From: an uncultured Bacteroidales bacterium | GTDB taxonomy: Bacteria; Bacteroidota; Bacteroidia; Bacteroidales; Bacteroidaceae | NCBI GenBank assembly: GCA_945833885.1 | Contig: CAMAFY010000006.1 | Span: 31,113 to 95,112, forward strand | Length of the DNA: 64,000 nt | Direction of reading: 5' to 3' | In this document: in pieces, positions 1-64,000 of the stretch | Layout: each line of letters begins with the position of its first letter | Numbering within the stretch: position 1 is the stretch's first letter | Translations under genes and position numbers: made by a program | Notes under the pieces: generated by a model | The model's database searches: none | Seen by the model: the letters and a program-made list of their open reading frames with translations, nothing else | Told to the model about the DNA's origin: nothing

Positions 1-2082
1 AATGTCCTCAACCGTCAGGGCGATAAGCGTGCCGCAATCGCGTACTTTACCCGTGCCCTCACGTTCTTTTCCATCCATCACGACCTCTATAACGAGTGCA
101 ATGCCTGCTATGGTCTTTACAAAGCCTTGAAGGACAGCGACCCGAAGGCCGCCATGCGCCATCTGGAACACTATGCCGAACTGCGCGACAGCCTGTATAC
201 CCAGGACGTACAGCGGGAGATGAGCAATGCCAACGCGCGGTTCGAGGTGGCGAAGGCCGAGGCGGAGAGTGTGGCGAAGGACAGGAATTTCTGGATTCTC
301 ACGGCATCGGCGCTCGCCGTCATCCTTGTCCTCGTCGTCATTCTCGGCATCGTCGCCGGCATCAGCCGCCATCGCAAGCAGCGGGCGCGGCGTCTGCTGG
401 ACGAACGCAAGCAGTTGAGGGCGAATGTGCAGCAAATCCGCGAGGAACAACGGCGGAAAGACCATTTCTATACCGTACTGACGCACGACATCCGCACACC
501 CCTCACCATACTTCTCGGCTGTAGCGCAAGTCTGCGGCGCGGGATGGAGTCGGGCGCCAGCGTGGATGCCGAGATGCCGGACCGCATCGAACGGCAGGTG
601 GACGGACTTCTGCAACTCGTCACGCAACTTCTCGACCTGGCATGTTGCCAGCATCTCTCGCCAGTCACCAAATACAGCCATGGCAATGTGCTGCCCGTGG
701 TGGAGATGCTTGCGGAAGGTTTCAAGGACATTGCCCAGCAGCGCCGTCTCGAAATACGGGTGGAGGCCGATGCCGGAACGGTGGAAATGGACTTCTCGCC
801 CGACCATTTGCAGAAAATGCTCCTCAACCTCCTGTCGAACGCCGTGAAGTATGCCCTGCCGGAGACGGAGGTGAGGGTGGATATCGCCCACGGCGCCGAC
901 GGAATGGCGGTATTTCGCGTGACGAACGTCGGACCCGGCATCAGCGAGGACGACCTTCCCCACCTGTTCGACATGTTCTATTGCCGTCCGAAAGCCGATA
1001 GCATGTATTCGAGTGGCGTAGGATTGTCCATCGTCGACCGGCTGGCGAAGGCGTGCGGAGGCCGTGTGGAGGTGGAGAGTGCCGAACCTTCCGCCACCAT
1101 CTTCCGCCTCACGCTGCCGATGAGGCAGAGGGACGTGGAGATTGTGCCGATGGTGCCGGAGGATATCGACGGGATGGCGGAGGTGCTGCGTTCATACCCC
1201 CTGAAACCGAATGTGGAGGATGTGGCGGAAAGTGCGGAGCAGGAGCCGGCAGAGACGGGGAAAGACCTTTTGGGTACGGGGGATGAGGAGGACGAACAGC
1301 GGCCGATTGTGCTCGTCGTTGAGGACAACCCCGAGATTTTCCGCCTGCTCGACGATGCGCTCGGCGCGGAGTTCCGGATGATCTATGCCGCCAATGGCGA
1401 CGAGGGTCTCCGCTTGGCGCAGCAGGTTGTGCCCAATGTGGTGATGACGGACCTGGTGATGCCGCAGACCGACGGCTTTGAAATCTGCCGCCAGTTGAAG
1501 ATGTCTGACGTGACAAGCCACATACCCGTTTTCGTCATTACCGGGCGTGCCGACCATGAAACCCGCATGAAGGTGCTGCAACTTGGGGCGGAAGCCGTAT
1601 TGACAAAGCCCTTCAAGGTGGAGGAGGTTGCCGTACATTTGAGGCAGACACTCCGCCAGCGCCGCATACTTTATAACTGCTACAAGGCGCGGCAGTCCAA
1701 GGAAGTCCGCCACCGTCAACCCATGCTTTCGCAGGCAGACTACGAGTTTATGGAGCGCGTCGACTCGTTGTCGTTGACGCTGATGGCGGCATGCCAGTTG
1801 TCGGTTGAGGAACTTTCGCGGCGGTTAGGCATGAGTTCGCGGCAGTTCGGGCGCAAGATCAACGCGCTGACAGGCTGCAGCGCCATCGTCTACATCACGC
1901 AAATCCGTATGGGGCGTGCCATGAAACTGCTGAAGGATACGGAACTTCCCGTGAACGAGATCATGCTGAAATGCGGCTATGATTCGGCCTCCAATTTCAG
2001 TAATGCCTTCAAAATCGCCGTAGGTTGCAGCCCTACCGCCTACCGCCGCAAGAAACAAAGCGAAGGTAAGGAGAAAGAATAA
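1..2082 (+). CDS. Hybrid two-component sensor (TPR remnant, TM, HisKA/HATPase, REC, AraC HTH); 5' end outside window
   Basis: Frame 1 is open from base 1 (NVLNRQGDKRAAIAYFTRALTFF..., TPR-like). TM segment, H-box HDIRTPLTILLG, N-box LLNLLSNAVKYA, REC (VLVVEDNPE...VMTDLVMPQTDG...LTKPF), C-terminal AraC HTH. Confidence 0.92.
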   Translation, partial: NVLNRQGDKRAAIAYFTRALTFFSIHHDLYNECNACYGLYKALKDSDPKAAMRHLEHYAELRDSLYTQDVQREMSNANARFEVAKAEAESVAKDRNFWILTASALAVILVLVVILGIVAGISRHRKQRARRLLDERKQLRANVQQIREEQRRKDHFYTVLTHDIRTPLTILLGCSASLRRGMESGASVDAEMPDRIERQVDGLLQLVTQLLDLACCQHLSPVTKYSHGNVLPVVEMLAEGFKDIAQQRRLEIRVEADAGTVEMDFSPDHLQKMLLNLLSNAVKYALPETEVRVDIAHGADGMAVFRVTNVGPGISEDDLPHLFDMFYCRPKADSMYSSGVGLSIVDRLAKACGGRVEVESAEPSATIFRLTLPMRQRDVEIVPMVPEDIDGMAEVLRSYPLKPNVEDVAESAEQEPAETGKDLLGTGDEEDEQRPIVLVVEDNPEIFRLLDDALGAEFRMIYAANGDEGLRLAQQVVPNVVMTDLVMPQTDGFEICRQLKMSDVTSHIPVFVITGRADHETRMKVLQLGAEAVLTKPFKVEEVAVHLRQTLRQRRILYNCYKARQSKEVRHRQPMLSQADYEFMERVDSLSLTLMAACQLSVEELSRRLGMSSRQFGRKINALTGCSAIVYITQIRMGRAMKLLKDTELPVNEIMLKCGYDSASNFSNAFKIAVGCSPTAYRRKKQSEGKEKE

Positions 2083-2087
2083 AAAAA

Positions 2088-2108
2088 GTCCGCAAGGGGA
2101 TTGCGGAC
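2088..2108. terminator. Hairpin downstream of sensor gene
   Basis: GTCCGCAA-GGGGA-TTGCGGAC; the flanking A7 gives a U-tract only for minus-strand transcription. Confidence 0.5.
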
Positions 2109-2614
2109 AAAGATTGGAATGAAAACAGAAAAAGACGGGCAGAATCACAGTTATCACGGAAGGGAAAGACGATGAGAGACAGGGGGGAGCCGGGGGAACA
2201 GGGAAGGAATTGTAAGGGAAATTCCGGAAGCCGCCACGAGCATACCGGCATACCGACAAGTCCGTCCCCCGTTCGTGTGCAATACGGTTCCCGGGAATGA
2301 AGGCGGTGGTAGCCGCACATTCCACCACAATAAGCCATGCTCCGCACCCGATGTCGCGGCAACGGACACCTCCGTCAGGGCATAAACCACGTAATGTGTT
2401 TGATGAATATCAATTTTTTTGCCGTTGCCCACCCCTTGTTGTTGCAATAAATCGCGTATATGTGCGTTAATAAACAAGGAAAATTCCGAGGTTTCGTACG
2501 CCTTGTCGCGTGAAATCTTGCAAACGGAGAGCGCGGGCTGGGGAAATGATTGTGCGGTTTCCGCATGAAAACCTCTGCCAATTCCAATTATAGAATCCGC
2601 CAAAACACTACAAT

Positions 2615-4144
2615 TTGTCGACAGAAAAAAAAGATAAGGAAGCCAGTATCGCCCGTGTACTCAAATACACGGGCATGTTGGGCGGCGTACAAGGGCTGTA
2701 TGTCCTGCTGAGCATTGTGCGTAATAAACTCACATCCATCCTTCTCGGTGTCGGCGGTGTGGGACTCATTGATATGTACAACCGTACGGCCGACCTGATA
2801 TGCAGCAGCACGAATCTCGGAATATCCTTCTGTGCCGTGCAGCATATCGCCGAACTTTATGACAAGGGAAAGGATGCCGGAGGTGCGCCCGTTCCTGCCC
2901 GCGAAAACCCGGAATTGGTGGAATATATCCGTCTTGTGCGGTCGTGGGTGGCGTGTACCGCCCTCGCAGGTTTCCTGCTTACGTTGCTCCTTGCCCCGGT
3001 TTGGGCCTACATCTCCCTCGGTTCGGCGCGGCATTCCAGCATGGTTGTCGTGCTTTCTCCCCTTGTAGCCATCCTCATCCTTTCAGGTGGCGAGATGGCC
3101 ATCCTGCGTGCCTTGCGGCAACTGCGGACCATCGCCCTCATAACCATTGTCGGGGCCTTCACCACACTCCTGATAACCCTGCCGGTATATTGGGTGATGG
3201 GGACCACGGGCATCGCTCCGGCGCTGGTGGCGGCGGCAGGAATGCTGTTGCTGATGCAATGGTATGCCGCACAACGTGTGGTGCCCTATCGCCTCACGCT
3301 CGGGTCGTGGCGCTTCCTCAAACGCGGATGCTGGATGTTGCGGTTGGGAGTAGGATATGTGCTTACCGGCATCGTCTGTTCGGGATGCGAACTGTTCGTG
3401 CGCTCCTATATCGTGTATTATGGCAGCATGGCCGATGCCGGACTCTTCGCGGCAGGACTGACATTGACCGTAACCTACACACGGCTGGTGTTCACCTCCA
3501 TGGATTCCGACTATTTCCCACGCCTTTCGGCAACGACGGGTGACGTACAACGGCAGAACATCGCCATCAACAGGCAGATAGATGTGCTGGTGTTGCTGAT
3601 GGCACCTATGTTGATGGCTTTCAGCCTTTTCCTGCCCATCATCGTCCCGCTGCTGTACACCCGCGACTTTATGGAGACCATCCCCATGGTCTATGCCGCC
3701 CTTTTCTATATGTTCTTCAAGGCAATATCCTCGCCGGTGGCGTATCTTTCCCTTGCCCGAAACCGCAGTAGGCTGTATTTCTTCGTCGAGGTGAGTTACA
3801 GCCTGACGTTCCTCCTGACGGCCATCATCGGTTTCCGCCTGTGGAGTGTCGTAGGTGTGGGCATCGCCCTTTCGATAAGCAACTTCGTATACCTTGCGGT
3901 CGTGTGGATTGTCTACGGAAAATCTTTCGGTTTCCGCATGAACGGTGCCACCCTTCGCCGGTGTTTCCTTTACTTCTGCATCCTTGTTGTGGGCATCGGT
4001 TCCTGCGCTCTTGGTGGCGGAACGTGGCAGTCCTATGCCGTGGCGTCGGCGGCCACCATCGCTTCGGCGGGACTTTCGGCGCTGTTGCTCAAAAAAGAGG
4101 TGCCGATGCCCAAACGTTGGCGCAGGTTTCTCAGCAGGAAATGA
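2615..4144 (+). CDS. Wzx-like O-antigen/polysaccharide flippase (TTG start)
   Basis: 509 aa multi-TM protein; SIVRNKLTSILLGVGGVGLIDMYNRTADLICSSTNLGISFCAVQHIAE resembles WzxE-type translocases. Start codon is TTG. Confidence 0.8.
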   Translation: MSTEKKDKEASIARVLKYTGMLGGVQGLYVLLSIVRNKLTSILLGVGGVGLIDMYNRTADLICSSTNLGISFCAVQHIAELYDKGKDAGGAPVPARENPELVEYIRLVRSWVACTALAGFLLTLLLAPVWAYISLGSARHSSMVVVLSPLVAILILSGGEMAILRALRQLRTIALITIVGAFTTLLITLPVYWVMGTTGIAPALVAAAGMLLLMQWYAAQRVVPYRLTLGSWRFLKRGCWMLRLGVGYVLTGIVCSGCELFVRSYIVYYGSMADAGLFAAGLTLTVTYTRLVFTSMDSDYFPRLSATTGDVQRQNIAINRQIDVLVLLMAPMLMAFSLFLPIIVPLLYTRDFMETIPMVYAALFYMFFKAISSPVAYLSLARNRSRLYFFVEVSYSLTFLLTAIIGFRLWSVVGVGIALSISNFVYLAVVWIVYGKSFGFRMNGATLRRCFLYFCILVVGIGSCALGGGTWQSYAVASAATIASAGLSALLLKKEVPMPKRWRRFLSRK

Positions 4145-4248
4145 CGGGAAAAACGGAAGTGGGGAAGAAAAATGCGGACGAATGTAAGAAAGAGTGCGCA
4201 AAAATCGCGTGAAAATATAAAATTTTCGTAAAAAAACAACGGAAAAAC

Positions 4249-4279
4249 TTGTATGCGCGTATAGAAGATGTTAATTTTG
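4249..4279 (+). promoter_or_regulatory. Bacteroidetes-type promoter upstream of rimP
   Basis: TTG - 20 nt - TAATTTTG (TAnnTTTG -7), about 60 nt before the rimP start. Confidence 0.55.
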
Positions 4280-4340
4280 CAATCGAATAAGTTCGTGAGG
4301 GGCTCGTGAGACGCTCCTCACTTCTTTTTAATAGTTAGAA

Positions 4341-4808
4341 ATGATCAGCAAAGAACTTGTCAAGAAACTTGTCGACCAATGGCTGGACGATAAAGAGTAT
4401 TTCCTTACCGACCTTACGGTCAGTGCCGATAACCGCATCGTGGTTGAGATTGACCACGAGGAGGGAGTGTGGATAGAAGATTGCGTCAATCTCTCACGAT
4501 TCATTGAGGACGGCCTTGACCGCGATGCGGAAGATTTTGAACTCGAAGTGGGCTCTGCGGGCATCGGACAGCCGTTCAAGGTGCGTCGCCAGTACGATAT
4601 CCATATCGGAGACGACGTGGAGGTCCTTACCGCCGAAGGGAAGAAATTGGTGGGAGTGCTCGATAATGTGGATGAAACAGGCTTCACTGTCGTCATCGAA
4701 GAGAAGGTGAAACGCGAGGGAGAAAAGCGTCCGCATATCGAAGAAGTGGAGCATCGTCTCGATTTTGACAAAATAAAGTGGACGAAACTGCACATCGACT
4801 TCAAGTAA
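4341..4808 (+). CDS. rimP: Ribosome maturation factor RimP
   Basis: 155 aa; VEIDHEEGVWIEDCVNLSRFIED and VGSAGIGQPFKVRRQY; directly upstream of nusA-infB. Confidence 0.95.
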   Translation: MISKELVKKLVDQWLDDKEYFLTDLTVSADNRIVVEIDHEEGVWIEDCVNLSRFIEDGLDRDAEDFELEVGSAGIGQPFKVRRQYDIHIGDDVEVLTAEGKKLVGVLDNVDETGFTVVIEEKVKREGEKRPHIEEVEHRLDFDKIKWTKLHIDFK

Positions 4809-4829
4809 GAAAAAAAGAAACACAATATA

Positions 4830-6110
4830 ATGGCAAAGAAAGCAACCCAAGAACCCGTTCAGTCACTCATTGAGACCTTCAGGGAGTTCAATGAGACGAA
4901 ACAGATTGACGAGACCACCTTGCTGGGTGTTCTCGAAGAAAGTTTCCGTAGCGTCATTATCAAACTCTTCGGTGGCGACGAGAATTACAACGTTATCGTC
5001 AATCCCGACAAGGGAGATCTTGAAATCACACGCAGCCGTGAAGTAGTGGCAGACGACGAAATCGTCGACAACAACCGGCAGATTCCCCTCTCCGAAGCCA
5101 AAGAAATCGAAAGCGACTTCGAAATCGGTGAGGAAGTTACCGAACAAGTGAACTTCGAAAGTTTCGGACGCCGCGCCATTTTGACGCTTCGCCAGACACT
5201 GGCAAGCAAGATCCTTGAACTGGAACACGAAACCCTTTACAACAAGTACAAGGACCGCGTCGGAGAACTTGTGACCGCTGAGGTCTATCAGGTGTGGAAA
5301 AGCGAGACACTTCTCGTTGATGCCGACCACAATGACCTGCTCCTCCCGAAAAATCAACAGATTCCCCGCGACTTCTATCGCAAGGGGGAGAACATCCGTG
5401 CCGTTATCTACAATGTGGACAACGCCAACGGTAACCCCAAAATCTACGTAAGCCGAACCTCTCCCTCCTTCCTTCGCTGCCTGCTTGAACTGGAGATTCC
5501 CGAAATTGCCGAGGGTGTCATCCGTCTGGTCGACGTAGCACGCATCCCCGGAGAGCGGGCAAAGGTCAGCGTCGCCACCAACGATGCCAACATCGATCCC
5601 GTAGGAGCCTGTGTCGGTGTCGGAGGTTCCCGCATCAACAGCATTGTAAAAGAACTTCACAACGAGAGCATCGATGTGATTCCTTACAGTGAAAATACCG
5701 AACTTTATATCCAACGTGCGCTCAATCCTGCACGTATCCTTGAAATAAATGTCGACACCGAGAAGAAAAAAGCCGAGGTGTTCCTTGAACCTGACCAGGT
5801 AAGTCTGGCCATCGGAAAGGGAGGTCAGAACATCAAACTCGCCTCCATGCTCACAGGTTATACCATCGATGTCTTCCGAGATATGAATGCCGGACAGGTA
5901 TCTGACGACATCAATCTCGATGAATTCAGCGATGAGGTGGACCAATGGGTGATTGATGCTATCAAGGAACTCGGATTCTCGACCGCGAAGGATGTGCTCA
6001 AGGCTCCCAGAAACATGCTTATCACAAAGGCTGACCTCGAAGAGGAGACGGTAGATCATCTGCTCTCTGTCCTCCGAAAGGAATTCAAGGAGTTTGAAAA
6101 CAAGGAATAA
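4830..6110 (+). CDS. nusA: Transcription termination/antitermination factor NusA
   Basis: 426 aa; S1 and KH domains (GVGGSRINSIVKEL, AIGKGGQNIKLAS). Confidence 0.97.
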   Translation: MAKKATQEPVQSLIETFREFNETKQIDETTLLGVLEESFRSVIIKLFGGDENYNVIVNPDKGDLEITRSREVVADDEIVDNNRQIPLSEAKEIESDFEIGEEVTEQVNFESFGRRAILTLRQTLASKILELEHETLYNKYKDRVGELVTAEVYQVWKSETLLVDADHNDLLLPKNQQIPRDFYRKGENIRAVIYNVDNANGNPKIYVSRTSPSFLRCLLELEIPEIAEGVIRLVDVARIPGERAKVSVATNDANIDPVGACVGVGGSRINSIVKELHNESIDVIPYSENTELYIQRALNPARILEINVDTEKKKAEVFLEPDQVSLAIGKGGQNIKLASMLTGYTIDVFRDMNAGQVSDDINLDEFSDEVDQWVIDAIKELGFSTAKDVLKAPRNMLITKADLEEETVDHLLSVLRKEFKEFENKE

Positions 6111-6346
6111 GCCCAGCACTTCTTCCCTGCTTACTGTCGCAGTATAAAACAGATTTTCCTTCAAAGTTCAACGAAAATCCCCCGGAATAACGCTCCGTAC
6201 GGATGCCACGGGCGGAATTTTCATGCAACTTTGTCTTTCAGCAGGCTCAGAGCCTCCGCGGAACGAGGATGAAAGGTCCGAACTTCTGCACGGCAAATGG
6301 GCCGATGACTCATCAAACTCCACCTTTCCACCTAAAATATTATTAA

Positions 6347-9055
6347 ATGCGTCTAAGCAAAGTTACAAAAGATTATAACGTAAGCCTTCAGCGTGTGGTT
6401 GACGTTCTTCTTGAGAACGGCGTCACAGTTGAGCCTAACCTCAATAGCAAGATCGACGATAAGTACTCAGAACTATTCGCCGAAAAGTTTGGTGCCGACA
6501 AGGCACGTAAAGACCAGGCCGACAAACAATTCCAAAGTCGTCGGGAAAAGCCCCAGCAGCATTCCGCACATGTGGAGAAGCCTGCAACAGTCCAGGCTGC
6601 GCCTGCGGAGGAACCCGTCGAAAAGACGGAGACTCCCGTAGAGAACGGTGCCAAAGAAAAGGGTCAAAGCGTGGAGAACGTGGTTGATGCCGATGAGAGA
6701 GAGAAGGAAATCCCTGAGCAGATTCAGGAAACGGTTTCCAAGAAAAAGGAGGATATTGGCTCGGTAAGCGAGGACGGAGTGTTCAAACTCCACTCCACAC
6801 CCTCCCTTGACGGACCGAAAGTCCTCGGAACCATCGACCTCTCTTCTTTGAATCCCAATACGCGTCCTGCAAAGAAAAAGGAAAAGAAGAAGGCTGGCGG
6901 ACAGCAGCAGAACGGCGGAAATGCCGCCAATGGCGAGAAGAAGAAGCGCAACCGCGTCGGTCGCGAACGCGTGGACATCGCCGCAGAAAGCCGCAATGTG
7001 CAGGGTAACGCACAGGGCGAGAAGAAGAAAAAGAACCAAGGCAATGGTGGAGGTGGTGCCAACAATCAGGGCAACCGCCAGCAGAATGCGAATGCCCAGA
7101 ACGGAAAGAAGCGCGGAAAGAACCAGCCCAAGCAGGAACCTCAGCAGATCAGCGACGAGGATGTTGCAAAGCAGGTAAAGGAAACGCTGGCCCGTTTGCA
7201 GGGAAAAACCAAGGGCGCCAAGGGTGCAAAGTACCGCAAAGAGAAGCGTGAGGCCGCTCGTGAAAGGGCAGAAGAGGAAATCATGCAGCACAATGCTGAG
7301 GCCAAAGTGCTGAAACTTACCGAGTTCGTCACCGCCAATGAGTTGGCGACCATGATGGATGTTCCTGTCACAAAGGTCATTGCCACCTGCATGAGCATCG
7401 GCATTATGGTCAGCATCAACCAGCGTCTCGACCAGGAAACCATTGACCTCGTTGCCGAAGAGTTCGGCTTTTCCACCGAATTTGTCAGCGCGGAAGTCAG
7501 TGAGGCCATCGTAGAGGCTGAGGACCGTGAGGAGGACCTTGTGGAGCGCGCTCCCATTGTTACCGTCATGGGTCACGTCGACCATGGTAAGACTTCTCTG
7601 CTCGACCATATCCGCAATGCCAATGTCATTGCCGGTGAGGCCGGAGGTATCACCCAGCATATCGGTGCTTACAACGTCCGTTTGAAGAATGGTCGCGAGA
7701 TCACTTTCCTGGACACTCCCGGACACGAAGCGTTCACTGCCATGCGTGCCCGCGGTGCTCAGGTGACGGATATCGCCATCATCATCATCGCTGCTGACGA
7801 CAATGTCATGCCCCAGACCAAAGAAGCCATCAACCATGCTGTGGCAGCCGGTGTGCCAATCGTCTTTGCCATCAACAAAATCGACAAGCCCGGAGCCAAT
7901 CCCGACGCCATCAAGACGACGTTGGCATCCATGAATTTCCTCGTAGAGGAGTGGGGTGGAAAGTACCAAAGCCAGGACATTTCCGCAAAAAAGGGGGTTG
8001 GAGTATACGAACTCCTTGAGAAAGTCCTCCTCGAGGCCGATATGTTGGAACTCAAAGCCAATCCTAACCGTAACGCAACGGGAACAGTCATCGAGTCATC
8101 CCTCGACAAAGGCCGTGGTTATGTCGCCACCGTCCTTGTCAGCAACGGAACGTTGCGCCAGGGCGACATAGTGGTTGCCGGTACAAACTACGGACGTGTG
8201 AAGGCCCTCTTCAATGAGCGTGGACAGCGTATTACGGAAGTAGGACCGGCACATGCCGCAACCTTGCTCGGCTTTAACGGCGCACCGCAGGCCGGAGACC
8301 AGTTCCATGTCATGAGCACGGAGCAGGAGGCACGCGATATTGCCGGAAAACGTCTGCAACTCCAGCGTGAACAGAACTTCCGTACTGCGAAGATGCTGAC
8401 GCTCGACGAGATCGGACGCCGTCTGAAGATTGGAGATTACCAGGAACTCAACATCGTTGTCAAGGGCGACGTCGACGGTTCCGTACAGGCACTTTCGGAC
8501 TCCTTCATCCGTCTCTCCACAGACAACATCCAGGTGAACGTCATCCATAAGGGCGTAGGCCAGATTAGTGAGAACGATGTCACGCTTGCCGCCGCCTCAA
8601 AGGCCGTAATCATCGGCTTCCAGGTCCGTCCTTCTGTCGGCGCACGCAAACTTGCTGACCGCGAAGGCGTAGATATTCGCCAGTACTCCATCATTTACGA
8701 TGCCATTGAGGAGGTGAAGGAGGCGATGGAAGGCATGCTTAAGCCCATTGTCAAGGAAGAAATCACCGCAATGGTCGAGGTTCGTCAGGTCTATCATATC
8801 TCCAAAGTGGGATATGTTGCCGGAGCCTACGTTGTGGATGGTAAGGTCAGCCGCTCCAACAAGGCGCGCATCATCCGCGAAGGTGTGGTCATCTACACCG
8901 GAGAAATCGACGCCCTCAAGCGTTTCAAGGACGATGTGAAGGAGGTTACTACGAACTTCGAGTGCGGTATCTCCCTCAAAGGTTGCCAGGATATCAAGGA
9001 AGGCGACATCATCGAGACCTTCACCGAGGTGGAAATCAAGCAGAAATTGTCGTAA
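6347..9055 (+). CDS. infB: Translation initiation factor IF-2
   Basis: 902 aa; low-complexity K/E/N-rich N-terminus, GTPase motifs [27 protein letters not shown]. Confidence 0.98.
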
Positions 9056-9061
9056 GGGAAG

Positions 9062-9158
9062 GGCTGCATACAATCCATAATGCAGCGATATAAAGCCAGA
9101 ATACAGCAATGTAGAAGGCTGAATGCAGCGATGTAAAGCCAGAATACGGCATTGATGG
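9062..9158. repeat. Degenerate 21-23 bp tandem repeat array downstream of infB
   Basis: Units CATAATGCAGCGATATAAAGCC / AGAATACAGCAATGTAGAAGGCT / GAATGCAGCGATGTAAAGCC / AGAATACGGCATTGATGG. Confidence 0.7.
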
Positions 9159-9279
9159 TTCTTGGTGGTGCCACATCCATCATAAACCATTCTTTGCTGA
9201 TGCCTCATTCAGCGGACATCGCTTCTCCCTTTGGAGCGCATGTGCGTCTCAAAGTCGCGTACTTTTTTCCATGATTTCA

Positions 9280-9406
9280 GGTGGGTTCTATGAATCTCCA
9301 CCATAAATTATAGGGTCATTGTAGAGGTTTCGCTATACCATCTTTCGGCCTTTTCCGGCTGTAAACAGATTAACGCCCTCGACAAGTCTGATTTATGGAA
9401 CCCACC
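9280..9406. repeat. Short TIR-bounded element (GGTGGGTTCTATrAAT family), copy 1
   Basis: GGTGGGTTCTATGAAT at 9280 and inverted ATTTATGGAACCCACC at 9391-9406. Confidence 0.65.
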
Positions 9407-9492
9407 TTTAATGCTTGTGGAATGAAGGGAATCGGATGATTTCCGTTCATCCTGCGAGCAAGAAGCAAAAAACAGGCCAATAAACAATAGCA

Positions 9493-10170
9493 ATGAAAAA
9501 ATTATTCTTTCCTGTATGTCTCGCTGTCGTGAGCCTTTCCATGACAAGTTGTCTCACCTCGGGCAATGGTTCCTTGTCTTCTCTCCTCTCATCTCAGGGA
9601 AGTTCCGCATCGACCATCGCCAGCAGTGTTGCAGGAGCCGTGGCAAACACCGGCACTCTTGAAAACATCCTCAGTTCTTTCCTTGGAAACACAACGCTCA
9701 ACGAAGCCTCCCTTTACGGAACTTGGACCTATCGTGGCGTGGACGTTGCTTTCGAGTCTGACAATCTTTTGGCCCAGGCTGGCGGTGCTGTCGTTGCCGG
9801 ACAACTTGAAAGCAAACTCGACAGTCAACTCTCCAAGGTTGGTCTCAAGCCCGGAAGTTGCACATTCACCTTCAATTCCGACAAGACTTTCCAGGCAAAC
9901 ATTGGCGGAAAGGCCATCAACGGCACCTACGTCTACGACGCTTCTACGCGCAAAATCACGCTGACCGCCGCGCTCGGACTCTTCAATCAGATGGCAACCG
10001 TGGGTACTACCGCCACCGGTGTCAGCCTTCTCTTCGAGGCCGACAAACTCCTTTCGCTCGTCAATGCCGGAAGTTCCCTCCTCGGAGGCGGCAACAGCAT
10101 GCTTTCAAGCCTTTCTGGTCTGGTCAGCAACTACAAGGGTATGAAGGTCGGACTTGGACTTTCCAAGTAA
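9493..10170 (+). CDS. DUF4923-like lipoprotein
   Basis: 225 aa; lipoprotein signal MKKLFFPVCLAVVSLSMTSC; LYGTWTYRGVDVAFESDNLLAQAGG is DUF4923-like. Confidence 0.75.
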   Translation: MKKLFFPVCLAVVSLSMTSCLTSGNGSLSSLLSSQGSSASTIASSVAGAVANTGTLENILSSFLGNTTLNEASLYGTWTYRGVDVAFESDNLLAQAGGAVVAGQLESKLDSQLSKVGLKPGSCTFTFNSDKTFQANIGGKAINGTYVYDASTRKITLTAALGLFNQMATVGTTATGVSLLFEADKLLSLVNAGSSLLGGGNSMLSSLSGLVSNYKGMKVGLGLSK

Positions 10171-10228
10171 AATCTCCGGAAAGATTTCCACAAAAGTCCC
10201 GGACAGTTTCCACGTGTTTCACGGGGGC

Positions 10229-10424
10229 TTCCGCCGGCCCCGCTTTAGCATTCCGCCGGCCCCGCTTTAGCATTCCTGTCGGCATCGCTTTAGCATTCCG
10301 CCGGTACTGCTTTAGCATTCCTGCCGGTACTGCGCCGGAATACCGCCGATATCGCGGAGTTTACCGCGGATATGGGGGAAAGTTCCTGCCGATACCGTTG
10401 AAGTTCCTGCCGACATCGTGGAGA
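10229..10424. repeat. Tandem array, about nine units of 21-23 bp
   Basis: TTCCGCCGGCCCCGCTTTAGCA (x2), TTCCTGTCGGCATCGCTTTAGCA, TTCCGCCGGTACTGCTTTAGCA, then progressively diverged units to TTCCTGCCGACATCGTGGAGA. Confidence 0.85.
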
Positions 10425-10451
10425 TATACCTATTAATATTATAATATATGT

Positions 10452-10639
10452 GGTGGGTTCTATAAATTACCACCACTGAAAATTCTGTGAGCAAAACGGG
10501 TTACGTTTAGGCATTTTCAGGAAGTTTTCCGCCAGATGGGCGGTCCGGCGCGGCATTTGCCAGCGCATTGCGCGTATGGACCCTGCCGTCGGTCGCTGGA
10601 AAATCTCCGGTATTTCCAAACTAATTTATAGAACCCACC
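10452..10639. repeat. Short TIR-bounded element (GGTGGGTTCTATAAATT family), copy 2
   Basis: GGTGGGTTCTATAAATT at 10452 and perfect inverted AATTTATAGAACCCACC at 10623-10639. Confidence 0.75.
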
Positions 10640-10651
10640 TTTTTTATAGCC

Positions 10652-11245
10652 ATGCAAGATACGAAGAAGATAAAGACGGCACTTGTTTCCGTTTTCCACA
10701 AGGACGGTCTTGACGAACTCCTTGCCGAACTCCACGCTCAGGGCGTGCAGTTCCTTTCCACCGGTGGAACCCAGAGTTTCATCGAAAGTCTCGGTTATCC
10801 CTGTCAGAAGGTAGAGGATGTCACCACCTATCCCTCCATCCTTGGCGGTCGTGTGAAGACCCTTCATCCCAAGGTGTTCGGAGGAATCCTCGGCCGTCGC
10901 GGTCTTGAAAGCGACCGTGAGCAGATGGCGCAGTACGAAATCCCCGAAATTGACCTCGTCATCGTTGACCTCTACCCCTTCGAGCAGACCGTTGCCAGCG
11001 GCGCTGACGATGCTGCCATCATCGAAAAGATAGACATCGGCGGCATCAGTCTCATCCGTGCCGGTGCAAAGAACTTCAATGATGTAGTCATTGTTCCCTC
11101 CAAGGCAGAGTATTCTGCCCTGCTTGACATCGTAAAGCAGCAGGGAGCGGCCACTACACTCGAGCAGCGCAAGTGGTTTGCCGCCCAGGCTTTCGGCGTA
11201 AGCAGCCATTATGACACTGCCATCCACGGCTGGTTCACCAAGTAA
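10652..11245 (+). CDS. purH: IMP cyclohydrolase domain (PurH N-terminal MGS-like domain only)
   Basis: 197 aa; ALVSVFHKDGLDELLAEL...LSTGGTQSFIESLG...GGRVKTLHPKVFGGILGRR; ends after the cyclohydrolase domain with no AICAR transformylase domain. Confidence 0.85.
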   Translation: MQDTKKIKTALVSVFHKDGLDELLAELHAQGVQFLSTGGTQSFIESLGYPCQKVEDVTTYPSILGGRVKTLHPKVFGGILGRRGLESDREQMAQYEIPEIDLVIVDLYPFEQTVASGADDAAIIEKIDIGGISLIRAGAKNFNDVVIVPSKAEYSALLDIVKQQGAATTLEQRKWFAAQAFGVSSHYDTAIHGWFTK

Positions 11246-11308
11246 CATCGCAGCAGGGACACCGCGAAAGGGCTTTCCGCGATGAAACCGTAGGGGACGA
11301 GCAGCAGT

Positions 11309-11396
11309 CTTCTGCCGCACTTTTCCGCTCATTTTCCAGCACTTTCCCCCTCCTTTTCCCGCCCATTTCCGTCCTTTCGCCGGAAGTTCTCACCCC
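11309..11396. repeat. 22-bp tandem repeat array between purH and mreB
   Basis: CTTCTGCCGCACTTTTCCGCTC / ATTTTCCAGCACTTTCCCCCTC / CTTTTCCCGCCCATTTCCGTCC / TTTCGCCGGAAGTTCTCACCCC. Confidence 0.65.
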
Positions 11397-11440
11397 AAGC
11401 AAACAAAAAATCTTTATCCTCTTCCAATCAACAGCAACAA

Positions 11441-12496
11441 ATGGGAATGTTCTCGAACTTCTTTTCCTTCAAACGTTTCTTCTCGATGAAGCGCGAGCTG
11501 GCAATGGACCTCGGAACCGCCAATACCATCATCATCGCCGATGGTGAGATTGCCGTCAACGAACCGTCGGTGGTGGCCCTCGACCCCCATACCGAGAAGA
11601 CCATAGCCGTTGGCGAGCGTGCTAAACTCATGTACGAGAAGACCAACGATAAGATCCACGTAGTGCGTCCGTTGCGCGATGGAGTCATTGCAGACTTCAA
11701 CGCTTGTGAACTGATGATGCGCGGACTTATCCAAATGGTGAGCACGGGCCGCCATCTTTTCACCCCCACACTCCGCATGGTCATCGGTGTTCCTTCCGGT
11801 TCCACCGAGGTGGAACTCCGTGCCGTCCGCGACTCTGCCGAGCATGCCGGCGGTAGGGATGTGTATCTCATCTTCGAACCCATGGCGGCCGCCATCGGTA
11901 TCGGCCTTGATGTCAATGCTCCTGAGGGGCAGATGGTGGTCGATATTGGCGGTGGTACCACCGAGATTGCCGTTATCTCCATGGGAGGTATCGTCAGCAA
12001 CAACTCCATAAAGATGGCCGGTGACGACTTCACCGCCGACATCCGCGAGTACATGGCACGCCAGCACAATGTCAATGTGTCGGAGCGTATGGCCGAACGT
12101 ATCAAGATCAACGTCGGTTCCGCCCTTTCCGAACTTCCTGCCGACGAGGCTCCTGAGGACTTCACCGTGCATGGTCCTAACCGTATCACGGCATATCCTA
12201 TGGAGGTTCCCGTATGTTATCAGGAAATCGCCCACTGTCTGGAGCGTTCCATCGCGCGTATCGAGACGGCAGTCCTCAATGCCCTTTCCAATACTCCCCC
12301 CGAACTCTATGCCGATATCGTCAAGAACGGCATCTACCTCACGGGTGGAGGTGCCCTGCTCCGTGGTCTTGGCAAGCGTTTGACCGACAAGATCAACATT
12401 CCTTTCCACGTTGCCAAGGATCCTCTCCTCTGTGTGGCCCGTGGAACAGGCAAGGCGCTTGAGAACATCGACGACTATCCCTGTCTGATGCGCTGA
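11441..12496 (+). CDS. mreB: Rod shape-determining protein MreB
   Basis: 351 aa; ELAMDLGTANTIII, VVDIGGGTTEIAVIS, YLTGGGALLRGL. Confidence 0.97.
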   Translation: MGMFSNFFSFKRFFSMKRELAMDLGTANTIIIADGEIAVNEPSVVALDPHTEKTIAVGERAKLMYEKTNDKIHVVRPLRDGVIADFNACELMMRGLIQMVSTGRHLFTPTLRMVIGVPSGSTEVELRAVRDSAEHAGGRDVYLIFEPMAAAIGIGLDVNAPEGQMVVDIGGGTTEIAVISMGGIVSNNSIKMAGDDFTADIREYMARQHNVNVSERMAERIKINVGSALSELPADEAPEDFTVHGPNRITAYPMEVPVCYQEIAHCLERSIARIETAVLNALSNTPPELYADIVKNGIYLTGGGALLRGLGKRLTDKINIPFHVAKDPLLCVARGTGKALENIDDYPCLMR

Positions 12497-12818
12497 TGTC
12501 CGTGACGGCACACTCCCTGCGGGTGTTCTCGAAAGAGGCCTGTTTCCGTAGGGGTGTTCCGCTTTTCGGCCGCCTTCGGACAAAGGATGATGATGGGTGC
12601 TGCAAACGACGTCCATCATTCTCATCGTCATTCCGTGCTTCATGTTTTGTCCTTTTCCGTCCTTTTTCGGATAAAGGTTTCCGTACATTCTCTCATATAG
12701 CGTGCTATATTACTGAATGAACAGTGACTTTCTGCCGGAAAAAGAGCGTAAGACGGCAATCCCCAGCCCGCAATACAACAGAAGTGTCAGCGGTGAAGAA
12801 CCCTACTTATCATACATT

Positions 12819-12852
12819 CGGCTTCGCTTTCTTTTTGTGAAAGGCGAAGCCG
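12819..12852 (+). terminator. Hairpin between mreB and mreC
   Basis: CGGCTTCGCTTTC ... GAAAGGCGAAGCCG followed by TTTT. Confidence 0.6.
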
Positions 12853-12961
12853 TTTTGGCACGCTACCGGGCAATACCCCGCTTTTCTCCACTTTCCCACA
12901 TGCCGTATAAGGAGGTTTTTGTAGCCTTTACCCTCCAAATTTTCCCCCAAGACAACAGAAT

Positions 12962-13828
12962 ATGCAAGTGTTTCTCGACTTCCTGCGTCGATACAATTAT
13001 CTTTTCCTTTTCCTGATTCTGGAGATTCTCAGCATTCTCATGCTTGTTCGCTTCAACCGTTATCAGGGATACGTGTGGCTTACCGGCGCCAATGCCGTTA
13101 CAGCCTCCGTCAATGGTGTGTATACTGACGCTGTCGCCTTTACCGAACTTCGCGAGGTGAACCGCGACCTTACGGATGTCAACATCCGTCTTCAGCAGGA
13201 AAACCGTGCCCTGCGCGAGGCACTTGCCGATGCGAAGTACGACACCACCTATACCCACCGCCGTGTTCTCGACGAACTTCAAGGCTACCGGTTGATACCG
13301 GCGCGCGTGGTTGGCAACAAAATCCGCGTGGGGGCCGACAACTATCTCGTCATCAATCGGGGGTCGAAGGACGGTGTGACGGCAGAGATGGGTGTGGTCA
13401 GCGGCGGTGGAGTAGTGGGAATCGTCTACCTCACCAACCGCCACCATTCGTTGGTGATGCCCATCACCCACAGCAAGTCGAGCATATCCTGCAGCGTGCG
13501 TGGACAGAACTATTTCGGCTATTTGCAGTGGGATGGCGCCAACACCCGCACGGCTTACGTTTCTGATGTTCCGCGATATGCCAAGGCCCGCAAGGGACAA
13601 GTCATCGAGACCTCCGGATATTCCAGCGTCTTCCCTCCCGGCATCTTCGTCGGACGCATCCATAAAGTCAGCAACGCTTCCGACGGACAGAGTTACCGCC
13701 TCGACGTGGTTCTCGGCAACGATTTCGCCTCTCTCCGCGACGTCAGCGTCGTGGCTACACCCTATAAGGCGGAGGTCGACACCCTCAAACGCCGTGCGGA
13801 GTTCATCGATATGAACAACGATAACTGA
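12962..13828 (+). CDS. mreC: Rod shape-determining protein MreC
   Basis: 288 aa; N-terminal TM, coiled coil, MreC core; position between mreB and mreD. Confidence 0.93.
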   Translation: MQVFLDFLRRYNYLFLFLILEILSILMLVRFNRYQGYVWLTGANAVTASVNGVYTDAVAFTELREVNRDLTDVNIRLQQENRALREALADAKYDTTYTHRRVLDELQGYRLIPARVVGNKIRVGADNYLVINRGSKDGVTAEMGVVSGGGVVGIVYLTNRHHSLVMPITHSKSSISCSVRGQNYFGYLQWDGANTRTAYVSDVPRYAKARKGQVIETSGYSSVFPPGIFVGRIHKVSNASDGQSYRLDVVLGNDFASLRDVSVVATPYKAEVDTLKRRAEFIDMNNDN

Positions 13829-13881
13829 CGCTCTCCCGCCATTCTTCCCCCCTTTCTCCCAAGTTTCCTCCTGTCCATCCC

Positions 13882-14397
13882 ATGTTTCCCGTTTCCATCC
13901 AATACTTTTTCTTTGCCGTAGTCCTGATGTTGTCCCAGGTGTTGGTCTTCAACCACATCCACATCCTCGGCTATGCCATCCCCATGCCCTTCGTATATCT
14001 TGTGCTGATGCTCCACAGCAGCACCTCGCGATGGATGTATGTCCTGTGGGGTTTCATCGTGGGATTGGTCATCGACATCTTCAGCAACACCCTCGGCGAG
14101 AACGCTGCGGCGATGACGTTCCTCGGACTTATAGCGCCGCGTCTGCTCGATGTCTTCTCCCCTGCCGACCGTGGTGACGACGGTTTCATCCCATCGCCCC
14201 ATACCATGCAGTGGGGCGGTTACGTGCGATATGCCACGGCGGCCACGCTCATCTTCACCACTTTGTTCTTCCTGATGGAGAGTTTCTCCCTCTTCGATGT
14301 CGTGCGCCTGTGCATCCACATCGCATCCTCCTCCTTCCTGACTCTCCTCATCATCTTCGCCATCGAGCATCTCCGGCAGAACATGGCCCGGGTTTAA
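13882..14397 (+). CDS. mreD: Rod shape-determining protein MreD
   Basis: 171 aa membrane protein; order mreB-C-D-mrdA-rodA. Confidence 0.85.
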   Translation: MFPVSIQYFFFAVVLMLSQVLVFNHIHILGYAIPMPFVYLVLMLHSSTSRWMYVLWGFIVGLVIDIFSNTLGENAAAMTFLGLIAPRLLDVFSPADRGDDGFIPSPHTMQWGGYVRYATAATLIFTTLFFLMESFSLFDVVRLCIHIASSSFLTLLIIFAIEHLRQNMARV

Positions 14398-14554
14398 CCC
14401 CCTCTTTTTTTTGGCTTTACGCCAATACTGCCTGAGGTTCTCATGCCGTTGTCCCGTTAATGAATTGTAGCGTCCTCTTCCATTCCTCCCCCATCCTCGG
14501 ACGCTCGGGACAGGTCCGTCGGACGCCGCGTTTCCCGCTGTGGCGGCCATGGCG

Positions 14555-14642
14555 GAAACGTACGGAACTTCCGGCAGCAAACATCCGCATTTCTTGATGC
14601 GAAGTGCGGAACTTTCCGACGCAAACTTCCGAGGTTTCTTCC
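14555..14642. repeat. 22-bp tandem repeat array between mreD and mrdA
   Basis: Consecutive 22-mers GCAAACATCCGCATTTCTTGAT / GCGAAGTGCGGAACTTTCCGAC / GCAAACTTCCGAGGTTTCTTCC plus one diverged upstream unit. Confidence 0.75.
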
Positions 14643-14668
14643 CAACCGTTCGAAAACGATAAACTCCC

Positions 14669-16519
14669 ATGCCCAAGGATTACAGTTTTGAAAAGCGCAA
14701 ATACATCATCGGTGCGGTGGCTGTGGCCATCGTCACCCTGTACCTCGTGCGCATTTTCACCCTGCAAATCCTCAGCGACGACTATCGTCAGCGTGCCGAC
14801 TCCAATGCTTTCCGCAAGGAAGTGCTGTTCCCCTCGCGCGGACTTATCCTCGACCGCAAGGGACGTCTGATGGTTTACAACGAACCGTCCTACAACATCA
14901 ACGTCGTCATGCTCGACCAGCACGGCATCGACACCCTGGATTTCTGCAAGACCGTGGGCATTACCCGCGAGGAGTACATCGCCCGCATGGCGGACATCAA
15001 GGATTCCAAGAAGCATCCCAACTATTCGCGCAACACGCCCCAACTCTTCATGAGCCAGATTCCCGCCGAGGAGTTCTCGAAAATCCGCGAAAAACTCTTC
15101 CGCTTCAACGGTTTCTCTGCCGAAAAGCGCTCCGTCCGCTGTTATGCCGGCCCGTGGGCAGCCCACGTCCTCGGCGATGTCGGCGAGGTGAATCAGGCCG
15201 ACATCGATTCCGATGCCTATTATAAGAGCGGCGACTACATCGGAAAACTCGGCATCGAGCGGTCTTACGAGAAAGTACTGCGCGGCGAGAAGGGCAAACG
15301 CATCATGCTTCGCGACGTTCACGGCCGCACGAAGGGGCATTATATGGACGGCAAATACGATGTGGCTCCCAAGCCCGGACGCAATCTTACCCTGGGCATC
15401 GACCTCGAATTGCAGGCCCTTGCCGAGCGCCTGTTGGAGGGCAAACTCGGTTCCATCGTTGCCATCGAGCCTTCTACCGGCGAAATCCTCTGCATGGCTT
15501 CGGCCCCCAGTTACGACCCCCGCCAGATGGTGGGCCGCGACCGCGGACTTCACCATACCGAACTTCAGAACGACCCCATGCGACCTCTGCTGAACCGTGC
15601 CATCATGGGTTGCTATCCCCCCGGTTCAACCTTCAAGCCTACGCAGGGACTCATCGGTCTTCAGGAGGGTGCCATCCACCCCAACACGGCGTTCCCCTGT
15701 GCCCACGGCTTCAACTACAAGGGATTGCATCTCGGATGTCATGCCCATGCCTCCCCCATGCCCCTCATTCCCGCCCTCGGAACCTCCTGCAACGCCTTCT
15801 TCTGTTGGAATCTGATGCGAATGTTCGGCAACCGTGGCAAGTATGGTTCCGTACAGGGCGCCATGACCCGTTGGAAGGACCATCTCGTCAGCATGGGCTT
15901 CGGCTATAAACTCGGCATCGACCTTCCCGGCGAACGCCGTGGAATGATACCCAATGCCCAGTACTACGACAAGGCTTATCGCGGGTCGTGGAACGCGCTG
16001 ACCGTCATTTCCATCTCCATCGGGCAGGGCGAGGTCACCGCCACTCCCTTGCAGATTGCCAATCTCTGCGCCACAATCGCAAACCGTGGCTACTACTATA
16101 TCCCCCATGTCGTCCATTCCGTCCAGGGCGAAAGCATCGATACGCTCTACACCCGGCGGCATTATACCATGGTCGACCCCAAATGGTATGCCTACGTTGT
16201 CGCAGGAATGCGCAAGGCTGTCCTCAGCGGAACCTGCGTGGGAGCCAACATTCCCGGCTACGAGGTCTGCGGAAAGACGGGAACGGCACAGAACCGTGGC
16301 GCCGACCACTCGGCGTTCATGGGATTCGCACCTATGGACAAGCCGCGCATCGCCGTGGCGGTCTACGTGGAGAACGGAGGTTTCGGTGCATACTACGGCG
16401 TTCCCATCGGCAAACTCATCATGGAACAGTATCTCAACGGCGCCCTTTCGCCGGAATCCGAGCAGAAAGCCGAGGAATTCCAGCACAAAAGAATCAACTA
16501 CGGTACGCGGGTCCGCTGA
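14669..16519 (+). CDS. mrdA: Penicillin-binding protein 2
   Basis: 616 aa; PBP dimer domain, transpeptidase PPGSTFKP (SxxK), KTGTAQN. Confidence 0.95.
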   Translation: MPKDYSFEKRKYIIGAVAVAIVTLYLVRIFTLQILSDDYRQRADSNAFRKEVLFPSRGLILDRKGRLMVYNEPSYNINVVMLDQHGIDTLDFCKTVGITREEYIARMADIKDSKKHPNYSRNTPQLFMSQIPAEEFSKIREKLFRFNGFSAEKRSVRCYAGPWAAHVLGDVGEVNQADIDSDAYYKSGDYIGKLGIERSYEKVLRGEKGKRIMLRDVHGRTKGHYMDGKYDVAPKPGRNLTLGIDLELQALAERLLEGKLGSIVAIEPSTGEILCMASAPSYDPRQMVGRDRGLHHTELQNDPMRPLLNRAIMGCYPPGSTFKPTQGLIGLQEGAIHPNTAFPCAHGFNYKGLHLGCHAHASPMPLIPALGTSCNAFFCWNLMRMFGNRGKYGSVQGAMTRWKDHLVSMGFGYKLGIDLPGERRGMIPNAQYYDKAYRGSWNALTVISISIGQGEVTATPLQIANLCATIANRGYYYIPHVVHSVQGESIDTLYTRRHYTMVDPKWYAYVVAGMRKAVLSGTCVGANIPGYEVCGKTGTAQNRGADHSAFMGFAPMDKPRIAVAVYVENGGFGAYYGVPIGKLIMEQYLNGALSPESEQKAEEFQHKRINYGTRVR

Positions 16520-16574
16520 TCAGGCTCCGCCCGTCTTTCCCCCTCCGGTGGCAAAAGTGTCGGATCGCATCCTT

Positions 16575-16648
16575 CGTTTTCTCGTCATGGCATAGCGCAA
16601 ACAGTTTCCTACTGCTTCCGCTCTGCTCATCTGGCTTAACGAAGACGT
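16575..16648 (+). repeat. Dispersed short repeat (CGTTTTCTCGyCATGGCATA...CTGCTCATCTGGCTTAACGAArACG), copy 1
   Basis: cgttttctcgtcatggcatagcg...ctctgctcatctggcttaacgaagacg, shared with 28304 and 45664. Confidence 0.75.
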
Positions 16649-16823
16649 GCCGCGAAGAGCGGCGTTCCTAATGGTGATGTTCTGCGGAAACCACCTTCAA
16701 TCCCTCACATACCGGTATGAAACTCCTGCAGGTGCTCTGCCGGCTTTTGCGGCAAACAGGTGCTGCCCACCACCCGCACCGATAAGAATCCCCACAAATC
16801 CATATCACAACCAACGTATTCCG

Positions 16824-18278
16824 ATGCGCGAAAAATCCATAAATCCAATCTTCCGAACCGACGGCTGGGTGCTCCTCCTCTATGTGCTGCTCCTCGTCTG
16901 CGGATGGCTCAGTGTGTGCGGAGCGAGCCACAACATCGGCGATGTCGATTTCTTCTCCTTCGATTCGCGCACGGGCAAGCAGTTGGTGTGGATAGGATGT
17001 TCCTTCGGACTTGGAGCATTCCTGCTGATGATTGAGGACCGCTACTACGAAATCCTTGCCGATGTCTTCTATTGGTTCATGATGTTGCTGCTCTTCATCA
17101 CGCCCTTCATCGCCCACGATGTCAAAGGTTCACGCTCGTGGATACCGTTGGGTCCGCTAAGTCTGCAGCCCGCCGAGTTCGCCAAGTGCGCCACGGCGCT
17201 CGCTCTTGCCAAACTTATCAACCAGTATGGCTTCACGCTCAACAAGCGTCGTTGCCTTGTCCGTGCCGCGGCATTGGTGTTGCTCCCGTTTCTTCTCATT
17301 GTCATGCAGAAGGAGACGGGTTCCGCGCTGGTCTATTGCGCCTTCAGCCTGATGTTCTACCGCGAGGGCATGCCCGGTTGCATCCTGTTCTGTGCCGTCG
17401 CCGCCGTCGTTTATTTCGTCGTCGGCCTGGGATATAGCATCACTCCCCTCCCCGGAACCCTCGGCGACGTCGGTGAATTTCTGGTCCTCAATCTCATCTG
17501 GATCTTCTGCATCGCCATGGTCCGCATCTACATTCCCCGCCAGCCTGAGCATATCCGCCGTCTCCTTTTGGCGGGACTTGCCGTCAACGTGGTGGCGTGG
17601 AGCGTCTCTGCCATCATCGTTCCCTTCGACATCTCGTGGGCGATACTCGCCTTCGACGTCTTCGTTGCCGCCTATCTGGGATGGATGTGGGCGGGCCAGC
17701 GCCTGACGCAATGGTTCCTGATCTCCATCTTCGCCATCAGCAGCATGGGATTCTTCTATCTTTCCGACTTCACCCTCAACCATGTGATGAAGGGATATCA
17801 GCGTACGCGCATCTGTGTGCTGCTGGGAATCGAGGAAGACCGCGACGCCGCCTACAACGTCAACCAGTCGAAAATCGCCATCGGTTCGGGAGGTCTCACC
17901 GGCAAAGGCTTCATGAACGGCACGCAGACCAAGTTGGATTACGTGCCGGAACAGGACACCGACTTCATCTTCTGCACCGTCGGCGAGGAGGAAGGTTTCG
18001 TGGGTGCCGCCTTCGTCCTCGGACTTTTCCTTGCCCTCATCCTGCGTCTGCTGGTGCTTGCCGAGCGGCAGGTGACGACTTTCGGGCGCGTTTTCGGCTA
18101 TTCCGTGCTGAGCATTCTCCTGTTCCATGTGTTCATCAACATCGGCATGGTCACAGGTCTTGCCCCCGTCATCGGCATTCCGCTGCCCTTCTTCTCCTAT
18201 GGCGGCTCGTCGTTGTGGGGATTCACCCTCCTCCTCTTCATCTTCCTCCGTATCGATGCCGGGCGCAAACGCCGGTAA
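16824..18278 (+). CDS. rodA: Rod shape-determining protein RodA (FtsW/RodA/SpoVE)
   Basis: Multi-TM SEDS protein; ATG at 16824 (MREKSINPIFRTDGW) preferred over the longer ORF start at 16647. Confidence 0.93.
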   Translation: MREKSINPIFRTDGWVLLLYVLLLVCGWLSVCGASHNIGDVDFFSFDSRTGKQLVWIGCSFGLGAFLLMIEDRYYEILADVFYWFMMLLLFITPFIAHDVKGSRSWIPLGPLSLQPAEFAKCATALALAKLINQYGFTLNKRRCLVRAAALVLLPFLLIVMQKETGSALVYCAFSLMFYREGMPGCILFCAVAAVVYFVVGLGYSITPLPGTLGDVGEFLVLNLIWIFCIAMVRIYIPRQPEHIRRLLLAGLAVNVVAWSVSAIIVPFDISWAILAFDVFVAAYLGWMWAGQRLTQWFLISIFAISSMGFFYLSDFTLNHVMKGYQRTRICVLLGIEEDRDAAYNVNQSKIAIGSGGLTGKGFMNGTQTKLDYVPEQDTDFIFCTVGEEEGFVGAAFVLGLFLALILRLLVLAERQVTTFGRVFGYSVLSILLFHVFINIGMVTGLAPVIGIPLPFFSYGGSSLWGFTLLLFIFLRIDAGRKRR

Positions 18279-18408
18279 ACATCGCTGCTCCTGGGAGATG
18301 ATGCCCATCGGCATCCTGCGGAACTCTCCGTCTTTGAATTACCATACACCATAAAGGTGGCGAAATACATCCCGCCTTCAATTTACAGAACCCTTCATAA
18401 GTTCTTTT

Positions 18409-18942
18409 ATGTCATCACAGCATAATTCCACATCGTCCGATACCACAACGCTCATCCGCGCTGTGATGTTGCTCATTGTTCTGGTGTCAACCGTCTGTGC
18501 CGTTGTCTATCTCAAACGTTCGTCCGATGTTCCTCTGACACCTGAGGGGCTTGCCGCCCGCGATTCTCTGCGCCGTATCGCACATCCCGATACCACCGCC
18601 GTCCCCGGCAGTATCCCCGCTGATGCCACTGAAACCCGTTCCGTTCCTTCCGATTCTGTGACGATGGACCTGCGTGTGCCTTCAGATGCCGGTTACGAGG
18701 ACGGTTATTATGCCGGCATTACTGATGGGGTCGTCGGTGAAGAACGGGCATCGTACGACGAGTCGTCGCAATTCCCCGAGGCAGCGCAGCGCAGGAACTA
18801 TGCCGAAGCCTACCGTCGAGGATATGCGCAGGGCTATGCCGATGGTCTCGAAGGCAAGGAGTTTGGCATGACACCCCATAGCCAGGAGGACGAGGAAATC
18901 CTTGAAGAGGAGGAAACCTATGAGCAGCAGGGAACACCTTAA
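18409..18942 (+). CDS. Hypothetical membrane-anchored protein with acidic C-terminus
   Basis: 177 aa; one N-terminal TM, then DGYYAGITDG and AYRRGYAQGYADGLEG motifs and an acidic tail. Confidence 0.65.
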   Translation: MSSQHNSTSSDTTTLIRAVMLLIVLVSTVCAVVYLKRSSDVPLTPEGLAARDSLRRIAHPDTTAVPGSIPADATETRSVPSDSVTMDLRVPSDAGYEDGYYAGITDGVVGEERASYDESSQFPEAAQRRNYAEAYRRGYAQGYADGLEGKEFGMTPHSQEDEEILEEEETYEQQGTP

Positions 18943-19279
18943 CCTCCCTTGGTTCAATGCTGTAAGAATACTTTATGGATATGCGCGACAGAACATTGGC
19001 GTGGTGCTTGTTGTAGGATTCTGCATATTCTGTATCGTCACTTCCGTTCTTGTTCCTATGCATAGTCTCTTCTACTTTTTGTACGGAACAGCATGGACAA
19101 TTCAGGTTTTGTGCTCCGATGTTGAAAGCATTGGTGAAATATCATCACAAGAGGGTGTGTCAAAAGTTACTGACACACCCTCAAATTTTTCTCATAATTG
19201 GCGACCTTATCCCAAGTTTGACAGTCGAAAGGCTGTATTGATTGCTGCTCAGCCCGTTTTTCCCAATAAAGGCAGTTAG
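18920..19279 (+). CDS. Small hydrophobic ORF possibly truncated at the island edge
   Basis: MSSREHLNLPWFNAVRILYGYARQNIGVVLVVGFCIFCIVTSVLVP; ORF runs through the 19151 hairpin. Confidence 0.3.
   Translation: MSSREHLNLPWFNAVRILYGYARQNIGVVLVVGFCIFCIVTSVLVPMHSLFYFLYGTAWTIQVLCSDVESIGEISSQEGVSKVTDTPSNFSHNWRPYPKFDSRKAVLIAAQPVFPNKGS
19151..19182. repeat. Perfect inverted repeat/hairpin at left edge of the RM island
   Basis: GAGGGTGTGTCA-AAAGTTAC-TGACACACCCTC followed by AAATTTTT: terminator-like or IS-end scar. Confidence 0.7.
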
Positions 19280-19368
19280 ATTATCAAATGAAATTGTGGT
19301 CTCATTTGAAAAACTGCGAAAGTTTTATTTGCTAATTGATTTATTTTCAAACTCTAAATTGTTTCAAT

Positions 19369-21807
19369 TTACACTCTATCAACAATATTCTCCAAGTTCT
19401 TCAACTTGACCAGCATGAATGCCATACGTTCGTTTCCCCAATACTTATTAGGGATGTCTTTGACATCGAATAGTAACTTTTGCAATTCCGCATCAGTATC
19501 ACTTGGTTTCTTTATTCGAATCATGAAGTAAGCTGAATGGTTTGGAGATTCAGGATAGCCTTCTTTTCCCAACTTTTCCTTTGTCCAAACATCATGTTTC
19601 GTGCGGACAATTTTACAGAGATTGCCTACATACTTCTCTCCCTTGACATATAGGAGTAGATATTTCGCCTGATTCCATGGAGAGTCGGCAATTTTATCCA
19701 ATGGTATGTTGTACCAAAGATTGTCATATGTCCATTGACGTTTCTTTTCACTACCAGCAACAGCCACCATCACCAAATCATCAGACAGCATGCCTGCCTT
19801 TTCCTCCTCGGTGACATAGGCCAATGTGCGTTGTGGCTTGGCTTTCGCCACATGGGTATCTACTGCCGTATACTTCATCAAGATATCATTCAAATGTTCT
19901 CTCAACAAGGAATCGCTATTGGGTAGCAGAGGGAAAGCACCAATGTTTACGCTATCCACACTCGCGCTGTAATAACGCTTCTTGATGTATTCGTCGCTGC
20001 CACGACCGGGAAAAAGAATGTAGCCACCGATTATTTCCTTTGAACGGTACGGCTCATGTTCCTTGCTATAGTAAATGGCATCACGGTAACGGTGCATTTG
20101 GTTGATAGCTTCTGTTGGCGGATAGTCACCGCCAGGCATGTTGGCGTTTTCGACAAAGTCTTGTTCCTCAAAATCCTTGTCAAGTTTCTTGTCGTTGATG
20201 ACACGATACTTTGCATCATACAAGTATGTCAAGACCACTTCTCCTGATGCCTTACGAATATTAAGAACAATGTCTGGACGCTGCTCTGTTGTTGCTGTAT
20301 TTATGCCCATACCATATTCGTCCTTGCCACTTGTGCGGTTGAACGTATGCTGGTAGTGAAGAGTTACCACGTCCCCTTCATGTGCAGCAAGTCGTTCCTT
20401 GCGTTCATCCGTATCACTCTCCTCTGCCTTCGGGTAATGGTATTCTACAATATGTTCCAGGGAGGAATTGGTAAAGGGGTTGAGCAGAGTTCCTTTGGGT
20501 TCTGTTATCAATTGCTCGTGTGACGGCTTGTTATGGTCAATGCCCATGGCGTCGGCCACCAGTTTCTTCATCTTGATGAAGCACCACAGCTCGTAGATTT
20601 CCCATATCTGCAAAGTGCCGATGTTCGCAGCTCCATTATAGAGGTCAATACCTCTTTTCAGTTTCAACCAGTCTTTGTATATCTGTTGATACCCCAATCG
20701 GCTTTGCAGCACAAGGCTTTCTTGTTTCATTCCGTCGAAGCGTCCCACAATCTTGAAGAATGGGTGTTTCGACAATCTTCTCAGAGAATCCTGATAGCCT
20801 ATCCACATCTGCCGATGGCGTTCAGAAAGCTCCTGCGAAGAACTGAGCACGGTGGCTATTATCGAGGAAAGCCTTCGTCCGATGCTCTGAAGGGTATATT
20901 TCACGAAACGGTTCTCCATCGTGTCGTGTGTAGAGCGAATCTCATTATAGCCGAAGTAATACTCCTCCAGCTTTCCTTCCTTCTCCACTTCTCCATAGCG
21001 TTCTTCCATAGCAGGAGTCCAGAACTTAATCTGCTCCGCTTTTCTTGATGTGCGGAAGTTCACAATCTGTGAATGAGGATTCTGTATCACACGCTTTACG
21101 TTCTTCACGTAATCATCCACAACGCTTTGGAATGCCGCCATCCATGTGGCATCGGTGTTGATCCGTCCTCGACTGAATTGTTGAAGCGTGATGCTCAGAT
21201 AGCGATAGATGACATTCTCGTATTCCTCGTTAACCTCTCGCAGGAGTGACTTGTAATCGTTCTTTGTATCAAGTTTCGGCGATACTACGTCAAACGTCAC
21301 ATAACTGTCCTTGCGGATTCCATTCTTCTGATAGGTGAAATCGAGCTTGAACACTCCAGGCTCGTTCAGGAAATCCAACTCTCCCGTAAGTGATTTTTCC
21401 TCCCGTCCATTCTGTTCCTCATCCAAAAAGAAGCTATCCTCAACATCTTTGCGCACATGGCGTATTTCCGGTACAGAGTCTTTATCTACGCCATGGAAGA
21501 GCAAACGAACCTGATATTTGCACGTTTCATAGATGACTGGCCACAGCCCTTCCCACGCCTTGCCACCTTCGAGTCTTGTATCCTCATCATCGTCCGTTTT
21601 CTTTCCTGTTATTGGACTATATAGGCAAAGCCTGCATTCATCTTTCGAGGTATAACGACAATATGCCTCTGGCGCATCAATACTGGGATTGTCTCTCCTT
21701 GTATAATTGATGCGTCCCTTGAAGCGTTCCCAAGAATAGCAGATGTCCTGTGTGCGGACAATCACCTCGTAGTCGGGATGTATGAATCTTAAAACCTCTG
21801 TCTGCAT
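19369..21807 (-). CDS. DUF2357/McrC-like PD-(D/E)XK nuclease subunit (LlaJI R2-like)
   Basis: 812 aa; C-terminal nuclease-like core RPDIVLNIRKASGEVVLTYLYDAKYRV; adjacent to McrB-like GTPase and two m5C MTases. Confidence 0.8.
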   Translation of the reverse strand: MQTEVLRFIHPDYEVIVRTQDICYSWERFKGRINYTRRDNPSIDAPEAYCRYTSKDECRLCLYSPITGKKTDDDEDTRLEGGKAWEGLWPVIYETCKYQVRLLFHGVDKDSVPEIRHVRKDVEDSFFLDEEQNGREEKSLTGELDFLNEPGVFKLDFTYQKNGIRKDSYVTFDVVSPKLDTKNDYKSLLREVNEEYENVIYRYLSITLQQFSRGRINTDATWMAAFQSVVDDYVKNVKRVIQNPHSQIVNFRTSRKAEQIKFWTPAMEERYGEVEKEGKLEEYYFGYNEIRSTHDTMENRFVKYTLQSIGRRLSSIIATVLSSSQELSERHRQMWIGYQDSLRRLSKHPFFKIVGRFDGMKQESLVLQSRLGYQQIYKDWLKLKRGIDLYNGAANIGTLQIWEIYELWCFIKMKKLVADAMGIDHNKPSHEQLITEPKGTLLNPFTNSSLEHIVEYHYPKAEESDTDERKERLAAHEGDVVTLHYQHTFNRTSGKDEYGMGINTATTEQRPDIVLNIRKASGEVVLTYLYDAKYRVINDKKLDKDFEEQDFVENANMPGGDYPPTEAINQMHRYRDAIYYSKEHEPYRSKEIIGGYILFPGRGSDEYIKKRYYSASVDSVNIGAFPLLPNSDSLLREHLNDILMKYTAVDTHVAKAKPQRTLAYVTEEEKAGMLSDDLVMVAVAGSEKKRQWTYDNLWYNIPLDKIADSPWNQAKYLLLYVKGEKYVGNLCKIVRTKHDVWTKEKLGKEGYPESPNHSAYFMIRIKKPSDTDAELQKLLFDVKDIPNKYWGNERMAFMLVKLKNLENIVDRV

Positions 21808-21824
21808 AAGCCTATTCTATACGA

Positions 21825-23780
21825 TTATGGCCAGAAACGAGTGAACTCCTGATTGTCCAGTCGGTCAATCATTTCCTGTATCTTCTCCTTTGCCGTTTGT
21901 TGGTGCTCTTTGACAACGTCTGTCTTTTCTTCTGTGTCGTCATTCTCTGATTCTGCATCAGCCGATGATTCTTTGATGTCTGGTGCAATAGCCATCAACC
22001 ATTCCAATCGGTTATCATACGCCACGCCAACTTTTGCCTTGTACTCTCTTGACAAAGCAAACATTTCTGCATCGCCTTCAATACGCGGCAAAATCTTCAT
22101 CAGCATGATGTTGTTGACGGATTGGGCGATGGCTTCGGTCAAGTCCTTGCCCTCGTCGAGCATCACACCCACCATAATGGTCAGTTCGTTCAGCACACGG
22201 TAGCTCACCTCAAAAGGAGTTCCTTTCAACGCCTTGTTAATTTCCTCCAACTGTGCAGGAAGTTTTTCTATCAACTCTTCTGCAACATCTGGATGTGCCT
22301 CCAGCACCTCGTCAGCAGTCACATATCGACGAGCGAACGCATTCTGCCATTTCTCTTGCTCTGCCTCAGGCAGGTACTCCAGGTTCTTGCTTCCACCGAA
22401 CATATTTCGCAGGTTACCGCCATTCATTTCGATGGTCATGGCTCGGTCAATCACTTTACGGGAGAATTGATGCGTTGTGTCATCCATATTGACCGTACCG
22501 ATGATTACCACATTGTCGGGAAGAGTTAGGCCTTCAGTGGTTAAATCTGTACGCCCTCCCACCTCTTCATCTATATCGTTTTCTGTATCAATGCCAAAGA
22601 GTTTAAGGTAGATATCTCTATCTGTCAGATTACTGCAGAAAGGCTCTCCCGTTTGAGCATTCTTTGTGTGGGGCATTTCTGATAACTCACGGAAATACTG
22701 TGCATCGATTATTGGTTCTGTCTTGACCTTAGTCATATCCACCACTCCTGTTTCCTTATCTTTCGGATGCTTGCGAGTTTCCAATATGCTCAGAAGCTCT
22801 GCAAAGTACTGTTCCACTGGCGCAAGATTCATTTCATCGAGACAAACAAAGAATGGCACCTTAGGGAACATCTTAGCCTTCACCAAGAATTTGACAAACT
22901 TCGTAAACTGATAACCAGGTTTACTACCGAGACGACTATAGTAGCCCAACAATTCGGTTGAGTCATGCCAATTCGGTTTCACCTCTATCATGCAGTAGTT
23001 ACCAGGTGTAGTACCTGCCTTGTCTTGCAAATACTTTGGGCATGACTTAAAGGCGAACTCACGAACTATGCGGCTCTTGCCTGTACCAGAAATTCCTGCG
23101 AGAAGCAAGAATGGCTTTGACTTGATAGCTGTGACAAAATGTTTGTACAAAAATTGTTGGGGCGAGTATGAGACGAATGCTTCATCAACTTCTTCATATT
23201 GACTTTCTTTCCCATCATCTTTGTACTCAAATGTGTTTGTGACCCACACGTCAAAGACTCCATTGTCTGCTTTTTTAATGTGAAGGTCAGAATAACCTCC
23301 TGCAAGATAATTACGAATTGTAAACTTTGTAGTCTTATGTTCTCCTTTATTATTTATGTAGGAAACTTCCTCCAAGAGACCATTGAAATAGAAACGATTA
23401 TCTATTTCACCATTCTTTTTCTTTACATCTTTTCTTGGATTCCAAGTCTGGGTGCGAGATTCCACTTTAATCCCATCTATGGTAAAGAATGCATCCAATA
23501 AAGCCAATTGGTCGAAAACGAATGCCGAAGAGAAAGGCTCTGTTCTATGAATGGCAGAATTGTCATACTTGCGAGGCAGAATAGAGGCTATGAACAAAAT
23601 GGCCTTTTGGAGGTTTTCTTTGTTATACCTTACCGTGATTTGTTCTCCTGCATCGCGGAATAACTCATAATGTTCATTGTCAAGAAACAAGTCTGTATTC
23701 TTGGCGTCACCTGCATTTGGAGTGCGATAGCTCGCATTGGTGTCATTGATATGTTTTGCAATTTCATCCATATTATTCAT
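21825..23780 (-). CDS. McrB-type AAA+ GTPase restriction subunit (LlaJI R1-like)
   Basis: 651 aa; Walker A LLLAGISGTGKSRIVREFA, Walker B VPFFVCLDEMNLAPVEQYFAELLSILE, GTVNMDDTTHQFSRKVIDRA. Confidence 0.88.
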   Translation of the reverse strand: MNNMDEIAKHINDTNASYRTPNAGDAKNTDLFLDNEHYELFRDAGEQITVRYNKENLQKAILFIASILPRKYDNSAIHRTEPFSSAFVFDQLALLDAFFTIDGIKVESRTQTWNPRKDVKKKNGEIDNRFYFNGLLEEVSYINNKGEHKTTKFTIRNYLAGGYSDLHIKKADNGVFDVWVTNTFEYKDDGKESQYEEVDEAFVSYSPQQFLYKHFVTAIKSKPFLLLAGISGTGKSRIVREFAFKSCPKYLQDKAGTTPGNYCMIEVKPNWHDSTELLGYYSRLGSKPGYQFTKFVKFLVKAKMFPKVPFFVCLDEMNLAPVEQYFAELLSILETRKHPKDKETGVVDMTKVKTEPIIDAQYFRELSEMPHTKNAQTGEPFCSNLTDRDIYLKLFGIDTENDIDEEVGGRTDLTTEGLTLPDNVVIIGTVNMDDTTHQFSRKVIDRAMTIEMNGGNLRNMFGGSKNLEYLPEAEQEKWQNAFARRYVTADEVLEAHPDVAEELIEKLPAQLEEINKALKGTPFEVSYRVLNELTIMVGVMLDEGKDLTEAIAQSVNNIMLMKILPRIEGDAEMFALSREYKAKVGVAYDNRLEWLMAIAPDIKESSADAESENDDTEEKTDVVKEHQQTAKEKIQEMIDRLDNQEFTRFWP

Positions 23781-24846
23781 GTATTATATGGTTTACGATA
23801 AGATAATAGAGAACTGCATATATTGTATTTACACTTACTGCATTACCAGCTTGTTTGTAAAGAGAACCATTTGCCACTCCTGCATTTTGACCATTAGTGG
23901 CAAACTCTGGAGGAAACCCTTGAAGCATAAATGCTTCTTGTGGAGTCAATTTTCTAATGTCGAGTTTTGCTAATTGCTCTTTCGTATAATCTTCAACATG
24001 ATTTATTGCTCCATGAGATTCTATAAAGTCTTGACTATAGTAATTGTCTTGACATGCCCTATGCATTTTGTGCATAGAAGCAGTAAGTGTCCTTGCTATC
24101 AATTGGTTTATATCCGAACGCGACTTAAAATTAGCTGATCCATCAGCCAAAATCGTAGGTTTCAATCGCTCCGACAAAAAGTATCTTGCATCGACATGTT
24201 CCTCCAACAAATCCAGAGTGGTATTATAATTCTGTACTCCAAGTTGCTGATAATGTTCATCAAAAAGAGCCTTTACATTACCTGGTGTATATTGTGCCAC
24301 AAAATCGTCAGGAATATTTTCTGTGGTGGCAAAGATTAGAACTCTGCTTCGTTTCTGAGGAAGATGAAAATCAACGGTATTGAAAATGTTCGGAAAGACA
24401 TGATACCCTAAGCGTTCAAGTTCCTGTTGAATGCGTGCATAAGTGTTCCCATTATCATGTCTAGTTAGGTTTTTTACATTTTCCAGTAAGACATATCGAG
24501 GATGTTTGACTTGCAAGATGTCCATTATCCTAAAGAACATTTGACCACGGTCTTCGTTGAAGCCTGCTTGACCACCCATTACGCTGAAGGTTTGACAAGG
24601 GAAGCCTCCTGTCAATAAATCAAAATTTGGTAACCCTTCTATGTTGTCGGGATTGGCTGTAAAGGCAACTATATCTCCCATATCTACTTCGCCCTCTACA
24701 TTGTAGTTTGATTGATATGTGAGTTTGGCTTTTGAGTCTATTTCTGAATATCCGATACACTCAAAAGGCATTATTCCGTCTTGCGTAAGAAGATCTAATG
24801 CGCGACGAAATCCACCAATACCAGAGAATAACTCTAAGTGTCTCAT
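23773..24846 (-). CDS. DNA (cytosine-5-)-methyltransferase
   Basis: 357 aa; LELFSGIGGFRRALDLL, GGFPCQTFSVMGGQ, LLENVKNL, QAGNAVSVNTI; overlaps the McrB-like start by 8 bp. Confidence 0.95.
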   Translation of the reverse strand: MRHLELFSGIGGFRRALDLLTQDGIMPFECIGYSEIDSKAKLTYQSNYNVEGEVDMGDIVAFTANPDNIEGLPNFDLLTGGFPCQTFSVMGGQAGFNEDRGQMFFRIMDILQVKHPRYVLLENVKNLTRHDNGNTYARIQQELERLGYHVFPNIFNTVDFHLPQKRSRVLIFATTENIPDDFVAQYTPGNVKALFDEHYQQLGVQNYNTTLDLLEEHVDARYFLSERLKPTILADGSANFKSRSDINQLIARTLTASMHKMHRACQDNYYSQDFIESHGAINHVEDYTKEQLAKLDIRKLTPQEAFMLQGFPPEFATNGQNAGVANGSLYKQAGNAVSVNTIYAVLYYLIVNHIIHE

Positions 24847-24847
24847 G

Positions 24848-25981
24848 TTACCTTATAAATTTCATTATGCCATCACCTATAGCTTTGGCGAGTTTTACAG
24901 GGACTGCATTGCCGACTTGGGCATACCACATGTTTTGAGCACCAGTTATAACATAATCATCAGGAAATGTCTGGATTCTGGCAGCTTCTCGAGGACTCAA
25001 CCCTCTTGATTCCCAAGGATGAATATACATATTACAATCAAACTTCATGTGTGAGGTAATTGTTTTACATATCTGTGTTTCATCCAATTTGAAATATTTG
25101 TCCTTGAATATGCCATTACGACTTTTATAAGGCATAATATCTGCAATTGATGGATGAAGGGAATTCGCACCTTGTGGTAATCTTCGATAAATCTCTATGT
25201 CGCGAGGATTATTGTAACGATTCTTGTGATTATAAAGTTTCGTTAGCTTTTTGTCACCATTTATAAAATGATAAAAATCAGTTTCTGGATATGTAAAATC
25301 ACATATTGTAAAACCAGATTCTGCATTCTCGATATCTTTTGCCCCTTTTTCTTTTCTTGCTTCAAGGTGTGGAAGGCCTTCTAGTGCATCTTTTAAAACG
25401 AATGGTTTTCTCTTGTTTTCAAATATTGCTTCGAAAATATCTGACGGCTCTATCCCAAGTCGATTACCAATCATAATGAACCGTTCTCTGTTCTGAGGCA
25501 CACCAAAATCTTGTGCACGCAACAGACGATAGTCAAACAGATATTCTTCTCCAAGGAAATCCTTGAAGTTCTGTTTAATCTCGTCTATCTTATTTGACAT
25601 GCCCTTGACATTCTCCATGACAAAGAACATTGGACGCACTTTGCTAAGGAATGTCAAGTACGCCTTGTACAGTTGATTTCTTGGATCATCAAGAATTCTT
25701 TGTCTATTTGCCATTGAGAAGCCTTGACAAGGAGGTCCTCCACAAACTAATGTTATATCGGAGAGATACTCATTGTATTCATCTAAATGCATATTCAGTT
25801 CGTTAATATCTCCAACATAATAATGTTCATCACTTAGTTGGTGATTGGCTTTATATGTATTACAAAATGTCTCGACTATTTCGTTTACGAACCACGGCGT
25901 AAACCCAGCCTGTTCCATTCCTAGACTAAGTCCACCACAACCTGCAAACAGGTCAACCATTTTGTATAGTTTTTTCGGCAT
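24848..25981 (-). CDS. DNA (cytosine-5-)-methyltransferase
   Basis: 377 aa; MVDLFAGCGGLSLGMEQAGF, GGPPCQGFSMANRQ, VMENVKGM, QVGNAVPVKLA; one base from the second MTase. Confidence 0.95.
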   Translation of the reverse strand: MPKKLYKMVDLFAGCGGLSLGMEQAGFTPWFVNEIVETFCNTYKANHQLSDEHYYVGDINELNMHLDEYNEYLSDITLVCGGPPCQGFSMANRQRILDDPRNQLYKAYLTFLSKVRPMFFVMENVKGMSNKIDEIKQNFKDFLGEEYLFDYRLLRAQDFGVPQNRERFIMIGNRLGIEPSDIFEAIFENKRKPFVLKDALEGLPHLEARKEKGAKDIENAESGFTICDFTYPETDFYHFINGDKKLTKLYNHKNRYNNPRDIEIYRRLPQGANSLHPSIADIMPYKSRNGIFKDKYFKLDETQICKTITSHMKFDCNMYIHPWESRGLSPREAARIQTFPDDYVITGAQNMWYAQVGNAVPVKLAKAIGDGIMKFIR

Positions 25982-26072
25982 ATTATCTCTTATGCTTTAT
26001 TTGATTCAACTTCTTTAATGCCAGGATTTGCTCCTTCCACTTTATTTGTTTAAATCTTACCTACCTTGTTCA

Positions 26073-26411
26073 TCAAACTTTTTGTCTCCCGCAATTCCTT
26101 TTGCAAGAGGCGTACGTGTTCTGCCAATTGTTCTTGGCTTGGGACATTATGACATGATTAACAGCAAACAGCATTTCTCCACCACATTGGTGGAGTTTTG
26201 AAGTCATCAATTCTGCACCAACTTGGTGCATTTTCTCTGCGCCAATTACTGAAACAAGTTGTTTCAGTTTTTCTATATTCTTGGCACTGAATAGATGGCG
26301 ATGCTTAGTGCCTGCTATCCAATCCGCGCAGTCCGCATCGATGTGAATGTCATGCGACTTCACGATATATGGCTCAGCCTGTGGCTGTATGTTTCTATTT
26401 TTCTGTGTCAT
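26073..26411 (-). pseudogene. Possible frameshifted remnant (DUF1016-like N-terminus?)
   Basis: IHIDADCADWIAGTKHRHLFSAKNIEKLKQLV start; a shifted frame continues as SQEQLAEHVRLLQKELRETKSLMNKVGKI* downstream. Confidence 0.4.
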
Positions 26412-27013
26412 TGCTCAAATGGTTCTTTTTGTTTCACTTCCCAATGCCCTGTCTTATTGCTACCTACATACTTTATGAAATTCAAATCACGAAGAACGTA
26501 GAGGTCTCGTTTGATAGTCTTCTCGGAAACATTAAACATTGTTGCAAGACCTGAAACGTTTATCGGGACATTTGTCGGGACATTTGTCGGGACATTTACC
26601 GTGCTACTTTTTATTATCTCGTAAATTTTTCGCTGTCTTTCAGTAAGTTGCGATAATTTTACCATGTTATTTACAGGGACATTTACCGTGTCATTATCTT
26701 GGTCGGTGCTTGGTCGGTCAAACTCCTTCTCAGTTGTCCATTCTGCCATCAAAGTTGCCTTCAAAATGAAGGCATCGGCATGGAATGATGGAATGGCGCA
26801 ACCCTTAGTTTCCAGTTCACTACAGATTCTGTCGATACCTTCGCCAAACTCTTTCACGTATTTGTATGCCTTTAGATATTGGGCTATCTTGGGATTACGA
26901 GAGAAATGGGTGTGACGGATGTTGTCTGGTCGCACCAGTCCAGGAAGATTACCAGGAGTCTCGAAGACAATACGGTCATCAAACATCTTTATCTGTATCT
27001 CTTCTATTGTCAT
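26408..27013 (-). pseudogene. N-terminally truncated AlbA_2/RecG-like ATP-binding regulator (C-terminal half)
   Basis: MFDDRIVFETPGNLPGLVRPDNIRHTHFSRNPKIAQYLKAYKYVKEFGEGIDRI begins mid-domain; C-terminal winged helix retained; NVPTNVPTNVPINV linker repeat. Confidence 0.65.
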
Positions 27014-27022
27014 CGTTTAGGC

Positions 27023-27238
27023 TTATTTCTCTTGACTAAACTCTTCTTGTCTAACCAACTCCTGTACTGGTACCTCTAGAGCATTAGCGATAGCGATAAG
27101 TGCCTCAAGGCTTGGTTGCGTGGTATTGGTCACCCACTTGGAAACAGTAGCAGGATCCTTACCGAGTTTGTCAGACAGCCATTTGTTGTTCAAATCGCGT
27201 TCAGCAAGAACAACTCTTATACGATTTAACTTTGCCAT
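27023..27238 (-). CDS. XRE-family HTH regulator
   Basis: 71 aa; NNKWLSDKLGKDPATVSKWVTNTTQPSLEALIAIANALEVPVQEL. Confidence 0.88.
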   Translation of the reverse strand: MAKLNRIRVVLAERDLNNKWLSDKLGKDPATVSKWVTNTTQPSLEALIAIANALEVPVQELVRQEEFSQEK

Positions 27239-27260
27239 AATGGATTCCTCTTATTTGAGG

Positions 27261-27269
27261 GCAAAGATA
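27261..27269 (-). promoter_or_regulatory. Candidate -7 element for the XRE-led unit
   Basis: Minus strand TATCTTTGC (TAnnTTTG); no clear -33 element. Confidence 0.4.
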
Positions 27270-27543
27270 CAAATAAATAATTGTTAAAATGTGAAACAAT
27301 CAAAAAGCTGGAATATTTCAGCTAAAATTTGATTAAAAAACCAATCTTTTGATGTCAATATGACAAATACACACATACTATAATATAGTATGTAATAGGC
27401 ATGCGGTTCGGAAAGCTGTATGGTAACTGATTCGGGATCAACCGTAGAAAGTACGGTAACATCCACGCAATAGTAACAAACGAAAAAACGGCTTATTAAA
27501 ATTATAAATTCACATTATGAGTCGCACCTTTTCCGGAAAACAA

Positions 27544-27631
27544 AAACATCGGACTTCTTTGAGGCAAACATCCGTACTTTCGATGCAAAACATCCGTACT
27601 TTTGCTCAAAGAAGTCCGATGTTTTGCAACT
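27544..27631. repeat. 22-bp tandem repeat array upstream of the RM island
   Basis: AAACATCGGACTTCTTTGAGGC / AAACATCCGTACTTTCGATGCA / AAACATCCGTACTTTTGCTCAA / AGAAGTCCGATGTTTTGCAACT; outer units are mutually complementary. Confidence 0.75.
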
Positions 27632-27670
27632 TCCGGACACCATTGTTCTGCATCTTCCCGACCGCTATCC

Positions 27671-28074
27671 CTCTCCCTCCACAAAAAAAGTTTTTGGAAA
27701 ATCTCCTACATTTCCTACACCACACCACTAATCATCCTGTATTTACTGACGATTTCGGGTGAAGGATAGGGTGTAGGATGCGTCCAAAGGTGTAGGACTA
27801 TCCTACATCTTTCATCTGTTCGTCCTGTCTTCCTCCCCATGTTTTCGTTCTGGAAGCGTTCTATAAGGCGTGGCTTCGTGCAAGATGAAGAAGAAAAATG
27901 CAAGAATGATGCAAGAATCGGCCGGAAAACCTGCATAATCCTACACCAATCCTACATCCTACGCCTTATCCTACACCCTATCCTTCACCCGAAATCCCTT
28001 GTAAACACTACAGGTTTCTCCGACGGGTGTAGGAAATGTAGGAGATTTTCCAAAAACTTTTTTTTGTAGAGAGA
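27671..28074. repeat. About 400-bp imperfect palindromic element
   Basis: Left AAAAAAAGTTTTTGGAAAATCTCCTACATTTCCTACAC (27680-27720) and GATTTCGGGTGAAGGATAGGGTGTAGGAT (27751-27779) recur inverted at 28027-28066 and 27968-27996. Confidence 0.85.
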
Positions 28075-28079
28075 GCGTA

Positions 28080-28560
28080 CTACAATAGACGAGAGATGAA
28101 CTTGAAGACAAACGCCTTGATGCGGCTTGTTGCCTTGAGTCCGAACTTCTTTGCATCAAGCTTCTCCATGATGAATTTATAGAAGTTTCGTATGAGTGCC
28201 GTAAGCAGAAGAAATACCGTGTTTTCTCCCATGAAGGATTTTGGAAGCCTGTTCCAGCCGAATCTGTTGTTCATGTCATCGAAGATGCGTTCGCTTCGCG
28301 CACCTTTTCTCGCCATGGCATAACTCGAGCAAGCTCGGTTCTGCTCATCTGGCTTAACGAAAACGTTCCTTCCCTCCACGGAGGTTGTAGAATTCGGCTA
28401 TCTCTCTTTCGGAAGACTTGTGGTCATTTGTAAGGATGCAGTTGTAGGTGTATTCTCCTTCCCACAGGTCAAGCTCACCGTCCATCCGCTTCTGTCTTTG
28501 AATCACAAGACGGTATGCCATCCCTTTCCATTTCTCAACAAGGACGGAGTTCTGTTCATA
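28080..28560 (-). pseudogene. IS1380-type transposase remnant interrupted by a short repeat
   Basis: WKGMAYRLVIQRQKRMDGELDLWEGEYTYNCILTNDHKSSEREIAEFYNLRG then, after an insert, ARSERIFDDMNNRFGWNRLPKSFMGENTVFLLLTALIRNFYKFIM...LKATSRIKAFVFKF. Confidence 0.8.
28304..28365 (+). repeat. Dispersed short repeat, copy 2 (inside IS1380-type remnant)
   Basis: cttttctcgccatggcataactcgagcaagctcggttctgctcatctggcttaacgaaaacg. Confidence 0.8.
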
Positions 28561-28565
28561 CTCAA

Positions 28566-28606
28566 CCCAAGTTTGACTAAAAAAATTTTTTATGGTCAAA
28601 CTTGGG
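28566..28606. repeat. Inverted repeat, possible IS end or terminator
   Basis: CCCAAGTTTGAC-(TAAAAAAATTTTTTATG)-GTCAAACTTGGG. Confidence 0.6.
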
Positions 28607-28960
28607 CTAAAGGCAAGGTGAAACATAATAAATATATAAAGAAATGGCATGTGCATTTTGCATAATACCGCTTTTTTTTACCCAAACAGCCTGCTATTTT
28701 CTGAAATGCCAGAAGAAATCCGGACGATTATGTGGGGATAAAGGTAAGAAATTCCTATATTTGCGCACAGGACATCAGGGCAGAGCCTGTCCTCTTTCCT
28801 GCCGGTGTCCGTTCCGTTGCCGAACCTCTCGCATGAATGAATGTCCCGTGATAACAGTCAAAGGGTATTTCTTGTACCTTGCATCTTGTGCGTGGGGTGG
28901 TGATGATGCATGCAGAGAATATCCTATAATCATATTGTTCTACTAAAATCCCTTAGAGTT

Positions 28961-30217
28961 ATGAAAAGACATTTACCCTTACTTCTTTGTTTCGCCTGCC
29001 TTGGTGTGCAGGCCCAGGATTTTGCCTTCGATTTCTTCCGTCAGGTCCAGACCGGCAGCAGCAATGTCGTTGTATCGCCTATCAGTGCCGAAGTGGCCCT
29101 CTCCATGCTTGCCGAAGGAACGGAGGGCGAAGGGGGCAAGCAGATTCTTGATGCGCTGGGCGTTTCGTCTTCCGAAGAGCTCGGAAACCGCTATGCCGGC
29201 TTGCTTAAGGCCTTCCCCGGAATGGGGGAGAATGTGGTGTTTGAGAGCGCAAATTCCATATGGAGCAATATAGGTTTTGACATCAACGATGCCTATCGCC
29301 AGACGATTGGCGACATTTACGGCGCTGACGCCTTCTCTACCAACCTTTCTTCGGAGGAGGGAATAAAGGAGATTGACTTGTGGACATCCAAGAAGACACA
29401 TGGTATCATTCCTTCGCTCGGGCTCCAGCCTAAACCCGAGCTGCAAATGGCCTTGGTGAATACCATTTACCTCAAAGGAAGCTTTGCCTATCCTTTCGAT
29501 GAACAGTGCACCAGGGATGAGCGCTTCACCAATGCCAACGGCGATGTGGTGATGGTACCTACCATGACCACTTCGGATGTCCGTTACGCCCATCTTGAAG
29601 AACTGGGTTTCGATGCAGTGGACCTTCCGCTCGGTGTTGATGGGGAATGCACCACTTGCAGTCTGATTCTCTTCAAGCCCCTCCGCGAAGGTGCAACGCT
29701 TTCGTCCGAGGTGGTGGATGCCTATTTCAAGAATGCGAGTTTCAATGTTCCTGTCTTCCTGAAAATGCCACGGTTCGCCATTCACAATCAGGACTACAAT
29801 CTTAAGGAGATACTTCCGTCCTTGGGTATTACGGACATCTTCAGCCATGCCGATTTCAGCAAGATTGCTTCCGGTTTGGAGTATGTGAGCGAGATGAAGC
29901 AAAAGACCGATTTCAGTGTCGACGAGAACGGTATTGAGGGTGCTGCCGCAACCTTTATTGCATTGAGTAACGGTATGCCCCAAGAGTATAAGGAAGTGGC
30001 ACTCAATCACCCCTTCCAGTTTGCCGTTGCCGAACAAACTACAGGAGCCATCCTCTTTTTGGGTGCGGTCAACACCCTTGATGGCCCCAGCGCCATTTCC
30101 GAAATCGGTGCCGACAAGATGCCGGCAGCCCGTTGTTACGACCTGCAGGGCCGCAGTCTCGGCGGGCGACAGGGTAATGGCATCCTTATCGAAAACGGAC
30201 GAAAGGTACTGAAATAG
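28961..30217 (+). CDS. Secreted serpin-family protease inhibitor with C-terminal tail
   Basis: Signal peptide MKRHLPLLLCFACLGVQAQ; serpin fold motifs ANSIWSN, NTIYLKGSF, hinge DENGIEGAAATFIAL, HPFQFAVAEQTTGAILFLGAVN; tail YDLQGRSLGGRQGNGILIENGRKVLK. Confidence 0.92.
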   Translation: MKRHLPLLLCFACLGVQAQDFAFDFFRQVQTGSSNVVVSPISAEVALSMLAEGTEGEGGKQILDALGVSSSEELGNRYAGLLKAFPGMGENVVFESANSIWSNIGFDINDAYRQTIGDIYGADAFSTNLSSEEGIKEIDLWTSKKTHGIIPSLGLQPKPELQMALVNTIYLKGSFAYPFDEQCTRDERFTNANGDVVMVPTMTTSDVRYAHLEELGFDAVDLPLGVDGECTTCSLILFKPLREGATLSSEVVDAYFKNASFNVPVFLKMPRFAIHNQDYNLKEILPSLGITDIFSHADFSKIASGLEYVSEMKQKTDFSVDENGIEGAAATFIALSNGMPQEYKEVALNHPFQFAVAEQTTGAILFLGAVNTLDGPSAISEIGADKMPAARCYDLQGRSLGGRQGNGILIENGRKVLK

Positions 30218-30704
30218 GTTGCAGAGCGCGGAATGACGCCTGCAAGGATGAGACGCCTGTCGACAATCTTTTTTGAGCGGTACGAAGTCTGCCTTCCGGT
30301 GGATTTCATACCGCTTTTTCGTCGTTCTATAGGGTGTGCGAGGTTCCTGCTTTGCTTACGGTCGCAAGACGTTTTCCGTGCTGTCCGTCAATAACGGCCG
30401 ACCATCTGCGGACTCCCTCAATTTGCTGTAAATGAATGACCTGTGGAATGGGGTTGAAGTTCTTCTTCAACAAAAACATCTATTTTGCATACGGAGTAGG
30501 AAATTTCCAAAACAATCATACATTATAAATGGTATATTTTGAAAAGTTTCCCGAAAAAATTTCCAATAATCTGATTATCAGTGTTTTGAAATTTTGTGAA
30601 TTGTAAAAAGTTTTCCAAAAGAAAAAAGTTCGAAAAAAGGAAGTTGTTTTCTTGGTCATAAAAAATGTTTTCCGTATGGAGCGGGAAAATATCCAAAACA
30701 AACG

Positions 30705-30735
30705 TTTGCGGATAACGAAAACCTTTGTAATTTTG
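30705..30735 (+). promoter_or_regulatory. Consensus Bacteroidetes promoter
   Basis: TTTG (30705-30708) - 19 nt - TAATTTTG (30728-30735). Confidence 0.7.
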
Positions 30736-31089
30736 CACTCGAAAAACCGCTCTTACGACTTCTGTATACCGATTTTATGGACAAAAGGAGAGGTGTGAGG
30801 ACAGACACGAAACGCGCTCTTGACTAACAGGCACTGGACATTTCTTTTTTGGGTGTGCGTTCGATAAACCGGCGTTTGCCAGAACGTAACCTGCAAAAGG
30901 TCAAAAAGATTGCGGTGGACATTTGCAGACTCCACCCCTTACGGACGGGATTCCGCCGGATGTTGCTTTTGAAGGGAAGCCGGCGGAGGCGAAGGAAAGC
31001 CCCGGAAACATCGGGACAACACCACAGTCCGGACGGTTCGCCGCCACAATCCCATCCCCCTCCTCCCTCTCAGAAACCATAAGGCCGTT

Positions 31090-31178
31090 GCCGCATTGTC
31101 CGGCGCGCGTCGGAAAACGTTCCGCCGTCCGGTGGACACCATTCCGCCGTTCCGCTGGAAATGTTCCGCAATACTGCA
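31090..31178. repeat. About 22-bp tandem repeat array upstream of nrdD
   Basis: GGAAAACGTTCCGCCGTCCGGT / GGACACCATTCCGCCGTTCCGCT / GGAAATGTTCCGCAATACTGCA. Confidence 0.6.
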
Positions 31179-31434
31179 TACCATATAGGCAACACCGGCG
31201 GTCAGGCACCGGCTCTGTGCGGTCGGAAAAACCTGCATGTTTTTCCCGTTCTTCCCTCACCTTGCCCAACCGCACTCCTTGTTTCACAGACAAAATCCGC
31301 CTGAAAGCATCACCGGTTGAAGCAAGAATCCATACCTGTCCATATATATAGAATAGGAGTCCCTGCGAAAGAGCGCGGGCTTTTCCAGACATTTTCATTC
31401 CCTCTTTCTCCACTTTTATCCTCAACAATCCCCC

Positions 31435-33531
31435 ATGAGCACCGAGAACTTCATCATCACCAAGCGCGACGGTAGCACCGAATCCTTCTCTCTCGACAAG
31501 ATCAAGAGCGCTATCATCAAGGCTTGCGCCGCCGTAGGCGACAGTTTACAGGCCGACGAACTGCAGGCCGTTGTCAATCACCTGATGTTCTGCAACCGGA
31601 TGAGCGTAGAAGACATCCAGAACCAGGTGGAGGTGGCACTGATGGCAGAGCGCCATTTCAAGGCCGCCAAGGCATTTATCGTTTACCGTCACCGTCATAA
31701 CGAGGACCGCGAGACGGCTGCGAAACTCCGTTTCCTCACGGATTACTGCAATGCGAACAATGCTGCGTCGGGCTCAAAGTTCGATGCCAACGCGAATGTG
31801 GAGAACAAAAACCTGGCAACACTCATTGGTGAGATTCCCAAGGGCGACTTTATCCGCCTGAACCGCCGTCTGCTCTGCGACCGCATCAAGAAGATGTATG
31901 GCCGCGAGACCGCAGAACGCTATCTCTATCTGCTCAAGAACCATTTCATCTACAAGAACGATGAGACATCGCTCGCCAACTATTGCGCCAGCATCACCAT
32001 GTATCCCTGGCTCAACGAGGGAACAAAGAGCATCGGTGGCAACAGCACCGCTCCCACCAATCTGAAGAGTTTCTGTGGAGGATTCGTGAATATGGTGTTC
32101 ATCGTCAGTTCAATGCTCAGCGGAGCCTGCGCTACGCCCGAGTTCCTGATGTACATGAACTACTTCCTCGGCAAGGAATACGGCGAGGACTATTGGAAGC
32201 GTCCTGACGACCAGGCCGACCTGTCGATCCGCCGCCGCACCATCGACAAGGTCATCACCGACTGTTTCGAGCAGATTGTCTACTCCATCAACCAGCCTAC
32301 CGGCGCACGCAATTTCCAAAGTGTCTTCTGGAACATCTCGTACTACGACCGTTTCTACTTCGAAAGCATCTTCGGCAACTTCTATTTCCCCGACGGTTCG
32401 CGTCCCGACTGGAACGGTTTGAACTGGTTGCAGAAGCGCTTCATGACCTGGTTCAACGCCGAACGTACGAAGACTGTCCTCACCTTCCCCGTGGAAACCA
32501 TGGCGCTCCTTACCGAAAACAACGAGTGCAAGGACAAGGAATACGGCGACTGGACCGCTGAAATGTACTCCAAGGGCCACAGTTTCTTCACCTATATGAG
32601 CGACAATGCCGACTCGCTGGCAAGTTGCTGCCGTCTGCGCAACGAAATTCAGGACAACGGCTTCTCCTATACTTTGGGAGCCGGAGGTGTAAGCACGGGT
32701 TCCAAGAGCGTGCTCACCATCAACATCAACCGCTGTGTCCAGCAGGCCACCCGCGAAGGCCGCAACTATGTGGATTATCTTGAGGACATCATCGACCTTG
32801 TCCACAAGGTGCAGATGGCATACAACGAGAATCTCGACGAACTTCGTGCCAAAGGGCTCCTGCCGCTCTTCGATGCCGGATACATCGACATCGCACGTCA
32901 GTACCTCACCGTGGGCGTCAATGGTATCGTCGAGGCCGCGGAAAGCCTCGGTCTGACCATCAGCGACAACGACGAATACGCGCAGTTCGTGCAGAACATC
33001 CTCGGTGCCGTAGAGAAATACAACAAACTCTACCGTACGAAGCAACTGCTTTTCAACTGCGAAATGATACCTGCCGAGAACGTAGGTGTGAAGCATGCCC
33101 GCTGGGACCGCGAGGACGGTTACTACGTTCCGCGCGACTGCTACAACAGTTATTTCTATGTTGTCGAGGACACCAACGTCGACCCCATCGAGAAGTTCCG
33201 CCTCCACGGCCGCAAATACATCGAGCATCTCACCGGAGGTTCCGCGCTCCACATGAACCTCGACGAGCATCTGTCCAAGGCACAGTACGCCCAACTCCTC
33301 CGCATTGCCGCAAAAGAGGGATGCAACTACTTCACCTTCAACATCCCCAACACGCTCTGCAACAAGTGTGGAACCATCGACAAGCGCTATCTGCACAAGT
33401 GTCCGAAATGCGGAAGTGAGGACCTTGACTATCTGACACGCATCATCGGATACCTCAAGCGCGTGAGCAACTTCTCGCTCGACCGCCAGAAGGAGGCCGC
33501 ACGCCGCTATTACGCGCACGCTGCGGGATAA
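31435..33531 (+). CDS. nrdD: Anaerobic ribonucleoside-triphosphate reductase
   Basis: 698 aa; ATP-cone, CNKCGTIDKRYLHKCPKCGS Zn site, RIIGY glycyl-radical motif. Confidence 0.97.
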   Translation: MSTENFIITKRDGSTESFSLDKIKSAIIKACAAVGDSLQADELQAVVNHLMFCNRMSVEDIQNQVEVALMAERHFKAAKAFIVYRHRHNEDRETAAKLRFLTDYCNANNAASGSKFDANANVENKNLATLIGEIPKGDFIRLNRRLLCDRIKKMYGRETAERYLYLLKNHFIYKNDETSLANYCASITMYPWLNEGTKSIGGNSTAPTNLKSFCGGFVNMVFIVSSMLSGACATPEFLMYMNYFLGKEYGEDYWKRPDDQADLSIRRRTIDKVITDCFEQIVYSINQPTGARNFQSVFWNISYYDRFYFESIFGNFYFPDGSRPDWNGLNWLQKRFMTWFNAERTKTVLTFPVETMALLTENNECKDKEYGDWTAEMYSKGHSFFTYMSDNADSLASCCRLRNEIQDNGFSYTLGAGGVSTGSKSVLTININRCVQQATREGRNYVDYLEDIIDLVHKVQMAYNENLDELRAKGLLPLFDAGYIDIARQYLTVGVNGIVEAAESLGLTISDNDEYAQFVQNILGAVEKYNKLYRTKQLLFNCEMIPAENVGVKHARWDREDGYYVPRDCYNSYFYVVEDTNVDPIEKFRLHGRKYIEHLTGGSALHMNLDEHLSKAQYAQLLRIAAKEGCNYFTFNIPNTLCNKCGTIDKRYLHKCPKCGSEDLDYLTRIIGYLKRVSNFSLDRQKEAARRYYAHAAG

Positions 33532-33801
33532 TTCCTCAGGCGGAAAACCCGTAAAAGGTGGGGAAGCGCTTTGCGGAATCCACCTGAAATGGCGGTGACG
33601 ATTCACTTGTCCATCCCCGAGAACAGTCCGGAAGAAGGAGTAAAGGCCCCGTGAAGGCTTCTGCTCCTTCTTCCTTTTTTACGGCCTTTCGCTGACGTTT
33701 CCCCGAGCATTCCCCTTGGAGTCTTTGACTCCATTTTCTCCATCCTTTGGAAACACCATTGATGTCCGCGAAAGATTTTTTTGTGCTTTTCCGCCAACAT
33801 C

Positions 33802-33833
33802 TTTGCCGTTCTACGGCAGAAATTGTACATTTG
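33802..33833 (+). promoter_or_regulatory. Promoter for nrdG
   Basis: TTTG - 20 nt - TACATTTG, about 57 nt before the nrdG ATG. Confidence 0.65.
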
Positions 33834-33889
33834 TACGCAATATTCCGTCACAATGTGGCCATCGGTGCCACGACCCTACCCCCATAATT

Positions 33890-34375
33890 ATGCTCAAATA
33901 CGTCAATCACGATATCGTTTTCCAGGAATTCCCCGACGAGGTTACCCTTGCCGTCAACCTTTCACAGTGCCCGAACGCATGCCCGGGATGCCATAGTCCG
34001 TACCTTTGGGGCGATGAAGGCGAGGTGCTGAGTCTGACACGCCTGAAGGCTTTGGCGGCACAATACGAGGGCGAAATCACATGTGTCTCCCTTATGGGAG
34101 GGGACAACGACCCGGAAAGTGTGCTCCTCATCCTCAGCGAACTGAGGAAATCCATGCCCGGCATCCGCACGGGATGGTATTCCGGACACCCTTCGCTCCC
34201 CAAATGCTTTGAGGATTATCCCGCTCCGGACTATGTCAAGATAGGACCATGGCGCGAAGAGTGCGGACCTTTGTCGTCGCCCGATACCAACCAACGCCTT
34301 TATCGCTACCACAAGGACGGCACGCGCGACGACATCACCTACAGATTCTGGAAAAACGCGCGGAGAACATCCTGA
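33890..34375 (+). CDS. nrdG: Anaerobic RNR activating protein (radical SAM)
   Basis: MLKYVNHDIVFQEFPDEVTLAVNLSQCPNACPGCHSPYLW (CxxxCxxC); ATG at 33890 preferred over TTG at 33716. Confidence 0.92.
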   Translation: MLKYVNHDIVFQEFPDEVTLAVNLSQCPNACPGCHSPYLWGDEGEVLSLTRLKALAAQYEGEITCVSLMGGDNDPESVLLILSELRKSMPGIRTGWYSGHPSLPKCFEDYPAPDYVKIGPWREECGPLSSPDTNQRLYRYHKDGTRDDITYRFWKNARRTS

Positions 34376-34458
34376 AAATCATCCGCATCTTCAACAACCG
34401 GAATTCATGGTGGCCGTCGACAGCGTCCACCTTCGACATTTTCACATCCGAACAGAAC

Positions 34459-37032
34459 ATGCAACAAAACCGATATATCACCGAAGACATGATGGCCCGG
34501 CAGGATGCCGCCGACACACCCCGGCTGGGAGACGCCGACGTAAAGACCATCCAAGAGCGCAAACATCAGGTGGCGGTGACCATCGCCAACTGCGAACAGC
34601 GCATTGAAAGCGTCAAGGCCATGTTGCGTTGGCACGAGGAAAACCGCAGGGCCACCGAGCAGTTGGAGGACGCCACCCACCATCATGCTTTGGTCAACAA
34701 GCAGTATCTTGCCCTTCGCAGCGACGAAATGAAACTCGAACTCTCGGACAGCGTCCAGGAGTTGCGCCCCTTTTACGAGCGCATTGCCGAGCGGAGGGTC
34801 GTCATCGAGAACATCAAGGAGCAGGAATCGGCGTTGGCGGAGCGCATAGAGACGGCGCGCCGCGAGGCCGATGACATCCGCAAGCGCTGCAATGTCGCCC
34901 AGGAACGTCTGGCAGAATCCGAGGCTCAGTACGAAAAGCAGCAGGAAATCATTGTCAACGGTCTTGCGCTTAACGGCGAAATCCGCCAATTGACCTCTGA
35001 TTTGATCAAGGCGGAGGACCAGTTGACGGAGAGTCAGCGGCTTGCTGCGGAGGCGGAAGCCGACATGAGGTCGAGACTTAACGAGACGGACCATGAGAAA
35101 AAGCGCCTCGAATCGCTCAATCTCAAGCGACAGTCGCTGGCCGTTCACCAGCAACTTTTTGAGCAGTTCCAGGCTGTCAACGACAAACTGCAACTCTTCA
35201 ACGCCGAATCAAAGGTGAACGATGAGGTCCACCAGCAGTTCACCTCCAACAATCTGCGGCACAGCGAGATCGTTCTGCACCACGAAAAGTTGAAAAAGGA
35301 GTTCCAGAACGCCCGTGAACGCCTCGATGCCTTGCGCACAGACCTGAAGGTGCATGAGAAAGCCATTGACGAAGTGGACAGCGCACGCCTTTATCACAGT
35401 TACGCCGACCGCCAAAGCCGGCTCGCACAGTTGCTCTCGGCGAGAAAGGCATGGCAGAACATCATGATGGGATACAATGCCATCGAGGCACAGCGCGCCA
35501 CCATCGAGCGCCTTTCGCGGCAGTATGAGCAGCGATGCACGGAACTTGAAGTGGCGGAGCGCGACATCAAGCGCCTCCATGAACGCAACACCCGTCTCAA
35601 CAAGGCGTTTATCCTCCTGCAGATTGAGCAGACAAGGAAACTCCGCGAGAGCCTGAAAGAGGGTCTTCCTTGCCCGGTTTGCGGCAGCGCGCACCATCCT
35701 TACCATACCGAAGTGGAGCAGGAACTCGGCGAAACGCAGACTCAGTTGGAGAAGGATTACCTGCAAGCCCGCAAGGAATACCAGGAACAGCGGGAGAAGA
35801 CCAACGAGGTCGCCGCCGAAGCGCAGCACTTCGCCGGACGTCTGGAGGCGGAAAAACTCATGTTGCAGCGCATGCAGGAACTGCAACTCGGCACCGTCGA
35901 GGAGTGGAAGCGCTTCGAGACCCTCGATGCTTCGTTTGCCGGATGCTCACCTTCCGTCAATCGTGAGGCGCGACGCACGACAATCGAGATGATCATCGAC
36001 TCCGAGAACCGGAATATTGAGGAACTGGAGCAGAAAATCCGTACCTTCGACTTCCATTCCGCGAAACTCCGCGACGTCAGCGTGGAAGTTGACGGCGCGG
36101 AAAAACGGGTGGAGGAACTACAACGGCAGTTCTGGAACATCGATACTGAACTGAAACTCGTGCACGAAAGGGTGGAAACCTACCGTGCGGCAATGGCGAA
36201 GAGCGATGCAAGACTTGAACATCTCTACAAGGACCTCGATGATGTGGTGACTTTGAGCGGATGGCGCGATGACAATCTTGACGAGTTTTCAAAGAACATT
36301 GCGGAACTTTACAACGACTGGACGCAGACAAACAAGCAGTTGGTGCTCTGCGAACACCAGTACGCCATGCTGCAACTCCGTGCGCAGATTGCGGGGCAGC
36401 AGGTGGCGACACGGCAGCAACAGGTGGGCATCGACCGCGAGGAGCGCGACCGTTTGCGCGAGATGCTGACGTCGAAACGCGAACAACTGCGCAAGGCTTT
36501 CGGACCGGAGAGCCCGCTTGAGCACGCGGCAACCCTCAACGACACCCTCAACAATGTCCGGACGGCTGTGCAGAACGCCATGGAGGAACGCCAGAAATCG
36601 GACGAGGCCCTCGCGGCATTGCAGGGAGAACAGGCGTGCCTCGTCAGGAGCCGTATGGAACAGGAGGAGAAACTTCGCGAAACTTCCACCACCATGGACC
36701 ATGCCATCGCACGCTACAACCTCACGCACAGTGCCATACAAACATCGGAACTTGCCACCCTCTATACCGACACCCGCGACTGGATGCTCCTGCGGCAGAC
36801 GGTCGAAGAGTGCCGCCATGCGCTGACTGTCGCCACCGAACGCATGAAAATGGCGGAGGAACGCTTCATGGCTTTGCAGAACGATGTCCGCCGGCCCGAC
36901 GCGAAAAACGCGAACGAGACCCCGGAAGCCTTAAAGCAACAACTGGGCGAAATCATCGTGGAGATGGAGGCTTTGCGCGCGGAGCAGGCCGATATCCGTC
37001 ACATCCTCAAAAGGCACGAACACGCTCTGTGA
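34459..37032 (+). CDS. SbcC-like Zn-hook coiled-coil protein without recognizable ATPase head
   Basis: 857 aa from ATG 34459; long coiled coils flank LKEGLPCPVCGSAHHPY (CPVC at residues 405-408); no N-terminal P-loop, no C-terminal LSGGE/Walker B seen. Confidence 0.75.
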   Translation: MQQNRYITEDMMARQDAADTPRLGDADVKTIQERKHQVAVTIANCEQRIESVKAMLRWHEENRRATEQLEDATHHHALVNKQYLALRSDEMKLELSDSVQELRPFYERIAERRVVIENIKEQESALAERIETARREADDIRKRCNVAQERLAESEAQYEKQQEIIVNGLALNGEIRQLTSDLIKAEDQLTESQRLAAEAEADMRSRLNETDHEKKRLESLNLKRQSLAVHQQLFEQFQAVNDKLQLFNAESKVNDEVHQQFTSNNLRHSEIVLHHEKLKKEFQNARERLDALRTDLKVHEKAIDEVDSARLYHSYADRQSRLAQLLSARKAWQNIMMGYNAIEAQRATIERLSRQYEQRCTELEVAERDIKRLHERNTRLNKAFILLQIEQTRKLRESLKEGLPCPVCGSAHHPYHTEVEQELGETQTQLEKDYLQARKEYQEQREKTNEVAAEAQHFAGRLEAEKLMLQRMQELQLGTVEEWKRFETLDASFAGCSPSVNREARRTTIEMIIDSENRNIEELEQKIRTFDFHSAKLRDVSVEVDGAEKRVEELQRQFWNIDTELKLVHERVETYRAAMAKSDARLEHLYKDLDDVVTLSGWRDDNLDEFSKNIAELYNDWTQTNKQLVLCEHQYAMLQLRAQIAGQQVATRQQQVGIDREERDRLREMLTSKREQLRKAFGPESPLEHAATLNDTLNNVRTAVQNAMEERQKSDEALAALQGEQACLVRSRMEQEEKLRETSTTMDHAIARYNLTHSAIQTSELATLYTDTRDWMLLRQTVEECRHALTVATERMKMAEERFMALQNDVRRPDAKNANETPEALKQQLGEIIVEMEALRAEQADIRHILKRHEHAL

Positions 37033-37065
37033 CGCCTGCCGGAAGCATCCTCAAAGGACGGCGTC

Positions 37066-37153
37066 GGAAACTCCCGATGTATCCGCTGGAAAGTTCCGAT
37101 GTTTCCGTCAAAAACTTCCGATGTTTCCACCGCGAACTTCCGATGTTTCCACC
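37066..37153. repeat. Exact-period 22-bp tandem repeat array (4 units)
   Basis: GGAAACTCCCGATGTATCCGCT / GGAAAGTTCCGATGTTTCCGTC / AAAAACTTCCGATGTTTCCACC / GCGAACTTCCGATGTTTCCACC. Confidence 0.85.
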
Positions 37154-37226
37154 GCCGACATCGAACGACCGTTTTCAGGACGGTTGGATTGAAAGTTTCC
37201 GTCCAATGTCCCTTGATGAGTGTAAA

Positions 37227-37350
37227 GTGGAATCCTATAAGCATAAAGAGGATTGCACTAAGCAAAAAGCGCGTTCCATGAATGGGCTTTGCCAAAACGT
37301 AGTCCACGAAACCACAACCCTATACTGAGGAGTGGTTTGTAGAATCCACC
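37227..37350. repeat. Short TIR-bounded element (GTGGAATCCTATAA...TTTGTAGAATCCACC), copy 3
   Basis: GTGGAATCCTATAAG at 37227 and inverted TTTGTAGAATCCACC ending 37350; related to 9280 and 10452. Confidence 0.55.
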
Positions 37351-37392
37351 ATAAATCCCCGATTCCGATTAAATCTTCTTCACTGACTTACC

Positions 37393-39051
37393 ATGAAAAT
37401 CAGACTTTTCTTGACCGCCGTTTTCTGTCTTTGCACGAAAATCCTACCGGCCTCCGAGCCCATATCCCTCATCCCCCTTCCGACTTCTGTCCAGCAGGGC
37501 GAAGGCACCTTCCGCTTTTCCAAGAAGGTGAAGGTCGCTGTCGATGCCTATCCCGGCGACAGTATCCTGCAAGTCTTCAGCCGTTTTGCCGACGGTTTCA
37601 CCGCCACGACGGGCGTGAAGTTCAGCAACGGCAAGGCCACGAAGGCACAAATCCGTCTGAAGCACAACGCTTCCATGGCTCCCGAGGCGTACAGTCTGAA
37701 GGTGACGACGGAACATGTCGTCATCGAGGCCGCGCGTCCTGCCGGATTCTTCTACGCTTTGCAGACCCTCAAGCAACTCCTGCCCTCGCGTGCCGCCATG
37801 GCCGGTGTCCGCCTTTCCGCCGCCGACCGTCGTCCCGAGGCGTGGACGCTGCCCGTCGTCACCATTGATGATGCGCCGCGCTTTGCATGGCGAGGCTTCA
37901 TGCTCGACGAAGGCCGGCATTTTTACGGGAAGGAAGAGGTGAAGAAAATCATCGATGTCATGGCGGCATACAAGATGAACCGCTTCCATTGGCACCTGAC
38001 CGAGGACCAGGGATGGCGTCTTGAAATCAAGAAATACCCCAAACTCACCGAGGTGGGGGCGTGGCGCGACAGCAAAGTGTTGGGATGGGGCGACACCAAG
38101 CCCGACGGTGAGCGCTACGGAGGCTTCTATACCCAGGCCGACGCCCGCGAGGTTGTGGAGTATGCCCGCGAACGTTTCGTGGAGATCGTACCCGAGGTTG
38201 ATATCCCCGGACACTCGCAAGCGGCGGTGGCATCCTACCCGGAATTCCTCAGTTGTGACCCTGAAATCCAGCACGAAGTGTGGCTCTGGCAGGGTGTATC
38301 CACGGATGTCATCAACGTCTCCAACCCCAGGGCCGTACAGTTTGCCAAAGATGTCATCGACGAACTGACGGACATCTTCCCCTTCCCCTACATACATCTC
38401 GGCGGAGACGAGTGTCCTACCGACAAATGGAAGGGCAATGCGGCATGCAATGAGGAACTGAAACAGATAGGAAGCACCAACTTCCGCGACCTGCAAATCA
38501 ACTTCTACCACCAGTTGCGGCAGCATATCGCGCGAAAGCCTGCGGAGCAACAGCGTAGCCTGATCTTCTGGAACGAGGTCCTCCACGGCAATACCGAGGC
38601 GTTGGGACAGGACATCACCATCATGGCATGGGTGGGCGCCGACGCCGCTGCAAAGGATGCCGCCGCAAGAGGCATGAAAACCATCCTCTCTCCCCAAATT
38701 CCCTACTACATCAACCGACGTCAGAGCACGCTGCCTACGGAACCGCGCTCGCAAGGACACGGAACGGAGACCGTGGAAGCCGTCTATAACTATGTCCCGA
38801 TGAAGGATGTCGACGCGAACCTCCGCGAAAAATATATGGGAGTGCAGGCAAATTTCTGGACAGAGTGGGTGGAGGACGCCAAGACTGTGCAATATCTCAT
38901 GTTCCCGCGCCTTGCCGCCGTGGCGGAGGCCGGATGGACGCCCCAGGAACTTCGCAGTTATCCCGACTTTCTGAAACGCTTGCAGGCAGAACCCGCGTAT
39001 TACGACCTGCGCGGGGTGGACTTCGCCAAGCACGTCTTCGGCACCCGTTGA
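37393..39051 (+). CDS. Beta-N-acetylhexosaminidase (GH20)
   Basis: 552 aa, signal peptide; WRGFMLDEGRHFYG, NRFHWHLTEDQGWRLEIKKYP, HLGGDECPTDKW. Confidence 0.95.
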   Translation: MKIRLFLTAVFCLCTKILPASEPISLIPLPTSVQQGEGTFRFSKKVKVAVDAYPGDSILQVFSRFADGFTATTGVKFSNGKATKAQIRLKHNASMAPEAYSLKVTTEHVVIEAARPAGFFYALQTLKQLLPSRAAMAGVRLSAADRRPEAWTLPVVTIDDAPRFAWRGFMLDEGRHFYGKEEVKKIIDVMAAYKMNRFHWHLTEDQGWRLEIKKYPKLTEVGAWRDSKVLGWGDTKPDGERYGGFYTQADAREVVEYARERFVEIVPEVDIPGHSQAAVASYPEFLSCDPEIQHEVWLWQGVSTDVINVSNPRAVQFAKDVIDELTDIFPFPYIHLGGDECPTDKWKGNAACNEELKQIGSTNFRDLQINFYHQLRQHIARKPAEQQRSLIFWNEVLHGNTEALGQDITIMAWVGADAAAKDAAARGMKTILSPQIPYYINRRQSTLPTEPRSQGHGTETVEAVYNYVPMKDVDANLREKYMGVQANFWTEWVEDAKTVQYLMFPRLAAVAEAGWTPQELRSYPDFLKRLQAEPAYYDLRGVDFAKHVFGTR

Positions 39052-39141
39052 CGGAAACTGCGGCAGACGGGAAGGCACTTGCCCTTTCCCTTGCCGACAC
39101 CCTGCAAACCTGTACCCTTATAAATTCTTTATTCCGATATT

Positions 39142-41763
39142 ATGGCAAAAGAGGAACTCACCCCAATGATGAGGCAGTTTCAGGAGATGAAGCAGCAACA
39201 CCCCGATGCTATCCTGCTTTTCCGTTGTGGCGACTTCTATGAAACTTATAACGAGGATGCCGTGACCGCATCCCAGGTGCTGGGCATTACCCTTACGCGA
39301 CGCAACCAAAAGGGCGCGGCCAAGGACATCGAGATGGCAGGATTCCCCTATCATGCCCTCGAAACCTACCTGCCACGGTTGATTCGTTCGGGCTATCGTG
39401 TGGCCATTTGCGACCAACTCGAAGACCCTAAACTGACGAAAAAACTGGTAAAGCGCGGCATCACCGAACTGGTGACACCGGGTGTGGCGTTGGGCGACAA
39501 CGTCCTCAACAGCCGCGAGAGCAACTTTCTGGCGGCCGTACACTTCGGACAGGCGGAGATAGGCATTGCATTCCTCGACATCTCTACGGGAGAATTCCTC
39601 ACGGCACAGGGCGGTGTGGAGTATATCGACAAACTCATTACGGGCTTCGCACCGAAGGAAATGCTGGTGGAACGCGGACAAAAGGGCCGTTTCCAGCAAT
39701 TCTTCAACGGCAAGCAGTTCATCTTTGAACTTGAAGACTGGGCGTTTGCCGAGATTGCCGCACGGGACCGTGTGAGGCGGCAGTTCGGAGTAAAGAACCT
39801 CAAAGGTTTCGGCATCGAGCATCTTTCCTCGGCGGTCACCGCTGCCGGAGCCACGCTCGCCTACCTCGATATTACGCAACATACCCACACCGAACACATT
39901 GCTTCCATACGCCGGATTGAGGAGGAAAGTTATGTGCGCCTCGACAAGTTTACCATCAGAAATCTGGAGTTGGTGGCGTCGAACTACGTCGGTGAGGGGG
40001 CATCGCTCTGCCAAGTGCTCGACAAGACCCGCACTCCCATGGGCGCACGTCAACTGAAGCGCTGGATTCTCTTCCCACTTCGCAGTGTGACTGCCGTCAA
40101 TAACCGCCTCGACTGCGTAGAACATTTCTTCAGGTACCCTGAATTCCGCGAACTTTGCGACATGGAGTTGGGGAAAGTTGGCGACATGCAGCGTGTGGTC
40201 TCCAAGGTTTCGACGGCGCGCATCAATCCCCGCGAGATGGAACAGTTGCGCCTTGCTCTGGAAACCGTGGTGATCTTGAAGAACGCCTGCACCACCGCCG
40301 CCCAGCAGAGTATACGCAACATCGGTGAGAAACTGGACAACTGTACGGAACTCCGCCAACGAATCGAGCGCGAACTTTTGCCGAATCCCCCATTGATGGT
40401 TGCAAAAGGCGGCGTGATTGCCGCGGGTGTGAACGCCGAACTTGATGAATACCGCGAGATCCAGCGTTCCGGAAAGGATTATCTGCTGCACATTCAGCAA
40501 AGGGAGATTGAACGTACGGGCATCGCCAGCCTCAAAATCGGTTTCAACAACGTATTCGGCTACTACATTGAGGTGCGGAACACCTACCGCGATGCCGTTC
40601 CGAAGGAGTGGATCCGCAAACAAACCCTGGTGAATGCCGAGCGATACATCACCCAGGAGTTGAAGGAATACGAGGACAAGATCATGAGTGCCGAGGAGCG
40701 CATCACCATGCTTGAGGCCCGCCTCTACGCCAATCTTGTCGACGCTGCCATGGGTTGCATGAGGCAACTGCAGGAGAACGCGCAACTTCTTGCCGACCTC
40801 GACTGCTATTATGCCCTTGCTACGGTGGCGCGTGCGGGAAAATACGTCCGGCCTGTGGTGGATGAGAGCGACATCATCGACATTCGCGGCGGACGTCACC
40901 CCGTTATCGAGACCATGATGCCGGCCGGCGAGAGTTATGTGGCGAACGATGTGCAACTCGATACCACACATCAGCAGATTATCATCGTCACCGGACCGAA
41001 CATGGCCGGTAAATCCGCCCTGCTTCGTCAGACCGCCCTCATCACGCTTATGGCACAAATGGGTAGTTTCGTGCCTGCCGAGTCGGCACACATTGGTGTT
41101 GTCGACAAAATCTTCACACGTGTCGGCGCCAGCGACAACATCAGCGTGGGCGAATCTACGTTCATGGTGGAGATGTCTGAGGCAGCGAACATCATGAACA
41201 ACATCACTTCCCGCTCATTGGTCCTCTTTGACGAACTCGGACGCGGCACTTCCACCTACGATGGTATCTCCATTGCGTGGAGCATTGTGGAGCATCTCCA
41301 CGAAAATCCCCGCGCCCACGCCCGAACCCTCTTCGCTACGCACTACCATGAGTTGAACGAGATGGAGCATCTTTACCAGAGAATCAGGAATTTCAACGTC
41401 TCTGTGCTTGAGAAGGACGGCCGAATCGTCTTCCTCCGCAAACTTATGCCGGGAGGCTCGGAGCATTCCTTCGGTATTCATGTGGCGCGTCTGGCGGGAA
41501 TGCCCGGCTCCATCGTCAAGCGTGCTGAGGAAGTGTTGCGGCAGTTGGAGGCGGAAAAGCAGACCGAGGTCAAACGTGCCGACCCCACGGCACGGGATGG
41601 AGGCGCATCGGGGAGCGGCACACAGATGAGTTTCTTCCAACTGGATGACCCCGTGCTCTCGCAAATCCGTGACGAAATCCTCGGCCTCGACCTCAACAAT
41701 CTTACGCCGATTGAGTGTCTGAACAAGTTGTCGGACATCAGAAAAATCCTCACCGGGAAATAA
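39142..41763 (+). CDS. mutS: DNA mismatch repair protein MutS
   Basis: 873 aa; [60 protein letters not shown]. Confidence 0.98.
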
Positions 41764-41818
41764 GTTTTGCAAGAAAAAAACTATAGTTTCGCGAGGAAAA
41801 ATGAATAGACTCGCTACT

Positions 41819-42090
41819 GAATTAAATAAGTTCACGGTCGAAATTAAATTAGTTCGCGGTCGATATTAAATTAGTTCGCAGCCGATATAATACAGGTCTG
41901 CAGCCGATAATAATGGAAAGTGCAGACGGTATTCAATAAATCTGCGGGCAAAGTCAGATAAGCCTGCCCGTCTTTCCGCACGTATAAATTGATTCTTCCG
42001 TACGTATAAATTGATTCTTCCGTACGTAAAAAGCGGGTCTTCAGTACATCAAAACAGGGTTTCCCGTAAGTCTAAATCGAATATTCCGCA
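41819..42090. repeat. Longest 22-bp tandem array (about 12 units) downstream of mutS
   Basis: GAAATTAAATTAGTTCGCGGTC / GATATTAAATTAGTTCGCAGCC / GATATAATACAGGTCTGCAGCC / GATAATAATGGAAAGTGCAGAC ... TTCCGTACGTATAAATTGATTC / TTCCGTACGTAAAAAGCGGGTC / TTCAGTACATCAAAACAGGGTT / TCCCGTAAGTCTAAATCGAATA. Confidence 0.88.
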
Positions 42091-42105
42091 CACCATCCCC
42101 GTCCT

Positions 42106-42933
42106 ATGTCATCCTTTTTCTCTTTTCCGGTCAATCTTTTCTTGGGCTTTGGCATCCTGGTTCTGCTGTGGGTGGTGGAGTCGGAATGGGGACAACACCG
42201 CATTGTCCGCAGGCTGCGTAGTGCCGCCGTGGCGTGCTGGCTGCTCGGAATCACCGTGGTATGGAGCATCATCGGCGGACTCGTTCCACCGCAATGGGCC
42301 GTCGACGGCAGTCTTTGGCAGGCATTGGGCTTTGGCTTCTTCCCATCTTCATGGGGATTCAGGTTGCTCATCGGTTGCCTGCTTGCCCATCTTTCCCTCG
42401 TCATCATCCATCGTTTCCGCCTCCGACAGTACCGTCGCGATGCCTCCTTCCTGCTGCTTCACACCGGACTATGGTTGGCATTGGTTGCCGGTAGCGTCGG
42501 CACTTTTGACCGCGTAGAGGGCAGGGCGGTAGTCACAAGTGAGGCGGAATGCACCACCATGTTCCTGCGCGACGGCAGGATATTGCCGTTGGGCTATGGC
42601 ATTCATCTTGATGCTTTCGATGTGGAACGCAGTCCTGCCGATGGCAGTGTGGTGCAGTATACCGCCACCATCGTGGTGGACAGTGTCGGAAAGCACGACA
42701 TTTCCGTCAACAATCCCTTTGGAATCCGCTGGTATGAGGACCTCTATCTCACCGGTTTCGACCATCGTCATGATGTGGAAAGACAGCCCGTCGCCATCAT
42801 CATGGTGGTGCGCGAACCCTGGAAACCCGTCACCATGGCCGGCATTCTGTTGCTTGCCGCCGGTATGTTGTCTTATGCCTTCCGCCGTTCCTCCCGCATT
42901 TCCCGTCAGTCCCCTCATCATCCTCACCCATGA
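42106..42933 (+). CDS. ResB-like cytochrome c biogenesis protein
   Basis: 275 aa; membrane segments, ResB-like GSVGTFDRVEGRAVV region; overlaps the CcsA-like gene. Confidence 0.75.
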   Translation: MSSFFSFPVNLFLGFGILVLLWVVESEWGQHRIVRRLRSAAVACWLLGITVVWSIIGGLVPPQWAVDGSLWQALGFGFFPSSWGFRLLIGCLLAHLSLVIIHRFRLRQYRRDASFLLLHTGLWLALVAGSVGTFDRVEGRAVVTSEAECTTMFLRDGRILPLGYGIHLDAFDVERSPADGSVVQYTATIVVDSVGKHDISVNNPFGIRWYEDLYLTGFDHRHDVERQPVAIIMVVREPWKPVTMAGILLLAAGMLSYAFRRSSRISRQSPHHPHP

Positions 42934-43718
42934 TTTCCTGGTCTGATTTCCCCTATTTTGCCCTCCCTGCCCTGGCATTCTGGGCTGTTGGTGCGGCATT
43001 TTCCGCCCGCGACAATGTCCGACATCCGCGTACGTCGGGCGCGGCACTCCTGTTCACGTTGTGCGGCATTGTCGTTTACGGCGCGTTCATCGCAGCCTTC
43101 TGGCACACTCTCGGACGTCCGCCGCTGCGGACCATGGGCGAGACACGCCTTTGGTACAGTCTTTTCATGATGCTTTCCGGTGCCGTCGTCTACCGATGCT
43201 GGCACTATCGCTGGATTCTCGGCGTCTCGCTCATTGTGGCCGCCGTGTTCATCCTCGTCAACATCCTGCGTCCCGAAATCCATGACCAGTCCTTGATGCC
43301 GGCACTCCAAAGTCTTTGGTTCGTGCCCCACGTCACGGTCTACATCTTTTCATACAGCATTTTCGGCTGTGCCGCCCTGATGGGAGTGGCAGGCCTTTGC
43401 AAACGCAGCGGCAGTTATCTGCCTTCCGCCGACCCTTTGGTGCGCATCGGACTGCTCTTTCTTACGCTCGGCATGCTCTCGGGTTGCGTATGGGCGAAGC
43501 AGGCATGGGGAAGTTTCTGGAACTGGGACCCCAAGGAGACGTGGGCTGCCGCAACATGGTGCGCCGCATTGCTCTACATCCATCTGCGGTTGCGCCATGC
43601 CGACCGCTGGCGATGGCCATATATCTGGCTCATCATCACCTTTGCCTTGTTGCAGATGTGCTGGTACGGCGTCAATCTGTTGCCGTCGGCGGCTGCGAGC
43701 ATGCACGCCTACAACTGA
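42930..43718 (+). CDS. CcsA/CcmC-type cytochrome c assembly protein
   Basis: 262 aa; WWD-type motif WGSFWNWDPKETWAAATW. Confidence 0.9.
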   Translation: MISWSDFPYFALPALAFWAVGAAFSARDNVRHPRTSGAALLFTLCGIVVYGAFIAAFWHTLGRPPLRTMGETRLWYSLFMMLSGAVVYRCWHYRWILGVSLIVAAVFILVNILRPEIHDQSLMPALQSLWFVPHVTVYIFSYSIFGCAALMGVAGLCKRSGSYLPSADPLVRIGLLFLTLGMLSGCVWAKQAWGSFWNWDPKETWAAATWCAALLYIHLRLRHADRWRWPYIWLIITFALLQMCWYGVNLLPSAAASMHAYN

Positions 43719-43798
43719 TGTTCCGCCAATCTTCCCCTTCGGAACATTCCGCCCGCACCGTGCGAACACCGAAGCCTCTCCGCCGTCTGCCCGACTGC

Positions 43799-43842
43799 CG
43801 CGCTTACGTTATGCCATGACGAGAAAACGAAGGATGAAATCC
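43799..43842 (-). repeat. Dispersed short repeat, copy 3 (half element)
   Basis: Minus strand GGATTTCATCCTTCGTTTTCTCGTCATGGCATAACGTAAGCGCG; near-identical to the copy at 45660. Confidence 0.8.
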
Positions 43843-43906
43843 AACCACCTTAAAGTCTGAAAAAGCGAGTATAAAAATACAATTATCCCTTATCCCTAAA
43901 ACATTT

Positions 43907-45307
43907 ATGTCTATGAAAAAGACCAGTGTTTTCCTACTGACAGCAGCCGTTGCCCTTGCCGGAACGGCCATTGTCTACCGTGCAGTGAACCAGGCTCCCG
44001 ACGCCAACCTCTCTGCCGATGAGGCCACCGCTCAGATCTTTGACGACGGCGGTTGCGTATTCTGCCACACGGCAAGCCCCGAATTGCCCTTCTATGCTAC
44101 GTTCCCTCTGGCAGAAACCCTCATCACCAAGGACATTGAAGATGGGTACAAGGCCTTCGACATTGCCCCGATGCTTCAGGCACTTGGCGAAGGAACGGCT
44201 CCCAATGAGGTCGACCTTGCCAAGGTGGAGAAGTGCATTCAGGACGGCACGATGCCGTTGATGCAGTACTATCTGGTGCATTGGGGTTCCTCCATCACCA
44301 GTGCCAAGCAGGAAATGCTCCTGTCCTGGGTCAAGGAACAGCGGGAGAAGTTCTTCCCGAATCCCCTTGCTGCCGAGGCTTTCAAGAACGAACCCGTGCG
44401 TCCTATCCGCGATTCCATCAGCGTAGACCCGCGTAAGGTGGCTCTCGGCGAGGCACTTTATCATGACGTCCGCCTCTCCGGCGACGGTACAATCTCCTGT
44501 GCCACATGCCACGGCATCGGTACTGCGGGAGTCGACAACAAGCAGTATTCCGAAGGAATTGACGGACAAAAGGGTGGAGTGAACGCCCCAACGTCGTTCA
44601 ATGCCGCCTTCAACTTCGTACAATTCTGGGACGGTCGTGCCGCAACCCTCGCCGCTCAGGCCGGTGGACCTCCCCTCAATCCCGTGGAGATGGGCTCCGC
44701 TTCGTTCGAGGAAATATCGGAACGTCTGGCAGCCGATGCCGCATTCTCCAAGGCTTTCTGCCAGGTTTATCCCGAGGGTCTCAGCGAAGCCACCATCACC
44801 GACGCCATTGCTGAATACGAAAAGACGCTCCTTACCCCCAATTCTCCCTTTGACCGTTACCTGAAGGGCGAGGCCGATGCCCTCACAGCCGAGGAACAGG
44901 AAGGCTATTCCCTCTTCAAATCCTATAATTGTGCCACATGTCATGCCGGAGAAAACATGGGTGGACTCTCGTATGAGTTGATGGGACAGCGTGCAGACTA
45001 CTTCAAAGACCGCGAAATCAACGCGAAGTCGGGACTCACAGATGCGGACAACGGACGTTGGGCACAGACGAATGTGGAGCGCGACCGCTATCGTTTCAAG
45101 ACCCCGACGTTGCGTAACGTGGCGCTTACGTGGCCCTATTACCACGATGGTAGCGTGCAGACCCTCGACGAGGCCGTCACTATGATGGCACGTTATCAGA
45201 CCGGTCGTGAGATGAAGCCTGAGGAAGTGACGAAGGTCGTAGGCTTCCTCCAGACGCTCACCGGTGAATACAAAGGCCAGCCTTTGACAAATACCAACAA
45301 GAGATAA
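43907..45307 (+). CDS. Tri-heme cytochrome c peroxidase
   Basis: 466 aa; three CxxCH motifs CVFCH, CATCH, CATCH; MauG/CCP-like fold motifs. Confidence 0.9.
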   Translation: MSMKKTSVFLLTAAVALAGTAIVYRAVNQAPDANLSADEATAQIFDDGGCVFCHTASPELPFYATFPLAETLITKDIEDGYKAFDIAPMLQALGEGTAPNEVDLAKVEKCIQDGTMPLMQYYLVHWGSSITSAKQEMLLSWVKEQREKFFPNPLAAEAFKNEPVRPIRDSISVDPRKVALGEALYHDVRLSGDGTISCATCHGIGTAGVDNKQYSEGIDGQKGGVNAPTSFNAAFNFVQFWDGRAATLAAQAGGPPLNPVEMGSASFEEISERLAADAAFSKAFCQVYPEGLSEATITDAIAEYEKTLLTPNSPFDRYLKGEADALTAEEQEGYSLFKSYNCATCHAGENMGGLSYELMGQRADYFKDREINAKSGLTDADNGRWAQTNVERDRYRFKTPTLRNVALTWPYYHDGSVQTLDEAVTMMARYQTGREMKPEEVTKVVGFLQTLTGEYKGQPLTNTNKR

Positions 45308-45343
45308 GATCTTCCCCTGCCGTTTTCCGGCATGGGGCATTGC

Positions 45344-45393
45344 AAAGTCCTGCATTTCCCGTTCGAAAGTCCGGAAGATGCAGGACTTTTTTT
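45344..45393 (+). terminator. Rho-independent terminator after cytochrome c peroxidase gene
   Basis: AAAGTCCTGCAT ... ATGCAGGACTTT followed by T-run. Confidence 0.88.
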
Positions 45394-45452
45394 CGGCACC
45401 TCGCTGTTCATCCTTCCGCACTTTTCCATTCTTTTTTCCGAAGGTCTCCATT

Positions 45453-45563
45453 CCTTCTTCCGCACCTCGTCGTCAAAACCTCGGAACTTTCGATGTAAAA
45501 GTTCCGCACTTTCCGCCTCAAACATCCGCACTTTCCGCCTCAAACTTCCGATGATTTTGAAGC
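45453..45563. repeat. 22-bp tandem repeat array
   Basis: AAAACCTCGGAACTTTCGATGT / AAAAGTTCCGCACTTTCCGCCTC / AAACATCCGCACTTTCCGCCTC / AAACTTCCGATGATTTTGAAGC. Confidence 0.82.
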
Positions 45564-45579
45564 GGATATAAATAAAAAG

Positions 45580-45618
45580 ATGAGTCCTATATTACAAAAG
45601 TAATTTATAGGACCCATC
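45580..45618. repeat. Palindromic GATGAGTCCTATA...TATAGGACCCATC element, copy 4
   Basis: Near-perfect inverted repeat related to the GGTGGGTTCTATAAATT family. Confidence 0.65.
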
Positions 45619-45663
45619 TTTATAACATCAACATTCCGTTAATGCCTGTTTGTTTCGGTGGAT

Positions 45664-45746
45664 TTTATCCTTCGTTTTCTCGCCATGGCATACCGTAAGC
45701 GCGTTGCACTTGCTTCCGTTCTGCTCATTTGGCTTGTCGAAAACGT
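45664..45746 (+). repeat. Dispersed short repeat, copy 4
   Basis: ttatccttcgttttctcgccatggcataccgtaagcgcg...ttccgttctgctcatttggcttgtcgaaaacg; terminal CGTTTTC/GAAAACG inverted. Confidence 0.8.
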
Positions 45747-45787
45747 CGGTTTACAGGACCTTTCCCGCTGGATTCCGGTCCGTAATT

Positions 45788-46348
45788 TCATGTTTCGGCA
45801 AGGCGCCGGCTCAGCGTTTCGGGGCTGACACCGATGTATGCCGCGATGTCTTTCATATTGATGCGTTGGAAAATTCCCGGCACCCGCTGCTGCAATTCCT
45901 CGAGGATTTCCCATGGAGAACAGCATGCCAGCGATACGACTTTCCGCAGATGATTGTAGGCAAGTGCCTCAATAAAGGGCCGGACGTATTCGTGTCTGTC
46001 GATGCGACGCATGAGGAAATCGAAGTGTTCCGCCAGATTGAGGACGTAGATTACCGAGGGTTCGATGGCCACGATGTCGAACAACGAGGGAACTTTCATG
46101 CGGGTTGTGAGGAAATTTCCCATCAGTTCGTTTTCGAAAGCAAGGGCGATGATGCGTTCCCGTCCGCGATGGTCGGTACGCACACATTTGAAGGCTCCGC
46201 GGCGAATGAGGAAGATGCTGCCGGACTCTTCTCCGGTACGCACGACGTAATCATTGCGTTTCACGTTTGTCCGTTCGCCGTGTTGCAGGATGTAACCTAC
46301 AACTTCTTCTATGTCGGATTCGGGGGTGTAGATGGCAATGTCTGACAT
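45788..46348 (-). CDS. Crp/Fnr-family transcriptional regulator
   Basis: 186 aa; cNMP-binding-like fold (GSIFLIRRGAFKCVR) and HTH MKDIAAYIGVSPETLSRRL. Confidence 0.88.
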   Translation of the reverse strand: MSDIAIYTPESDIEEVVGYILQHGERTNVKRNDYVVRTGEESGSIFLIRRGAFKCVRTDHRGRERIIALAFENELMGNFLTTRMKVPSLFDIVAIEPSVIYVLNLAEHFDFLMRRIDRHEYVRPFIEALAYNHLRKVVSLACCSPWEILEELQQRVPGIFQRINMKDIAAYIGVSPETLSRRLAET

Positions 46349-46517
46349 ATACTATGGGCTTTCCCGAAAAGAGAGGCGGGACAGTAGGAACCGCCCCGCC
46401 CGAATGATGGATGCTATGCGTTGGCACCGCAAATCTCTGTCTGCCGTTTTGCGGGTAGCGTGTTGCCGCCTTTCGGTTTTATTTCCGGCAAAGGTAAAAT
46501 GTTTGCCCCGTCGGGTT

Positions 46518-48191
46518 TCAGTATTTGAAGGCACTCTGCCCCATGAATTCGCGCAGGAGTGAGGTGGGCGGGATGGCTTCGAGGGGCATGGGGACGAAAT
46601 AGTTGAGGAACTTCCGCAGACGGGTTGCGGTGGCATATTCCGCCGCCGACTCAGGAACCATGCCGAGCAATGGGAGCGCTTGGGCACGCAGTGCGGCAAG
46701 TTCGTAGAGCAACGACGTGTTGATCATCACGTCGGCTTCCTCTTGGAAGGGGAAAATCCACTTCTCTTCGCCGGCGCTTACCGAGGGACAACGGCGGATG
46801 ACCTCCTGTGGTTGGAAGCCACGGTACTTGTAATCGCGGCAGATACGGCGGAGAAGCCGGCAGTCGGTGGTGGGAATGTAGTTGTGATCATCAAGCATGA
46901 TGGTCGTCAATGCCGAGGCATAGATCTTATACTTCGCCTCTGCCGGCACCTTTTCGCTCATCCTCGGGTTGAGGGCATGGTTGCCTTCGAGCACAAGTAC
47001 GGTCTCTTCCTGGAGTTTCAGGTGCTTTCCGCTTGGCACGTTGCGGCCTGTCGTGAAGTCGTAGAAGGGAAGTTCTATCTCCTCTCCCGCGAGTAACTGC
47101 TCCATGTGCCGGTTGAAGAGTTCGAGATTTACGGCCTCGATGTGCTCAAAGTCGTAGTCGCCCTTTTCGTCGCGCGGGGAAAGCACGCGGTCCACAAAGT
47201 AGTTGTCGAGGGAAATCTGGTAGGGAATCTTTCCGCAAGCCATCAGTTGCACACACAGACGTTTGGCAAATGTGGTCTTTCCTGAGGATGACGGACCTGC
47301 GATGAGCACCACCTTGATGCCGGGATGTGCGGCGATGTGGTCGGCGATGCGCGATATTTTCTTCTCCTGGAGCGCCTCGGAGACGGCGACGATGTCGTTG
47401 GTGTGGTCGGAAAGGATGGCGCGGTTGAGTTCGCCGACGGTGGAAACGCCGAGAATGTCCTGCCATCGGTGCTCCTCGCGGAAGATGTCGAACATCATTC
47501 CTTGGCGGTACATCGGGCGGAGTTGCCGCGGATTCTTCTGGTCGGGGACGCGCAGGAGGAGTCCGTCACCGAAGGGAATGATGTCAAACATCCGCAACTG
47601 TCCCGTCCGGAGCAGAAGTGAGCCGTAGAAAAAGTCGCTCAACGATTCGCCGTCAGGCTCTTCGAGGGTGTAATAATGGGTATAAAGGTCGCCGATGCTC
47701 TCCAGAAGTTTCACTTTCTGCATCAGTCCCTGCTGCCGGAAAAGGGCGATTGCGTCGACAGTGTGGCAAGTGACGCGGTGGAAACTCAGGTTCGCGTCGA
47801 TGAGGCGTTGCATTTCGGCCTTGAGGTTCTCCACCACCTGTGGCGTTACGCCGCCTTCGATGTCGAGCGAGCAGAAGAATCCGCCGGAAAGTGGGGTGCC
47901 GATGCGCAGACGTGCGCCGGGAAAATGGTTGTGTACGGCTTTGTAGAGGACGAAGAACAGGCTTCGCGTGTAGGTTCGCAGACCGGAGTCGCTGGTAATG
48001 TCGAGAAATTCGATGTCGCGGCTGTCGTTGAGGGTATAATGCAGACCCTCGGAACGGTTGTTCACCAGGCAGTTGGTGGTGCCGAAGGGCAGATTCAGTT
48101 CAAGGTTGTTGTAAACTTCTTCCAGAGTGGAGCCTTTCGGCACCTCCACCCACGACTGTGTGTTGCGGCAAAAGACGTTGATTTTCCTCAT
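46518..48191 (-). CDS. TGS-domain nucleoside (uridine) kinase-like protein
   Basis: 557 aa; TGS-like N-terminus, ThrRS-editing-like middle, P-loop VVLIAGPSSSGKTTFAKRL, DNYFVDR. Confidence 0.88.
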   Translation of the reverse strand: MRKINVFCRNTQSWVEVPKGSTLEEVYNNLELNLPFGTTNCLVNNRSEGLHYTLNDSRDIEFLDITSDSGLRTYTRSLFFVLYKAVHNHFPGARLRIGTPLSGGFFCSLDIEGGVTPQVVENLKAEMQRLIDANLSFHRVTCHTVDAIALFRQQGLMQKVKLLESIGDLYTHYYTLEEPDGESLSDFFYGSLLLRTGQLRMFDIIPFGDGLLLRVPDQKNPRQLRPMYRQGMMFDIFREEHRWQDILGVSTVGELNRAILSDHTNDIVAVSEALQEKKISRIADHIAAHPGIKVVLIAGPSSSGKTTFAKRLCVQLMACGKIPYQISLDNYFVDRVLSPRDEKGDYDFEHIEAVNLELFNRHMEQLLAGEEIELPFYDFTTGRNVPSGKHLKLQEETVLVLEGNHALNPRMSEKVPAEAKYKIYASALTTIMLDDHNYIPTTDCRLLRRICRDYKYRGFQPQEVIRRCPSVSAGEEKWIFPFQEEADVMINTSLLYELAALRAQALPLLGMVPESAAEYATATRLRKFLNYFVPMPLEAIPPTSLLREFMGQSAFKY

Positions 48192-48208
48192 GCTGGCATA
48201 GAAAAAGT

Positions 48209-48235
48209 CGGAGTCTGCGCAGCCGGCAGACTCCG
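48209..48235 (-). terminator. Terminator downstream of pepC
   Basis: Minus strand CGGAGTCTGCC-GGCT-GCGCAGACTCCG-ACTTTTTC. Confidence 0.75.
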
Positions 48236-48318
48236 CTAAGGTGATGTTTTCAGGTGGGAACTATCGTGTCTCACCTTTGGAATTCAACAGTTTATCGGTT
48301 GTTCCGTTGTGCAACCGC

Positions 48319-49704
48319 CTATTCTTCGGGAGTGAAGAGGGGGTCCCAGGCGGGAAGTTTCACGGGTTTCATCTTAAGAAGTTTCAGCGTTTCCTCGGGA
48401 ACGAAGCGGCGTTCCACGACAAGCCGGAACATATATTCGTCAAACCATTCGTCGGTCATCACAAGATGTCCCTGCACACCATAGGTTGCGCCCCAGGAAT
48501 TCTCGACCTTCCACTTGCGGGTGTTGCCGTCGGCGTCGATATCCACGGCACAAAGTGTCATGGCGTGGCTCGATGCGCTGGCGAAGGTCTGTATGCGTTC
48601 GGCCTTTGTCATGGGGAATGTGGTGCCGAACACCGACTCATAGTCATAGTTGTCGAGGGAAAGAATGCCGGTCTTGCGGTTGAGGAACTTGCCGACATCG
48701 CAACTGAAATACATGCGTGTGCTGTCGGCGATGGATGCAACGGCCATCTTCTTGATCTCGTCCATTGGAAGATTGATGTACGTCCAGTCGTGTCCGTCGT
48801 AGGCATGGCGGTCAAGGTCGATGGTGTAGGTCTGATGATAGGGGCGCGTGGGGTCGTTCATCAGCAGCACGTAGTTGTTCTCGAGGTCCCAACCAACAAA
48901 CTCCTTGTAGAAGGATTTCGGGGTATAGTGCTTCTTTTCGCCGAGGGGTTTTCCGGAAGCGTCCTTCCATTGGTAGTCGAACTCTGCGGGAGGCGTTCCG
49001 AGACAGAGGGAAAGAATGTGGTAAACCTCGCCGAGCATCTCCTCCTTACGGCTCTGAATGGCAGCGGTTTTCGTGCCGTCGGCCACCATCTTGCGGAGTT
49101 CGAGACCCCACTGACGGAGTTTCAGGCTGAGGATTGACGCCATTTTCGAGGTATTGTTGGCGTTGTAACTTTCGGGCATCACCTCAGCAGGAACCACTCC
49201 ATACTTGGTGACGATGTCCTGAACTCCGGTGAACGTGCCGCCATCGCTGAGGGGATTCTTGAAAAGCCACTCCACGGTCTTGTCGTCCATCGGGAGGTTG
49301 GCCTTGTCGATGATGGATTGGAGGAAGAGGTTTGCCTTTTCAAGTTGGTCGTAGAATGAGCAGAAACTCTGTGAGAATTCAAAACTTCCGAGTCCCTGTT
49401 CGGCAATCACCTTGGCACGCATGACGTTGAGTCCGGTGAAAAGCCAGCATCGTCCGCTCGACTGTTGGTCGGTGATGCCTTTCGAAGGTGCCTCATGGCT
49501 GAAGTAAAGGTCGGTATTTGCAGGGTTGACGGCTTTGGTGGCGATGGCATCGATGCCGTTTGCAGCGAGTGCGTTGCGGAGTGCCACATCCTGGCGGGTC
49601 AAGGCATTGTTGGTGCTGATGCGCTGAAGAACAGCGGGAGTGAGGGTCTGTGCGGCAGCCGAAAGGGGCGCGGCAAGCAGGATTCCGAGAAGAATTTGCT
49701 TCAT
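48319..49704 (-). CDS. C1-family aminopeptidase C / bleomycin hydrolase
   Basis: 461 aa with signal peptide; QSSGRCWLFTGLNVMRAK, HAMTLCAVDID, KVENSWGATYG. Confidence 0.93.
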   Translation of the reverse strand: MKQILLGILLAAPLSAAAQTLTPAVLQRISTNNALTRQDVALRNALAANGIDAIATKAVNPANTDLYFSHEAPSKGITDQQSSGRCWLFTGLNVMRAKVIAEQGLGSFEFSQSFCSFYDQLEKANLFLQSIIDKANLPMDDKTVEWLFKNPLSDGGTFTGVQDIVTKYGVVPAEVMPESYNANNTSKMASILSLKLRQWGLELRKMVADGTKTAAIQSRKEEMLGEVYHILSLCLGTPPAEFDYQWKDASGKPLGEKKHYTPKSFYKEFVGWDLENNYVLLMNDPTRPYHQTYTIDLDRHAYDGHDWTYINLPMDEIKKMAVASIADSTRMYFSCDVGKFLNRKTGILSLDNYDYESVFGTTFPMTKAERIQTFASASSHAMTLCAVDIDADGNTRKWKVENSWGATYGVQGHLVMTDEWFDEYMFRLVVERRFVPEETLKLLKMKPVKLPAWDPLFTPEE

Positions 49705-49814
49705 GCTATGGTAAATTTTCCTAAGTATGTGAACAAAATATGATGAGAAGTAGGGTCAAACAATTGGTTTAACACGGGTTTTGCGGTATCAGGATGCGGA
49801 TGCCGACGGGCACG

Positions 49815-49920
49815 GGAGTAGGGCATTCAGGCCACCGTCGCGGGGCATTTGGTCACCGTCGCGGGGCATTTGGTCACCGTCGTGCGGCATTCTGGTCACC
49901 GTCGCAGGGCATTATCGCCC
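49815..49920. repeat. 21-22 bp tandem repeat array
   Basis: GGAGTAGGGCATTCAGGCCACC / GTCGCGGGGCATTTGGTCACC x2 / GTCGTGCGGCATTCTGGTCACC / GTCGCAGGGCATTATCGCCC. Confidence 0.85.
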
Positions 49921-49930
49921 GATGTGCCGC

Positions 49931-52243
49931 TTACTTGCGGCCTTTTGCCAGCCTTTTCCCGGGCGATTTGAGTTTCTTTTCGCCTTTACGGCCTTTCTTG
50001 TCGGCGGGTTTCTCCTTCAAAGTGCTGATGGCGGGCAAGGCATCTTCCTCCACAAGTCCGAAGTCGAGCAACCTACGTTCAAGGTTTGCGCGCTCAACAC
50101 GGAAGCGAACCTTGTCGCCAAGGTTGTAAACGCGGTGATAACGACGGCCCACGAGGCGGTAATTGTCCTCATCGAACTCGTAATAGTCGCCAGTAAGGTT
50201 GCGGAGAGGCACCATTCCCTCGCACTTCGATACGCATTCCTCCACGTAAAGTCCGAACTCCGAGATGCCGCTTACGACACCTTCGAACTCTTGTCCGATG
50301 CGGTCGCCCATGAATTCCACCTGCTTATACTTGATGGATGCGCGTTCGGCGGTGGTGGCGAGTTGCTCCTGTTGGCTGCAATGTTCGCAGAGGTCTTCGT
50401 ATTTCGTTGCGGAAACGCTGCGGCCTCCCTCATGATAGCGTTTGAGAAGGCGGTGAACCATCAGGTCGGGATAGCGTCGGATGGGTGAGGTGAAGTGAGT
50501 ATAATGGCGGAACATCAGACCATAGTGGCCGATATTGTGGATGGAATACTTTGCCTTCATCATGGCTCTGAGCGCCACCATCTCCACCACGGCCTCCTCC
50601 TTGCGGCCCTTGACGTCGGAAAGCATGTGGTTCAGGCTCTTCGACACATCGGTCTTCGTGCCTTCGGTGCGGAGTTTATAGCCGAAACGTGCCACGAATC
50701 CGCGCAGACGTTCCAGTTTTTCGGGGTCCGGAACATCGTGGATGCGGTAGGGAAGCACCTTGGGATTCTTGCCTTTCGGCACGATTGCGACGCTTTCCGC
50801 CACGGCACGGTTGGCGATGAGCATAAATTCCTCCACCAGTTTGTTGGCGTCGCGTGCGACTTTCACGTAAGTGCTGACGGGGTGTCCCTTATCATCGATT
50901 TCGAACCTCACTTCCGGACGGTCGAAACCTATGGAACCTCCCTGGAAACGCTTGGCGCGGAGTTGCTTGGCAATGCGGTCGAGGAGGAGGATTTCCCGTG
51001 CCCATTCACCCTTAGGGTTGTCGAAACTGCCGTCAACCTGCGGATGTGTGCCGGGCAGGGCCAGGTCTTCGGGTGAGGCACAGCCATTGCGTTCGATGAT
51101 TTCCTGGGCCTCCTCGTAGGCGAAGCGGCGGTCGGAGCGGATGACTGTGCGTGCGATGCGGCTTTTCAGGATTTCTCCCTTGCCGTTGAACGTAAAGATG
51201 ACGGAGAAAGTGAGTTTCTCCTCGTCCGGACGCAGGGAGCAAATGAAGTTGCAGAGGTGCTCGGGGAGCATGGGAATGGTGCGGTCTACGAGGTAAACAC
51301 TTGTGGCACGCTTCTGGGCTTCGCGGTCGATGATGTCGCCTTCCTGCACATAGTGGCTGACATCGGCGATGTGTACGCCCACTTCCCACTTGTTGCCCAT
51401 GGGGCGGATGGAGAGAGCGTCGTCGAAATCCTTGGCATCGCGCGGGTCGATGGTGAAGGTCGGCACGTCGCGGAAGTCTTCTCTGGATGCGATTTCCTCG
51501 GGTGTGATGCCCGAATCTATTTTGTCGGCGGCGCGTTCGATGGGTTTCGGGTAGTCGTAGGGCAGTCCGTACTCTGCGAGAATGGCGTGCATTTCGGTGT
51601 CGTTCTCGCCTTCGTTGCCGAGGATGTCCACCACTTTACCCGTAGGACATTTGGCTTGTTCGGGCCAGTCGGTGATTTTCACCACCACCTTCTGCCCGTT
51701 CTTCGCGCCCTTGACGCCGCTTTTGGGGATGAAGATGTCGGTGGCGAGGGAGCGGTCAGTGAGGACGAAGGCATAATCGCGCTCCACTTGTATCTTGCCG
51801 ACAAAGGTGTCTTTGGCGCGTTCCACAATCTCTATGACCTCAGCCTCGCGGGTATGGGTGCGGCGTCGCGCCAACATGGTCACGCGGACACGGTCGCCGT
51901 CGAGGGCATGGCGCGAGTTTCGCTCGCTGACCAGGATTTCCTTGCCGCCATCGTCGGGTACAAAGACGTTGTGTCCGTTGCGTTTCTTGCGGAAGACGCC
52001 CTCGATGACCTGGCTGCCACGGGGCTGGTGGATGTAGGTTCCTTTGCCGTCGGTGGTGAGATAGTCGTCGAACACGAGGTCCGTGAGGCACTCTATGACA
52101 AGCATTCGGCTGGGATGCTTGACGGCACTGATGGCGGAAAAGATGTCTTTTACGTTCAAAGGTTGGTTCTCGCTCTTCTCAAAGAGGCAGAGCAGACGGT
52201 TCATCATCTCTCGTTTGCTCTGGCGGTTGTTTTTCTTTGCCAT
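49931..52243 (-). CDS. rnr: Ribonuclease R
   Basis: 770 aa; cold-shock domains, RNB motif TFTIDPRDAKDFDDALSI, C-terminal S1 and basic tail. Confidence 0.96.
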   Translation of the reverse strand: MAKKNNRQSKREMMNRLLCLFEKSENQPLNVKDIFSAISAVKHPSRMLVIECLTDLVFDDYLTTDGKGTYIHQPRGSQVIEGVFRKKRNGHNVFVPDDGGKEILVSERNSRHALDGDRVRVTMLARRRTHTREAEVIEIVERAKDTFVGKIQVERDYAFVLTDRSLATDIFIPKSGVKGAKNGQKVVVKITDWPEQAKCPTGKVVDILGNEGENDTEMHAILAEYGLPYDYPKPIERAADKIDSGITPEEIASREDFRDVPTFTIDPRDAKDFDDALSIRPMGNKWEVGVHIADVSHYVQEGDIIDREAQKRATSVYLVDRTIPMLPEHLCNFICSLRPDEEKLTFSVIFTFNGKGEILKSRIARTVIRSDRRFAYEEAQEIIERNGCASPEDLALPGTHPQVDGSFDNPKGEWAREILLLDRIAKQLRAKRFQGGSIGFDRPEVRFEIDDKGHPVSTYVKVARDANKLVEEFMLIANRAVAESVAIVPKGKNPKVLPYRIHDVPDPEKLERLRGFVARFGYKLRTEGTKTDVSKSLNHMLSDVKGRKEEAVVEMVALRAMMKAKYSIHNIGHYGLMFRHYTHFTSPIRRYPDLMVHRLLKRYHEGGRSVSATKYEDLCEHCSQQEQLATTAERASIKYKQVEFMGDRIGQEFEGVVSGISEFGLYVEECVSKCEGMVPLRNLTGDYYEFDEDNYRLVGRRYHRVYNLGDKVRFRVERANLERRLLDFGLVEEDALPAISTLKEKPADKKGRKGEKKLKSPGKRLAKGRK

Positions 52244-52799
52244 AACAATTCATGATTTTTTGTGGCAGTTTGGGGGAGGTTCCTCCAATACTGACAGGGT
52301 GTGTGCAGAGTTCTGGTTCTGGATGTGCCGGGATTGAAGGTGGAGGATGCTTGTCCGCCAATGCTGAAAAGCCGACAGTTCCGGCAGGCATGGTGATATG
52401 CCCATGGCAAAGATATGGAAAAAATGCGAGAATCCCTCCCGTTTTCCCTTTTATAATATGTTTTTTTACCCAAAACACTCCGCTTTTCTCCAAAAAGGTA
52501 GCGTGGATTGCCGTTTGTGCCTTGGAGGAATCCTGCCGGACGTTGGCGCCCTGATGGCCTACGATGGACGGTTGACGCAGGAAACCTTCCAACAATGCGT
52601 GCTGCACGCCCCGAACCGTTCGCGCACGAAGCCTTGTCCTTATCGCCCGATATTCTTGTGGATGCCCCGTCCTGCGCCCCAGAAAGCGTGCGTCCTGCGG
52701 CCGGTTCCATACCTGAAATCCGCAGTACGGGATAATGTTTCCCGATGGGGAAGGATGGGATGTCGGAGGATGGGTGGTCCGGGGTGCGTTCGGAAAGAG

Positions 52800-52909
52800 G
52801 ACGTGCGGAATGCTTCGCCCCGTAAAGTGCCGCATTCCGCTTCGTGAAGTGCCGCACTTTACCCCTCAAAGTTCCGCACTTTATCGTGAAAAGTTCGGCA
52901 CTTTTCCTC
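52800..52909. repeat. Exact-period 22-bp tandem repeat array (about 5 units)
   Basis: GTAAAGTGCCGCATTCCGCTTC / GTGAAGTGCCGCACTTTACCCC / TCAAAGTTCCGCACTTTATCGT / GAAAAGTTCGGCACTTTTCCTC; units contain AAAGTkCCGCACTTT dyads. Confidence 0.85.
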
Positions 52910-53015
52910 GCGGGTTTCAGGCGTCAGCGTTTTCCAATGCCCTCGGTGCGTCGGAATGTTCGGGCGATTCGGGAAAACATATATCGGCGGCGTTTATGGA
53001 AACCACCAATAAACG

Positions 53016-53585
53016 TTATGGATTTTTCGGGGTGTTGAGTTTCTTTATGACCTTCGCCGGATTTCCTGCCGCCACGGAATCGGCGGGGATGTCGTGTACC
53101 ACCACGCTTCCGGCACCGATGGTCACGTTGTCGCCGATGGTGACTCCGGGGAGGATGGTGACGCTTCCGCCAATCCAACAGTTGTGTCCGATGTTGACAG
53201 GCTTTGCCCATTCCCGTCGTGTGTTGCGTTCGGCGGGGTCGGTGCTGTGGCATGCGGTGTAGATGCTCACGTTAGGTCCGATGAAGCAATCGTCGCCGAT
53301 TGTCACGAAAGCCTCGTCGAGAACCGTAAGGTTGAAGTTGGCAAAGAATCGCTTTCCCACGCGGATATGCTTGCCGTAGTCGCAGAAAAAGGGCTGGTTG
53401 ATGAAGGTATCGTCGTCGGCTTTGCCGAGAATCTGTTGCAGGAGTGCGTTGCGCTCCCTCAGAAGGGTGGGGCGCAGGCTGTTGTATTCCCAGCAGAGGT
53501 CCTTCACTTCGTTGAGTTCGCGGATGAGTTCCTTGTCGTCGGCCTGGTATTCAATGCCGTTTATCATTTTCTCTTTTTCGGTCAT
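53016..53585 (-). CDS. Sugar O-acetyltransferase (LacA/Maa/NodL-type left-handed beta-helix)
   Basis: MTEKEKMINGIEYQADDKELIRELNEVKDLCWEYNSLRP; hexapeptide repeats GGSVTILPGVTIGDNVTIGAGSVV. Confidence 0.93.
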   Translation of the reverse strand: MTEKEKMINGIEYQADDKELIRELNEVKDLCWEYNSLRPTLLRERNALLQQILGKADDDTFINQPFFCDYGKHIRVGKRFFANFNLTVLDEAFVTIGDDCFIGPNVSIYTACHSTDPAERNTRREWAKPVNIGHNCWIGGSVTILPGVTIGDNVTIGAGSVVVHDIPADSVAAGNPAKVIKKLNTPKNP

Positions 53586-53850
53586 GATGGGGTATATGGT
53601 TTGTGTGTAGAGTAAGGAAAAGTGGGTGACAAAGGTACAGAAAAAGCATCTTTCGGAGGGAATTCGGCATCGTTTTTTCGCGATGGTCCTGAACGGATTC
53701 CGCTCCGTTGTCGTCTTTTTGTGTAAAAAAGCCGTTGCGCTGGAAGAAACACCACCGTTGCGCCAGTTGGGAAATACGAGTACATCGTGTAAGAAATGCG
53801 GTCGTTCCACGCTGTCGGCGTTGGCGATGCACCGTAAAGACACAAAAAAA

Positions 53851-53891
53851 GGCGTGCCGGGAGCCGTTGTGATGTGGGCTCGGGGCACGCC
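53851..53891 (-). terminator. Terminator of TonB-dependent receptor gene
   Basis: Minus strand GGCGTGCCCCGAGCC...GGCTCCCGGCACGCC-TTTTTTT. Confidence 0.88.
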
Positions 53892-53939
53892 GTTGATAGA
53901 TGCTACTTCACGCCCTTCCGGGCTATCAGTCTATGGAAT

Positions 53940-56900
53940 TTAGAAACTGTAGCGGAGGTTGAAGAGGATGTTCCACGTAGAAGCGGTGCTGATGTAGTCC
54001 TGAGTGGTGGAGGTATGACGGGCACCGTTCATGAGGTTATAGGTGAAGGTTGCGGGCTTCGACGGATCACTGGATGTGGTAGCCGTGAGGAGTGCGTTGC
54101 CCACTACCTGCTTGTAAGTTCCCCAGCAGGGATCAAGCGCGTTGAGGAGGTTGTTGACGTCCATACCAACGGTGAGGACGTGCTTCATACCACCCTTGCG
54201 GTTGAGGTTGAAGTCCTGGGCGAACTTCAGGTTAAGTTGGTGATGCCAGGGCATTTTTGCTCCACCGCGCTCGGCATACTTGCCCATACGGCTCTTGAGA
54301 TAGTCGTTCTGCTGGATGTAAGTCCAGAAGTCATCGCGCTGATTGTCAGCGGTGTAGACATGCTTTTCGCCGTTTCTGTCGGTGTAAGTTCCGTTGTCCT
54401 TGAAATTCCAACTGTCGAGTTCCTCGCGGCTTGCAGGAACGTAGATGAGGTTTCCGGGAGCGGAAGCGTCGTTGTTGATGTTCTTGCTATAGATGTAACT
54501 GTAGCGTGTGTAACTGTAACTTCCGAGGTATCCGGCCTCACCACCCTCATATTGGAGGCTGAACGTGGACTTTCCGAAGTTGCCTTCTTTGAGGATGTAT
54601 GATGCGGTAGCGAGCACACGGTTGGGCTGAACGTAGGTAGCGTAGCCGAGTTCGTGGTCGTTTACACCATTGATGCTGTTGCGATAGTTGGTGTAAGCCG
54701 AGGAAACCTGGTCGCCGATACCCTCACTGTAACTCTTGGCAAGCGAGTGGGTGTAAGATGCACTGAGGTCGAATCCGCAGTCGAAACGCTTGTGCAGGCT
54801 TGCGGTAATGCTGTAGTAGTAAGCCTTCTTACCGGCATTTTCGATGACGTAGGCCTGGTTCGACTTGGTGTAAGTGCTCATCTTGTGACGTACGTCGTTG
54901 GGGCTGAGCATAACAGTGGAACTGCCATCCCAGTAGACGTTGGCGTTGGTGATGATGCAGGGGTTGATGTCCTTGTTGTAGATACCTTCGAGCGAGAAGT
55001 CTACATCGCCGGGGAGTTTGAAGTCAGCGGCGAGGCTTGCCTTCCAGGTTGTGGGCATCTTGAGGTCGTCGCTCAGGATGGTGGCTCCGGTAGGTACGCT
55101 GGTGGAACTGGTGGCCTTGATCTGCTGGAGGAGTTCGGCCTGGGAGGTTACGAACTGAACGCCCTGACAATCATCGCCGGTGAGCACCTTGGAGGTCTGT
55201 CCCATACCGCTGTTTCCGACAGCGCTGACAAGCCATACGTAAGGCATGCGTCCGACGAAGAGACCGGTACCTCCGCGGAGAACCACCTTACGGTTGCCGG
55301 TAACGTCCCAGTTGAAGCCTACACGGGGGCTGAAAGTGGGGTTGGCGTCGGGAACATTGTCGGTGCGGAAGCGGCGCTCGCCCACAGCAATGTTCGTGCC
55401 GGCGTTGGCAGGAGCCTGGGCAAGAGCGTAGTTGCACTGGTCGTAGTACGCCTGGTTGAAGTTGTTTTCCAGAGTGGGATAGAAGGGAAGTTCGACGCGC
55501 AGACCGAAACTGAGTTTGAAACGGTTGCTGATGTCGAAGTTATCCTGTGCATACCACGACAGTTGGTGGGTGGTCATGCGGGCCGTGAACATGGAATGGT
55601 CCTCACCGTTGCCATAGGTCATACCGAACACGCGGGGAGCGGCGCCGAACACGCTTGCCCAATCGCCGGCAGCCACCTGCTCGGGTGTAGCCTCGTAGGC
55701 ATAGTATCCGCCGGCAGCCTGTGCGAAACCGTTGGCGGCCTTGTTCATCTCATACTGCATACCGGCAATGATGTTGTGCTTGCCGAAGTTCATGTTCACC
55801 TCATCGGTCACGACGAGGGTCTTGGTCTGCGAGAGGTTGCCCTGTGTGAAGACGTCGCCGGTGAGTGCCCATGTGGGATAGTGTCCCTGTCCGTCGTTCA
55901 TCACAACCTCGATGATGGGCTGGTCGCCGTACTCGGTGCTGCGGGGCTGGTCCTGGAAGGAGTAGGTGGCACGGAGGGTGTTCTGAACGCGCTTTGTCAG
56001 ACGGCTGTTCAACTCTCCCGCAACACTGGTGAAGTCGAAGTTGCTGTAGTAGCGGCTGGAGAGGGAACTCATACCATAGTAGGAGCCACTTCCGTAGGTG
56101 CTGTTCGAACCGTTGTAGATGTTGTTGCTCTGGTTTACACCGATAGTACGGCTGGAACTTGCTGAACTTGAACTCTTACGGCCCGACTTGGTGAAGCGAA
56201 CGTTGAGTTTGTTGGCGTCGTTGATGTTCCAGTCTACGCGGGCCATGATGCGCCATGCGGGAGCGGAGAGCCCGTAGTCCTGCCAGGGACCAGTGGTATA
56301 GCCGTAGTTCTGGCTGAGGTAGTTGCTCAGGCTGGTGAGTTGGTCGAGGGTAGGACGGCGGTTGGTGTTGGAGTACTTGCCGTTTTCGCCGCCTCCGGCC
56401 TTAGCGGTGGGCGATGCTACGGAGTTCCATTCGTATTCTCCGTTGATGAAGAAGAAGAGTTTGTCCTTGATGATGCGGCCTCCGAAACTTGCACCAAGGG
56501 TGCGCTTGTAGGCATCGTCAAGATCGAGTTCGTTGTCGCAAATCTTTTCGCCACGGAGTTTGTTGCCGGTCAGGTAACTGTATGCGCTGGCATGGAAGTC
56601 GTTGGTACCGGACTTGGTGACGGCGTTGATGGCGGCGCCGTTGAATCCGCTCTGACGAACATCATAAGGAGTGATGCTGACACTCACCTGTTCGATGGCG
56701 TCGAGTGAGATTGGAGTGCCTCCACCGGGGAGGATGTTGCTGCCAAGTCCGAAGGCGTTGTTGAACTGGGCACCATCGATGGTGATGTTGCTCTGGCGGT
56801 AGTTACCACCTCCGACAGCATAACCTCCGGCAGCGGTGCTTCCCTGAGGCGACTGGATGAGCATGGAGGTGAGGTCGCGGCTGGCGGTGGGCACAAGGCT

Positions 56901-57332
56901 CATGCGCTCGGCGTCGACGGTGGTGATGGCGCCGGAACGGCTCATGCTCATGTTGCTGCGGCCACCGGTGGCAACGATGACAGCCTCGTCGAGGTCGTTG
57001 CTGCTCACTTCCATCGAAGTTTCGATGGTGAGGGGCGAACCGAGTTGGAGAACAACGTTCTTGTAGGTCTTGCTCTTGTAACCGATGTACGAGATGGTGA
57101 TGTCGTAAGGACCACCGGAACGCAGACCGTTGAGGTTGAAACTACCGTTGTTGTTCGTCATTCCGCCATAGCGGGTGCCGGAAGGAGTGTGGACAGCAAC
57201 GATGTTGGCACCGATAACGGCTTCGCCGTTCTGGTCGGTGATGCGTCCTACGACGCTTGAACTCGTCACCTGGGCTGATGCCATTGTGGCAACGACAGCC
57301 ATGGGAGCGAGAATCGTAAATCTTTTAAGCAT
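53940..57332 (-). CDS. TonB-dependent receptor (Oar-like, carboxypeptidase-regulatory N-terminal domain)
   Basis: 1130 aa; signal peptide, VVGRITDQNGEAVIGANIVAVHTPSGTRYGGMTNNNGSFNLNGL, plug-like region, C-terminal aromatic YSF. Confidence 0.92.
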   Translation of the reverse strand: MLKRFTILAPMAVVATMASAQVTSSSVVGRITDQNGEAVIGANIVAVHTPSGTRYGGMTNNNGSFNLNGLRSGGPYDITISYIGYKSKTYKNVVLQLGSPLTIETSMEVSSNDLDEAVIVATGGRSNMSMSRSGAITTVDAERMSLVPTASRDLTSMLIQSPQGSTAAGGYAVGGGNYRQSNITIDGAQFNNAFGLGSNILPGGGTPISLDAIEQVSVSITPYDVRQSGFNGAAINAVTKSGTNDFHASAYSYLTGNKLRGEKICDNELDLDDAYKRTLGASFGGRIIKDKLFFFINGEYEWNSVASPTAKAGGGENGKYSNTNRRPTLDQLTSLSNYLSQNYGYTTGPWQDYGLSAPAWRIMARVDWNINDANKLNVRFTKSGRKSSSSASSSRTIGVNQSNNIYNGSNSTYGSGSYYGMSSLSSRYYSNFDFTSVAGELNSRLTKRVQNTLRATYSFQDQPRSTEYGDQPIIEVVMNDGQGHYPTWALTGDVFTQGNLSQTKTLVVTDEVNMNFGKHNIIAGMQYEMNKAANGFAQAAGGYYAYEATPEQVAAGDWASVFGAAPRVFGMTYGNGEDHSMFTARMTTHQLSWYAQDNFDISNRFKLSFGLRVELPFYPTLENNFNQAYYDQCNYALAQAPANAGTNIAVGERRFRTDNVPDANPTFSPRVGFNWDVTGNRKVVLRGGTGLFVGRMPYVWLVSAVGNSGMGQTSKVLTGDDCQGVQFVTSQAELLQQIKATSSTSVPTGATILSDDLKMPTTWKASLAADFKLPGDVDFSLEGIYNKDINPCIITNANVYWDGSSTVMLSPNDVRHKMSTYTKSNQAYVIENAGKKAYYYSITASLHKRFDCGFDLSASYTHSLAKSYSEGIGDQVSSAYTNYRNSINGVNDHELGYATYVQPNRVLATASYILKEGNFGKSTFSLQYEGGEAGYLGSYSYTRYSYIYSKNINNDASAPGNLIYVPASREELDSWNFKDNGTYTDRNGEKHVYTADNQRDDFWTYIQQNDYLKSRMGKYAERGGAKMPWHHQLNLKFAQDFNLNRKGGMKHVLTVGMDVNNLLNALDPCWGTYKQVVGNALLTATTSSDPSKPATFTYNLMNGARHTSTTQDYISTASTWNILFNLRYSF

Positions 57333-57570
57333 ATAGATAAGAGTTAATAGATTTTGTAGGTGTTATCCTACAAATGTTTTTTTCGGGTTGGAGATATTGC
57401 GACGGAGTGGGGGAGAATCAGGAAGTTCAAGCCTTTTCCTCCGCGGAAAATGGGGAAAATCCCGTAGATGATGTGGGATAAATCCGGGCATAAGGCATGG
57501 AGGGTGCGTTTTTTATGGTCACGTTTCCTGCCTTTGGCGATTCCACCGTCGGATGTAGAAAATGAAGAAA

Positions 57571-57600
57571 CCCTCTTTCCTACTTTTCGTGGAAAGGGGG
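57571..57600 (-). terminator. Candidate terminator
   Basis: CCCTCTTTCC...GGAAAGGGGG flanking the end of the 57619 gene. Confidence 0.5.
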
Positions 57601-57618
57601 CTTATCTGTCAAGTGGGG

Positions 57619-58230
57619 TTAGCGGGCAATGAACTTTTTGCCATCCCGGATGTAAATTTGGCCGGAATTGATGTGGTTTACGCGACGTCCGCTGATGTCG
57701 TAGATGGCTTTGTTGCTGGAATTGTCGGTAGTGATTTCGCTGATACCGGCAGTGCAGGATTCGTCGTAGACGAGATGCAGTTCGTAAGTGTCGCTCTTTC
57801 CGTTAGATTCGACGGTGAACGTCACCTTATAAGTGCCGTAACTTTCAGGGCCGCCTGCGAAAGAACCCTCAATCTGGATGGGAGATTCTTCACCTGCAGC
57901 GATGCTTCCTTCACGGACTTCCGTATCACTGAACATCGGACCACACTGGTTGATGAGGCCACACCACATGATGTTTTTCCAGTCGTCGCTCTTGATCGTA
58001 ACCTTAACGTGGGCCTTAGAACTGCCTTCGTTTTTCAGAACGGGCTGTTGTGTTCCGCATTCCACGCGGTAGAAAAAGGTTCCGTCTTCAAGTTCAAAGG
58101 CTTCTTCTACGGCTTTGACAACGATAGGTTCTTTGGTGTTGCAGACAACGCCGTCGTTGACTACAACAATTTGTGCGCTGGCACTGATGGTTGCCATGGC
58201 AGCAATGATGAAAGCGTAGAGTTTTTTCAT
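57619..58230 (-). CDS. Secreted protein with C-terminal YDISGRRV...IYIRDGKKFIAR tail
   Basis: 203 aa; signal peptide MKKLYAFIIAAMATISASAQ; C-terminal tail typical of Bacteroidetes secreted proteins. Confidence 0.75.
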   Translation of the reverse strand: MKKLYAFIIAAMATISASAQIVVVNDGVVCNTKEPIVVKAVEEAFELEDGTFFYRVECGTQQPVLKNEGSSKAHVKVTIKSDDWKNIMWCGLINQCGPMFSDTEVREGSIAAGEESPIQIEGSFAGGPESYGTYKVTFTVESNGKSDTYELHLVYDESCTAGISEITTDNSSNKAIYDISGRRVNHINSGQIYIRDGKKFIAR

Positions 58231-58465
58231 ATTTTGGAGAATGTTTTTTGGTTAGTTTTTATGGATTTTCCTGTCCACACGCCTAAAAGGGGCGGAGGTT
58301 ATAAAAGCATTGGAGACAGATGGCACAAAGGTTAGAGCCGGGAAAAGTGTAGAGACGATTGTTCCGCATCCATCATATATGGTGGGGCCTGAACGTTTTC
58401 GGCGGTAATCTATACCCCTCCTTAATATATATAGGAGTGTGGACAGGAAAGGTTTGAAAGGAAAA

Positions 58466-59308
58466 TCATTCGGTTGCGGGTGCAAGAGTGGCGTCCTCCA
58501 CTTGCAGGACTTCGCCTTCTGCACCGTCGGTGACGAAGACTACGACGTTCATATTACCGACTTCGCTTTTGGAACCCCGGCCGTAAACCTTGGGAACATC
58601 GTAGGTGATGGTCTTTGTGGCGCGACCTTCGGCATCGAAATTGACGGTTTCGCCATAGGTTTCGGTCAGGACGTCGCGGAGAACATGGTTGTGTATGTAG
58701 TCAGTCTTGTTGCTGCCGTCGGGCTGGAGTTGCATGGCAACGATGTCATTTTCGGTAATCCACACGTTGAGATAAGCGTTTTCAAGTGCGCTTTCTGCAT
58801 TATCTGTAAGATTCACCGTGATGATGGCTTTGCCCCAATGCTCGTCGGTGGCGTTTCCATCGTATTCGGTATGGATATTGATGTCCACTTTGGGCTCAAT
58901 GGTAAGGCGTTGTGCTATGGATGTTTCCCATTGTGTGAACTCCTGCAGCCCGCCCTTGCGGTCCACCATACCGTTGGGCCATGTCTTTACGCCCCAATGG
59001 TTGTTGTATTCCTCGCCATAGGAGGTGGCAAGGCCGAAGGGTATTTTGTCGACACTGTAACTCATGCTTCCGCCATGAATGCTGACTGCGATGATGTTTT
59101 CGCCGATTTTACCCTCCTGAAGCGTGTGGATGAGATTGGCGGCGGTGGGGCAGTTGACGCATTTTTGGCCGGTAAAGTCCTCAATGAGCACATTCTTCTT
59201 GATTTCCACCGGAACTTTCTCGTTCCAACGCTCGTTCTCGTCGATGTTGTCGCAAGCGGTGAGTGCAAAGGCTGTCGCGATGGGCAGTATGAATGCAAGA
59301 TTTTTCAT
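58466..59308 (-). CDS. Omp28-related outer membrane lipoprotein
   Basis: 280 aa; lipobox ATAFALTAC; VLIEDFTGQKCVNCPTAANLIHTLQ (Omp28 / thioredoxin-like CxxC). Confidence 0.8.
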   Translation of the reverse strand: MKNLAFILPIATAFALTACDNIDENERWNEKVPVEIKKNVLIEDFTGQKCVNCPTAANLIHTLQEGKIGENIIAVSIHGGSMSYSVDKIPFGLATSYGEEYNNHWGVKTWPNGMVDRKGGLQEFTQWETSIAQRLTIEPKVDINIHTEYDGNATDEHWGKAIITVNLTDNAESALENAYLNVWITENDIVAMQLQPDGSNKTDYIHNHVLRDVLTETYGETVNFDAEGRATKTITYDVPKVYGRGSKSEVGNMNVVVFVTDGAEGEVLQVEDATLAPATE

Positions 59309-59332
59309 ATAACGTTCTTTCGGTGGCGGTGA

Positions 59333-61105
59333 TTAGAAGTTGTAGGTATAGGATGCGGTTACGCCCTTTTGTGCGGGGACATAGCGGCATACGCCACCCG
59401 AACAATTATATCCGGCTCGCGTTTTGCCGTATCCTACACAGAGGCGGTGGGACTTTTGCGTGAAGGTGACGAGAGCCTGATAATAGTGTACCTTGTTTTC
59501 GTTGCCGGATGCGTCGACAACATGGGCGTTATACTGGTCGCTGAGGGTGAACATGAAGTGGGGGAGCATGGAGAACTCAATGAGTCCGAACCACCAGTCC
59601 TTCTGGTCCTCTTCGGTATGCAGGTACTGTGCCTCGGCACGGACGGCAAGTTTGCGGTTGATGTTCCATTTTCCCTCGGCAATGGCGATGTTGGCTTTTA
59701 TCATTCCGCCTTCACCTTCCACGACAGTCTTGTTGTATTGCTGGTGCAGATACTTGAGATTGAGTTTGAAAGATTTGGAAATCTTCTTTTCAAGGTCTAC
59801 GCTGAACTCCTGATAGTACTTCTCATCGCCCACTTTCCAGAAGTTTCCGTTCTTGAAACCTTGGGTTCCGTAGAGCGAGGTCTTGTCGGATTTCAGGAAA
59901 TCGTAGTAGTTTCCTTCAGGGGCAATTTGGGGGTCGATGGGCGTTTCTCCTGAACGTACGTGGCTGAATGCCGCCTTGATGGTGGTGCCATATTTGCCTC
60001 CGAGAGGGGTTTTGCGCTTGAAGGTGTAACTTCCTTCAGCCTGGAATGCCCATTCTCCGGGAACATTCTGCGTGGCATAGGGATAGATGGTTGCCAGCGA
60101 GTAGGTCTGCTGCTGGGTGAAGGCGGGCAGATGGTTGATGAAACTCGATGTAAGCGTCATCGAACGACGTGAGCGGAAGGCCATATCCTCGGAACGCTTC
60201 ACCTGAGCCAGGAAACTCATTCCGCGTTTAGAGTAACTTCCGGAGAGCAGGAGTGCGCGGCCGTTGCGGTAGATGTAGCCATTGTCGTACGAGGGGTCCT
60301 GACTCTTCTGCGCATATTCGGCGAGGAAAGAGTAATTACCCTTGCGGAGGTTGGCACGGACATCAAAACTTCCTACCTTTTCAGGCAGATTAAGGCTTTG
60401 GGTATACATCATCGGCATATTGTTCTCATCGTACTCCGTGATGGTTTTTCCGATGGTTTCGGCCTCTTCCTGCTTCGTCACCCAACTTGCACCAAGGGTC
60501 AGTGCTGTGTTATGGTCCTGCATGCGGGGGAACCAGTCGTGGAGACTGAATTCGGCATCAGCGCCGTAGACCCATGAGTCGTTGAGATCCCAATACCGGC
60601 GTTGCTTTCCTCCGAGAGCCTTGATGCGGACACCTTTGATGGCATCAATGGTAAGGCGTCCACCAAGGAGGCTGTTGTCGATGCCGAGCGATCGCTCTTC
60701 GTAGGTGCGGAAGATGAGTCCTGAACCGAATTGGTCGTAGAAAGTTCCGCCGGTGAGTTCAAATCCTTTGTAGTTTCCTTTGATATAATAGAAAGGAACT
60801 CCCCATCCTTTGAAATCAGGTTCAAATCCGGGGAGGGGATATTCGTTGAATTCCAAGCGTGCTCCCGCCTCAATGTACTTGTTGATGGCGCCAAGTTGCA
60901 CATAGGTGTTGGTAAGTGCCCAGTTGTCGGTCTCCTCTGTTCCGATGGTTTTGTCGTCCTGGGGTACGAGGACATCGCTCTGGACAGAGCCTGTGATGCG
61001 CCATTTCTTCCATTCGTTGTCGGAATCGGCGTTGAAACTCTGTGCCGATGCCGTCAGCGTAGTGCCCAGAATCAAGGCAAGCGCGGCGGTTTTGCTGTAT
61101 TTCAT
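59333..61105 (-). CDS. DUF6029-like outer membrane beta-barrel protein
   Basis: 590 aa; signal peptide, beta-barrel-like repeats, C-terminal SYTYNF; between Omp28-like and TlpA-like genes. Confidence 0.7.
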   Translation of the reverse strand: MKYSKTAALALILGTTLTASAQSFNADSDNEWKKWRITGSVQSDVLVPQDDKTIGTEETDNWALTNTYVQLGAINKYIEAGARLEFNEYPLPGFEPDFKGWGVPFYYIKGNYKGFELTGGTFYDQFGSGLIFRTYEERSLGIDNSLLGGRLTIDAIKGVRIKALGGKQRRYWDLNDSWVYGADAEFSLHDWFPRMQDHNTALTLGASWVTKQEEAETIGKTITEYDENNMPMMYTQSLNLPEKVGSFDVRANLRKGNYSFLAEYAQKSQDPSYDNGYIYRNGRALLLSGSYSKRGMSFLAQVKRSEDMAFRSRRSMTLTSSFINHLPAFTQQQTYSLATIYPYATQNVPGEWAFQAEGSYTFKRKTPLGGKYGTTIKAAFSHVRSGETPIDPQIAPEGNYYDFLKSDKTSLYGTQGFKNGNFWKVGDEKYYQEFSVDLEKKISKSFKLNLKYLHQQYNKTVVEGEGGMIKANIAIAEGKWNINRKLAVRAEAQYLHTEEDQKDWWFGLIEFSMLPHFMFTLSDQYNAHVVDASGNENKVHYYQALVTFTQKSHRLCVGYGKTRAGYNCSGGVCRYVPAQKGVTASYTYNF

Positions 61106-61198
61106 GCTGTCTTTTGTCGTCGTGGTTGTAGTGATAGCCGTTTGGGGGTACTGTTCTGTAAGTCTGTTTCCCCTGACCCGTATGCCGTGGAGGCTGGA

Positions 61199-61723
61199 TT
61201 ATTCAGTCTTGGCGTCAGCGGGTGCTGTGGCTTTGCCTTCAAGGATTTCGCGAACTTTCTCGATGATGTGTCCTTCTGAACCTTCAGTATATCCCGAGCG
61301 GCTTTCGACAATCTTGCCGTTTCCGTCGATGATGAACACGTGAGGTATCATGGCTACGCCGAGTGCGCGGCGGAAATCGCTGTTGGGATCCAGCAGAACG
61401 TCGTATTCCCATCCGTGGTTGTCGACCAAAGGCTTTACCTTTTGGGCGTTTTGTGCCTCGTCGATGCTGATGGCATAGAGTTTTACGCCAGTCTCGTCCT
61501 TCCAGTCTTCGTAGACTTCTGCGATGTTGGAGAGTTCGCGGTTGCAGGGCTTGCACCAGGTGGCAAAGAAACTGATGATGAAGGGTTTGCCATCGTTGTT
61601 GAGGGTGGCGGTATCTACCGTCTTGCCGTCAATGGTACGGAGGTTGACGGAGGGGAGTTGGGCAAAGGCACTGCCTGCGGAAAGCATGAACAATGCGATG
61701 GCTGCGGAAAGGAATTTCTTCAT
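61199..61723 (-). CDS. TlpA-family thioredoxin-like protein
   Basis: 174 aa; signal peptide; FIISFFATWCKPCNRELSNIAEVY. Confidence 0.92.
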   Translation of the reverse strand: MKKFLSAAIALFMLSAGSAFAQLPSVNLRTIDGKTVDTATLNNDGKPFIISFFATWCKPCNRELSNIAEVYEDWKDETGVKLYAISIDEAQNAQKVKPLVDNHGWEYDVLLDPNSDFRRALGVAMIPHVFIIDGNGKIVESRSGYTEGSEGHIIEKVREILEGKATAPADAKTE

Positions 61724-62292
61724 TGTGAGTGTTTTTGTATAAGGGTGAGTTCTTTATCCGGCAGGTGTAGGAGATTTTTTGCGATAGTTTTTTATGGGGA
61801 ATTTCAGGCTGATCAGCCGAATATCTTTTTTTGTTGCACCTGCTTATCTTGATTGTTTAGGGACAAAAGCCTTCGGGATGGTTTGTGGGTGGACCGGTAT
61901 TGCCGTGAATGTTCAGCGGGAACCGGTGTGTATATGCCGAGGTCTTTAACCTATTTTACGTTGCAAAAATACGTTAATCCTCAGGGGTTTGCAAAATTTT
62001 TGTGGCATTTCGTCATTTCTTGATGCGTATGACGTATGGTTTGCTATCTTTCTTCCTCAAAATTAGGGGTGTTCTGTCGATAAAATGGTTGATGTGTTTC
62101 AGACTTTTTTCTAAGGTTGCGCTGTTTTCTCCTCCGTCTTCTTCGTTTCTTCATCTTTTGTTTGCGGTGAGATGTACGTTGTGTTTTCTGACAGAAAGAA
62201 ATTTATGAGGGTTGCTGTGCCGGGAGTTATGTTCCAAGAGACGTGGACGTTACCAGAAGTCAACAGGGAATCTTGATGTTGATGGAAACAAA

Positions 62293-62329
62293 AAAGCACT
62301 GATTCAGCAGAAACTGTAATCAGTGCTTT
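62293..62329 (-). terminator. Terminator of tRNA-Pro
   Basis: Minus strand AAAGCACTGATT-...-AATCAGTGCTTT-TTTTG, perfect 12-bp stem. Confidence 0.9.
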
Positions 62330-62337
62330 ATGTGATG

Positions 62338-62411
62338 TCGGGGTGACTGGACTCGAACCAGCGACCACACGCCCCCCAGACGCGTACGCTAACCAACTGC
62401 GCCACACCCCG
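62338..62411 (-). tRNA. tRNA-Pro (GGG)
   Basis: Minus strand CGGGGTGTGGCGCAGTTGGTTAGCGTACGCGTCTGGGGGGCGTGTGGTCGCTGGTTCGAGTCCAGTCACCCCG; acceptor CGGGGTG/CACCCCG; loop CTGGGGG, anticodon GGG; CCA not encoded. Confidence 0.95.
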
Positions 62412-62959
62412 AATCATTTGATGTTGAGGGCTTTCGAGAACATCGTTTGAAACGGCATGTTCCCGAAATGCGAGTGCAAAGGTAGGATGAATTCTGCGTG
62501 CCCGCAAGTTTTTTTGAAGAAAAATGAGTGAAGGATGCGTTTTTTGTGTCGTAGATGGGCGAATTTTGTTTCTTTTGCTTTGTAAAGAAGACAAAAATAA
62601 TGGTCGTTTTTATTGAATTCCTCAAAAAGGTTGTCGCTAATTCATTCTGTTGCTGAGCCCCTTTTTTCGTTTAGTCCGGGTGTTACATTCTGGCTCCATG
62701 TCCAAAAAAACAAAATTGCTGGTGTTGGGTTTTTCGTTGGTTGATTCCGTTTTCCTCCTTCGTGTTTCCGCCAATCAAATCGGTATGATGGCCTTCGATT
62801 CGACGATGTTCTTCGTTATGGAAAATTCAATCAGTTAAATCATTTCTCTTTTTTTCAGTAAGTCTTGTGAATGCGTTTGAATTTGCAATGCTGTATCCCT
62901 GAATTCTTGACAAATTTAATATGTCCCCTTTTTACAAACGTTTGAATTTGGAATAATCT

Positions 62960-62991
62960 TTTGCGCATATTATAAATATTGTGTACCTTCG
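62960..62991 (+). promoter_or_regulatory. Promoter of the AAA-ATPase-like gene
   Basis: TTTG - 20 nt - TACCTTCG (one mismatch to TAnnTTTG). Confidence 0.5.
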
Positions 62992-63059
62992 CAAAAACTT
63001 TCCTCTTTGAATCTTTGGAACAGTTTATATCGCTTTCCAATCCCCAAATTTTCGACATT

Positions 63060-64000
63060 ATGAAATACCCCATTGGCATTCAGACATTCAGCGAGATTAT
63101 CAACGACGGCTATGTTTACGTGGATAAGACCGCCCTTATCCACCGTCTCGTGACGCAAGGTAAGGTCTATTTCCTGAGCCGTCCGCGCCGGTTCGGAAAA
63201 AGTCTGCTGCTTTCCACCCTGAAGGCTTATTTTCTGGGGCAGAAAGACCTGTTCAAAGGGCTCGCCATCGAGAGTCTGGAGCAGGAATGGGCGGAACATC
63301 CCGTGTTCCACATCTCTTTCGGAACGGGAAAATTCAGCACTCCGGGATTCCTGGAACAGGTGCTCCACAAGGCGGTTTCGGATTTTGAGAAGATCTATGG
63401 AGCCGACACCAATGTGACGGATGTGGCATTGCGCTTCCAAAGTGTCATCGAGGCCGCCCACGAGAAGACGGGGCGGAGGGTCGTAGTGTTGATTGACGAG
63501 TACGACAAACCCATCCTCGACGTCCTCGATTCCGGAGAGACCGTGCAGACATCGCCGGGAAATTCCAAGAGGTTGGAGGACCATAACCGCGAAATCCTCA
63601 AAGGATTCTACGGCGTCTTCAAGGATGCCGACCCGCATCTGCGCTTCGTTTTCCTCACGGGTGTGACGAAATTCTCACAAGTGAGCGTGTTCAGCGGCTT
63701 CAACCAGCCCGACGACATCAGTCTTGACTCGCGGTATGACACCCTGTGTGGCGTCACCACGGACGAACTTCTCAGTGTCTTCAACGAGTCCATCCACGAA
63801 TTGGCGGACTATCTCCGCCTCAGTTTCGACGAGACCGTGGAGAAACTCAAGGAACGCTACGATGGTTACCATTTCAGCAAGCGGCTGTGCGATGTCTATA
63901 ATCCGTTCAGCATCCTGAATTGCTTCGCTAAAAGTGAACTCCGAAACTACTGGTTCGCATCGGGAACACCGACCTATCTCGTACGACTTCTTGCGCATTG
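63060..64000 (+). CDS. AAA-ATPase-like / DUF1703 (PD-(D/E)XK) family protein, 3' end outside window
   Basis: MKYPIGIQTFSEIINDGYVYVDKTALIHRLVTQGKVYFLSRPRRFGKSLLLSTLKAYF...VVVLIDEYDKPI; open to the window end. Confidence 0.92.
   Translation, partial: MKYPIGIQTFSEIINDGYVYVDKTALIHRLVTQGKVYFLSRPRRFGKSLLLSTLKAYFLGQKDLFKGLAIESLEQEWAEHPVFHISFGTGKFSTPGFLEQVLHKAVSDFEKIYGADTNVTDVALRFQSVIEAAHEKTGRRVVVLIDEYDKPILDVLDSGETVQTSPGNSKRLEDHNREILKGFYGVFKDADPHLRFVFLTGVTKFSQVSVFSGFNQPDDISLDSRYDTLCGVTTDELLSVFNESIHELADYLRLSFDETVEKLKERYDGYHFSKRLCDVYNPFSILNCFAKSELRNYWFASGTPTYLVRLLAH

Follow-up and report, generated by a model that had tools for sequence, protein, structure and literature searches.

Evenly spaced four-unit palindrome elements at 22-bp pitch in a Bacteroidales genome, and two abutting 22-bp arrays downstream of mutS

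Results

The locus downstream of mutS

The window, a stretch of 64,000 nucleotides, belongs to an assembly of 3.1 Mb in 89 contigs which is 87% complete. The genus is one which we take to be Alloprevotella, and the mutS of the window shared 73% identity with its counterpart in Prevotellaceae bacterium Marseille-P2826 (G033), a member of the same genus. Gene calls were long ORFs only, and the features are collected in Table 1. The 342-bp gap between mutS and the ResB-like gene, whose product was 58% identical to its best match among 60 other genomes, was mostly occupied by a tandem array. The earlier note had placed a 22-bp array at 41819-42090 between mutS and cytochrome c biogenesis genes. 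Both points were borne out, as the period was exactly 22 bp, the array ran on to 42104 with 13 units, and the ResB-like gene was followed by a cytochrome c assembly gene. It was also correctly named the longest array, within the window; longer arrays lie elsewhere in the genome (e.g. L247:18665-18863 and L254:17560-17813), which like this one are outside the motif family described below (off-family). In an Rfam search, tRNA was the sole match. The window also carries a serpin (serine protease inhibitor) gene of this bacterial genome at 28910-30217 (Pfam PF00079, 3.7e-75).

The gap downstream of mutS was considered as a special site for such arrays. Among 80 Bacteroidales mutS loci, with gaps of at least 80 bp counted, arrays of 20-24 bp were found in 5 of 29 mutS-downstream gaps versus 33 of 325 other gaps, and this was no clear excess.

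Table 1. Features of the window
Feature	Position	Strand	Remarks
mutS	39142..41763	+	upstream neighbour of the array; Pfam MutS domains I-V
ResB-like cytochrome c biogenesis gene	42106..42933	+	downstream neighbour of the array; Pfam ResB 1.6e-11
Array, block 1	41819..41972	.	seven 22-bp units, consensus about ATATTAAATTAGTTCGCGGTCG; off-family
Array, block 2	41973..42104	.	five 22-bp units, consensus about TTCCGTACGTATAAATTGATTC, and a weak sixth
Four-unit phased palindrome element	14557..14637	.	22-bp pitch; score 66.4
Four-unit phased palindrome element	27544..27624	.	22-bp pitch; score 57.0; units 1 and 4 mutually reverse complementary
Four-unit phased palindrome element	37068..37148	.	22-bp pitch; score 71.3
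Four-unit phased palindrome element	45476..45556	.	22-bp pitch; score 81.8
Four-unit phased palindrome element	52824..52904	.	22-bp pitch; score 77.0
Off-family array	9079-9154		one of four with periods 21, 22, 43 or 45
Off-family array	10235-10422		one of four with periods 21, 22, 43 or 45
Off-family array	11310-11370		one of four with periods 21, 22, 43 or 45
Off-family array	49830-49891		one of four with periods 21, 22, 43 or 45

Two unrelated arrays at one period

The array was written as 22-bp rows over 41819-42104 and compared at all lags. Identity was 0.64 at a lag of 22 bp, 0.50 at 44, 0.45 at 66 and 0.39 at 88, with further decay at 110, and lags other than multiples of 22 gave the background of about 0.2-0.35. 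The copies were of constant length, head to tail and alike above chance, as in a minisatellite. TRF reported the array as separate rows, and shuffled sequence yielded zero tandem arrays.

The 13 × 13 matrix of unit identities fell into two blocks, units 1-7 and units 8-13, with similarity dropping to background at 41972/41973. Units 1-7 had 2-9 of 22 bases in common with units 8-12 (41973-42082), mostly 3-6, which was background, and unit 7 was identical to unit 8 at 3 of 22 positions. The two consensuses, compared in all rotations and on both strands, reached at best 12/22, the 95% point of the null being 13. The second block closed with a weak sixth unit, the thirteenth of the array, which ran up to the ResB-like start codon and matched the other units at 6-11 of 22 positions. 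The array is therefore two unrelated 22-bp arrays that abut.

Over the whole stretch adjacent units shared on average 13.5 of 22 bases (unit-order permutation P = 5e-5; Mantel P = 0.0004). Neighbours were most alike within block 1 (P = 0.003), and in block 2 this trend was weak (P = 0.08). The expectation that adjacent units resemble each other most thus holds for the stretch as a whole and for block 1, less so for block 2, and the unit-by-unit comparison proposed in the earlier note found a similarity gradient inside block 1 and none across the block boundary. The gradual change into a different-looking unit which had been read from the sequence was not confirmed; serial duplication with divergence at held length suits each block taken alone, block 1 more clearly than block 2, without a smooth transition between the two types.

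A motif family at 22-bp pitch

A 22-bp period proved to characterise the genome at large and was no peculiarity of the array downstream of mutS. Altogether 864 kb of the genome was sampled, as 464 kb and a further, held-out 400 kb drawn after the motif had been fixed. All 46 intergenic tandem arrays in the 464 kb had a period of 21-23 or 43-45 bp, mostly 22 or 44, and 22 was also the commonest intergenic period across 80 other Bacteroidales loci. Many arrays of the source genome had the motif AAANNNC[C/G]GNNNTTT in common. A looser form of it occurred in 145 copies in the 464 kb versus 6 expected from shuffling, and the distance between paired motifs was 22, 44 or 66 bp with hardly any exceptions. 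The held-out 400 kb repeated these spacings, with 117 copies versus 4.6 expected, and two motifs in a row were counted across the whole genome 267 times at pitch 22 (control 2) and twice at pitch 21. Dyad symmetry was rejected as a universal trait of 22-bp arrays, being present in a subset only. Column-wise conservation inside arrays was strong initially, and much of it was lost after 44-bp higher-order arrays had been removed.

A four-unit scan at 22-bp pitch detected 35 elements on 380 contiguous kb, the identical set at thresholds of 20-35, and zero in shuffled sequence. The 864 kb contained 77 intergenic elements at strict 22-bp pitch, from which about 280 per chromosome were estimated by extrapolation; five were located in the window. 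The element was composed mostly of four 15-bp imperfect palindromes (AAANNNC-[C/G]-GNNNTTT), 22 bp or about two DNA turns apart. Exactly four units were present in 25-27 of the 35 elements on 380 kb and in 47 of the 77 on 864 kb, numbers to be read with the caveat that the scan window was itself four units long, although shorter and longer runs were counted and were fewer. Independent chaining of single sites gave a peak at three to four units. Training of the position weight matrix used the source genome with the window excluded, and scores in that genome are not independent; this training does not affect the exact-pattern counts or the spacing test.

Where the +22 neighbour retained at least 7 of the 8 fixed bases, the 7-bp spacer was 40% identical. 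Since motif and pitch were retained beside near-random spacers, duplication alone is not the explanation. This bears on a wholly neutral reading, in which everything consists of 22-bp minisatellites made by slippage and the period is merely inherited. Such a process suits the array downstream of mutS and the other off-family arrays, with their variable unit number, random spacing, looser period and 44-bp higher-order copies. It cannot yield randomised spacers next to a retained motif and pitch, nor the usual four units or the even spacing, so that it is already disfavoured for the motif-family elements and, as an account of all arrays, unlikely.

The left and right half-sites were identical in 10 cases versus 13.3 expected, and hence varied independently, a pattern that speaks for a putative protein recognising half-sites rather than for hairpins. 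Intrinsically curved DNA would need no specific protein, as A- and T-tracts recurring in phase every 11 bp or so would themselves bend the helix. Nucleoid structure has been connected with A-tracts that recur every 10-11 bp (PMC3940949), and the array units of the source genome had an 11-bp A/T component of 1.82 versus 1.04 in shuffled units. The component was absent in the arrays of other species (0.91 versus 1.05), so curvature was rejected as a general cause, and the conserved C-[C/G]-G core with restricted half-sites indicates sequence recognition. We consider the curvature reading extremely unlikely.

Flanks and the question of mobility

The 55 elements of exactly four units were flanked on either side by weaker in-phase sites and by nothing else that recurred: neither conserved outer ends nor terminal inverted repeats were found, and target-site duplications were absent at any offset. 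The centre base was mostly G in unit 1 (34:17) and mostly C in unit 4 (31:20; P = 0.01).

These results were weighed against a reading of the elements as mobile repeats of a non-autonomous kind (REP/BIME-, MITE- or solo-transposon-end-like) which a transposase had spread, with target immunity or selection against nearby copies producing the even spacing. Arrays of 22-bp sites recall the transposase-binding sites at the ends of Mu and Tn7. Hundreds of scattered intergenic copies, the overall mirror trend in the element (P = 0.01) and the like ends of some arrays in a relative, G064 (TCAAAGCATAGCTCTGA), as expected of copies of one repeat, speak for mobility. The lack of target-site duplications and of conserved outer ends speaks against it, as does the fact that what is retained is the 22-bp register and the motif, not a full-length sequence. 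Y1/RAYT transposase genes (PF01797) were uncorrelated with arrays: the closed genome G004, from the same genus, had two copies without 22-bp arrays in 400 kb, and G033 had none yet possessed arrays. A RAYT link was therefore rejected, and mobile repeats seem a somewhat unlikely account of the elements. A phage origin was also rejected, with 17 scattered matches only among 2.9 million viral contigs.

Even spacing along the chromosome

The spacing of elements, measured over 64 intervals on several contigs, had a mean of 10.2 kb with an SD of 4.0 kb (CV 0.39), or one element per 10-11 kb. Random placement in intergenic gaps gave a CV of 0.87 ± 0.10, and 0 of 4000 draws were as low as 0.39. Intervals shorter than 3 kb made up 1.6% of those observed versus 19.5% expected under gap-limited random placement. 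The distribution is thus non-random chromosome-wide (CV 0.39 versus 0.87), as for chromosome-organising sites. Even spacing is established for a single draft genome, this one, and G033 lends it support as a second. Large element-free intervals were considered as mobile islands, and this was rejected, as the two sampled through ten proteins contained housekeeping, envelope and glycosyltransferase genes.

With respect to gene orientation no clear bias was found (chi-square P = 0.41). The elements were not in excess in divergent or upstream regions and also lay between convergent genes, which is not what would be expected if they were operators of a global transcription regulator; even spacing would be unexpected too. 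Palindromic sites within intergenic DNA do fit operators, but on the whole we judge this explanation very unlikely.

Off-family arrays and the array downstream of mutS

The off-family arrays had 2-11 units, were mostly unrelated to each other and were unevenly spaced (CV 1.09 on contig C1), the array downstream of mutS included. Periods outside the 22/44 register were found in 14 of 57 off-family versus 1 of 55 family arrays (P = 0.0004), and length control in the four further off-family arrays of the window was looser than in family elements. On contig C1 (L113-L127, L241-L244) all 19 off-family 22-bp arrays were confined to the initial 192 kb and the following 188 kb lacked them; family elements ran evenly through both parts.

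Compared with the motif family in any phase, block 1 of the array downstream of mutS gave no match (P = 0.46). Block 2 had CTTCCGTAC in common with the family, in phase, and this was borderline (P = 0.052). With block 1 unmatched and block 2 borderline, the array is not a four-unit phased palindrome element. Family elements flank it at 37.1 and 45.5 kb, which leaves no gap in their series at this place. It behaves like two adjacent, drifting off-family minisatellites with a period of 22 bp. Slippage or unequal exchange may lengthen both by 22 or 44 bp at a time while their units drift, and a descent of the two blocks from old elements whose motif was lost is possible.

Related elements in other Bacteroidales

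A related element (AAAACGTCGGAGATTTT) was detected in G033 at 21-bp pitch, most often with four units, with 28 elements in about 520 kb and 0 in the shuffle; exact matching counted 23 cases at the 21-bp pitch and a single one at 22 bp. The spacing CV was 0.46, with P = 0.001 at the loosest threshold and 0.35 at the strictest. In other congeners the AAANNNC[C/G]GNNNTTT motif was almost absent. Its backward control, TTTNNNG[C/G]CNNNAAA, gave phased matches, 20 in G086 (pitch 21) and 9 in G012 (pitch 22), and these two genomes perhaps have a phased palindrome family of their own. The 400 kb of G004 contained no 22-bp arrays and a single array of period 45, and the genome carried 9/18-bp arrays. 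The system is accordingly either not universal in the genus or different in look.

The motif TCANNN[C/G]NNN[C/G]NNNTGA at pitch 22 was predicted from only two arrays of another genus. It gave 204 matches versus 0 in the control in G064 and 62 versus 0 in Phocaeicola oris, and with two mismatches allowed 639 versus 9 in G064. Many arrays of G064 (e.g. C2:9855, C2:155079 and C3:52519) had a nearly identical end unit, as if whole elements had been copied or the end unit had a special role. In G009, a species of 22-bp pitch, strong arrays of 43-bp period were observed at L160:1202 and L160:4281, apparently in non-coding DNA or short ORFs. With other phased motifs at a pitch of 21 or 22 bp in relatives, the architecture appears to be common to Bacteroidales relatives and the motif to be species-specific.

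Discussion

Our work showed a constrained cis-element that has several sites at fixed pitch and recurs at even spacing, and separated it from the array downstream of mutS. Judged from sequence, the elements would be putative clusters of sites for a dimeric protein with a chromosome-scale role, and the array downstream of mutS would be separate, drifting minisatellites of the same pitch; we hold this reading with about even confidence. A putative dimeric, sequence-specific DNA-binding protein would occupy the sites of an element on one face of the helix, the proteins on one element would join cooperatively into one complex, and selection would maintain about one element per 10 kb. Selection for such a density suggests that the elements would help to organise, segregate or topologically partition the chromosome, and not to regulate particular genes. 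The mobile-repeat, regulatory, hairpin and curvature readings, each tested in part, fit less well.

The nearest published kind, by distribution and copy number as far as the available part of its description goes, is PINSR of Prevotella intermedia, reported there in 2015 as intergenic, clade-limited and present in 177-184 copies per genome, without protein-coding content or terminal inverted repeats and mostly absent from conjugative elements (PMC4755523). The elements resemble it in being dispersed, intergenic and non-coding, in lacking terminal inverted repeats and in comparable copy number. They differ, in a comparison by description only, in that the available part gives PINSR as one 188-bp consensus and is silent on any inner 22-bp pitch, on palindromic units and on even spacing. 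The density of PINSR, estimated from its 177-184 copies and the genome size, is about one per 15 kb. The dispersed intergenic elements here are of similar density, at one per 10-11 kb.

REP, BIME and REPIN sequences with RAYT (PMC6006769, PMC3733652) are likewise dispersed, species-specific intergenic palindromes in hundreds of copies. REP sequences, however, are hairpins tied to a Y1 transposase (PMC6006769, PMC3733652), whereas the elements here have half-sites without covariation, a fixed pitch and even spacing, and do not track Y1 genes. An assignment to REP/BIME was rejected, with no RAYT (Y1_Tnp) tie and no paired-arm stem (10 versus 13.3 expected), and so was one to MITEs, with neither target-site duplications nor conserved terminal inverted repeats. 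BrickBuilt of Porphyromonas gingivalis, a minisatellite inside a MITE (PMC4596501), also consists of intergenic tandem repeats and comes from the same order as the source genome, but as a MITE it has terminal repeats (PMC4596501), and none were found in the elements here.

The elements were also compared with sites of chromosome-associated proteins, from which they differ in grouping several sites per cluster, in numbering an estimated 280 per genome, in their even spacing and in a fast-changing motif. Sites such as matS (bound by MatP) and those of SlmA and Noc are palindromic sites of one protein spread over the chromosome; they are single sites, in tens, and regionally biased. Iterons and the 22-bp transposase-site arrays at Mu and Tn7 ends have several sites about two helical turns apart, which are directional and placed at one origin or transposon end. 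The sites here, by comparison, are mirror-symmetric, occur in hundreds of places and have no ends. In a literature search no description of phased, evenly spaced elements was found.

A wider proposal can be put forward more tentatively. Bacteroidales may possess a previously unrecognised system of helically phased multi-site palindrome clusters at intervals of about 10 kb. Motif and pitch (21 or 22 bp) would differ between species in step with a putative DNA-binding protein, and the clusters would set chromosome domains. The motif defines an exact bait for finding the putative binding protein, and G004 offers a natural contrast for tracing the one responsible. The element system may account for the frequency of 22-bp arrays in these genomes. 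Dispersed intergenic repeats are usually regarded as mobile debris; the fixed pitch, the usual four sites and the even spacing are hints of a structural role in one of the major groups of gut bacteria.
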